From Verrucomicrobiota bacterium (GTDB lineage Bacteria > Verrucomicrobiota > Verrucomicrobiia > Chthoniobacterales > UBA10450): a DNA stretch of 39,060 nucleotides. The notes under the pieces are model-generated. The model did not search any database, had not been told where the DNA came from, and saw only the letters and a list, made by a program, of their open reading frames with translations. The DNA lies in the NCBI GenBank assembly GCA_003219415.1, contig QHOS01000053.1, forward strand, positions 1 through 39,060, in the 5' to 3' direction. Both the position numbers and the translations under genes were made by a program. Shown in pieces: positions 1 through 39,060 of the stretch (position 1 is the first letter of the stretch; each line of letters opens with the position of its first letter).

Positions 1-2053
1 GCAGAATCTGCCGACCCAACTGACCTCCTTCATCGGACGCGTTGGGGAGCAGAAAACGGTGCAGGCGCTGATCGAAAAGCATCGCGTCGTCACATTGGTC
101 GGCGCCGGTGGGTGCGGGAAAACGCGGCTCGCAATCCAGGTAGGCGCGGCTGAGCTGGAGAATTTTCCGGACGGCGTGCGGTTTGTTGATCTGGCGCCGC
201 TGAGCGGCACCGGCCTGGTGGTGGACGCAATCGCCACGGCGCTCGGCGCAAAAACCGAGGCGGGTTTGAGTGCAATCAATGCAGTCGTTAGGGCGTTGGA
301 AGGAACTCAAACTCTAATCATCCTCGACAACTGCGAGCATCTTCTGGCGGAGTGCGCGGAAGCTGTCTCGGCATTGTTGCGCGCGGGTGGTGACGTACGC
401 GTGCTGGCAACCAGCCGTGAGCCGCTCGGGCTAGCGGGCGAAATGATGTGGCGGGTGCCGCCCTTGTCATTACCGGATGGAGAGAGAAGTCCGGACGAGG
501 TGGTGAAGTGTGAAGCCGTCCAGCTCTTTGTCGATCGTGCGACCGCGGCGCGCGCCGAATTTTCCCTAACGAGCTCGAATACGGCAGCGGTCGTTGAAAT
601 CTGCAGAATTTTGGAAGGACTGCCCCTGGCAATCGAGCTCGCAGCGGCACGCGCGAAGACGTTAACGCCGCAAGACATTCGCTCGCGTCTGTCGGATCGG
701 TTTCGACTCTTGACCGGCGGACGTGGACGACACCAGACGCTGCGTTCGACAATCGATTGGAGCTACGACTTACTTCCGGAGAATGAACGCGCGTTATTCC
801 GGCGGTTGTCGGTCTTTGCTGGCGGGTTCGATTTGCAGGCAATGGAGGCGATCTGTGGCGATTCGCTCGATACAATCGAACACCTCGTCGACAGGTCGTT
901 AGTTATCGTCGAGCAACTGAGCGATGAGAGATTGCGCTACCGCCTCCTTGAAACATTGCGCCATTACGCCGCTGAGCGTGTGATCGAAGCAGGCGAAGAA
1001 GAGGATGCGCGCGAACGACACTTCACCTACTACCTGGACGTAGCTGAACGGACGTATGCGCGGCGCATTGAAGACGAAGCTGCCTCGCTGGCATTACTGG
1101 ATGCGGATCACGATGATTTCCGGGCGGCGCTGCGATGGGCGCGTGCGCGTCCGCGCGATCTGCTGCGGTTGGCGTCCGCACTCGGATGGTTCTGGCATTT
1201 GCGTTCCTATTATCGCGAGGGACGAGCGTGGCTCGAGGAAGCGTTGAACGTAAATGCTAACGACCGCTCGCCTGACATGGCGCGAGCTTTGTGGGCCTTG
1301 AGCATGATTTTGAGTTGGAGCGGCGACGCCGGTGCGCGTCAGTTGGCGGATCGAAGCCTCGAGCTGTGGCAGGAAAATAGTGAACCACTGGAGTTGGCGC
1401 TCGCACTTGAGAGCATTGGTTACTCGCAGTTCATGGCCGGTGAGTACGCGGATGCGTTGCGCTCGATGGAGGATTGTCTTAAGCAGTATCGAAAATTCGG
1501 GTCTACGAAGTTAGTCACACGCGGTCGCGTAAACGTGGGCCAAATGCTTGTCGCATTGGGCGACGTGGAGCGCACAGAACCCCTCGCGCGCGAGACGCTC
1601 GCGGAAGGTCGGGCTCAAAACGAACCCAAATCCATTCATTACTCACTGCATTATCTGGGCGACTGCGCCTTGTGGCGTGGCGAGCCGCAGAAGGCCATCG
1701 GCATTTACAGCGAGAGCTTGCGCGCGGCGCTTGATTACGGAAATCAAATGGAGGCCTCCACTGAAATGCAAGGGACGGCGATGGGTTTAGCTGGATCCGG
1801 GAGAGAAGAAGAGGCGCTGCGGTTGTATGGAGCGTCCTGTGCACGTAACAAGGAACTGCAGACCACGGCGATTGATGAGATCGCTTTTTGGGTGCAACTA
1901 CGGGAGCGCTATCTCACGCCTGCGCGCGAGCGTCTTGGCCCAGCCGCAGCCGAACGCGCGGAAACAGAAGGGCGTGCCATGGGATGGGCCCAAGCTGTCG
2001 CGCACGCTCTTCAATTGGCTCAAGAAACGCGCGGCACCGGACAATGGCACTAG
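1..2053 (+). CDS. STAND-type ATPase regulator with helical/TPR C-terminus (5' partial)
   Basis: The frame is open to the left edge. It encodes NLPTQLTSFIGR before the first internal start (GTG at 59), a typical lead-in to the NTPase domain of large AfsR/LuxR/cyclase-linked regulators, so the true start lies outside the window. A Walker A loop (GAGGCGKTR) follows about 35 residues in, then a Walker B-like strand (LIILDNCEHL) and the LEGLPLAIELAAARAKTL sensor helix of the AP-ATPase/NB-ARC class. The last 350 residues are alpha-helical with TPR-like pairs (ALALESIGYSQFMAGEYADA). In this family ATP binding controls an N-terminal output domain, either a winged helix or an adenylate cyclase; that domain is missing here, so the output is unknown. 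The stop overlaps the stop of the convergent KTSC gene. Confidence 0.85.
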   Translation, partial: QNLPTQLTSFIGRVGEQKTVQALIEKHRVVTLVGAGGCGKTRLAIQVGAAELENFPDGVRFVDLAPLSGTGLVVDAIATALGAKTEAGLSAINAVVRALEGTQTLIILDNCEHLLAECAEAVSALLRAGGDVRVLATSREPLGLAGEMMWRVPPLSLPDGERSPDEVVKCEAVQLFVDRATAARAEFSLTSSNTAAVVEICRILEGLPLAIELAAARAKTLTPQDIRSRLSDRFRLLTGGRGRHQTLRSTIDWSYDLLPENERALFRRLSVFAGGFDLQAMEAICGDSLDTIEHLVDRSLVIVEQLSDERLRYRLLETLRHYAAERVIEAGEEEDARERHFTYYLDVAERTYARRIEDEAASLALLDADHDDFRAALRWARARPRDLLRLASALGWFWHLRSYYREGRAWLEEALNVNANDRSPDMARALWALSMILSWSGDAGARQLADRSLELWQENSEPLELALALESIGYSQFMAGEYADALRSMEDCLKQYRKFGSTKLVTRGRVNVGQMLVALGDVERTEPLARETLAEGRAQNEPKSIHYSLHYLGDCALWRGEPQKAIGIYSESLRAALDYGNQMEASTEMQGTAMGLAGSGREEEALRLYGASCARNKELQTTAIDEIAFWVQLRERYLTPARERLGPAAAERAETEGRAMGWAQAVAHALQLAQETRGTGQWH

Positions 2054-2262
2054 CTGATCGGGCGAGATTCGTACTTTCCGACCACGTTGTCATTGAAATA
2101 TTGAGTCTTGGATGGTGCGGATGTCAAGGCCTCGTAAACCGGCAGAGGTACGTCGAAATAGCGGGAGATCCGTCCGCTTTGAAGCTCTACCTCAAGCACG
2201 TGAGCGATTGCATCGTATCCGACCGATTTCAGACCCATGGAGATGATGAGTTGTCGAGTCAT
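2050..2262 (-). CDS. KTSC domain protein
   Basis: A 70-residue protein that is almost entirely a KTSC domain: VGYDAIAHVLEVELQSG, then RYFDVPLPVYEALTSAPSK, then YFNDNVVGKY. The domain is named for lysyl-tRNA synthetase C-terminal extensions and is common as a small stand-alone protein, sometimes next to RNA or phage genes. Its molecular role is not established. The start could also be the ATG nine codons in (2238), because no clear Shine-Dalgarno precedes 2262. The gene ends tail to tail with the ATPase gene, sharing CTAG so that both stop codons overlap. Confidence 0.75.
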   Translation of the reverse strand: MTRQLIISMGLKSVGYDAIAHVLEVELQSGRISRYFDVPLPVYEALTSAPSKTQYFNDNVVGKYESRPIS

Positions 2263-2410
2263 GTCACAAAGGAGTATCTTGGTGAGCGAACAGTTTCAAG
2301 CCTAAACGCAGCTGGCAGTCGTTATGCCGATGTGATACGGGGTTGCTAGGTCTAGACTGCAGGGTGTTCGTACCGCATCGCATACGCATCCATTCGGTCA
2401 GAGATTGGAT

Positions 2411-4000
2411 TTACTGCGGAGCGATCGCGGGTCGTTGCGCTCTTAAAATATATTTCTGAATTTTGCCGGTCGCAGTTTTGGGTAGCTCTTTGACGAAGCT
2501 CACACTGTGCGGTGCCTTGAAGTGCGCGAGATTCGCCCGCGCAAACTCTCGCAGTTCGCGCTCATCGGCGCGCGCGCCTTCGTGGAGAACAACAAAGGCG
2601 TGCGGCGCTTCGCCCCAGCGTTCATTCGGGAACCCGACGATCGCAACCTCCTCCACCGCTGGGTGTCGCAAAAGGACGCCTTCAACTTCGACAGAAGAAA
2701 TGTTTTCACCGCCGCTGATGATGACGTCTTTCAGACGGTCGCGAATTTCGACGTAGCCATCCGGATGCACGACCGCAGCGTCGCCGGTATGCAACCATCC
2801 GCCGTGCAAAGCCCGCTCGGTCGCTTCCGGATCGTTATAGTAGCCGGCCATGACCACGTTGCCGCGGGCGATGATTTCTCCCGGAGTAACGCCATCGTGT
2901 GGCACGTCATTGCCCTGTGTATCCACGACGCGCAGTTCACCCGATGTAATCAACTCCACACCCTGGCGGGCTTTGATCGCAGCCCGTTTCCTGATCGGGA
3001 GGGGCGCATGTTCCGGCCGCTGCTCACACACGGTGATGAACGGCGCTGTCTCGGTCAGTCCATAAACGTGGATAATCGTCCAACCCAATTCTTCTTCGAG
3101 TCGCTGGATGGTGGAAGCCGCGGGCGGCGCACCGGCCGTGATAACGCGAATTCCTTTCGGCGCGAGGCGACGGAGAGATTCCGGTGCGTTCGCCAGTGAA
3201 ATCAAAACCGTTGGCGCTGCGCAGAGCGTGGTGATCTGCTCGCTCGCCATCAATTCGAAGACGGCGCGCGGTTCGACTTTGCGCAGACAAACGTGAGCCG
3301 CTCCCGCGGCCGTTACGGTCCAGACGAAGGTCCAGCCGTTGGCGTGAAACATTGGCAGCGTCCACAGATAACGGTCAGCGCAGGTCATCGGTGCATAAAG
3401 GAGCGTGCCGATGGAATTCATCCAGGCATTGCGGTGGGTGATCATTACGCCCTTAGGATGTGCGGTGGTGCCGCTGGTGTAATTGATTGTGAGCAGATCG
3501 GTCTCGTGAATTTCCGGACGCGTAAATTCAGCCGGGCTCGCCTCGATCATTGCTTCGTAGTCGAGCCAGGCAGAATTCGGCTGAGGACAGCCGACGCTAC
3601 AACTCAGGGCGACGAAGTGTTCAACGCACGGAAGGCGGGATCGAATGCTGTCGATGGTGGCAAGATACTCGTGGTCCACACAGACCATGCGCGAACCACT
3701 ATGGTTGATCAGGTAAACGAAGTCGTCGGCCGTCAGCCGATAGTTTAGCGGGACCAGCACAGCGCCGATTTGCGGCACCGCGTAGAACGATTCGAGCTGC
3801 GCGTGAGTGTTCGGTGAGAGATAGGCAACGCGGTCGCCTGACTTGATTCCAAGTTTCTGCAAAACCGCCGACCAACGATCACATCGATCGAGAAACTGCG
3901 CATAGGTCCAGCGCGAGGCGCTATCGATGACGGCGACACGTTCGGGATAGAGTTTGCGCGCGCGACGACCGAATTCGAGAGGCGTCAGCGGCGTTTCCAT
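2411..4000 (-). CDS. AMP-dependent acyl-CoA synthetase (fatty-acid/aryl acid CoA ligase)
   Basis: A 529-residue ANL-superfamily enzyme, full length for the acyl-CoA ligase branch. It activates a carboxylic acid with ATP to an acyl-adenylate and transfers it to CoA. Visible motifs are the P-loop-like YTSGTTAHPKGV (about residues 174-185), the LPMFHANGW and VYGLTETAPF motifs of the adenylate site, GWLHTGDAAVVHPDGY with the ribose-binding Asp, the hinge RLKDVIISGGENIS, and PKTATGKIQKY with the catalytic Lys near the C-terminus. The substrate cannot be fixed from sequence; the layout resembles medium-chain acyl, methylmercaptopropionate or benzoate-type ligases. It seems monocistronic on the minus strand. 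The start ATG at 4000 gives the expected N-terminus. Confidence 0.9.
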   Translation of the reverse strand: METPLTPLEFGRRARKLYPERVAVIDSASRWTYAQFLDRCDRWSAVLQKLGIKSGDRVAYLSPNTHAQLESFYAVPQIGAVLVPLNYRLTADDFVYLINHSGSRMVCVDHEYLATIDSIRSRLPCVEHFVALSCSVGCPQPNSAWLDYEAMIEASPAEFTRPEIHETDLLTINYTSGTTAHPKGVMITHRNAWMNSIGTLLYAPMTCADRYLWTLPMFHANGWTFVWTVTAAGAAHVCLRKVEPRAVFELMASEQITTLCAAPTVLISLANAPESLRRLAPKGIRVITAGAPPAASTIQRLEEELGWTIIHVYGLTETAPFITVCEQRPEHAPLPIRKRAAIKARQGVELITSGELRVVDTQGNDVPHDGVTPGEIIARGNVVMAGYYNDPEATERALHGGWLHTGDAAVVHPDGYVEIRDRLKDVIISGGENISSVEVEGVLLRHPAVEEVAIVGFPNERWGEAPHAFVVLHEGARADERELREFARANLAHFKAPHSVSFVKELPKTATGKIQKYILRAQRPAIAPQ

Positions 4001-4045
4001 TGGTGTCGGTTGAAACGGTTGATAGTTAATGGTTGAGCGCTCATA

Positions 4046-5182
4046 TCAGATCTGACGCCGTGCGAGAGGACTGAGGCGCCGCAGTGCATGCTCCATGCGA
4101 TTCTTGATCGGATGAAATGCGAGGCCGAAAAGCGTACCGAGGAGCGCGCTTGCGAAGCGGTCGCTAATGCTCGTCACGTCCACGAGGAGGTTAACAAGAA
4201 ACGCTTCGACGATTGCATAGGTGAAGAGGAGCAACGCCGCCGTCATGCCGTAAATGAAAGTCTTGCGGATAACGAGCACTGGGCTGATCGCACCGGCATA
4301 GAACACCGCAGCGGAAATGCAGATGACCAAAGCGAGGCAATTCGCGGCATTGATGGACACCGAGAGAACGACGCGCAGAGTTGGCGAGCCGGTGCCGTGC
4401 AGAACAGCATTCACGCCCTCTCCAACCAACCCGATCACAAAGGCGGCTAGAGCTGCCTCGAGGAACCACAATACCTTGCGCCGCGTCTCAGCATCACTCG
4501 ACCGATACATAACGTAGAAGTACACAAGCCCAGTCAGCACGATGACGAGGCGGATCGCTTCAGAGAAATGCCGATTATTAACAAACACAGTCAGGAGCGT
4601 CGCGACCGCGACGAACACCCACACGGCCCGAGCGCGGAGGAAGAAAACCAACACGACCCGCAATGACTTTATCTTTCCCCAGATGGTCGGGGTAGATGTG
4701 ATGTCGTCAGATGTGAGAGTGCGAGGGAAAAGCTGTGACGCGCGAATGTAAAATCCGGCGCCAAGAATATAGGTGAGCCCCAAAACTGGCGCGCCGATCC
4801 CCGCGTTCACGCGCAATTCCTCCAGCAGTATTAGGAAGGCGTCATGGCTGGTGATAAATACCACTGCCAGCGCGATGGAGACGTTGGGCGGGTGATCGCC
4901 AGCTCGCCACGCGACCAGAAACGCCACTCCGAGCAGAACGAGCCCGGACCCCAGGCTCATCGAGTTGTTGATCCGCTCTGGCAGCGGCGTACCAGCCGTC
5001 GCAGTCCATATCAGCACGAGACTCGCCGCGGCAGCAACCATACCGGCGACGCTGACAGCGATCACGAGCCAACGTCCGGCCCTGACGCGAAGTGATGATG
5101 CTGTCGAAACTCTTTGCTCCGCTTGTTGTCGTCGATGTGTCCGGAAGATCCGCACCAGATCGTTCCCGGCCGATTCTTTCAC
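4046..5182 (-). CDS. Multi-pass membrane sensor module resembling a histidine kinase input domain, no kinase
   Basis: A 378-residue polytopic membrane protein with about eight or nine hydrophobic segments, starting around residue 34 (WLVIAVSVAGMVAAAASLVLI). The second half (MYRSSDAETRRKVLWFLEAALAAF, cut here to its key part DAETRRKVLW, then FHPIKNRMEHALRRL at the end) resembles the sensor part of LiaS/NarL-type histidine kinases, in which a basic juxtamembrane helix (HPLRRRLQ-like) leads into GAF/HisKA_3 and ATPase domains. Here the protein stops about ten residues after that helix, with no H-box or ATP-binding motifs downstream. It may be a truncated kinase or a stand-alone sensor. The start is GTG (5180-5182) behind AAGGA at short spacing. 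Confidence 0.6.
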   Translation of the reverse strand: MKESAGNDLVRIFRTHRRQQAEQRVSTASSLRVRAGRWLVIAVSVAGMVAAAASLVLIWTATAGTPLPERINNSMSLGSGLVLLGVAFLVAWRAGDHPPNVSIALAVVFITSHDAFLILLEELRVNAGIGAPVLGLTYILGAGFYIRASQLFPRTLTSDDITSTPTIWGKIKSLRVVLVFFLRARAVWVFVAVATLLTVFVNNRHFSEAIRLVIVLTGLVYFYVMYRSSDAETRRKVLWFLEAALAAFVIGLVGEGVNAVLHGTGSPTLRVVLSVSINAANCLALVICISAAVFYAGAISPVLVIRKTFIYGMTAALLLFTYAIVEAFLVNLLVDVTSISDRFASALLGTLFGLAFHPIKNRMEHALRRLSPLARRQI

Positions 5183-5445
5183 GTGTCCTTGATGCTACGA
5201 ATCATCGTGGATCGTCAATCAAACTCGTTCGCAGAAAGAAGACCCGGTCGCGTCTCAACTCCGAAAGATTGACTTACTCGCTCCCGCTCATTTTGGCCTC
5301 TCAGCTTAGCCCATCTATTTCGCGCGCGTCCCCTGCGGCTCCATTGAAACTCGCTCGCGTCCCCGCTTGCTCACCGCTACCCGTCACGGCTTTACCTTCT
5401 ATGTCGCTGATCCCGTCAGCTCCATTCGCGAGCAGGCTATTTGAC
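5183..5445. other. Intergenic stretch without a recognisable gene
   Basis: Lies between the divergently oriented membrane sensor gene and the broken Gre copy. Open frames here are short and have no recognisable protein sequence. From about 5446 onward the sequence becomes alignable to 9420-9476, the leader of the intact Gre paralogue, so the duplicated block starts there. Confidence 0.5.
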
Positions 5446-5501
5446 ATTGGCTGTACGAAATCCGAAACGCTTAGGGAAACGATGCTGCGATACTCTTTTA
5501 A

Positions 5502-5980
5502 ATGAGCAGGGCGTTCGTTAAAGAAGATGTCGATCCTCCGGAGCGCAGCGGACGGAAACGATCGGCCTCTGGATTGCCGCCGGGTGCGACTAATTATATC
5601 ACCGCCCGCGGCGCGAAGCATTTGCAGGACGAACTTCAAAAACTTCGCGCGGCAAACGCCGTCAGCGAGCGTGTCACCGAACTCGAACAAATTCTGGCAT
5701 CGGTCCATGTTGTCGATCCTCCGGACGCGCCGTCTAACAGCGTCACGTTCGGCGCAACGGTGACGGTGAAAGATAAAAAGGCAGCACCGAAACCTATACG
5801 GTGCTCGGTGTTGACGAACTCGAACTCGAGCCGGACGCCGTCAGTTGAATTTCTCCGATCGGCAAAGCGCTCCTGGCCGCGGACATGGGTGACTGGATTA
5901 CGCTTGAGGATGGACGTACCGCGAAAATCGTCAAGATCGTACAAGATAAGGGGCCGCCAAAAGCGCAAAGCGCGCACTAG
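5502..5980 (+). pseudogene. Broken GreA/GreB-family gene (paralogue of 9477-9935)
   Basis: The first 90 codons match the intact copy at 9477 nearly residue for residue (MSRAFVKEDV, ARGAKHL, LASVHVVDP, FGATVTVKDKK). The A-run at 5775-5779 then has five A where the intact copy has six (9750-9755), which moves translation out of frame. If the missing A is restored, the sequence continues as YTVLGVDELELEPDAVS, meets a TGA at 5846-5848 where the intact copy has TGG, and then continues as ISPIGKALLAADMGDW to a TAG at 5978-5980. Two independent lesions argue for a real pseudogene, not a single read error. About 55 bp of leader sequence is duplicated as well. Confidence 0.85.
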
Positions 5981-5990
5981 CGGCCCCTTT
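5948..5990. terminator. Candidate bidirectional hairpin terminator
   Basis: The inverted repeat AAGGGGCCGC (5948-5957) / GCGGCCCCTT (5980-5989) has perfect 10-bp arms and a 22-nt loop that holds a smaller GCGC-AAA-GCGC element. Flanking A and T residues give short T-runs on both strands. It sits between the end of the Gre pseudogene and the convergent NTF2-like gene, where a shared terminator is expected. The function is inferred from position and structure only. Confidence 0.6.
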
Positions 5991-6007
5991 CTCAGATTTT
6001 CAGAGTC

Positions 6008-6496
6008 TTATTGTTTTGGCAGTGGATCCGACGCAAAGTTTGCGTGGACCAACATCCATTTGTCGCCCTTTTTCACAAAGACGCGAGTCGATTTTGCGCG
6101 ATTCGGTGTCGTTTTTCCGTCCTTGTCCTGTGTTAGACCGGCATAGTTGTAGGTCAGAATCGCAACATCCCCGTTGTATACCTGGACTTTGGGATTGGCC
6201 ATTTCCGCCCCTATCGTCTTGCCAGAGGCTTTTCCTGTAGCCTCCGCCAGCCGTAAATTCATCGCTTTGCCATCGAGACGCGTGGCATAATCGCCGTTGA
6301 ACTCAGTGTAATCATCCGACGTGTCCTTCGACTGTTCGGCGACACTCGTCGGATCTTTGATCTCCGCCGCCCATTGCGCCTTCGTCATGGCAATGACGGC
6401 ATCGGCTGTTGCCTGGTCGGCTTGCTGAGCCGACGCGTTCATCGCGAAAGCCGAGCAACAGGCCGACGCAACTAATACCAACATTAATTTTTTCAT
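6008..6496 (-). CDS. Exported NTF2-like (DUF4440/SnoaL-type) protein
   Basis: Codes for 162 residues. The N-terminus MKKLMLVLVASACCSAFAMNAS followed by AQQA is a classical Sec signal peptide, with cleavage expected near residue 23 (residues named here: basic KK, hydrophobic core, ASA-Q site). The mature part resembles the NTF2-like fold, with an N-terminal helix (ADAVIAMTKAQWAAEIKD), AILTYNYAG, and a C-terminal strand pair (TRVFVKKGDKWMLVHANFA). Such proteins often bind small ligands or have no known activity. The start at 6496 is chosen over an upstream in-frame ATG at 6541 because GGAGGAAAATAGAG lies just before it and the signal peptide begins there. It is likely monocistronic. Confidence 0.8.
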   Translation of the reverse strand: MKKLMLVLVASACCSAFAMNASAQQADQATADAVIAMTKAQWAAEIKDPTSVAEQSKDTSDDYTEFNGDYATRLDGKAMNLRLAEATGKASGKTIGAEMANPKVQVYNGDVAILTYNYAGLTQDKDGKTTPNRAKSTRVFVKKGDKWMLVHANFASDPLPKQ

Positions 6497-6771
6497 CTCT
6501 ATTTTCCTCCGGGGAAACCCCCGTGTGTTTGAGCTGACCATGCCCAGTGTTTAGACCGCGACGGACAACGGTCTTGTTAGCTATTGCCGCCGAACCGGCT
6601 GAGAAGCCGGATGCTCGCTTGCTTGCGTTACACTGCCATAGTCCGCCGACACTGGTAAGTCAATGCATTTCGCCGGACCATCTGACGCTGATAATCGCGC
6701 AAATCAGGGTCGTATCTAAATATTGAACATTTGGTTGAAGTACACATCTACTCGTCACGTTCGTGGAGTCA

Positions 6772-7848
6772 TTATTTTTGCCGCGCGAAGGTGATCACCC
6801 AATTTTTCTCCCAATTTTTGCCGGCATCCGCCGAGAAGGCCTGCTCAAAGCGCGCCCCATCGGCCGTGATGTCGGTGTAGGTGTTGCGGACGAAGATGTC
6901 TCGTCCGTCGAGAAGCTCCTGGTCGAAAAATTCGCCACGACCATCCTTGAACGTGCCGACCGTCGGCGGAATACCAATCATACCGTCGCGACTGCTGGCC
7001 CAATTCAAGTTCCACTGGTGTGCTTCCGGATCGTAAAGGCGCAGGCCGAGACCTTCCAGGTGACCGGCTGGCCCATCTGCCTGCACTTCGATCAGACTAG
7101 CGCGTCCATTCCAAATGGGAGTTACCTCGGAGAGGCCGTCGTACTCCAGCCATTTGGTGGAACCGATCAATTGCCCGTCGAGCCGCGACACGTGCACCTT
7201 CCAATGTCCGTAATTGAAATCGAAGTCATGGTTACGGTCATTCGCAGTCAGTGAGTCGGCGGCAGGGTCAACGGCGGTACGCGTAAGATCAACAATGATA
7301 TTCGGCTCCCATGTCTTTCCCTGATCTTCCGAGAATGCCTGCTCAAAATGATGCGAGTTTGGTGTGATATCGGAGAAGATCTCCCTAACTAAAACGTTCT
7401 TGCCATTGATGACCTCCTCGTCGTAGAACTCGCCGCGACCATTCTTAAAGGCACCGAACGCGGGCGGGTCTGAAAGCACACCTTTCTTTGCGTTGGCCCA
7501 GTGAAGACGCCATTGATGCGTTTTCGGATTGTAAAGCCGCATGGCCAGACCTTTCAGATGAGTGTCGCCCGTATCCATGGTGAGTTCTTCGAGTTGGGCG
7601 CGTCCTCCCCAAACTTTTCTCGTTGATACTGTGCCTGTGCCTTCGACCCAGTCGTTCGATCCGGAAAGCGGGTTTAGCAGGCGACGCACGCGGGTCTTCC
7701 ATGTTCCGACGGCAAAATCGAAGTCATGTTGACCATCGGGTTGTGTGGTGTCCGCTTTCGTCTGCTCCATATCGGTTGCCCTCGCTGAATGCGGAGTGAT
7801 GCCCACGAGTAATACGGTCAGGATGGAGATTGCGATGCAGGTTTTCAT
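6772..7848 (-). CDS. Exported protein with two tandem DUF1579-like domains
   Basis: From the ATG at 7848 the protein is 358 residues, starting with the signal peptide MKTCIAISILTVLLVGITP and an SARA-T cleavage region. The remainder is two copies of one domain of about 150 residues. Each has HDFDF..G.WK at its start, a W-E segment, (WG/WN)GRA with E, GL.MRLYNP or GLGLRLYDP, QW.L.WA, G.FK.GRGEF.D.E, and (F/Y)(S/T)DIT with EQAFS at the end. This matches DUF1579-type proteins, whose function is unknown. A longer start at 7914 would overlap the divergent MocR gene and hide the signal peptide, so 7848 is preferred although its RBS is weak. Confidence 0.75.
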   Translation of the reverse strand: MKTCIAISILTVLLVGITPHSARATDMEQTKADTTQPDGQHDFDFAVGTWKTRVRRLLNPLSGSNDWVEGTGTVSTRKVWGGRAQLEELTMDTGDTHLKGLAMRLYNPKTHQWRLHWANAKKGVLSDPPAFGAFKNGRGEFYDEEVINGKNVLVREIFSDITPNSHHFEQAFSEDQGKTWEPNIIVDLTRTAVDPAADSLTANDRNHDFDFNYGHWKVHVSRLDGQLIGSTKWLEYDGLSEVTPIWNGRASLIEVQADGPAGHLEGLGLRLYDPEAHQWNLNWASSRDGMIGIPPTVGTFKDGRGEFFDQELLDGRDIFVRNTYTDITADGARFEQAFSADAGKNWEKNWVITFARQK

Positions 7849-7860
7849 GTTTGCTTTGAT

Positions 7861-7874
7861 ACCACAGCGGTGGT
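7861..7874. promoter_or_regulatory. Palindrome in the DUF1579/MocR divergent promoter region
   Basis: ACCAC-AGCG-GTGGT lies in the 34-bp gap between two divergent starts (7848 and 7883). The position fits an operator used by the MocR protein itself, since MocR/PdxR regulators usually control a divergent neighbour. The arms are only 5 bp, so chance is possible. Confidence 0.35.
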
Positions 7875-7882
7875 TACCGTAA

Positions 7883-9376
7883 ATGACCGGTCTGGCCGAA
7901 TTCTGCATAACCACTTTGAAATCTCAATTCCGCGGCATTTCGAATCTCATCACCATTGACCGACGCGCATCGAAGCCGCTTTATCAGCAGATTTACGATT
8001 CGTTCCGTAGCAGAATCATTCGCGGTGACCTTCGTGCCGGCGATCTTGTTCCATCATCGCGTGAGCTCGCGCGCGAGTCGCGCATCTCACGTCTGCCCGT
8101 CCTGACTGCATATGCGCAACTTCTCGCTGAGGGATATTTCGAGAGCCGGGTAGGCGCCGGCACGTTCATTTCCAGTTCGCTTCCGAGCCGATCAACAGGG
8201 TCTTTGCCGAGCGCTGCTCGGGGGCAGCGCCTGCTCTCGGCGCAGGTCGCAGCTCTTCCGAAATATGAGCGGCCTTCGTGGGCGGAGAGCCTGGGCCCAT
8301 TCCAAGTCGGGCAGCCCGAGCTTCAGAAATTTCCAATCGAGATTTGGTTAAGGCTTGTCGCGCGCTATTCGCGCCGCATGCGTCTGAAAGCATTGCAATA
8401 TGCCGGTGCGATGGGATTGCCCGAGCTCCGCGAAGCGATCGCTACTTATCTCAGGACCTCGCGTGGTGTGCGATGCGAGGCACAGCAGGTCATGATTGTG
8501 AGCGGATCGCAGCAAGCGCTCGATCTAGCAAGCCGCGTGCTGCTCGAGGCCGGAAGGGCGGCTTGGGTCGAAGAGCCTGGCTACTGGCTTGTGCATCACG
8601 TTTTGAAAGCTGCGCGATGCCGAATCGTTCCCGTGCCTGTAGATGCGGAAGGTCTAAACGTGACCGCCGGCATCAAGCTAAACCGAAATGCTCGAGCGGC
8701 CTTCGTCGCACCGTCTCACCAATATCCGCTCGGGGTCACGATGAGTGCGGCGCGCCGCCTGCAATTACTTGAGTGGGCGCAACGATCGAGGGCGTGGATT
8801 ATCGAGGACGACTACGACAGCGAGTACCGATATGGCAGCCTGCCAATTGCTTCCCTCCAGGGACTCGATCGCAATGCTCGCGTTATTTACATCGGCACCT
8901 TCAGCAAAGTGATGTTTCCATCGCTGCGACTGGGATACCTGGTCATTCCAGTTGACCTGATAGAACGCTTCGCAGCGATGCGGCAAGTAATGGACATATG
9001 CCCGACGCACATCACTCAGGCTGTGATGTCAGATTTTATCCGCGAAGGCCACTTTGCCCGACACGTGCGGAGAATGCGGCCGATCTACGCTGAAAGACGG
9101 CGCGTGTTGGTCGCAGAACTCGAGCGTCAGCTTGGCGACAATGTGACGATCATGGGAGATCAAGCAGGGATGCACCTGGCCATCTTCCTCACTCCAGGCC
9201 GAGACGATCGAAAAATCGCAGCGACGGCCGCTCGACAATCGCTCTGGCTCTCTCCGCTATCGTCGTCCTACGTCGGAAGGACGCCACGTCACGGTTTTGT
9301 TCTAGGGTTCGGAAATACCAAGGCAAACGAAATTCCTCAAGCCGTTCGGCATTTGAGGAAATTGATCTGCCAATAG
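7883..9376 (+). CDS. MocR/PdxR-family regulator (GntR winged helix fused to aminotransferase-like domain)
   Basis: A 497-residue fusion, normal for MocR proteins. Residues about 22-98 form a GntR winged helix (KPLYQQIYDSFRSRIIRGDL, GDLVPSSRELA, FESRVGAGTF). After a linker comes a fold-type I aminotransferase-like domain: GAMGLPELREAIATYL, SGSQQALDLASRVL, EDDYDSEYRY (308-317) and IGTFSKVMFPSLRLGY, where K342 is the expected PLP-Schiff-base lysine. These regulators sense PLP or a PLP-amine adduct and control vitamin B6, GABA, taurine or peptide genes. No such target is adjacent; the only divergent neighbour is the DUF1579 protein, so the regulon is unknown. Confidence 0.9.
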   Translation: MTGLAEFCITTLKSQFRGISNLITIDRRASKPLYQQIYDSFRSRIIRGDLRAGDLVPSSRELARESRISRLPVLTAYAQLLAEGYFESRVGAGTFISSSLPSRSTGSLPSAARGQRLLSAQVAALPKYERPSWAESLGPFQVGQPELQKFPIEIWLRLVARYSRRMRLKALQYAGAMGLPELREAIATYLRTSRGVRCEAQQVMIVSGSQQALDLASRVLLEAGRAAWVEEPGYWLVHHVLKAARCRIVPVPVDAEGLNVTAGIKLNRNARAAFVAPSHQYPLGVTMSAARRLQLLEWAQRSRAWIIEDDYDSEYRYGSLPIASLQGLDRNARVIYIGTFSKVMFPSLRLGYLVIPVDLIERFAAMRQVMDICPTHITQAVMSDFIREGHFARHVRRMRPIYAERRRVLVAELERQLGDNVTIMGDQAGMHLAIFLTPGRDDRKIAATAARQSLWLSPLSSSYVGRTPRHGFVLGFGNTKANEIPQAVRHLRKLICQ

Positions 9377-9386
9377 CAACGACGTC

Positions 9387-9400
9387 CGTCAGGCCTGACG
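9387..9400. repeat. Perfect 14-bp palindrome
   Basis: CGTCAGGCCTGACG is self-complementary without a loop. It lies just after the MocR stop and about 75 bp before the intact Gre gene. There is no following T-run, so an operator or chance is more likely than a terminator. The leader of the Gre pseudogene copy does not share it. Confidence 0.4.
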
Positions 9401-9476
9401 CTGCGCCTATACATTTGGCATTGGCTGTGCGAAATCTGAAACGGCTAAAGGAAACGGTGGTGCGATACTCTTTTGA

Positions 9477-9935
9477 ATGAGTAGGGCGTTCGTCAAAGAA
9501 GATGTCGATCTTCCGGAGCGCAGCGGACGGAAGCGATCGGCGTCCGGATTGCCCCCGGGCGCGACTAATTACATCACCGCGCGCGGCGCGAAGCATTTGC
9601 GCGACGAACTGCAAAAACTTCATGCAGCAAACGCGAACGGCAAGCGCGTGGCCGAATTGGAGCAGATTCTGGCATCGGTCCACGTTGTCGATCCTTCGGA
9701 CCCGCCGTCGAACAGCGTTGCCTTCGGCGCAACGGTGACGGTGAAAGATAAAAAAGGCCGGACCGAAACTTATACGATCGTCGGCGTTGACGAACTCGAT
9801 TTCGAACCGGACGCCGTCAGTTGGATTTCTCCGACCGGCAAAGCGCTTCTCGCCGCGGACATGGGCGACTGGATTACGCTTGAGGATGGACGCGCCGCGA
9901 AAATCGTAAAGATCGAGAGAAAAAGCGACACGTGA
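9477..9935 (+). CDS. GreA/GreB-family protein with a shortened coiled coil
   Basis: A 152-residue protein. The C-terminal half is a recognisable GreA/GreB C-terminal FKBP-like domain: FGATVTVKDKKGRTETYTIVG, VSWISPTGKALLAA, DMGDWITLEDG. The N-terminus MSRAFVKED is shared by many Gre-like proteins. The segment matching the Gre coiled coil (ARGAKHLRDEL to LASVHVVDP) spans about 37 residues, against about 67 in E. coli GreA, and lacks the acidic D-x-x-E tip that acts in the polymerase secondary channel. It is therefore more likely Rnk- or Gfh-like (binding without cleavage stimulation) than a true transcript-cleavage factor; this is inference. The start ATG is supported by conservation with the broken copy. 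Confidence 0.85.
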   Translation: MSRAFVKEDVDLPERSGRKRSASGLPPGATNYITARGAKHLRDELQKLHAANANGKRVAELEQILASVHVVDPSDPPSNSVAFGATVTVKDKKGRTETYTIVGVDELDFEPDAVSWISPTGKALLAADMGDWITLEDGRAAKIVKIERKSDT

Positions 9936-9989
9936 CGAATGACCAGCCTTCGCCAAGGCTACGGCAGGCGGTGCGAGTTTAGCGTGCGC

Positions 9990-12110
9990 TTATTTCAATT
10001 GATCGTCGGCCAGGCCCATCGTGCGCAGGAATGCATTCCAGCGCGGGTCGTCGTGGAGATTCGGTAGGAGCGGATCTTTGCGCAAACTGGCCAGACCCGG
10101 GTCGCGTTGCCGGCGCGCACGCTCCAGCCATTCGAACGCCCGATCCTTGTCACCTCGATAGCCATAAACCTCGGCAATTTGATACGCAGCTGTTTCGCTC
10201 TCGTTTGCGGTTAATTGAGCGAGCGCCGCGTCGGATTCTGTCACGCGCTTTTGGCCCCAACGCGCGCAGCTCACGATGAGGAGGCGGCACCACTCACCCG
10301 CGTCGGCTTGCGCCGCGGTGGCGGCTTCCTCGAATTTATTCTCCAGCAAATATGATAAACCGAGTCCTGCATGCGCCCAGGGCGCCGCCGGATTCAATTC
10401 CACTACACGCGGGAATTCGGCGCGCGCTTCCGCGAATCGTTTCGTCGCCGCCAGGTTAAATGCGAGAAATGAACGCGCTTGCGCGTTGACCGGATCCAGG
10501 TCGACTGCTTTTCGATAGAGTTCGATTGCTCGATCCATGTTTCCGCGTGCTATCTCGAGGTTGGCTGCAGCGATCACAATGTTCGGATCGGCCGGAGCAA
10601 GTGCCAGCGCCTTGGCCACGGTTTGAGCCGCCGCGTTCCAGTTAAAATCGAAATTTGTCTCGATCGTCGCCCGGGCGAGCAAACCGTTAGGTAAGTCAGG
10701 CTCAATCGATAACGCCCGCGCCACGGCGTCACGCGCACTGGCCAAATGCGCATCGAAGCCTTTTTGTCCACCTTCGGTTGAAAACGCGGCAAGCCAGAGA
10801 TTCGTCTGTGCGACGCCGGCCCACGCCAGAGCAAACCCAGGGTCCAATGCGACCGCGTGTTGGTAAGCAGCAAGAGCCTCACGCGCGCTTTTTTCCGAGT
10901 GGCGGTTCTCATAAAAACGGCCCTGTAGGTAAAACTCGTGCGCCTCGACGTTTTTCGTTCCGCCTTTTTCCGCCGCTTGTACTTCCGCCTGGATTTTCTG
11001 TTTGTCGGCAGAATCAGCAGCGCTACCCGTCAACCGATCGCGCACCTGCGCCACGATCGTCTCCGCCAACTCGGTCTGGACTGCGAACACGTCTTTCAAG
11101 TCGCGAGTAAAATTCTCCGACCATAGTTCCTCGCCCGTGTCAGCGCGGGTGAGCCGGGCGGCGATGCGTACGCTGTCACCGGCTTTGCGCACGCTTCCTT
11201 CCACCAAATGGGCCACACCGAGTTTCTGTCCAATCTCCTGGGCTGTCGCATTCTTGCCTTTGAATGAAAACGCCGACGTCCGCGCGGCCACATGCATTCC
11301 CGGAATCTTTTGCAGCACCGTTAAGAGCTCTTCGCTAACGCCGTCCGAAAAATATTCGCTTCCTTTGTCGTCGCTCAGGTTAACGAAGGGCAGGACGGCG
11401 ACGGATTTTTGATCGGGTGTATTCGTTGGAGCGGCTGGCACCGCGTGAGCCGCAACCGACTGCTGATTTTTGCGCTGCATCCACCACCAACCCGCGAGCA
11501 GCGCGAGTATGACGAGAATAGCGGCCGGAACCAGGAGAGGTGATTTCTTTGAGGTTCGCCTCGCTGGAGATTCAGCACCTTTCTCCCAGGGTAGAATGAT
11601 CCGGAAGAGATCCATCCGCAGCTTGATGTTCTTCAAATCCGCTGAACCGAACTTTTCAAATCGCGCCTCGAGCGCGTTACGAATCTGCCGCTCGACATCC
11701 ATCGAGACGCAAATGCCGCCCGCGCCGGCCAATTGTTCGATGCGGGAAGCGATGTTCACCCCGTCGCCGTAGACGTCGCCGTCGCGATGAACCACATCGC
11801 CGATGTGAATGCCAATCTTGAGTTCGATGCGCCGGTTGGAAGTGACGTCGTGATTCCGTTTGGCCAGGGTGCGCTGGATCTCTATCGCGCATTGCGCCGC
11901 TTCTAACGCACTCCCGAATTCGACCAGGAAAGCGTCGCCGATGGTTTTGATTTCGGTGCCATGAAACTGCGGAAAGATTTCGCGCAACAACCGGCGATGT
12001 TCCTCCAATAGCTCGAGAGCGACTTTGTCATCGCGTTGGGCGAGCGCGCTGTAGCCCACCATGTCGGTAAACATAATGGCGGCGAGCTTGCGCTCTTCAG
12101 TCGGCATCAC
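9990..12110 (-). CDS. Class III adenylate cyclase with TolB-like and TPR domains
   Basis: A 706-residue protein. Residues 1-170 are a class III nucleotide cyclase domain with the metal residues D16 (FTDMVGY) and D59 (KTIGDAFLVEF), Lys55, and the N119/R123 pair (DGVNIASR). All catalytic positions look intact. A single membrane helix follows (about 191-210, LLVPAAILVILALLAGWWW), so the cyclase is cytoplasmic and the rest is probably periplasmic. Residues about 235-360 form a TolB-like/FlgO-type domain (KSVAVLPFVNLSDDKGSEYF). The C-terminal 300 residues are TPRs with the AxLDPGFALAWAG and DPVNAQARSFLAF pattern. This architecture is common in soil bacteria and probably couples an external signal to cAMP. 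Monocistronic. Confidence 0.9.
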   Translation of the reverse strand: MMPTEERKLAAIMFTDMVGYSALAQRDDKVALELLEEHRRLLREIFPQFHGTEIKTIGDAFLVEFGSALEAAQCAIEIQRTLAKRNHDVTSNRRIELKIGIHIGDVVHRDGDVYGDGVNIASRIEQLAGAGGICVSMDVERQIRNALEARFEKFGSADLKNIKLRMDLFRIILPWEKGAESPARRTSKKSPLLVPAAILVILALLAGWWWMQRKNQQSVAAHAVPAAPTNTPDQKSVAVLPFVNLSDDKGSEYFSDGVSEELLTVLQKIPGMHVAARTSAFSFKGKNATAQEIGQKLGVAHLVEGSVRKAGDSVRIAARLTRADTGEELWSENFTRDLKDVFAVQTELAETIVAQVRDRLTGSAADSADKQKIQAEVQAAEKGGTKNVEAHEFYLQGRFYENRHSEKSAREALAAYQHAVALDPGFALAWAGVAQTNLWLAAFSTEGGQKGFDAHLASARDAVARALSIEPDLPNGLLARATIETNFDFNWNAAAQTVAKALALAPADPNIVIAAANLEIARGNMDRAIELYRKAVDLDPVNAQARSFLAFNLAATKRFAEARAEFPRVVELNPAAPWAHAGLGLSYLLENKFEEAATAAQADAGEWCRLLIVSCARWGQKRVTESDAALAQLTANESETAAYQIAEVYGYRGDKDRAFEWLERARRQRDPGLASLRKDPLLPNLHDDPRWNAFLRTMGLADDQLK

Positions 12111-12205
12111 CCTTTTTAATGATTATCTCAGTAAATGACAATGCCCGACGTGAGCCGCCGGCGCGTCAGGAAAGCTGCGACGTGACCAGACACGAAAGTC
12201 AAAAC

Positions 12206-12236
12206 AGTTGAGAGTTGAGTGTTAGTAGTTGAGAGA
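12206..12236 (+). repeat. Degenerate GTTGAGAG string (copy 1)
   Basis: Contains GTTGAGAGTTGAGTGTTAG and then TAGTTGAGAG immediately before the phzF-like gene. Similar purine/T-rich strings precede several other starts in this window (15645, 16349, 22567, 23644, 29478). They are non-coding; translated on the other strand they give Q-L-S-T-L-type peptides. Confidence 0.6.
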
Positions 12237-12249
12237 TTGGAGCGGAAAT

Positions 12250-13158
12250 ATGTCCAGCAGTTACGAATTCGTGCAGCTTGATGTTTTCACGCGGACACCC
12301 CTGACGGGCAATCCGCTGGCGATTTTCACCGATGCGCGAGGTTTGAGCGATCAGCAAATGCAGGCCCTCGCGCGGGAGATGAATCTCTCTGAAACAACCT
12401 TCATCCTGCCTCGTGAGCCACAAGTTGAAGCACAGGAGGGGAAGCGGGTCCGCATATTTACAGTGACAGAAGAGTTGCCGTTTGCCGGACATCCGACGCT
12501 GGGCACAGCGCTGTATCTACACAGTACGGCAGCTTCTGGCACGGATGAGATCGTCCTTGACCTGAATGTGGGGAAAATTGGTGTCCGATTCAGCACTGAC
12601 TCAAATCACAGAAGCAATCGCGTCGCCGGCGATGTTTTTGGCGAGATGCGTCAGCGCGATCCAGAATTTGGCCCCACGTTGCCGCCAGACCAAGTCGCCA
12701 GTGCCCTCGGGAGTGAGGAAATCGCAGCAGAATGGCCAAGCCAAATCGTGTCGACAGGATTGCCTTTTGCCATTGTGCCGATTCGCGATTCGAAGAGTTT
12801 GGCAAACTTGAAGCCTGATCTTGCCAGAGTCGGCGCTCTGCTGGAAGGAACCGGCGCCCACTTTTGCTACTTTATTTCTCCGGAACGCCAGAGCCGGCTT
12901 GAAGTGCGCGCCCGCATGTTTTTTTATGGCGGAGAAGATCCGGCTACTGGATCAGCTGCTGGTTGTGCCATTAGTTGGATGGTGCAACATGGCGTAGCAA
13001 AATCTGATGAGCAGGTTCTCATCTACCAAGGCGTCGAAGCCCGACGACCCAGTGAAATCTTTGTGCGCGCGACACGCGACGGTGAGAAGGTCACCAACAT
13101 TCGAGTCGGCGGATACGCGGTGGAAGTGCTGCGCGGAACTGTAAGTTTGGAAAAGTGA
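12250..13158 (+). CDS. PhzF-family isomerase
   Basis: A 302-residue member of the PhzF/DAP-epimerase-like fold. PhzF proper isomerises trans-2,3-dihydro-3-hydroxyanthranilate in phenazine biosynthesis. Most PhzF-like proteins have unknown substrates, and no other phenazine gene is nearby. Family motifs are DVFTRTPLTGNPLAIF, the catalytic Glu in LSETTF (E48), LPFAGHPTLGTA, and GGEDPATGSAAGCA near the C-terminus. The ATG at 12250 is preferred over an upstream TTG (12229), because GGAGCGG lies 4-10 nt before it and the family N-terminus fits. It stands alone on the plus strand, with a degenerate GTTGAGAG string in its leader. Confidence 0.88.
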   Translation: MSSSYEFVQLDVFTRTPLTGNPLAIFTDARGLSDQQMQALAREMNLSETTFILPREPQVEAQEGKRVRIFTVTEELPFAGHPTLGTALYLHSTAASGTDEIVLDLNVGKIGVRFSTDSNHRSNRVAGDVFGEMRQRDPEFGPTLPPDQVASALGSEEIAAEWPSQIVSTGLPFAIVPIRDSKSLANLKPDLARVGALLEGTGAHFCYFISPERQSRLEVRARMFFYGGEDPATGSAAGCAISWMVQHGVAKSDEQVLIYQGVEARRPSEIFVRATRDGEKVTNIRVGGYAVEVLRGTVSLEK

Positions 13159-13268
13159 CAAGTGAGTCGGAGGTGCGAGCCGCACCGGCATTAGACTGGT
13201 ATTGGCGACGAGTGACGGGAGAAGCTGAAGAAAATCGGAACGTTTTCTTCGTTACCTTCTGTTAGAAT

Positions 13269-14267
13269 TCAGGGGAGGTGGGCCAGGAAATCGTCGACGA
13301 TTTTCCACGTTTGCTCTGGCTGCTCCAGCCACGGCATGTGCCCACATTTGTCGATGAACGCCAGCGTCGAATTCTTGATCAGCGAGTGCCCTTCACAAAT
13401 GTTCGCTTCTCCGGCCAGATCTTGCCGCCCTTGAAGAAGAAGCACCGGAGCCAGGATGGTTTTGAGTTTCGGCCGGATGTCATACTTCCCCTCAGCCGTC
13501 AGAAACGCTGGAGGAACGCGGAAATTGTAATCCTTGGGATTGAGTTCCATTGCCATCTGCAAAGCCTTCTTTCGATCATAGAAGTAAGCCGAGGCCGCTG
13601 CACGCAGACGTTCAAATGCGGCGCGGTCGGAGTCAGCTGCCTCTCGAGACGGCTCTCGCCAAAAGTCGCGGACTTCGATTTCACACGGCGAGAGTCGCGT
13701 ACTTTGATTGTCAGAGAACACACCGAGGTATTCCGACGTGATTGGACCAGAACCAAGCGTGATTACTGCGCGTACGGCATCGGAGTATGTGCCTGCATAA
13801 GCAAGGCCCAGGATCATTCCCCACGAGTTTCCGACCACGATAAATTTCTCAGTGTGCAGTTGCTTGCGGAGGGCTTCGATGTCTTCCATGTAGGCGTTCA
13901 GATTGATCGTGGACGAGTCATACCGTGGCAGCTTCGATCTGCCAGTTCCGCGTTGTTCCCACATAATGCATCGGTATTTTTTTCCGAGCTCGTCAGCAAC
14001 ACCTTGCATGGAGTGGATGTCTTCACCCGGTCCGCCACTTAAGACGAGCACATAATCGCCAATCATCGGACCGACGACCCTGTAGAACAGATCGATCCCA
14101 TCCCGAGTGACCTTGCCGTCGACGAAATTCTGCTGCGTCGCATCGACATCCGCCCAGACTGTGCCGGACAAATTGAGCAGACACGCCGTTACAATCGCGG
14201 CGATGTGCGATCTAAATCTTAGTTTACCGGCCATACCAACTATTCCAAACACAACGGTCTGTTTCAT
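13269..14267 (-). CDS. Exported alpha/beta hydrolase, proline iminopeptidase-like (S33)
   Basis: A 332-residue protein with an N-terminal hydrophobic stretch (HIAAIVTACLLNLSGTVWA) that looks like a signal peptide. The hydrolase core has the oxyanion motif LSGGPGEDIHS, the family signature MWEQRGTGRSKL, the nucleophile elbow VVGNSWGMILGLAYA, a late Asp (LLLQGRQDLAGE) and the His in IDKCGHMPWLEQP. GGPG with QRGxGRS is typical of prolyl aminopeptidases and tricorn-like S33 peptidases, but the substrate is not proven. The start ATG is fixed by a strong GGAGGT four bases upstream, which overlaps the last codons of the TetR gene. The two genes are probably translationally coupled and under TetR control. 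Confidence 0.85.
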   Translation of the reverse strand: MKQTVVFGIVGMAGKLRFRSHIAAIVTACLLNLSGTVWADVDATQQNFVDGKVTRDGIDLFYRVVGPMIGDYVLVLSGGPGEDIHSMQGVADELGKKYRCIMWEQRGTGRSKLPRYDSSTINLNAYMEDIEALRKQLHTEKFIVVGNSWGMILGLAYAGTYSDAVRAVITLGSGPITSEYLGVFSDNQSTRLSPCEIEVRDFWREPSREAADSDRAAFERLRAAASAYFYDRKKALQMAMELNPKDYNFRVPPAFLTAEGKYDIRPKLKTILAPVLLLQGRQDLAGEANICEGHSLIKNSTLAFIDKCGHMPWLEQPEQTWKIVDDFLAHLP

Positions 14268-14269
14268 AA

Positions 14270-14932
14270 CTACCTCCGATCTCGTTTGGATTTCGCTGTC
14301 GAGCCTTTGTGTATCCGGCGTCGACGCTCGGCAGCTGCAGGTGCTCGCGGTTGCTGGAACACGGTTTCGAACACGATAGTTTTAAACCGCTCAAGGGCTG
14401 CGGGACTCCGTTCCACTTTCATTCGCAGAATGGCGCCTTCCCAGGACGCCAACAGGAATTCAGCCAGTTCTGTGGCGTCAAAGTGTGAATCAACTTCGCT
14501 AGCAGACTGAGCTGCGGCGATGCACGATGCAAACAGTGTTCGCCACTCTCGAAAGATTGAATCGAGCCGTTTGCGTAAAAGTCTGCTGTGAGAACTGACT
14601 TGAAGGCTGAAGTCACCGATCAGGCAACCAAGCATCCACCGATCGCGCCCCAGCTTGTCCGTAATGACGTCGAGGTACCGCTTCAGCCGTTGGCGCGGTG
14701 TGAGAGTCTCATCGTTTAGAGTTTCGTTCACCAATCTTTTCAAGTAGTCGAAGTACTGGTCGAGCACTTCCACAGCGAAAGCCTCTTTCGAACGAAAATG
14801 GTTGGTGAACGAACCTTGAGGGGCGCCGGCCGCGGCGCAAATATCGCGCACGCTCGCTGCGTGATAACCGTACCGAAACAGGACGGGCAGCCCAGCTCGC
14901 AAAATTTGGTCACGTAAAGAACGTCTGGCCAT
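14270..14932 (-). CDS. TetR-family transcriptional regulator
   Basis: A 220-residue regulator. Residues 5-50 form the TetR helix-turn-helix (RDQILRAGLPVLFRYGYHAA, SVRDICAAAGAPQGSFTNHF, SKEAFAVEVLDQYF). The ligand domain has GCLIGDFSLQVSSHS and LLASWEGAILRMK, as in the LmrA/YxaF/AcuR-like branch. It is the first gene of a two-gene unit with the alpha/beta hydrolase, whose start lies 2 bp after this stop. An 18-bp near-perfect palindrome just before the start codon is the likely autoregulatory operator. The C-terminal tail is very basic (RRRRIHKGSTAKSKRDRR). Confidence 0.9.
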   Translation of the reverse strand: MARRSLRDQILRAGLPVLFRYGYHAASVRDICAAAGAPQGSFTNHFRSKEAFAVEVLDQYFDYLKRLVNETLNDETLTPRQRLKRYLDVITDKLGRDRWMLGCLIGDFSLQVSSHSRLLRKRLDSIFREWRTLFASCIAAAQSASEVDSHFDATELAEFLLASWEGAILRMKVERSPAALERFKTIVFETVFQQPRAPAAAERRRRIHKGSTAKSKRDRR

Positions 14933-14941
14933 TCTCGAGAT

Positions 14942-14959
14942 AATACGTACGTGCGTATT
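14942..14959. promoter_or_regulatory. Candidate TetR operator
   Basis: AATACGTAC-GTGCGTATT is an 18-bp palindrome with one mismatch, placed 9 bp upstream of the TetR start codon. Its size and position fit a TetR-family dimer site that represses the regulator-hydrolase unit. It could also influence the divergent membrane-protein gene at 15049. Confidence 0.65.
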
Positions 14960-15048
14960 GAACCGTCAACCCTATTCTGCTGCCAAGGCTGAGGTAGAGC
15001 TCAATTTCACCAGTCACCGGATTGATTGACACTCAATCAGCCGGCGAT

Positions 15049-15636
15049 ATGGTCGGCGACGTGCCGGAGCAAAAGGAGACGCGTCGCGCCAGCCGATATG
15101 ACGCAGTCATTGCGACCTTTGTTGGATTCCTGGCTCTGTGTGTTTCTGGTTACACCGCTTACATGCAGCGCCAGCAGGTGCGCGCAGCGGTCTGGCCCAT
15201 CCTCGAATTCGACAGCGGCAATGGGCCTATTCATTTTAGCCTCGCCAACAAAGGCGTCGGACCAGCGATCATTAAGCATGTGATCCTGAAGGTGGATGAT
15301 CAACCCGTGAAGAATTGGGCCGAGGTGCTCGAAAAAATTCTTGGGCCCGGATATCATCCGGGTGAGGAGAGCGACATGAGCGGTCGTGTGTTCTCGGCGG
15401 GTGAATCGACGAACGTTTTCACTCCGCACGATGGGGCGAACAATCCGATCCCTTTCGACAAATCCAATCCACTTTGGGCAAAATTGAATACAGATCGCAG
15501 CCGCGTCACGGTCGAGATCTGTTATTGCTCGACGCTCGGCGAATGCTGGATCTTGCGCGGTGGCGGTACGACATTGAGTACCACAACCTCGACACGTCGC
15601 TGTCCGACTCGGTCGGCGATTACATTCCAGCAGTAG
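15049..15636 (+). CDS. Hypothetical membrane-anchored protein, C-terminus probably frameshifted
   Basis: I do not recognise a named family. The protein has a short cytoplasmic N-terminus, one membrane helix (AVIATFVGFLALCVSGYTAY) and a soluble domain with alternating strands (VWPILEFDSGNGPIHFSLAN, GVGPAIIKHVILKVDD). Near the end VTVEICYCSTLGECWILR looks native, but the following GGGTTLSTTTSTRR tail is low complexity. In the -1 frame the same bases give YDIEYHNLDTSLSDSVGDYI and then PAVVNRR with a stop at 15648-15650, which looks like the genuine C-terminus. A one-base loss near 15556-15566 is inferred. The ATG at 15049 is preferred over a TTG at 15022. Confidence 0.6.
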   Translation: MVGDVPEQKETRRASRYDAVIATFVGFLALCVSGYTAYMQRQQVRAAVWPILEFDSGNGPIHFSLANKGVGPAIIKHVILKVDDQPVKNWAEVLEKILGPGYHPGEESDMSGRVFSAGESTNVFTPHDGANNPIPFDKSNPLWAKLNTDRSRVTVEICYCSTLGECWILRGGGTTLSTTTSTRRCPTRSAITFQQ

Positions 15637-15644
15637 TTAACAGA

Positions 15645-15677
15645 CGTTGATAGTTGATGCTTGAGAGCTGAGAGCAG
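15645..15677 (+). repeat. Degenerate GTTGAGAG string (copy 2)
   Basis: GTTGATAGTTGATGCTTGAG followed by AGCTGAGAGCAG in the leader of the VOC gene. It has the same base composition and phrasing as the strings at 12206 and 16349. Confidence 0.55.
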
Positions 15678-15723
15678 ACACGCAGCAACCATGCACCGAT
15701 AACAAACAAAAGGAGCAGTCATC

Positions 15724-16341
15724 ATGGACATGAAACTCGAAGTCATCATCATTCCCGTTTCCGACGTCGATCGCGCCAAAGCGTTCTACGAGAAACTGGG
15801 TTTCCGGTTAGATATCGACTATGCCGCTAATGACGACTTCCGGGTTCTACAATTTACGCCTGCCGGTTCAGAGGCATCGATTATCTTCGGCAAGGGAATC
15901 ACGTCGGCCAAGCGTGGCCCGGCGGACAGCCTGGTTCTCGCCGTGGACGATATCGACGTCGCCCGCGACGACTTGATTGCCCGCGGTGTCGACGTAAGGG
16001 AGGTCTTCCACTACGTTGGTGGTCCCTTCAATAACGCGGTGAAGAACCCACGCGTCGCCGGCCGCGACCCGCAAGGTCGTTCCTATTACTCGTTTGCCTC
16101 GTTCGAAGATCCGGACGGGAACGGCTGGCTACTCCAGGAAATCACGTCGCGGCTTCCCGGTCGGATCGACGCCGCAGCAACGACGTTCGGTTCGGCGAGC
16201 GATCTCGCGAGCGCGCTTCGGCGTGCGGAGGCCGCTCACGGCGAGCACGAGAAACGCACCGGCCAGAGAGACGCCAACTGGCCGGATTGGTACGCCAAGT
16301 ACATGGTCGCAGAGCAAGCCGGCACGGAGCTGCCGCAATGA
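15724..16341 (+). CDS. VOC (glyoxalase/bleomycin-resistance) family protein
   Basis: A 205-residue protein. Residues 4-140 form a vicinal-oxygen-chelate domain of two beta-alpha-beta-beta-beta modules: VIIIPVSDVDRAKAFYEKLGFRL (key part SDVDRAKAFY), LQFTPAGSEASIIFGKG, LVLAVDDIDVARDDLIARGV and FASFEDPDGNGWLLQEI. The C-terminal tail DANWPDWYAKYMVAEQAG is a recurring extension in soil-bacterial VOC proteins. Family members bind a divalent metal and act as isomerases, dioxygenases or antibiotic-binding proteins; no substrate can be assigned. The start ATG at 15724 follows AAAGGAGCAGTC, a good RBS. The next gene encodes a cupin on the same strand. Confidence 0.88.
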   Translation: MDMKLEVIIIPVSDVDRAKAFYEKLGFRLDIDYAANDDFRVLQFTPAGSEASIIFGKGITSAKRGPADSLVLAVDDIDVARDDLIARGVDVREVFHYVGGPFNNAVKNPRVAGRDPQGRSYYSFASFEDPDGNGWLLQEITSRLPGRIDAAATTFGSASDLASALRRAEAAHGEHEKRTGQRDANWPDWYAKYMVAEQAGTELPQ

Positions 16342-16348
16342 GCGGAGA

Positions 16349-16380
16349 AGTTGAGAGTTGATTGTCGAGGGTTGAGAGAA
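16349..16380 (+). repeat. Degenerate GTTGAGAG string (copy 3)
   Basis: AGTTGAGAGTTGATTGTCGA followed by GGGTTGAGAGAAG, directly before the cupin start. It belongs to the set of similar strings at 12206, 15645, 22567, 23644 and 29478. Confidence 0.55.
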
Positions 16381-16384
16381 GGGG

Positions 16385-16780
16385 ATGGAAATAAAACGAG
16401 GTGGTTCTCAAGCGTCCACGAAAGGACCAGCTGATTGGTTCACCGGCACAGTTCGCATTGATCCGTTATTCCAAGCACCCGATCCGGCACGCGTGGCCTG
16501 TGCGAACGTCACGTTTGAGCCGGGTGCTCGCACCGCCTGGCATACACATCCACTCGGGCAGACGTTGATTGTCACGTCCGGTCTTGGTTGGGCGCAGCGC
16601 TGGGACGGACCAACCGAGGAAATCCGGCCAGGTGACGTTGTCTGGTTTGCGCCTAACGAGAAGCATTGGCACGGTGCTACGCCGACGACCCCAATGACGC
16701 ATATCGCCATTCAGGAGGCGCTGGACGGCAAGCCAGTGGATTGGATGGAAAAGGTCAGCGACGAACAATATCGCGCCTAA
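16385..16780 (+). CDS. Cupin, mandelonitrile lyase-like (GtHNL type)
   Basis: A 131-residue single-domain cupin, the length of the Granulicella tundricola hydroxynitrile lyase. The metal-site residues of that enzyme fall at the same positions here: H53 and H55 (AWHTHPLGQ), Q59 and H94 (EKHWHG). The conserved [15 protein letters not shown] start and [17 protein letters not shown] end also fit. GtHNL uses Mn(II) to make or cleave cyanohydrins. Most relatives are annotated only as cupins and their natural role is unknown, so the activity is a hypothesis. The gene is 43 bp after the VOC gene and may be co-transcribed with it. Confidence 0.82.
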
Positions 16781-16869
16781 CGAGTCAGGAATGCGACTTC
16801 AATTATCGAGAAGGCTGGTTAACCGCGCCCTGCGTCACGGCACAGCGCGTCATGAGATCTCGCCCCAAG

Positions 16870-17412
16870 CTACGCGACGGCGTCCATAGACCGTCGCTGC
16901 AGATGCTTGTTTCCGGATTCGGTTTTCAACAGGAAAGCTTTGGTCTCCAGACCGCCGGCGAATCCGGTTAGCTTGCCGTTGGCACCGATTACCCGATGGC
17001 AGGGGACGATGATGGAGATTGGATTTCTTCCGTTGGCCGCTCCGACTGCTCGCACCGCTTTTGGACGCCCGATTTGTCTTGCGATCTCCCCGTAGCTGCG
17101 AGTCTCGCCGAAAGGGATGGCCGCCAGCGCGCGCCACACTTGCTTTTGAAATTCGGTTCCGGCGAAATCGAATTTCAGGGAAAATTTCTTGAGTTTGCCT
17201 GCGAAGTAATGGTTCAGCTGGCGTTCCGCCTCGAGGAGCACCGGATGATTTTTGTCTTCCATCAACGGTGCGAGCCGGACTCGTTTCGGATCGTCGTTTT
17301 CCCACAGGATAGCGGCTAATCCGCGCTCGCTCGCTACCAATTTCAGCCGGCCGACGGGAGACTTCATGGTTTTGTATGAATAAGTCTTGTGCTTGTCTTT
17401 TATCGTTTTCAT
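16870..17412 (-). CDS. ogt: Methylated-DNA-[protein]-cysteine S-methyltransferase
   Basis: A 180-residue suicide repair protein that transfers the methyl group of O6-methylguanine in DNA to its own cysteine. The active-site motif PCHRVIG is present with C138. Around it are FQKQVWRALAAIPFGETRSY (helix-turn-helix with the Arg finger RAVGAANGRNP) and TGFAGGLETKAFLL. The N-terminal RNase H-like domain is short (KSPVGRLKLVASERGLAAIL). The ATG at 17412 is preferred over GTG at 17442, because TAAAGAG lies directly before it. It is divergent from an Ada-AlkA fusion gene, forming an alkylation-repair pair with a large inverted repeat between the two. Confidence 0.92.
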   Translation of the reverse strand: MKTIKDKHKTYSYKTMKSPVGRLKLVASERGLAAILWENDDPKRVRLAPLMEDKNHPVLLEAERQLNHYFAGKLKKFSLKFDFAGTEFQKQVWRALAAIPFGETRSYGEIARQIGRPKAVRAVGAANGRNPISIIVPCHRVIGANGKLTGFAGGLETKAFLLKTESGNKHLQRRSMDAVA

Positions 17413-17445
17413 CTCTTTAAGATGAGGCGTTTTTCGAACCACGCT

Positions 17446-17495
17446 GGCCGTTTTCGGACATCAAACTTAAAATAACCTCATGTCCGAAAATGGCC
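17446..17495. promoter_or_regulatory. 16-bp inverted repeat between the divergent ogt and ada-alkA genes
   Basis: The arms are GGCCGTTTTCGGACAT (17446-17461) and ATGTCCGAAAATGGCC (17480-17495), 15 of 16 positions pairing, with an 18-nt AT-rich centre. It occupies the middle of the 116-bp divergent promoter region. It could be the binding site of a regulator shared by both repair genes, or a stem in one transcript's leader. It does not resemble the E. coli Ada box. Confidence 0.6.
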
Positions 17496-17528
17496 GGTAT
17501 CCGGGCCGATCATGGTTTAGAGTAAGGT

Positions 17529-19025
17529 ATGATCAACAGTCACGCTGCCTACAGCGCTCTGACCTCTCGCGATCCTCGCTTCGACGGGATCTTTTTCGTC
17601 GGCGTCACCTCCACCGGAGTTTACTGCCGGCCAATCTGTCCAGTGAAAACACCGCTGCAGAGAAATTGCCGTTTCTTCGAAAGCGCGTTCGCCGCGGAGA
17701 AAGCATTGTTCCGTCCGTGCCTGCGGTGCCGGCCTGAACTGGCGCCGGGCCAAGCGCCGATCGATAACTCGAATCGCGTCGCTCATCTCATTACGCGTCG
17801 CATCGATGAAGGACTGATCGACGAGGGCGCCGGGCTGGAAGAAATCGCGGCGGAGTTTGGAATCAGCTCGCGTCAGTTGCGGCGCATTGTGCAGAAAGAA
17901 CTTGGGGTGTCGCCAATCGAACTGATGCAGACGCGGCGTTAGCTTCTGGCGAAACAGTTACTCACCGAAACAAAATTGCCCATCACTGAAATCGCGTTCG
18001 CGAGTGGCTTCTCCAGCCTGCGCCGTTTCAACGACGCTTTCGGCACGCATTATCGCATGCCGCCGAGTCATCTACGCAAGCGCGCGGCCGAGCACCACGA
18101 AGCGATCGACGCAGGCCGCACCTCGACTTTGCAACTGAGTTACCGGCCGCCGTACGATTGGCAGGAAATCCTGAAATTCCTCGGTGCTCGCATGATTCGA
18201 GATGTGGAATTCGTGACCGCAGACAGCTATGCGCGCACGGTTCAGTTAGGCAAACGCACCGGCTGGATCAAGGTCACGCACGCGCCGGAAAAACGCGGGC
18301 TCGTGGTCGAGTTCACGCACGCGCTTGCGCCGGTCCTGCCGGCGTTGTTAGGCAGGCTACGCAACTTGTTCGACCTCACGGCGCGGCCGGATCTGATCGC
18401 GGCGCATTTGATGAAAGATAAGTTTTTGAAAAAAAGCGTGACGAAGAATCCGGGCCTGCGCGTGCCCGGCGCGTTTGACGGTTTCGAAATGGCCATCCGC
18501 GCGATTCTTGGACAGCAAATCACAGTGAAAGCTGCGACGACGATCGCGGGCCGTTTCGCTGAAGCGTTTGGTGAGAAAATACGGACGCCGTTTCCTGAGC
18601 TCACACGACTCTCGCCGCTCGCCGCGCGCATTGCCAAAGCCAGCGTAGGCGACATCGCGAGGCTCGGAATCGTAGGGACGCGCGCGGCGAGTATCCTTGC
18701 TTTAGCGCGGGCATTCCAAGCCGGCTCGTTAAAACTCGACGCCGGAGCCAGTCCCGAAGCCGACATCGCGCAGCTAACCGCGCTGCCAGGCATCGGCCAA
18801 TGGACGGCGCATTACATCGCCATGCGCGCTTCGCGTTGGCCGGATGCTTTTCCGAAGGAAGATATTGCGGTACGCAACAGCCTTGGCCGAGTGAGTACGA
18901 AACAAGCGGAACAAATTTCCCAAGCCTGGCGTCCATGGCGTAGCTACGCCGTGATGCATCTGTGGAAGAATCTGCGAAACCATAGCCGAATCATGAGTCA
19001 GCGCCGAATCGCATCTAATCGATAA
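17529..19025 (+). pseudogene. Ada-type regulator / AlkA DNA glycosylase fusion interrupted by an in-frame TAG
   Basis: The first part has the Ada zinc domain with the Cys tetrad C33, C37, C64, C67 (VYCRPICPVKT, FRPCLRCRPEL) and the start of an AraC-type HTH (IAAEFGISSRQLRRIVQKEL). A TAG at 17940-17942 follows ELMQTRR. The same frame then resumes with LLAKQLLTETKLPITEIAFA, the second HTH, and a complete AlkA glycosylase (AIRAILGQQITVKAATTIAG; HhH LPGIGQWTAHYIAMR; FPKEDIAVRN with the catalytic Asp). A Leu TTG mutated to TAG explains the break. The intact product would remove 3-methyladenine and other alkylated bases and activate repair genes. As read, only the 137-residue N-terminal part is made, unless the stop is a read error or is suppressed. 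Confidence 0.85.
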
Positions 19026-19148
19026 ATCAAAAAAAAGTCTTATGAAAAGAGAAATCATTCGTGTCGAACCTTTGCCGAACGTCGCAAGGCGATGCTGATC
19101 GATCTGGTTATCTTCGAGGTCGGCCTATGATGGGAGGGATCTTCGCGA

Positions 19149-20468
19149 TTACTGTGGCTGCGCGTAGAGAGTCCGACTGAGGCGACGACCGAAGAGCACG
19201 ACAAGAAGACCGCCGCCGGCGGCGATGGCCGCGTGCATGGCCCAAAACTGTACGGGCGTCATCTTTTCGTAGAAGCCGCCGATCCAGCCAATCAGGTTGT
19301 TCGAAATGAACAGACTCATGAAGGTGAGTCCCATCAATGTTGCATTCACCTTGGCCGGCGCGGCGCGCGAAACCAAGGCGAGAAGGACGGGCCAGTAGTA
19401 AAGGAAGGAAATTCCCAATAAAGCGCTATAGAGGAATGGCCAGATCGGATGAACAGGCGCATCACGCGAAACAAGAATTGCGACGACCAAGATCAGATTG
19501 CTTGCGGCTGTGATCCAGGCACCCATGCCGATCTTTGCCAGGTCGTTAGGCTCGCGACGCCGTAATGCCTGGCGGCGCCAGATGCAGAGCACCAGCGGCA
19601 CGCACAGGACGCTTGAAACCGAGTTGATCGATTGGAACCAAGGCACCGGGATTCGGAAGCCGCCAACATCAAGCGCGACATGCTGTTGAATCCAGACCGG
19701 ATTCACGTTGAAGACCTGATAGAACGCCGTCGACTGAAAGATTGTAATGATCATTACGGCGATGAGCGCGTAAACGATGCGCTTCTCGACGGCCGTGAGT
19801 CGAGTCCCTTCGAACTCCCGTCGCTCCACTCGCGCAGGCAGGTAGCGGTATCCGTACAGATAAGTGGCAAGGCCAAGGAGCATGAAAATCGCGGCGATGC
19901 CGAAGCCGTAGTGCCAGCCATAAACCTGTGCGAGCACACCGCAGAGCAAAGGTCCGGCGACTGCTCCGATATTGATTGCGGTACTGAAGATGACGAAACC
20001 GCGAGTGCGGCGCGCTTCGTCCTCTGGCGGATAAAGCGCGCCGACCTGCGCCGAAATGTTGCCCTTCAAAAAACCCGAGCCGATGACAAGCAGGAGCAGG
20101 GCGAGGAGGAATGATTGATCAAATGTCATCGCGATATGACCGGCACTCATCGAGAGAGCGCCGATCACGACAGCATTCCGCTGTCCGATCCAGCGATCAG
20201 CAATCATGCCGCCGAGCAGCGGCGTGAAGTAAACGAAACCGGAGTAAAGTCCGAAAATCTGCGAGGCGAGCGCCTGCGTCGAGAGCGGTCCGACAACTGA
20301 TTCCAGCGCGGCACGGAATCCGGAAAATCCGCTGATATGCTCGACATGTCCCGGCAGCAACAACTGATTTACCATGTAAAGGGCGAGCAGCGCCGTCATT
20401 CCGTAATAGGAAAATCGTTCCCATGCTTCGGTGAAGGCGAGGTAGAAAAGCCCTTTGGGATGACCCAT
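19149..20468 (-). CDS. POT/PTR2-family proton-dependent oligopeptide transporter
   Basis: A 439-residue inner-membrane symporter of the major facilitator fold that takes up di- and tripeptides with protons. The ExxER motif is in FTEAWERFSYYGM in helix 1. The PTR2 signature is GGMIADRWIGQRNAVVIGA. FLKGNISAQVGALYP matches the conserved helix 4-5 region, and WFQSINSVSSVL and LYYWPVLLALVSRAAPAKVN follow in the C-terminal half. The ATG at 20468 (MGHPKGLFYL) is chosen because AAGGAAG lies eight bases upstream; an in-frame ATG at 20537 would add 23 polar residues and crowd the divergent gene. Monocistronic. Confidence 0.88.
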   Translation of the reverse strand: MGHPKGLFYLAFTEAWERFSYYGMTALLALYMVNQLLLPGHVEHISGFSGFRAALESVVGPLSTQALASQIFGLYSGFVYFTPLLGGMIADRWIGQRNAVVIGALSMSAGHIAMTFDQSFLLALLLLVIGSGFLKGNISAQVGALYPPEDEARRTRGFVIFSTAINIGAVAGPLLCGVLAQVYGWHYGFGIAAIFMLLGLATYLYGYRYLPARVERREFEGTRLTAVEKRIVYALIAVMIITIFQSTAFYQVFNVNPVWIQQHVALDVGGFRIPVPWFQSINSVSSVLCVPLVLCIWRRQALRRREPNDLAKIGMGAWITAASNLILVVAILVSRDAPVHPIWPFLYSALLGISFLYYWPVLLALVSRAAPAKVNATLMGLTFMSLFISNNLIGWIGGFYEKMTPVQFWAMHAAIAAGGGLLVVLFGRRLSRTLYAQPQ

Positions 20469-20539
20469 GAAGGTTACTTCCTTGGCGCGCGTCAACACGG
20501 CTCCACGTGTGGTTATTAGATCGTGCTCGCCTGCCATTT

Positions 20540-21286
20540 ATGCAGAACCCTAACAGAGGCATGCGCGCAGTTGCTAGCGTTGAACAAGGCGCGAGCGGCA
20601 ACTATTCTTCGTCAATCGTGATGAACGAGCACCGAATCGCTGATGACGTGATGCTTATGTCGTTTCCGTGGCGGACGCTTGGAATCGATTTCAGGCGAAA
20701 TGTGACATTGCTTCGACTCGCGGACGGCCGAGTCGTAGTTCATTCCACAGCGCCATTCACTGAGCAGGACATTGCAGTAATCAAACGCTTCGGTGAACCA
20801 GGCTGGTTAGTGGAAGCAACGTTGATGCACGACACCTTTGCCAAAGAAGGTCGAGCGGCGCTGCCGAATATTACCTATCTCGCTCCGGACGGTTTCGCGA
20901 AGGCGACCGAAGTGCCGACGGAATCTTTATTGCCTCCACCTCAAGAGTGGGATGGCGAGATTGATGTCTTCAAGATCGATGGCGTGCGAATGAACGAGCA
21001 CGCTTTGTTTCATCGGCGGTCGCGCACGCTCGTGATGGCTGACGTGTTTTTTTCCTTTCCAAAGGAGATTTCCGGGTGGCCGCGTTTTTTTGTGCGGCGT
21101 GTCATGCGTATGCCGCGATTATTTGGAATTAGTTCCTTCTATCGTTTATTCGTAATCCGCGACAAGGAAGCGTTTGCTCGTTCCATGAGCGCACTGCTCG
21201 CATTAGATTTCGAACGACTCGTGGTGGCTCACTGGCAGCCAGTCGAGACGGACGCGAAACGGGCCGTCGAGCAAGCGCTACGCTAG
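20540..21286 (+). CDS. DUF4336 family protein (metallo-beta-lactamase-like fold)
   Basis: Conserved DUF4336 features begin at MNEHRIADDVMLMSFPWRTL (about codon 28) and continue with RNVTLLRLADGRVVVHSTAP, DIAVIKRFGEPGWLVEATLM, and HALFHRRSRTLVMADVFFSF. The family is distantly related to metallo-beta-lactamase hydrolases but often lacks the full HxHxDH metal set, and no such motif is seen here. Function unknown. The start is uncertain: ATG 20540, ATG 20561 (preceded by AGAGG at very short spacing) and ATG 20621 are all in frame, and the conserved part begins at the last. It is divergent from the POT transporter. Confidence 0.7.
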   Translation: MQNPNRGMRAVASVEQGASGNYSSSIVMNEHRIADDVMLMSFPWRTLGIDFRRNVTLLRLADGRVVVHSTAPFTEQDIAVIKRFGEPGWLVEATLMHDTFAKEGRAALPNITYLAPDGFAKATEVPTESLLPPPQEWDGEIDVFKIDGVRMNEHALFHRRSRTLVMADVFFSFPKEISGWPRFFVRRVMRMPRLFGISSFYRLFVIRDKEAFARSMSALLALDFERLVVAHWQPVETDAKRAVEQALR

Positions 21287-21442
21287 ATAGCGCTTCGATT
21301 CTCACCTGAAAGAGGGAATTGGGATTGACTCTGGCGTGGCACTGCAAAATCCCACGCACGCGCATGGACCGCGACTTGATCGTGATCGATAAATTGAGTG
21401 AAACGATCGATCCGATTCCTTATAAGGGAGATAACATCAACC

Positions 21443-22513
21443 ATGCATCCAACTACCTACAACGCGAAAGCTTACTCCGCTGCCAGTGAAACATCACCGC
21501 TCGCTTCCACCAAGATAGACCGTCGTGAACCGACCGAACGCGATGTGCAAATTGAAATTCTCTTCTGCGGCATCTGCCACTCCGATCTGCATTCTGTCCG
21601 GAACGAGTGGAGCGAGTTCATGCCCACTGTGTACCCGATCGTGCCCGGTCATGAGATCGTGGGCCGCGTGACGAAGGTCGGCTCGGCAGTTACAAAGTAC
21701 AAACCCGGCGATGTCGTCGCGGTCGGCTGTATGGTCGATTCGGATCGTACCTGTCCGCAGTGCAAAGCTGGCTTTGAACAGTACTGCCCGAACATGATCC
21801 TCACGTTCAACTCCCCCGATCAGCATCTCGGAGGCAGAACATACGGCGGCTACTCCGAAAGCATCGTTGTTGATGAACATTTTGTTCTGCGCGTTCCTTC
21901 GAATCTTAAACCAGACGCCGCTGCGCCGCTGCTCTGCGCCGGGATCACGACATACTCGCCGATGCGCCACTGGGGCGTTGGCAAGGGCAAGAAAGTCGGG
22001 GTGGTCGGTCTCGGCGGACTCGGCCACATGGCCGTAAAATTTGCTCACGCCTTCGGAGCCCACGTCGTCGTTTTCACCACTTCGCCTAACAAGAAGGAAG
22101 ACGCGCTCCGCCTCGGCGCCGATGAAGTCGTTATCTCCCGCAATGCCGGCGAAATGCAAAAGCACGCAGGCAGCTTCGATTTCATCCTCGACGCTGTCTC
22201 AGCCGATCACGACATCAATGCGTATATCAACCTGCTCGGCCGCGATGGTAACCTGACGCTCGTTGGCGCTCCGGCGGAACCGTTGCGCGTTCCTGCATTC
22301 AGCCTCATCATGCGACGCCGTAGTCTCGCTGGCTCTGCCATCGGCGGCATCACTGAAACGCAGGAGATGCTCGATTTCTGCGGCGAGCATAACCTCACTG
22401 CGGATGTCGAAGTTATCCCGATCCAGAAAGTCAACGAAGCTTACGAGAGATTGCTGAAGTCCGATGTGAAGTACCGTTTCTCCATCGACATGGCGTCTCT
22501 TAAGTCAGAGTGA
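21443..22513 (+). CDS. Zinc-dependent alcohol dehydrogenase, YahK/cinnamyl-alcohol type
   Basis: A 356-residue MDR-family NADP(H)-dependent aldehyde reductase. Catalytic zinc ligands are in CGICHSDLHSVRNEW (C42), PGHEIVGRV (H70-E71) and LLCAGITTYSPM. The Rossmann motif is VGVVGLGGLGHMAVKFA. The structural zinc loop reads VDSDRTCPQCKAGFEQYC, so only three of the four usual Cys remain; Asp101 replaces the first. The family reduces aromatic and aliphatic aldehydes. The ATG at 21443 is preferred, since AAGGGAG lies about 12 bases upstream and the family N-terminus matches; the longer frame start at 21398 has no support. An aldo/keto reductase follows on the same strand, suggesting carbonyl detoxification. 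Confidence 0.9.
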   Translation: MHPTTYNAKAYSAASETSPLASTKIDRREPTERDVQIEILFCGICHSDLHSVRNEWSEFMPTVYPIVPGHEIVGRVTKVGSAVTKYKPGDVVAVGCMVDSDRTCPQCKAGFEQYCPNMILTFNSPDQHLGGRTYGGYSESIVVDEHFVLRVPSNLKPDAAAPLLCAGITTYSPMRHWGVGKGKKVGVVGLGGLGHMAVKFAHAFGAHVVVFTTSPNKKEDALRLGADEVVISRNAGEMQKHAGSFDFILDAVSADHDINAYINLLGRDGNLTLVGAPAEPLRVPAFSLIMRRRSLAGSAIGGITETQEMLDFCGEHNLTADVEVIPIQKVNEAYERLLKSDVKYRFSIDMASLKSE

Positions 22514-22520
22514 GCAGAAA

Positions 22521-23607
<1,087 letters not shown>

Positions 23608-23611
23608 ACAA

Positions 23612-23660
23612 AGTGATGAGTGATGAGTGATGAGTGACCAGAAGGGTTGAGAGCTGAAGA
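23612..23660 (+). repeat. Tandem GTGATGA repeat plus GTTGAGAG string (copy 5)
   Basis: Three tandem copies of the 7-mer GTGATGA (GTGATGAGTGATGAGTGATG) are followed after a few bases by GGGTTGAGAGCTGAAG in the leader of the 160-residue membrane protein. The tandem heptamer could change copy number. Confidence 0.6.
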
Positions 23661-23687
23661 CAGCCCAGTCGTCCGGAAGGAGAGAAA

Positions 23688-24170
23688 GTGCCCGCAATTT
23701 TCGATCGTGTCCTCACAGTAAATCTCATCTTGAACACCGCGATTTTCTATGTTGCGGCTCGGCTGTATTTGCTGCCCTTGGTTCCGCGCGTTCGACCGCA
23801 AGGCATTCTTGTTCCCATCCTCCTTTTGCATTCAATGCGACATCTTGGCCTGATGTTCCTGACTCGCGGCGCCACTTTTCCGGGAATGCCGCCACAGTTT
23901 GCCTATCCGGCCGCATTTGGCGATCTGATAACTGCCGTCCTTGCGTTCGCAGCAATTCCACTCGTGTTGCGCGGCAGTACTCTCGCCAAGCCGGCGGTGT
24001 GGAGTTTCAATATTTTCGGAACTCTCGACCTGCTTGCAGCGATCACCTTCGCCACGATTTACAATGCGCCAGTCGCAATGGGACCAGCCTATTGGATTCC
24101 AGCCTTTTGGGTTCCATTATTGTTGGTCACGCATTATGTGACTTTTGTTCTTCTTCGTCGTCGTTGGTAG
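23688..24170 (+). CDS. Small multi-pass membrane protein, unknown function
   Basis: A 160-residue protein with four or five hydrophobic helices: LILNTAIFYVAARLYLLPLV, FGDLITAVLAFAAIPLVL, VWSFNIFGTLDLLAAITFA and VPLLLVTHYVTFVLL ending in RRRW. LHSMRHLGLMFL and GMPPQFAYPAAFGD are the most distinctive stretches. I do not recognise a characterised family. The start is GTG at 23688 behind AAGGAGAGAAA, a strong RBS. It lies 80 bp after the aldo/keto reductase and may be co-transcribed with it. Confidence 0.7.
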   Translation: MPAIFDRVLTVNLILNTAIFYVAARLYLLPLVPRVRPQGILVPILLLHSMRHLGLMFLTRGATFPGMPPQFAYPAAFGDLITAVLAFAAIPLVLRGSTLAKPAVWSFNIFGTLDLLAAITFATIYNAPVAMGPAYWIPAFWVPLLLVTHYVTFVLLRRRW

Positions 24171-24256
24171 CTTTGAGTCGCTGCGACCGTTTCTGATCGC
24201 AGCTAGCGTCACACGTGGTGTGTCTGTCGACCAGAACCTATCTCGCAAATCGAAAC

Positions 24257-24312
24257 GGCCTGAGGGCAGGCCATCTCCAGCGTTCCGATGGAGTCGGGCC
24301 GCCCTCGGCCCG
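24257..24312. repeat. Three consecutive short hairpins between convergent genes
   Basis: In order: GGCCT-GAGGGC-AGGCC (24257-24272), CTCCA-GCGTTCCGA-TGGAG (24275-24293) and CGGGCCG-CCCT-CGGCCCG (24295-24312). They lie between the membrane protein gene and the convergent VOC/DUF1697 remnant. They may end transcription from both sides, or be a REP-like intergenic element; there is no T-run. Confidence 0.55.
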
Positions 24313-24333
24313 CAAGCAACCGCGCCAAAGTAT

Positions 24334-24734
24334 TTACGAGATGGCTTCTAACGCGTGTTCCAGAATGTCAGCGACCTTTTTAATCGTGTTCCAACTGCGC
24401 GTAGTGGCTGGCACACCGAGGAGCTTCTCGATTTCACCGAGGTAACTGATCGCTTTCATCTGGCGCCGAGCGAGACCAGACGTTTCAGTGCAGCATCGGC
24501 ATCGGAGACGCCCCAGTAGACGACTACGCCGCACGAACCCGCGGACGAGGATGGATCGGGATCCAGACCGAGCTCGTAGCCGCCAACGTTGAAGCCAACG
24601 TAAAACGGTTGGTCGAAGTAAGGCTGAATCGCCAGGATCTTTGAATGCCACGACTTTCCCTTGGCCAGGTCAGGAGCGTGATAGATGGCCGTGCGAAGGC
24701 CCAGAAAGCTTGGGTTGGCAGGCGACGGTTTCAC
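24334..24734 (-). pseudogene. Chimeric remnant: 5' half of a VOC gene joined to the 3' end of a DUF1697 gene
   Basis: From GTG 24734 the sequence encodes a VOC N-terminal half (FLGLRTAIYHAPDLAKGKSW, YVGFNVGGYELGLDPD, VVVYWGVSDADAALKRLVSLGAR) and then stops at 24456, where a VOC protein should carry a second strand set. In another frame the bases to 24334 encode RRQMKAISYLGEIEKLLGVP and then ATTRSWNTIKKVADIL, which is the C-terminus of the DUF1697 protein encoded intact at 28899-29429. Nucleotide similarity to 28917-29020 ends near 24478, which marks the junction. Neither half can be functional as a complete domain. The VOC start lies 6 bp after the methyltransferase stop, so the ancestor was probably in that operon. 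Confidence 0.75.
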
Positions 24735-24740
24735 TTGGTT

Positions 24741-25481
24741 TCAGTTTGACCGCTGGAGGATATAGAAAACATAACCGTAGCTGTCTTCTGAAATTTTAAA
24801 CGTCTCGATTTCCTTCAGAGTCTCGACGGCAAAATCCCTGACATCGACATTCGAATGATTCACGAGCGATTTCGCGCGCGGTTCGAGAACGTCATAATAA
24901 TCTTTCACCCATGCTTCTTTGGGAAGCGTGTAGGTGTTGAATATTTTGTAACCCGCTTCTTCTGCTATCGCGATGTTTTGCGGAACAGATTGCATGTCTT
25001 GATATTCTGATCGGAAGAATTCCGTCACTGCGTTCGGAATTTGCTCGCGGAGCCAGCACAATTCGGTTACCACCGCGAAACCATTCGGCTTGATCGCTTT
25101 TGCCCAGGTGCTAAGCGCGTTGGCGAAGCCGATGTTGTAGGCTGCGCCTTCTGCCCAAAGCAGATCGATTTTTGGAAAGACACTGGGAATGTCTTTCATG
25201 TCCATACAGTGGGTGCGTACCAGATGAGCCAGGCCTTTTTCTTTGGCGCGTCGCTTCAGGCGACTTAGGAATGGTTGATACGAATCGACTGCCTGAATTG
25301 GTGTCACAAGCTCGCTCGCCAGCACGAACGTTTGACGTCCCGCGCCACAGCCCGCGTCAACAACGACTTCAAACCGGTGTCGCGGCAGAGACTGCAAAAC
25401 ATAAAGACTAAGGCTGTCGTCTCCTGGACTAAGCTTGTCCATATCTGCGAACAACAGGTCAACCGGATTCGGAGTTTTCAT
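24741..25481 (-). CDS. SAM-dependent class I methyltransferase
   Basis: A 246-residue Rossmann-fold methyltransferase. Motif I is VVVDAGCGAGRQTFVLA, followed by an acidic residue at the end of strand 2 (IQAVDSYQPFLSRL), THCMDMKDIP (motif II region), IDLLWAEGAAYNIGF (motif III) and KPNGFAVVTELCWL. The substrate is unknown; the layout is like UbiE/small-molecule methyltransferases. The start ATG at 25481 is directly upstream of the family N-terminus. A TPR-type exported protein is encoded 14 bp upstream and the VOC remnant 6 bp downstream on the same strand, suggesting one transcript. Confidence 0.85.
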   Translation of the reverse strand: MKTPNPVDLLFADMDKLSPGDDSLSLYVLQSLPRHRFEVVVDAGCGAGRQTFVLASELVTPIQAVDSYQPFLSRLKRRAKEKGLAHLVRTHCMDMKDIPSVFPKIDLLWAEGAAYNIGFANALSTWAKAIKPNGFAVVTELCWLREQIPNAVTEFFRSEYQDMQSVPQNIAIAEEAGYKIFNTYTLPKEAWVKDYYDVLEPRAKSLVNHSNVDVRDFAVETLKEIETFKISEDSYGYVFYILQRSN

Positions 25482-25495
25482 CCTACGAGGACGAA

Positions 25496-26329
25496 TTATT
25501 GCGCTTTCGCTCTAGCGTCGAGGATCTGCGGCAGCAACGTGTCGCGCACGTAATGCCAATACGGAACAATCTCAAGTGCGGCGCGCGCATTGCGTTCCGC
25601 TGCCTCAAAATCGGGCATCCTCTTATTTGCAAACGAATAGGCTAGACTCATCATCAGTTCCGGCTTGCCCCATGACGGTTCAAGCGGGTCATCGCTCGTT
25701 TTGATTTTCGAACAGACTTCTAATCCCCGCAGATAATTTTCGATCGCCTTGTCCTGGCCACCGCCGTGCTCGGGAGGAGTGCTCCATAGAATCGGGCCGC
25801 GCACCCAAATCAGGCGTGGATTATCGGGCGCCATATCAGTGGCTTCCTTGAGCAGCGGCATGATCTGGCCAACTAATTCTTTCGCGCGCGCCTGGTCTTC
25901 CCGGTTCATGAACGCCAGGTAGCCCAAACACGAAAGCGTCCCCACTTTGGCATCGAGGAATGTGGGATCCTTGTCCATCGCGATCTTGAATTCGTCGAGC
26001 GCCGTGTTGAGGTGTTGCTCCAGCTCCTTTGGATCGACGGAATCGTTGAAGCCGTTGATGGCCCGCCTCCATTGAGCAAAGCCGCGCCAGTACCGGATTC
26101 GCGACACGAGTTCATTGTCTTCCAGAAAAGGCTTTAGATCATCGTAGCCCTTTTGCATCGCGGCTTGGTCGCCCGCGTAGTCCGCGTGTTGAATCTGCGC
26201 AACAATCCGGGAGACTTGTTCCCGGTCATTTGCCGAAATTGTGGGAGTAACAGAAAGCGAAACGAAAGTGGCAATTAAAGCGGTGGCGACCGCGCGATTC
26301 TTGTTGGGACACGTATTGATGTTTTTCAT
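25496..26329 (-). CDS. Exported TPR-like protein
   Basis: A 277-residue protein from the ATG at 26329, beginning with a signal peptide (basic KNINTCPNKNR, core AVATALIATFVSLSV, cleavage near TISAN). The mature part is helical, with TPR-type pairs (HLNTALDEFKIAMDKDPTFL, KELVGQIMPLLKEATDMAPD, FEAAERNARAALEIVP). I do not recognise a specific family; a scaffold or enzyme-accessory role outside the cytoplasm is likely. An in-frame start at 26449 would place 40 residues before the signal peptide and extend into the flank shared with the LytTR gene remnant, so it is rejected. Confidence 0.7.
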   Translation of the reverse strand: MKNINTCPNKNRAVATALIATFVSLSVTPTISANDREQVSRIVAQIQHADYAGDQAAMQKGYDDLKPFLEDNELVSRIRYWRGFAQWRRAINGFNDSVDPKELEQHLNTALDEFKIAMDKDPTFLDAKVGTLSCLGYLAFMNREDQARAKELVGQIMPLLKEATDMAPDNPRLIWVRGPILWSTPPEHGGGQDKAIENYLRGLEVCSKIKTSDDPLEPSWGKPELMMSLAYSFANKRMPDFEAAERNARAALEIVPYWHYVRDTLLPQILDARAKAQ

Positions 26330-26449
26330 AGATAGCCTTCGTGTTTGTGAACGAAGAGTACGGCCACAGCTCGATTTACCCACAAGAATGTCGCGAGTGG
26401 TCGCGGAAGAGTCGCGAAAATGTGGAATCAGGGCGCGACCGACGCGCAA

Positions 26450-27226
26450 CTAAAGTGGTTTGCCCAGAAGCTCGAACAATTTGTCCTTGTAGCTTCGGCT
26501 AAGCGTAAGCTTTGTTCCGTCTTCCAAGAGTATGGAGTGCTCTCCGCTAAACAGCGGTTGCAATTCTTTAATCCGTTCGACGTTGACAATAGCCGAGCGA
26601 TGGATCCGGCTGAATTTTCTTGGATCGAGTTGTGCCTCCATCGCGTTTAACGTTTGTCGCACCATCGGACTGACTTTGCCCGTATGCAGGTGCACATATT
26701 TATCGTCCGCTTCTATCCAATTAATCTCGTCAGTACTCAGGAAAGTGATACGCCCGCCCGTCTTGATCACAAGGCGCTCCAGGTATTGCGGTTTGTTCTT
26801 GATACTCTCCAGTAGTGCGCTCATCTGGAGACGTCCGTCTTTCTGACGCTGGGAACGAAACCGCGCTTTCGCATGCTGAATCGCGTCCTTGAATCGCGCC
26901 TGGTCGAAAGGCTTTAAGAGATAGTCGAGCGCGTGAAGCTCGAATGCTCGAATGGCATATTGTTCGTAGGCTGTGGTAAAGATTATCTCTGGCAATTGAT
27001 CGACTCCGATCGATTCGAGGACAGCGAACCCGTCCATCTCCGGCATCTGCACATCGAGGAAGACAACGTCGGGGTTCTGTTTCCTGATCATCGCGACGGC
27101 GTCTTTGCCATTACTGCATTCGCCGACAATTTCGACATCGTGATTATCCTTTAACATTCGACGGATAAATTTCCGCGCGAGCGCTTCGTCGTCAGCGATC
27201 AAAGCTCTAATCGGCGCATTCTTCAT
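26450..27226 (-). CDS. LytTR-family response regulator
   Basis: A 258-residue two-component regulator. The receiver domain (1-120) has the acidic pocket ADDEALARK (D12, D13), phospho-acceptor D58 (VVFLDVQMPEMDGF), a Thr in IIFTTAYEQYAIRAF and K in DYLLKPFDQ. The LytTR DNA-binding domain (about 150-250) shows LVIKTGGRITFLSTDEINWI, EADDKYVHLHTG, FSRIHRSAIVN and ILLEDGTKLTLSRSYKDKL. The gene overlaps the stop of the upstream sensor kinase gene by ATGA, so the two are translationally coupled. Target genes are unknown. The last 20 codons and about 60 bp of the downstream sequence are duplicated near 28.4-28.5 kb. Confidence 0.93.
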   Translation of the reverse strand: MKNAPIRALIADDEALARKFIRRMLKDNHDVEIVGECSNGKDAVAMIRKQNPDVVFLDVQMPEMDGFAVLESIGVDQLPEIIFTTAYEQYAIRAFELHALDYLLKPFDQARFKDAIQHAKARFRSQRQKDGRLQMSALLESIKNKPQYLERLVIKTGGRITFLSTDEINWIEADDKYVHLHTGKVSPMVRQTLNAMEAQLDPRKFSRIHRSAIVNVERIKELQPLFSGEHSILLEDGTKLTLSRSYKDKLFELLGKPL

Positions 27227-28350
27227 GTCTCTTGTTGCTCCATTGAAAAATCTGCCTCTCGCTGGAACGGGATTTCCATCACGACGGTTAGTCCTCCGTC
27301 TTTGCTGTTCATAAGTTCAAAACGAAAATCAGATCCGTAGATTTGATTGAGCCGCGCGCGCACGTTGCTCAAACCTACCCCCTGTTTCTCGATCAAGTCG
27401 CCGTTCGAGACTATCCCTGGCCCGTTATCTTTTACTTCAAGCCGGAGCGAGCCGTTCAGGCACTTTGCTTCAATGTGGATACGACCTGGCGTTGCGCGAG
27501 GGGCGATCGCATATTGGATCGCATTCTCGACCACGGGTTGCAGAATAAGATGAGGGACGGCCGCAGAGAGCGTCGTCGGTTCGATTTCAAACGCGACGGT
27601 CAGTCGATCTCCAAAGCGCACCTGTTCTATTTCCAAATAAGTGCGAAGGAATTCGATTTCTTCTTTAAGGGTGACCAACTGCTGTTCGGAATTCTCGAGA
27701 GTTAGTCGGAGGAAGTCGCCGAGCCGCGCAATCATGCTGTTTGCTTTTGATGGGTCTTCCAAAACGAGTGATGAGATCGAGTGCAGCGTGTTAAAAAGGA
27801 AATGCGGATGAAGTTGCATTTTCAGGGCTCTGAGCTGCGCCTGGGCGAGTTGGGTTTTGAGAGATGATTGCGCCAACTCGCTCGCCCGAAAGTTTTGATA
27901 ATACAGCAGCGCATGGACCGCGATTACGATCAGCGAAGCGATAATCAAATCGATATAGAATCCGAACCCGAAATAGGCGCGGTAACAGTCGATGAGTGCC
28001 GGGAACTGTCGCCTCAGGCGGGGAGTGATGAACCAAAGGACGGCAAGGTGAATAATTTGATGAATGCCGGCGAATGAAACTAGCGCCGGGAAATGAAGAA
28101 ACAGGTTACGAAGATTGAGAGGACGGAGTTCGATTGGAAAGCGGCGGCTGAAACGAAAAATGAGCGGGGAAAGGATCGCCCAAAGATAGAATTGGACCAG
28201 ATTCAGCCTGAGCGCAGAGACGAAATCGAATTCTTTATTATTTTCACCAACCGCAGCCGCATACGAAACCGCCGCGAAGATAACGCTCACCAGCGTACAA
28301 CCGCCGAAAACAAATGCCGCTCTGCGCCAGTTTGTTTTGAGGTAGCCCAT
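27223..28350 (-). CDS. LytS/YehU-type sensor histidine kinase
   Basis: A 375-residue membrane kinase. Four hydrophobic helices occupy residues 10-150 (FVFGGCTLVSVIFAAVSYA, FYLWAILSPLIF, LIIASLIVIAVHALLYY). The His_kinase domain has MQLHPHFLFNTLHSISSLV, with His183 the likely phosphorylation site. The ATPase part shows ILQPVVENAIQYAI (N box), VKDNGPGI (G1) and GVGLSNVRARLNQIYG (G2). No extra sensory domain is visible, so the signal is probably sensed in the membrane. It overlaps the LytTR regulator gene by 4 bp, forming a standard pair. Confidence 0.93.
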   Translation of the reverse strand: MGYLKTNWRRAAFVFGGCTLVSVIFAAVSYAAAVGENNKEFDFVSALRLNLVQFYLWAILSPLIFRFSRRFPIELRPLNLRNLFLHFPALVSFAGIHQIIHLAVLWFITPRLRRQFPALIDCYRAYFGFGFYIDLIIASLIVIAVHALLYYQNFRASELAQSSLKTQLAQAQLRALKMQLHPHFLFNTLHSISSLVLEDPSKANSMIARLGDFLRLTLENSEQQLVTLKEEIEFLRTYLEIEQVRFGDRLTVAFEIEPTTLSAAVPHLILQPVVENAIQYAIAPRATPGRIHIEAKCLNGSLRLEVKDNGPGIVSNGDLIEKQGVGLSNVRARLNQIYGSDFRFELMNSKDGGLTVVMEIPFQREADFSMEQQET

Positions 28351-28404
28351 GACGACTCACCCAGATTATATCAACGCGGCATTTAAAGGAGGATCCTTCT
28401 AAAA

Positions 28405-28531
28405 AAATGTCGTGAGTGGTCGCGAAAACGGCGCGAACTCACCGGATCAAGGCCCGATTAGCACTCGACTAAAGCGGTGTTCCCAGAAACTGGAACAATT
28501 TGTCCTTATAGTTTCGGCTGAGTGTCAGGCG
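28405..28531 (-). pseudogene. 3' remnant of a second LytTR response-regulator gene
   Basis: About 125 bp is alignable to 26386-26511, the end of the intact LytTR gene plus its downstream flank. On the minus strand it encodes GTRLTLSRNYKDKLFQFLGT-PL with a stop at 28469-28471, against GTKLTLSRSYKDKLFELLGK-PL in the intact gene. Similarity ends at about 28535, so the rest of that gene is gone. The shared downstream piece includes ATGTCG(C/T)GAGTGGTCGCG. It lies in the upstream region of the LytS gene and is a scar of duplication and deletion. Confidence 0.8.
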
Positions 28532-28540
28532 CGTGCCAGC

Positions 28541-28898
28541 TCTGCAGCTCGGCACCGCTGCTCCGCAACGGACGCATCTAAACTATGCTGATGACGATAA
28601 AATTTTTTCAGTTTTGCCTGAGTGAGTTGAACCTGCCGCGACAGACGGCGGCGTCATGAGACGCGCAGACCGATGAGCGAATGTGATCAAGAAACGAATC
28701 AACCCGCGCGACTGAACTCCGGTATGGAAGTCACCGGTTCTGGTCAGAAAATTGCCAGCTCAAAAGCTTCAAAGGTGAGAGCGTCGGCAACGGGCTGATC
28801 TCAAGCAAAGACACGCATCTGGATAGATCTTAACAGAACACGGGTGCCAAACGCAAGAGGACCAGCGGAAAAGCTGAAAGGCCGAAAAACTGAAATGC
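28541..28898. other. Intergenic stretch without a recognisable gene
   Basis: No open frame here has protein-like composition and no RNA gene was recognised. It separates the LytTR remnant from the DUF1697 gene and may be decayed coding sequence, given the rearrangements on both sides. Confidence 0.4.
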
Positions 28899-29429
28899 TC
28901 AGTCGCGAAGAATTTTCGCGACTTTTTCGATCGTGTTCCAGCTGCGTGTGGTGGCGGGCACACCCAGAAGTTTCTCGATCTTGCCGAGGTAGCTGATCGC
29001 CTTCATCTGTCGGCGATAGAGACCCAGGACGAATCTGTCTTGGACCGCAATTATTTTCAGCAGCCAGTCCTCATCTGAGGGGAGGCTGAGAGGAAGCGCA
29101 GGCCGCGCAGGAAGTCGTTTCGCTAATACATTCACAAACCGAGTTATGTTGGGACCAGATGGTTGTCGTGCGAATGGATTTTTTGATGTGAGCCTAATGA
29201 TGTCGCGTGCGGGACAAATCATGATCTCGCATTTGAATGGCAACTTTCGGGCGAACGCAGCGCGTAGAGTCGATTCACTCACATCTTCGCGCACCACGAA
29301 CGTGCCCACCGCGCCGATATTCACGACACCAAACTTCGCCAGCTGCTTGGCGATGGCAGCCGGTTGACATCGATTCGCCCCACCGACGTTCACCGCACGA
29401 AGAAATACCACCCAGTGCATGCGAGCCAT
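28899..29429 (-). CDS. DUF1697 family protein
   Basis: A 176-residue protein typical of DUF1697. The N-terminus MHWVVFLRAVNVGGANRC and GVVNIGAVGTFVVRED match the conserved start. The C-terminal half has FVNVLAKRLPARPALPLSLP, RRQMKAISYLGKIEKLLGVP and TTRSWNTIEKVAKIL. The function is unknown; the protein is small and cytoplasmic. The start ATG at 29429 (MARMHWVVFL) could also be the internal Met at 29420. The last 35 codons are duplicated at 24374-24478 as part of a chimeric remnant. Confidence 0.82.
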   Translation of the reverse strand: MARMHWVVFLRAVNVGGANRCQPAAIAKQLAKFGVVNIGAVGTFVVREDVSESTLRAAFARKLPFKCEIMICPARDIIRLTSKNPFARQPSGPNITRFVNVLAKRLPARPALPLSLPSDEDWLLKIIAVQDRFVLGLYRRQMKAISYLGKIEKLLGVPATTRSWNTIEKVAKILRD

Positions 29430-29477
29430 CTATTATAGGAGCAAGAAGCGTGGAGCAACAAGCGAGGACTCTGAAGG

Positions 29478-29505
29478 AAGTTGAGCGTCGATAGTTGGGA
29501 GTTAG
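29478..29505 (+). repeat. Degenerate GTTGAGAG string (copy 6)
   Basis: AGTTGAGCGTCGATAGTTGG and then GAGTTAGAC lie between the DUF1697 and ADOP permease genes. Unlike the other copies, no plus-strand gene follows, so it is not tied to an RBS here. Confidence 0.4.
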
Positions 29506-29553
29506 ACACAGGCACGTTCGACGCTAACCGATCGGGCGGTACGGTGCCGGCAT

Positions 29554-32253
29554 TTACTGTGCGCGTAGGGCGATAATGGGGTCGACCTTCGTTGCGCGCA
29601 GTGCCGGAAGGTAGCTGGCGAGGATTGCGACGGCGAGCAACACCAGTGAGATGCCAAAAAAAGTGACTGGATCTGTCGCACTGATACCGAACAGCAAACT
29701 TTGTAGTACTCGCGTCAGAAGAAATGCTGCCGCCAACCCAAGCATCATACCTATGCTCACTAGTTTGAGTCCTTGGTTGACTATCATTTTCAATACGTCG
29801 GTCCGTCGTGCACCGAGCGCCATGCGAATGCCTATCTCGTGAATGCGTTGCGCGACTGAGTAACTCATCACCCCGTAAATTCCCACGGCCGCGAGAATCA
29901 ATGCCAAAGCGGCAAAGACACCTAACAAGAGCATGCTGAACCGCTGCCTGGCGATCGCCTCTGACACGATATGGTCCATCGTGTCGACGTTAGCGACCGG
30001 TTGATCCTTGTCCACGGCCCATATCGCATCGCGAGTTGAGGTGGCGAGGCTCATCGGTTCAACGCTTGTGCGCACAATCAGTGCATTCGCTGCCAAGTCC
30101 TTCAGCTGCCGATAAGTGAAATACATTTGCATCTTGGGCTGCGCAATGAAGTCGTTTTGCCGGACATCTTTTACAACGCCAATCACCTCTCGCCAGGGTA
30201 CGCCCGAAGTCGTCGCACCAGGCTTCAGACGTTTGCCAATGGGGTCCTTTCCCGGCCAGTAGTGCTGAGCGGTTTTCTCGCTAATCACCACCACGTTTTT
30301 GGAATCCGCCTTATCCTGATCGGTGAAGTCGCGGCCGCGAATCATTGGAATTCCCATTGTGCTGAAGTAGCCTGGCCCAATTGCGCGGTAGATTACATCG
30401 GGCCACTGGCCCGGCGGCGGATCGGGAATGCCTTCGACGGCAATACTCATCGAATCCCCGTTGTAAGTGAACGGCAAGTTGCCGGCGACAGCTACTGATT
30501 GAACGCCGGGCAGGGCGCGGATGCGACGCAACACCTCATCGAAAAACACTGAGCGCCGTTCCCCGTCCGGATACCTCAGCTCCGACAGGTCTACTTTCAT
30601 AGTCAGGAGATGATCGGCGCGAAACCCGGGATCGAGATTTCGCAAGTGCAGAAAACTGTTGATGAGCAATCCCGCGCCAATGAGAAGGATGAAGGAGACT
30701 GCGATTTCGCCGACGACAAGCAAATCACGAAGACGATTTCCTTTTTTGCCGATGGCGGAATCACGGCCGCCTTCTTTCAACGAATCGTTTAGATTGGAGT
30801 GGGACGCGTGCATCGCTGGCGCGAGTCCGAATACAATTCCGGTCAACAAGGCGAGCAACGCCGTAAACACGAGCACCTTTCCGTCAATGCTGATCGTCTG
30901 TGTCTGCGAAATGGTTACAGGAATGAACGTCTTCAGCACGCGGATTCCTGCCAACGCAAGGAGCAAGCCGAAACCGCCGCCGAGCAACGCCAACAATACG
31001 CTTTCGGTTAGAAACTGACGCGTCAGGCGGGAACGGCTCGCGCCGAGCGCAAGTCGCAATGCAATTTCCTTTTCGCGCACCGCGGCGCGAGCCAACAGCA
31101 GATTGGCAACATTGGCGCATGCAATGAGAAGCACAAACCCGACGGCTCCAAGCAGGATGAGCAGCGCGGGCTTAATATCGCCGACCACTTCCTCGTGTAG
31201 TGGCGTCACGGTCGCGCCGATGCGCGTGTTGTACCGTGGATATTCCTTGGCAAGGCGGGCGGCAATCGTCTCCATCTCAGCTTGAGCCTGCTTAAGAGTG
31301 ATGCCAGGCTTGATCCGCGCGATCACGTCGAGAAAATGATTACCGCGCTCCGTTGTTTCCTCATTGGTAAACGCGATTGGCACCCATACCTTGTCGTTCC
31401 AGTTGCCATAGGCGGGCAAGTGCACCGAGCGCGGCATCACCCCAATAACCGTATAGCTTTCCCCATTCAACGTAACTACCCGGCCAATAATGCTGGGATC
31501 GGAACCGAACCGCCGTTGCCAGAGTGAGTAGCTCACGAGAACGACATGCGAGCCCGGCCGATCGTCTTCCGGCACGAACGTGCGCCCAAGCAGCGCCTGC
31601 ACACCTAACAAGTCGAAGAGATTCGCCGAGACGCGGCGACCGTCGAGGCGCTCCGGTTCACCGACGCCGGTCAGGTTGAAGCTGCGTTCGGACATCGCTG
31701 CCATCCCAGTGAAGACGGTGTTCTGTCTCTGCCAGTCGATGAAGTTAGGCGGCGACGGAGTATTTTTCGGAAAACCAAGATGGGTGGCATTTTCCCACAC
31801 CATCACCAGTTGTTCAGGGTTTTTGAAGGGGAGCGGCCGCAACAGCACGGCATTCACGGCGCTAAAGATTACAGTGTTTGCGCCGATACCGAGCGCGATC
31901 GCAACAATAGCAATGCTCGTGAAGGCCGGATTCTTCGCCAGCGTGCGCAGCGCATAGCGCAAATCCTGCCAGAGGTCGGCAAACATGTTGATTTTCTCTT
32001 CAGTTCCCAATGTCACGCCGGCCGCCGATACCCGCTGCTCCACATGTTTCAGCTCGCGGCCTAACAAATCAGGCGCGCTGAGCTGCTCTAGGACTTGTTT
32101 GCGGGCTTCGTCTTCCGAGGCACCACAGCTGAGCGCCCACTCGTATTCCTCTTCCAGATGCTGCGAAAGCTCTTCAACGATTTCCGCCTCGCGCACTGGA
32201 GATAAGCCAAGTTCCGCCAGGCGCGCTCTGATCTCGATCTTGAAATCAGGCAT
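29554..32253 (-). CDS. ADOP-type ABC transporter permease (MacB/FtsX family)
   Basis: An 899-residue permease. Residues 1-80 form the helical prefix domain (REAEIVEELSQHLEEEYEWA, GASEDEARKQVLEQL) that marks ADOP (acidobacterial duplicated orphan permease) proteins. Then come two MacB-periplasmic-core plus FtsX units: LRTLAKNPAFTSIAIVAIAL with GANTVIFSAVNAVLLRPLPF, ANVANLLLARAAVREKEIAL, and near the C-terminus YGVMSYSVAQRIHEIGIRMA and LGARRTDVLKMIVNQGLKL. No ATPase gene is adjacent, as is usual for ADOP. The role is probably lipid, peptide or drug export, but the substrate is unknown. It overlaps the PadR regulator gene by 8 bp and is likely under its control. Confidence 0.92.
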   Translation of the reverse strand: MPDFKIEIRARLAELGLSPVREAEIVEELSQHLEEEYEWALSCGASEDEARKQVLEQLSAPDLLGRELKHVEQRVSAAGVTLGTEEKINMFADLWQDLRYALRTLAKNPAFTSIAIVAIALGIGANTVIFSAVNAVLLRPLPFKNPEQLVMVWENATHLGFPKNTPSPPNFIDWQRQNTVFTGMAAMSERSFNLTGVGEPERLDGRRVSANLFDLLGVQALLGRTFVPEDDRPGSHVVLVSYSLWQRRFGSDPSIIGRVVTLNGESYTVIGVMPRSVHLPAYGNWNDKVWVPIAFTNEETTERGNHFLDVIARIKPGITLKQAQAEMETIAARLAKEYPRYNTRIGATVTPLHEEVVGDIKPALLILLGAVGFVLLIACANVANLLLARAAVREKEIALRLALGASRSRLTRQFLTESVLLALLGGGFGLLLALAGIRVLKTFIPVTISQTQTISIDGKVLVFTALLALLTGIVFGLAPAMHASHSNLNDSLKEGGRDSAIGKKGNRLRDLLVVGEIAVSFILLIGAGLLINSFLHLRNLDPGFRADHLLTMKVDLSELRYPDGERRSVFFDEVLRRIRALPGVQSVAVAGNLPFTYNGDSMSIAVEGIPDPPPGQWPDVIYRAIGPGYFSTMGIPMIRGRDFTDQDKADSKNVVVISEKTAQHYWPGKDPIGKRLKPGATTSGVPWREVIGVVKDVRQNDFIAQPKMQMYFTYRQLKDLAANALIVRTSVEPMSLATSTRDAIWAVDKDQPVANVDTMDHIVSEAIARQRFSMLLLGVFAALALILAAVGIYGVMSYSVAQRIHEIGIRMALGARRTDVLKMIVNQGLKLVSIGMMLGLAAAFLLTRVLQSLLFGISATDPVTFFGISLVLLAVAILASYLPALRATKVDPIIALRAQ

Positions 32254-32590
32254 GTTGAATCCCTGTGATCAGGTTGATGGCTTCAACGAACTCACGCCAG
32301 CCGGCGCGTTGCTTCGACAGCACGTTCTTACCCGAGCTGGTCAGACGATAATAACGGCGGCGACGTTGGCCGGCCTTTTCAACCCAGCGACCGCGAATCC
32401 AGTTCCGTTTCTCAAGTCGATAAAGCAAAGGATACAGGGAAGCGACATTAAATCGGATCGCGCCGCGTGAACGCAGCTCGATTAGCTGCGCAATCTCATA
32501 TCCGTGCCTGGGCCGACTTTCGAGGAGGGCTAAAATCATCAATTCGGCGCTGCCCTTTTTTAGTTCGCGATCGGGAACTGGCGATGCCAT
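32246..32590 (-). CDS. PadR-family transcriptional regulator
   Basis: From the ATG at 32590 the protein is 114 residues. The winged helix is typical of PadR: LKKGSAELMILALLESRPRH, GYEIAQLIELRS, FNVASLYPLLYRLEKRNWIR and RRRRYYRLTSSGKNVL. The pairing of a PadR repressor with an ADOP permease is a known theme in Acidobacteria and Verrucomicrobia. An in-frame ATG at 32605 is also possible. The longer frame to 32731 has no conserved sequence and crosses a TTGACA box, so it is rejected. The 8-bp overlap with the permease gene implies coupled translation. Confidence 0.88.
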   Translation of the reverse strand: MASPVPDRELKKGSAELMILALLESRPRHGYEIAQLIELRSRGAIRFNVASLYPLLYRLEKRNWIRGRWVEKAGQRRRRYYRLTSSGKNVLSKQRAGWREFVEAINLITGIQHA

Positions 32591-32629
32591 ATATTGCAAA
32601 GCCATATATGTCGTAACAACGACTGTCAA
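32587..32629 (-). promoter_or_regulatory. PadR promoter with repeated CATATAT operator-like motif
   Basis: On the minus strand a TTGACA -35 box (32624-32629) is followed after 15 nt by TATATG, so transcription would begin at or just before the PadR start codon and the mRNA would have little or no leader. GCCATATAT occurs twice on the plus strand (32586-32594 and 32601-32609), 15 bp apart, and CATATATG is self-complementary. This fits autorepression by PadR, but the site assignment is inference. Confidence 0.5.
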
Positions 32630-32782
32630 TTGGAATCTCACCCAGCATGTCAAACATTCTACTGGTACGCGATCGCAGCCCAGAGAGTGGACTTCGTCTA
32701 TGGTCGCGCACCACAAACGTGTCGACCTCACCGTTCGTTGAATCCGGCGGGGGCATCTACTGCATCGAAATGGACAACCACT

Positions 32783-33730
32783 ATGATGAAACTCGAACGT
32801 CTTAATCTTACGGTCGTTGTCGGGTTAACTCTTTACGCAGTCGGTTTGGCAGTCCTTTGGCAGAACAAAAACTTCGAGCCTGGCGGAGCGCTCATCGTGC
32901 TCTTTCTGTTTGGACTGATCTTTCCAGCACTCGCGTGGCTGGCGACCATCCCCGCCGTTCCGTTGTCGATCTCAATTCGTCCGAGCGGATGCGAGATGCT
33001 TGTGCTCGCTGGTTTTATCGTCGGATTGTCGATCTATCTCATCGGCGGTCCGCAGTGGATCGACAATCATCTTCCAGAGGCTTGGACCGATTCATCGAAG
33101 ATCAAACTCTTGGTTACGCTTGCAAAAAAATTGATTGTGTTTGTCGCGATTCCATTTGCGGTCTTTCGCTTTGCATTTAGTTATCGACTCCGCGATTTCG
33201 GGATTCAATTCCAAGGCTTACGCGCTCTGGCTGGCAGTCATTTGCCGGTAGTCCTGGTTGTCGGCTCCGCATTGGTCGCTTTTCAGTATTTCGTAGGTAG
33301 CGGGGCTGCGCCCGTGCGGCATGGCAACTTCAGCATGCATCAGCTGTTGGTTGGTCTTCCGCTCTGTTTCATTTGGCTGGTGATTGAAGTTGGATTGGTC
33401 GAAGAATTTTTCTTTCGCGCGCTCGTGCAATCGCGGCTCGCCGCGTGGTTCAAATCGGAGGTGAGCGGTGTTGTCCTGATGTCGCTTGTTTTTGGATTGG
33501 CGCATGCGCCGGGATTCATTTTTCGCCAGGCGGGCAGCGTGGAAGGTCTCGGCGCAAATCCGTCTGCGCTCGACGCGATCGCTTATTCGATCGTAGTGCT
33601 CTCGGTCAGCGGGATTTTATTTGGAGTGATGTGGGCGCGGACGAAAAATCTGTTTGCGCTGATGCTGATTCATGCCGCTGCTGATCTTCTGCCGAATTTC
33701 GCGAACTTTGTTCAAGTTTGGAGGCTGTAA
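32783..33730 (+). CDS. CPBP family intramembrane metalloprotease
   Basis: A 315-residue polytopic protein from the ATG at 32783 (an adjacent ATG at 32786 is equally possible). Hydrophobic helices start at LTVVVGLTLYAVGLAVLW. The ABI/CPBP motifs are present: VEEFFFRALVQSRL (EExxxR), LVFGLAHAPGFIF (second motif His) and LIHAAADLLPNF (third motif His and polar residue). These Rce1-like enzymes are membrane-embedded proteases or lack known substrates; bacterial members are linked to bacteriocin immunity and stress. Upstream in-frame sequence from 32594 would overlap the PadR promoter and looks non-coding. It is divergent from the PadR-ADOP unit. Confidence 0.85.
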   Translation: MMKLERLNLTVVVGLTLYAVGLAVLWQNKNFEPGGALIVLFLFGLIFPALAWLATIPAVPLSISIRPSGCEMLVLAGFIVGLSIYLIGGPQWIDNHLPEAWTDSSKIKLLVTLAKKLIVFVAIPFAVFRFAFSYRLRDFGIQFQGLRALAGSHLPVVLVVGSALVAFQYFVGSGAAPVRHGNFSMHQLLVGLPLCFIWLVIEVGLVEEFFFRALVQSRLAAWFKSEVSGVVLMSLVFGLAHAPGFIFRQAGSVEGLGANPSALDAIAYSIVVLSVSGILFGVMWARTKNLFALMLIHAAADLLPNFANFVQVWRL

Positions 33731-33812
33731 AGGTGGTATAGCCGAGCCGATTTGGAGGCAACCAACATCCGCGTTGTGACAATTGGCCGCGCCGATAAGC
33801 TGGATGATGTCA

Positions 33813-34586
33813 ATGGACGCGAAGAAGATTGCTTTCGCTCTTTTAATAGTTGCCCTGGCGGCCACCGGACTGACGCAGACGCCGGAGCCGGGGAAGAAGA
33901 AGGAGATCAAGATTACGTGGCTAGGGCATTCGGCCTTCGAAATCGTCTCACCTAGCGGGACCGATATTATAATCGACCCGTTCCTGACCAAGAATCCCGC
34001 GACGCCGACGGAACTCAAGGATCTTGCCCACTATCATCCGGCCTACGTTCTCGTCACCCATTCCCATGGCGATCATCTCGGCGATGCGATCGAGCTGGCG
34101 AAAATGAGTAAGGCGAAGCTGGTTTGCGTAGCCATGCTGGAGGCTTTCAAGAAGGGCGAGTTGCCGCGTGAATTGTTTGAAGGAGTGAATGTGGGCGACG
34201 TCGTAAAGGCGGGCGACGTGAAAATCCATGTGGTGCCGGCAATGCATAGCAGCGAGCCGAGCGGGAGGCCTGTCGGTTATGTGCTTGAGTTTGCGGATGG
34301 CCGCTCGGTTTACCACGAGGGCGATACCTGGATCTTCGGCGACATGGCTCTGATCCAGGAGTTTTATCATCCGAACATCATCCTGATGCCGGTCGGCGCG
34401 GTAGCGGATGGTCAGATGCCGCAGATGGCTTGGCTGGCGGTGTCGCGTTATTTCAAGCCGGAGGTGGTGATCCCGATGCATTACGGAGCGTTGCCCGGGT
34501 CATCGACGGAAGAGGATCTGCGTAAGGTTTTCGGCAAAGATCCGCGCGTGGTGTTTATGAAGCCTGGCGAAACGAAAAGTTTCTAG
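33813..34586 (+). CDS. Exported metal-dependent hydrolase, UPF0173-like metallo-beta-lactamase fold
   Basis: A 257-residue protein from the ATG at 33813, with a signal peptide (MDAKKIAFALLIVALAATGL, cleavage near TQT). The metal-binding motif is LVTHSHGDHLGD (HxHxDH). Later ligands are in VVPAMHSSEP, YHEGDTWIFGD (bridging Asp) and IPMHYGALPG. The start of the fold, IKITWLGHSAFEIV, is characteristic of the UPF0173/L-ascorbate-6-phosphate-lactonase-like branch. The substrate is unknown and export is unusual for this branch. Starts at 33804 and 33807 are also in frame. No RBS is strong. It seems monocistronic. Confidence 0.85.
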   Translation: MDAKKIAFALLIVALAATGLTQTPEPGKKKEIKITWLGHSAFEIVSPSGTDIIIDPFLTKNPATPTELKDLAHYHPAYVLVTHSHGDHLGDAIELAKMSKAKLVCVAMLEAFKKGELPRELFEGVNVGDVVKAGDVKIHVVPAMHSSEPSGRPVGYVLEFADGRSVYHEGDTWIFGDMALIQEFYHPNIILMPVGAVADGQMPQMAWLAVSRYFKPEVVIPMHYGALPGSSTEEDLRKVFGKDPRVVFMKPGETKSF

Positions 34587-34725
34587 TTCTGCAGGAAGAC
34601 AAGCTCGCAAGAAATCGGGGGATAAATCGCCGTATTGGTGCGGCGCTTGTGAAGTAGCGGCATCGAACGCTCTCACCGCCTGCTTCGGAATCATTTTATT
34701 GGTTCTGCTAAATGAATCGAAACCT

Positions 34726-35058
34726 TCAGGCGAGATTCGTTTGAATAAAGCGCGGGCTGGCGTGGATGCCGATTTGGCGCAGCGTCGCGTCGCCGGTGTT
34801 AACGAATCGGTGGGGTGTGTTCGCGGGAATGACGACGATGCCGCCGTCGTTCACTTCGTGCGTTTCCTCGCCAACCGTGATGGTGGCGCAGCCTTCGAGC
34901 GTGAACGCGACTTCGACGTACGGATGCGTGTGCAATGGCGGACCCTGCCCCGGTTTCGCGGTAACGATGTAGGCCGAGAATGGCGCGCCCTGCTTTTCGC
35001 CGGCGAATTCATACGACATTCCGACGAAAGGCAGCTGCTCGAGATTCAGAAAGCTCAT
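34726..35058 (-). CDS. Small cupin-domain protein
   Basis: A 110-residue cupin_2 protein. The first motif is PGQGPPLHTHPYVEVAFTLEG, quoted here as GPPLHTHPYVEVAF, with His, His and Glu ligands. The second motif is VIPANTPHRFVNTG with the last His. ITVGEETHEVNDGGIVVIP lies between them. The function is unknown; it may bind a metal or a small acid. The ATG at 35058 is preferred, because the ATG at 35091 lies inside the palindromic operator shared with the divergent ArsR gene. The long frame extending to 35283 is an artefact of the antisense strand of that gene. Confidence 0.8.
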   Translation of the reverse strand: MSFLNLEQLPFVGMSYEFAGEKQGAPFSAYIVTAKPGQGPPLHTHPYVEVAFTLEGCATITVGEETHEVNDGGIVVIPANTPHRFVNTGDATLRQIGIHASPRFIQTNLA

Positions 35059-35089
35059 GACGGAAGATACCTGAAATGCTTCGTTTGAC

Positions 35090-35109
35090 ATGCAACCATT
35101 TAGTTGCAT
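35090..35109. promoter_or_regulatory. Candidate ArsR-family operator
   Basis: ATGCAAC-CATTTA-GTTGCAT has perfect 7-bp arms around a 6-bp spacer and sits directly upstream of the ArsR start (35111), between it and the divergent cupin gene. ArsR-SRPBCC gene pairs often carry a TGCAAC/GTTGCA-type palindrome here. It probably represses both directions. Confidence 0.7.
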
Positions 35110-35110
35110 A

Positions 35111-35437
35111 ATGTCGCTGATGGATGCAGTCTTTAAAGCGCTTGCTACTGCGAGTCGCAGAAAATTGCTCGATGAATTGCGCAAAGAGAATGGGCAGACG
35201 TTGAGCGAGTTATGCGAACACCTCGACATGACGCGGCAGGCGACGACCAAACACTTGGTGTTGCTGGAGAAAGCAAACCTCATCGCCGTCGTGTGGCGCG
35301 GGCGCGAGAAGCTGCATTATCTCAATCCAATGCCGTTGCATGAGATCTACGAGCGTTGGATTGGCAAGTACGAACGCCATCGCCTTCGGGCGTTGAGCGA
35401 TCTGAAAAAAGGTCTCGAACAAACCAAAACCAAATAA
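35111..35437 (+). CDS. ArsR-family transcriptional regulator
   Basis: A 108-residue winged-helix repressor: MDAVFKALATASRRKLLDEL, GQTLSELCEHLDMTRQATTK (recognition helix), HLVLLEKANLIAVVWRGREK and LHYLNPMPLHEIYERW. No metal-binding Cys motif is seen, so it belongs to the branch paired with SRPBCC/AHSA1 proteins, not to the metal sensors. Starts at 35111 and 35120 are both possible; the first is directly behind the palindromic operator. The SRPBCC gene begins 7 bp after the stop, so the two form an operon. Confidence 0.9.
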   Translation: MSLMDAVFKALATASRRKLLDELRKENGQTLSELCEHLDMTRQATTKHLVLLEKANLIAVVWRGREKLHYLNPMPLHEIYERWIGKYERHRLRALSDLKKGLEQTKTK

Positions 35438-35444
35438 AAGTAGC

Positions 35445-35915
35445 ATGATGAAAAAAGACCAATTCGTTTATGTAACGTACATTCGCACGACGTCCGAGAA
35501 ATTGTGGAAGGCACTCACAGAACCGGACTTCACGAGAAAGTTCTGGTGCAATACAGCTCAGGAATCTGAATGGAAGCCAGGCTCGTCCTGGAAGATTATG
35601 GCTCCCGACGGAATGCTAACCGATAGCGGTGAAGTTCTTGAAATCGAACCGCCTCGGCGGCTCGTTTTGAAATGGCGTAATGAATTCAGACCTGAACTAA
35701 AAGCGGAAGGCTATTCGCGTCTGACTTACCAACTGGAACCGGAAGGGAAATCGGTCAAGCTCACGGTTATTCACGAAATCGAGAAGGAAGGTTCGAAATT
35801 TATCGAAGCAGTCTCGAGTGGATGGCCGCACATTCTTGCGAGCCTCAAAAGCCTTTTGGAAACCGGCGAGTCGTTGGAGGAAACCCGCGAATGGCCGCGT
35901 GAAGCGTGTAAGTAG
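35445..35915 (+). CDS. SRPBCC/AHSA1-domain protein
   Basis: A 156-residue START-like domain protein, complete in length. Conserved features are FVYVTYIRTTSEKLWKALTE, RKFWCNTAQESEWKPGSSWK, GEVLEIEPPRRLVLKWRNEF and SSGWPHILASLKSLLETGE. The fold has a deep cavity for hydrophobic ligands, and the AHSA1 group is often co-regulated with an ArsR repressor, as here. The ligand is unknown. A second Met directly follows the first, so the start is either 35445 or 35448. Confidence 0.9.
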   Translation: MMKKDQFVYVTYIRTTSEKLWKALTEPDFTRKFWCNTAQESEWKPGSSWKIMAPDGMLTDSGEVLEIEPPRRLVLKWRNEFRPELKAEGYSRLTYQLEPEGKSVKLTVIHEIEKEGSKFIEAVSSGWPHILASLKSLLETGESLEETREWPREACK

Positions 35916-35953
35916 TTAATTCGGAAAAATCCCATCGGGATTGAATCGTCCAG

Positions 35954-35987
35954 CCCAGCGTGGCCCCGCTTTCGGGGCTACGCTGGG
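35954..35987. repeat. Long REP-like hairpin, left copy
   Basis: The 14-bp stem CCCAGCGTGGCCCC / GGGGCTACGCTGGG with a GCTTTC loop has one G-T pair. Its inverted partner at 36551-36581 keeps the outer 8 bp, while the inner part has diverged. Confidence 0.75.
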
Positions 35988-36056
35988 TAATCGGTTATCC
36001 ATTCATCAACTCTGAAAGAGTTGAATCAACGGGAGGATTGCAGTCAGGATGGCATC

Positions 36057-36511
36057 ATGCCTCAATCGCTCGCTAAAATTCTGGTTCATACCGTCTTTTC
36101 AACCAAAGATCGGCACCAGTTTCTCCGCGATGAAGCGTTGCGCGCCGAATTGCATCGTTATCTCGGCGGCATTCTGCAAATCACGATTGCCAACCATTCA
36201 TCATCGGCGGTGTGGAAGACCATGTTCATCTTCTTTCGACACTCTCGCGCACCTGCGGGGTGGCGGAAATGGTTAAGGAAGTCAAACGCGGGTCGTCCCT
36301 ATGGCTGAAAACGCAAGGCCCGGGTCTGCGCGACTTCGCATGGCAAAATGGCAATGGGATTTTTTCCATCGGATTTTCACAGATCGAGGGAGTGAGAAAC
36401 TATGTCGCTGGGCAACAGGAACATCATCGAAAAGTTTCATTTCAAGACGAATTCCGGCAGTTTCTCCGAAGATATCAAATTGAATTCGATGAACGGTATG
36501 TTTGGGATTGA
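36057..36511 (+). pseudogene. REP-associated tyrosine transposase (Y1_Tnp/IS200-like), frameshifted
   Basis: The N-terminal part (MPQSLAKILVHTVFSTKDRH, RAELHRYLGGIL) is read from the ATG at 36057. After ILQ (36177-36179) the frame must move by -1 to continue as NHDCQPFIIGGVEDHVHLLS, which holds the HUH metal motif HVH. The rest reads VAEMVKEVKRGSSLWLKTQG, WQNGNGIFSIGFSQIEGVRN, YVAGQQEHHRKVSFQ with the catalytic Tyr, and FDERYVWD before the stop. A single lost A in the CAAAT run explains the break. An intact protein would be about 151 residues, normal for RAYT. It may now depend on another copy for activity. Confidence 0.82.
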
Positions 36512-36550
36512 TGCAACTCCGTCAGAGTTGCTAATACATCTAACCGACTA

Positions 36551-36581
36551 CCCAGCGTAGCCGCTTCGCGTCAACGCTGGG
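36551..36581. repeat. REP-like hairpin, right copy (inverted)
   Basis: CCCAGCGT / ACGCTGGG with a GC-rich inner part, the inverted partner of 35954-35987. The flanks GGCTGGATGATTGAATC match the left flank in reverse complement with few changes. Confidence 0.75.
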
Positions 36582-36684
36582 CTGGATGATTGAATCCCGT
36601 TGGGATTAGCAAATCGGAACACGCGCACTCCGAGGGGTGACCTGTCGCCGTTGCGAGGCATTCAGTCGGAAAATTTTGCCGGAA

Positions 36685-36711
36685 TGTCGAAATGCGTCGC
36701 TGCCGGGCGTC
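36685..36711 (+). promoter_or_regulatory. Candidate ECF42 promoter of the DoxX-like gene
   Basis: TGTCGA (36685-36690), 17 nt, then CGTC (36708-36711), in a wider context AATGTCGAAATGCG that recurs at 37194. TGTCGA is, as I recall, the reported -35 motif of ECF42 sigma factors, and an ECF42 gene lies 1.5 kb downstream. The DoxX-like start is 27 bp beyond the -10 element. Confidence 0.7.
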
Positions 36712-36737
36712 ATCATAGTGAGGCAAAAGGCATTTCT

Positions 36738-37085
36738 ATGTTTATCATTTATATCATTGTCACGATCGTGACGGTTGCCGCTAACGTCTTTGCGGCTGTC
36801 GTCGACTTCCGCCATCCCCAATGGGTGGTCGACAACATCACGAGGTGGGGAGGGTCCCAGTCCTGGCTGTTCACGCTTGGCGCCCTCAAGGCCGCGGGCG
36901 CGCCTGGACTCATGATAGGCATCGGCGTTCCTCTAGTCGGCGTTGCAGCTGCGACTGGCCTGGTTCTGTTTTTTCTTGGAGCTATCGTTGTTGTGACACG
37001 TGCTCGCTGGTACTCACACCTTCCATGGCCTGCGACGTATCTCTTCCTTGCTGTGGCTTCGCTGGTATTACGGCTCGCCGTGTGA
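36738..37085 (+). CDS. DoxX-like membrane protein
   Basis: A 115-residue protein with four membrane helices: MFIIYIIVTIVTVAANVFAA, LKAAGAPGLMIGIGVPLVGV, AATGLVLFFLGAIVVVTRAR and ATYLFLAVASLVLRLAV. The GxxKAAG..GL and RWYSHLPWPA arrangement fits DoxX_2-type proteins, whose role is unclear though some are tied to redox stress. The start ATG at 36738 follows AAAAGG; sequence further upstream in frame belongs to the promoter region. It lies behind a candidate ECF42 promoter and in front of the AhpD-like gene. Confidence 0.8.
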   Translation: MFIIYIIVTIVTVAANVFAAVVDFRHPQWVVDNITRWGGSQSWLFTLGALKAAGAPGLMIGIGVPLVGVAAATGLVLFFLGAIVVVTRARWYSHLPWPATYLFLAVASLVLRLAV

Positions 37086-37094
37086 TTCAAGGAG

Positions 37095-37144
37095 TGACGG
37101 CTTCCCAGCCGTCATAATTGGTTCGGCGGCTGCCCAAGCCGCCG
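37095..37144. repeat. Pair of GC-rich hairpins after the DoxX-like gene
   Basis: TGACGGCT-TCCC-AGCCGTCA (37095-37114) and CGGCGGCT-GCCCA-AGCCGCCG (37124-37144) both have perfect 8-bp arms ending in AGCCG. AAGGA and TCCTT bracket the pair. They probably terminate the DoxX transcript or are REP-like; no T-run follows. Confidence 0.6.
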
Positions 37145-37195
37145 TTCCTTGTAAGAGGCGGCGCTCGTAGACTGCCGCGAAAAATTTTCGGAAAA

Positions 37196-37222
37196 TGTCG
37201 AAATGCGCAGTCACCAAACGTC
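37196..37222 (+). promoter_or_regulatory. Candidate ECF42 promoter of the AhpD-DGPF-sigma operon
   Basis: TGTCGA (37196-37201), 17 nt, CGTC (37219-37222), the same spacing as the site at 36685. The surrounding block (AAAATTTT, AATGTCGAAATGCG, ATGAGG) is also shared. It is placed about 68 bp before the AhpD-like start. Confidence 0.72.
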
Positions 37223-37290
37223 AGCATTATGAGGCCGCGAAGTATTCCGGCCCGATAACAAAAACGAAATAAGAGGAGAGAAAGCAAAAA

Positions 37291-37767
37291 ATGAAAACCA
37301 TACAAGCACGAATGAAAAACCCGGCGATGCTGATTCCTGAGGCGATGCAGCCTCTGATGTCTGTCGTGGCGGCGGTGAGAAAGAGTGGTGTGCCCCAGCG
37401 CACGCTCGATCTCGTTCACTTGCGCGCCAGCCAAATCAATGGCTGTAGCCTCTGTGTGGATATGGGCTCCCGAGAGCTTAAGAAGGCCGGCGAGACAGAC
37501 GACCGTCTCTTCGCTGTAGCTGCCTGGCGGGAAGCGCCTTATTTTACCGAGGCCGAGCGCGCCGCGCTGGCGCTTGCCGAAGCGGTCACGCGGCTTAGCG
37601 ATCGATCCGATCCGGTACCGGAGGAAATATGGAAAGAAGCCATTCTGTATTATGACGAGAAGGCGCTCGCAGCCCTAATCCTCTGTATCGCCACGACCAA
37701 CTTCTTCAACCGTCTCAACGCCACGACCAAACAGATGGCTGGCGAGCAGTCGTGGAGCGACCGCTAA
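37291..37767 (+). CDS. AhpD-like carboxymuconolactone decarboxylase family protein
   Basis: A 158-residue protein of the CMD/AhpD fold. The redox motif is in ASQINGCSLCVDMGSRELKK (CxxC: C53 and C56 region) followed by a relay His-type position replaced by Asp. Other family features are MQPLMSVVAAVRKSGVPQRT, FTEAERAALALAEAVTRLSD and LILCIATTNFFNRLNATTKQ. Family members act as alkylhydroperoxidase-type thiol reductases. The RBS AAGAGGAGAG precedes the start. CMD proteins are frequent targets of ECF41/ECF42 sigma factors, and the gene sits just behind a matching promoter, upstream of the DGPF and sigma genes. Confidence 0.9.
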   Translation: MKTIQARMKNPAMLIPEAMQPLMSVVAAVRKSGVPQRTLDLVHLRASQINGCSLCVDMGSRELKKAGETDDRLFAVAAWREAPYFTEAERAALALAEAVTRLSDRSDPVPEEIWKEAILYYDEKALAALILCIATTNFFNRLNATTKQMAGEQSWSDR

Positions 37768-37804
37768 GGAACAACGAATAAAAACAATAACTGAAACTAA
37801 CATT

Positions 37805-38173
37805 ATGAAATACGCATTACTCGTTCATCAATCACTGGAACACTTCGATCGCCGCAATGACAAGGCCGCCGTGGCCGCTGGCAGAGCGTACGGTGAGGCG
37901 CTGCAGGCAGCGGGCATTTTTATTGGCGGCGCCGGATTAGATTCGCCTAAAAACGCGACCACTGTTTCGATTCGCGACGGAAAACGCCAAGTCCATGACG
38001 GTCCTTATGCTGAGACGAAAGAGTTTCTTGCCGGCTTCGGAATCATTGACGTGCCGGATCTGGATGCGGCGTTGGAATGGGCTGCGCGTCATCCTGCTGC
38101 CGGTTTCGCCTCGATTGAGGTGCGTCCATTGTTAGGCGATCGGTTCATGGTTGCGCCTGCGAAGGGAGCATGA
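37805..38173 (+). CDS. YCII-related DGPF-domain protein
   Basis: A 122-residue protein with the DGPF signature expressed as VHDGPYAETKEFLAGFGIID. It starts MKYALLVHQSLEHFDRRNDK and ends VRPLLGDRFMVAPAKGA. The fold is a YCII-like ferredoxin fold. DGPF genes are the hallmark partners of ECF42 sigma factors; the protein probably takes part in the signal or response, but its exact role is unknown. The stop overlaps the sigma-factor start as ATGA, so translation is coupled. Confidence 0.9.
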   Translation: MKYALLVHQSLEHFDRRNDKAAVAAGRAYGEALQAAGIFIGGAGLDSPKNATTVSIRDGKRQVHDGPYAETKEFLAGFGIIDVPDLDAALEWAARHPAAGFASIEVRPLLGDRFMVAPAKGA

Positions 38174-39060
38174 GCGAATCAGCGACCCATGCAGCAATTG
38201 AAACCGTTGCGCGAGATTCATATGGGCGACTTATCGCCTACCTCGCGGCACGATCGGGCGACGTCGCCGGCGCGGAAGACGCGCTCGGCGACGCGTTCAT
38301 CGCGGCATTGAAGCGGTGGCCAGCGGAAGGCGTTCCGGAAAAACCAGAAGCATGGCTGCTACATGTCGCGCGTAATCGAATGATTGACGCGGCTCGCCGA
38401 AAGCAAGTGCGGCAAGAATCTGAGACGTTTCTACAGCAAATCACGGAGGAAGCAGCGAGCGTCGCAGCAACACAAGAATATTTCCCCGACGAACGACTGA
38501 AACTTCTTTTCGTCTGCGCGCACCCGGCGATTGATCCCTCCGCTCAGACACCGTTGATGTTGCAAACAGTTCTTAGGGTTGATGCCGCACGAATTGCATC
38601 GGCGTTTCTCGTTTCGCCTGCAGCTATGAGCCAGCGGCTCGTTCGCGCGAAAAATAAAATTCGTGACGCCGGGATTCCTTTTCGTGTGCCGGAGCCGCCA
38701 GAGCTGGAAGAACGAGTTTCTTTTGTTCTCGATGCCATCTATGCCGCCTACACGACGGGTTGGGAAAGCCTGATGGAAACAGCTTCCACGCATCACGCGC
38801 TCGCGTCAGAGGCCATCGCGTTAGGACGAATGTTAACGCAGCTGATGCCGCGCGAACCCGAAGCTCACGGTTTACTTGCGCTGATGTTACACTGTGAAGC
38901 ACGACGTGAAGCACGTTACGGGAGCGATGGCGATTTTGTGCCGCTAGATCGGCAAGACACTGGTCTTTGGTCGCAATCGATGATTGACGAAGCCGAGACA
39001 CATCTGCACTCGGCTGCCGCCTTCAAGCGCATGGGACGCTATCAATTGGAAGCTGCCATT
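38170..39060 (+). CDS. ECF42-group RNA polymerase sigma factor (3' partial)
   Basis: Open from the ATG at 38170 to the right edge (297 codons; no stop seen). Region 2 includes YGRLIAYLAARSGDVAGAED, DALGDAFIAALKRWP and PEAWLLHVARNRMIDAARRK. The region 4 helix-turn-helix is ARIASAFLVSPAAMSQRLVR. DERLKLLFVCAHPAIDPSAQ and DAIYAAYTTGWES are group-specific. Sequence beyond residue about 190 (AIALGRMLTQLMPREPEAHG) is the TPR-like C-terminal extension typical of ECF42, which controls activity in place of an anti-sigma factor. The RBS GAAGGGAG is just before the start. The full-length protein should be about 400 residues. Confidence 0.93.
   Translation, partial: MSESATHAAIETVARDSYGRLIAYLAARSGDVAGAEDALGDAFIAALKRWPAEGVPEKPEAWLLHVARNRMIDAARRKQVRQESETFLQQITEEAASVAATQEYFPDERLKLLFVCAHPAIDPSAQTPLMLQTVLRVDAARIASAFLVSPAAMSQRLVRAKNKIRDAGIPFRVPEPPELEERVSFVLDAIYAAYTTGWESLMETASTHHALASEAIALGRMLTQLMPREPEAHGLLALMLHCEARREARYGSDGDFVPLDRQDTGLWSQSMIDEAETHLHSAAAFKRMGRYQLEAAI

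Follow-up and report, generated by a model that had tools for sequence, protein, structure and literature searches.

Sequence evidence for a predicted two-promoter regulon of an ECF42-type sigma factor in a soil Verrucomicrobiota genome

The window analyzed here, a stretch of 39,060 nucleotides (contig C246) from a 3.6-Mb Verrucomicrobiota MAG with 96.5% completeness, very probably ends in the locus of an ECF42-type sigma factor that controls its own operon and has a regulon of two promoters, as judged from its sequence. Four genes follow each other on the + strand at its 3' end, and the same promoter-like element precedes both the first of them, which codes for a DoxX_2 family small membrane protein, and the putative operon formed by the other three. 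Autoregulation and the inclusion of DoxX in the regulon had been proposed in a sequence-only reading, and both are well supported as predictions, with paired promoters in two other genomes and a motif that tracks the sigma gene.

The doxX_2 gene, a predicted target (36738 to 37085), codes for 115 amino acids (PF13564, 74 bits). Downstream are a CMD/AhpD-like alkylhydroperoxidase-family gene (37291 to 37767; 158 aa; PF02627 and TIGR00778) with a CxxC motif (CSLC), a YCII-related (DGPF) protein gene (37805 to 38173; 122 aa; PF03795, 71 bits) and, overlapping the latter by 4 nt at its start, the ECF42-group sigma factor gene (38170 to 39060), of which 297 aa are present before the contig ends at 39060. 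By the sigma protein, the closest named relatives of the MAG are AV-series Verrucomicrobia MAGs and Candidatus Udaeobacter. The assignment of the protein to ECF42 holds, given the presence of sigma region 2 (PF04542, 41 bits), the DUF6596 extension (residues 182 to 283, 107 bits) and the YCII neighbor. For sigma region 4, Pfam gave no call in this protein (P0004), and TIGR02937 spans residues 17 to 166 at 40.5 bits, with a cutoff of 42.9. The TPR-like C-terminal extension described in the earlier reading corresponds to DUF6596 in the window, with its end most likely on a different contig (C228), and a full-length orthologue of 411 aa has DUF6596 together with a weak TPR_2 under its cutoff. A SnoaL-like C-terminal domain was sought by Pfam in the sigma factor and none was found, the extension being DUF6596 instead.

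C228 (L016) shares, at 90% identity, its first 272 nt with the last 272 of the window. This contig carries the remainder of the extension, after which come another DoxX_2 gene and one that is PLD-like. Judging from sequence and gene order, C228 is most likely the continuation of C246, split from it by strain variation, because the order at a related locus (L048) is identical and the sigma gene is also followed by the PLD-like gene at two others (L052 and L057); it could instead be a second copy. The neighbors of the sigma gene are AhpD, YCII and DoxX_2 in the window, and DoxX_2 and the PLD-like gene on C228 and L048, so that the earlier statement that no anti-sigma gene is visible stands, a result that depends on C228 being the continuation.

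Both of the near-identical TGTCGA-17-CGTC elements reported for this region are there, on the + strand, starting at 36685 and 37196. The first predicted ECF42 promoter (36670 to 36724) consists of a AAAATTTT block (36670 to 36677), a -35 element TGTCGAAATG from 36685, a -10 element CGTC (36708 to 36711) and TGAGG, and is located 26 nt upstream of the DoxX_2 gene. The second, predicted to be autoregulatory (37181 to 37234), lies upstream of the AhpD–YCII(DGPF)–ECF42 genes and has a AAAATTTT block, TGTCGAAATGCG at 37196, CGTC (37219 to 37222) and ATGAGG. Common to the two are the AAAATTTT block, TGTCGAAATGCG, the spacer of 17 nt between TGTCGA and CGTC and the downstream TGAGG. Over 55 nt the two are identical at 39 positions, and the best of about 199,000 random pairs of windows reached 30. 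In a repeat search the two copies (58 nt, 71% identity) formed the sole family of direct repeats, with a minimum length of 16 nt, between 35900 and 37300. The AhpD leader was also considered as a structured RNA, a candidate that was rejected, with a weak hairpin and no compensatory changes.

The TGTCGA motif attributed to ECF42 factors in the earlier reading is correct. Mapped, RpoE10-responsive promoters of the ECF42 factor of S. meliloti read TGTCGG-N17-CGTC (PMC6180224, Table 1), and the same element is found at ECF42 loci of many phyla. We compared 80 such loci, drawn from Verrucomicrobiota, cyanobacteria, proteobacteria and other groups, in which 35 instances of the spacer of 17 lie on the sigma strand and 3 on the opposite strand, the background being about 3.5 for each spacing (Poisson P of about 5e-23, related loci not being independent). 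The motif precedes the sigma operon, and the distance from it to the first gene is usually 40 to 130 nt. Most of the genes that intervene before sigma are YCII genes; many cyanobacteria have GST there, and CMD was found at two loci, both of close relatives. Many proteobacterial and Paenibacillus loci among the 80 do not have the motif, which is therefore not universal in the ECF42 group. Nor does it always entail autoregulation, since the own operon of S. meliloti RpoE10 was not raised in expression despite having the motif (PMC6180224). DoxX homologues near ECF42 genes were sought in other phyla and found only at L048 and one Paenibacillus locus.

Contig C20 (L015) of this genome codes for another ECF42-like factor, 36% identical to the first. 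The TGTCGA/CGTC motif of the first system was sought there and is absent, and a different candidate, TGTCC-N18-CGTTRTA, is found on C20 at 9117, 9574 and 10957, before glyoxalase, YCII and DUF899 genes, and also at G000:C107:6732, before a decayed reading frame resembling the DUF899 protein. A stricter form of this second motif had 12 matches in 8 genomes of relatives (L228 to L236) and 0 in the reversed control, and these matches precede YCII, glyoxalase, AHSA1, DUF1428 or DUF899 genes where the gene could be called. A bipartite-word search of the C20-type loci, which differ in orientation and are truncated at contig ends, returned nothing clear. These observations suggest two ECF42 factors with separate promoters, each motif being assigned to its sigma factor by location only. 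A broader scheme, in which specificity would be split (TGTCGAAAT/CGTC versus TGTCC/CGTTRTA) to give insulated regulons and, in the TGTCGA system, the DoxX proteins would act as partners or sensors with feedback on the TPR extension, replacing an anti-sigma factor, seems unlikely to us. We find it quite improbable that both promoters are mainly read by another sigma factor, be it the C20 factor or one of the ECF41 type, for which a CMD/AhpD with CxxC is a typical target (PMC3426412): C20-type factors are found in many relatives that do not have the TGTCGA motif and have their own candidate motif, while the ECF41 consensus TGTCACA-n16-CGTC (PMC3426412) does not fit TGTCGAAAT with its N17 spacing.

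Recognition of both promoters by the adjacent sigma factor, which we prefer, is consistent with their distribution in related genomes. The two promoters are retained in two other Udaeobacter-type genomes, G027 (L178) and G016 (L179), with DoxX_2 orthologues that are 72% identical, and the AhpD copy is retained at L188 (G017) and L050. Among the eight sites, the invariant columns are almost only the A/T block, TGTCGAAA, CGTC and a few following bases, with a variable spacer interior and variable flanks. The pattern TGTCGAAAY-N14-CGTCNNC has ten exact matches in 58 genomes, seven of them at DoxX/AhpD promoters and three elsewhere that look like chance (3 versus 4 in the reversed control). The seven belong to G000, G016, G017 and G027, all of which have the sigma orthologue, and the co-occurrence of motif and orthologue gives a Fisher P of about 0.001. 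Among the genomes that have the orthologue and no exact match, the contig of G006 begins within AhpD, G029 has an AhpD gene disrupted at the start together with a sigma gene interrupted by an internal stop, and in G044 a variant, TGTCGAAAC-N14-CGAC, precedes the YCII gene. A longer motif was found among 147 genomes of the order only here (2 matches) and once in G132, where the sequence is the one at the L050 sigma locus, with 0 matches in the control. Nine DoxX paralogue loci elsewhere showed no such promoter element, so the link concerns this DoxX and not DoxX genes generally. A DoxX gene with its own promoter copy is seen in only three genomes, which all belong to a single genus and of which two are 59 to 84% complete, and the phylogenetic depth is therefore shallow.

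This conservation also bears on whether the AhpD operon promoter alone is real and the DoxX copy is the relic of a duplicated promoter segment. The 71% identity of the two copies over 58 nt fits an old duplication, but the DoxX copy has kept its -35, its -10, the upstream A/T block and its position near the start codon in three diverged genomes, with changes in the spacer and flanks, and a relic thus appears very doubtful.

The module itself varies among relatives. L048 (AV125) appears decayed between 1600 and 3600, with an AhpD gene that has neither start nor promoter beside a foreign segment, and its sigma gene has an internal stop despite 95% identity to the protein of the window. L179 (G016:C130, 1449 to 2900) has DoxX-AhpD-YCII with both promoters, followed by an unrelated membrane-protein-like frame in place of sigma, and the sigma gene of this genome is on a separate contig (G016:C245), with an insertion and a TAG; the module may therefore be duplicated or regulated in trans. 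At L049 (AV48), where the sigma orthologue is intact, there is an extra gene between YCII and sigma (1250 to 1819), probably a DUF4256 member. Upstream of the DoxX promoter in the window we found a REP/RAYT-like unit (35925 to 36607), in which a frameshift seems to divide an IS200-like (Y1_Tnp) transposase frame in two (36021 to 36308 and 36212 to 36511), with inverted repeats of 41, 22 and 23 nt on its flanks. A minus-strand version of the unit seems to be present at the same place in L178.

Genome-wide scoring was done by pattern searches. Using the short TGTCGA-N16-18-CGTC as a detector of the regulon, as had been proposed, turned out to be too unspecific: the bare core has 49 matches in the genome versus 17 for the reversed pattern, and 40 of the 44 checked outside the window are inside ORFs, so that it cannot define a regulon and the extended motif is required. 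The latter, TGTCGAAA-N15-CGTC-N6-RTGAGG, is found with 0 mismatches only at these two sites in the 3.6-Mb genome, and the next-best matches have 3 mismatches, which is about the control level. A similarity due to chance or repeats, with no promoter function, can hardly be credited: the bare core is frequent and a REP/RAYT-like element lies directly upstream, but the extended motif is unique, the element is conserved at ECF42 operons across phyla and neither copy belongs to the REP-like repeats.

From the elements, families, conservation and co-occurrence with the sigma gene, we infer promoter activity, autoregulation, signal and biochemical role as follows. RNA polymerase with the sigma factor would recognize TGTCGAAAT as the -35 and CGTC, 17 nt past TGTCGA, as the -10, helped by the AT-rich block immediately upstream. 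One promoter copy would drive ahpD–yciI(DGPF)–sigma, with positive feedback and with the second doxX_2 downstream of sigma probably in the same transcript, and the other copy would drive the first doxX_2 separately. With no adjacent anti-sigma gene, the C-terminal DUF6596/TPR extension would presumably be the site of control. Such a role has been proposed for ECF42 factors, with a protein partner, which might be the YCII protein, acting on the TPR extension to set their activity (PMC8999054). A thiol/peroxide defense module, made of the CxxC AhpD and the DoxX membrane protein, is the likely output, which is plausible by analogy, since DoxX proteins of other ECF regulons are associated with oxidant or metal stress and a CxxC AhpD is a classical target of ECF41.

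The locus is a further example of the known type of ECF42 switch with an unusual gene set, and not a new kind. With the ECF42 factors S. venezuelae Sven_0747, P. putida ECF-10 and S. meliloti RpoE10 it shares region 2 and the DUF6596/TPR extension, the YCII/DGPF neighbor, the absence of an anti-sigma gene and the TGTCG[A/G]-N17-CGTC promoter. Unlike in those systems, the operon includes a CMD/AhpD gene, DoxX_2 has its own promoter copy and a second DoxX_2 follows sigma on the probable continuation; the targets of RpoE10 are glyoxalase-like and other genes, its own operon remaining uninduced. The ECF41 factors with COE genes of B. licheniformis and R. sphaeroides have in common with this locus an AhpD-like CMD target with CxxC, the -10 CGTC, a small autoregulated operon (here predicted) and a regulatory C-terminal extension (here presumed), but they differ in the SnoaL-like extension and the TGTCACA-n16-CGTC promoter, the window having DUF6596 instead, and TGTCGAAAT combined with a spacer of 17 nt. 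A DoxX-family membrane protein is also under ECF control in H. influenzae (RpoE2), N. meningitidis (SigE) and C. crescentus (sigma-F), in these three cases in oxidant or metal stress, with DUF692/DUF2063-type partners and sigma factors of other groups.

We can thus predict that an ECF42 factor of the Udaeobacter-type Verrucomicrobiota, a lineage abundant in soil, has a regulon with two promoters. AhpD and DoxX would thereby join the likely ECF42 outputs; the earlier ECF42 literature may already mention them as neighbors. Two ECF42 factors with differing motifs in one genome would be a natural pair in which to probe promoter selectivity and the ECF42 signal.
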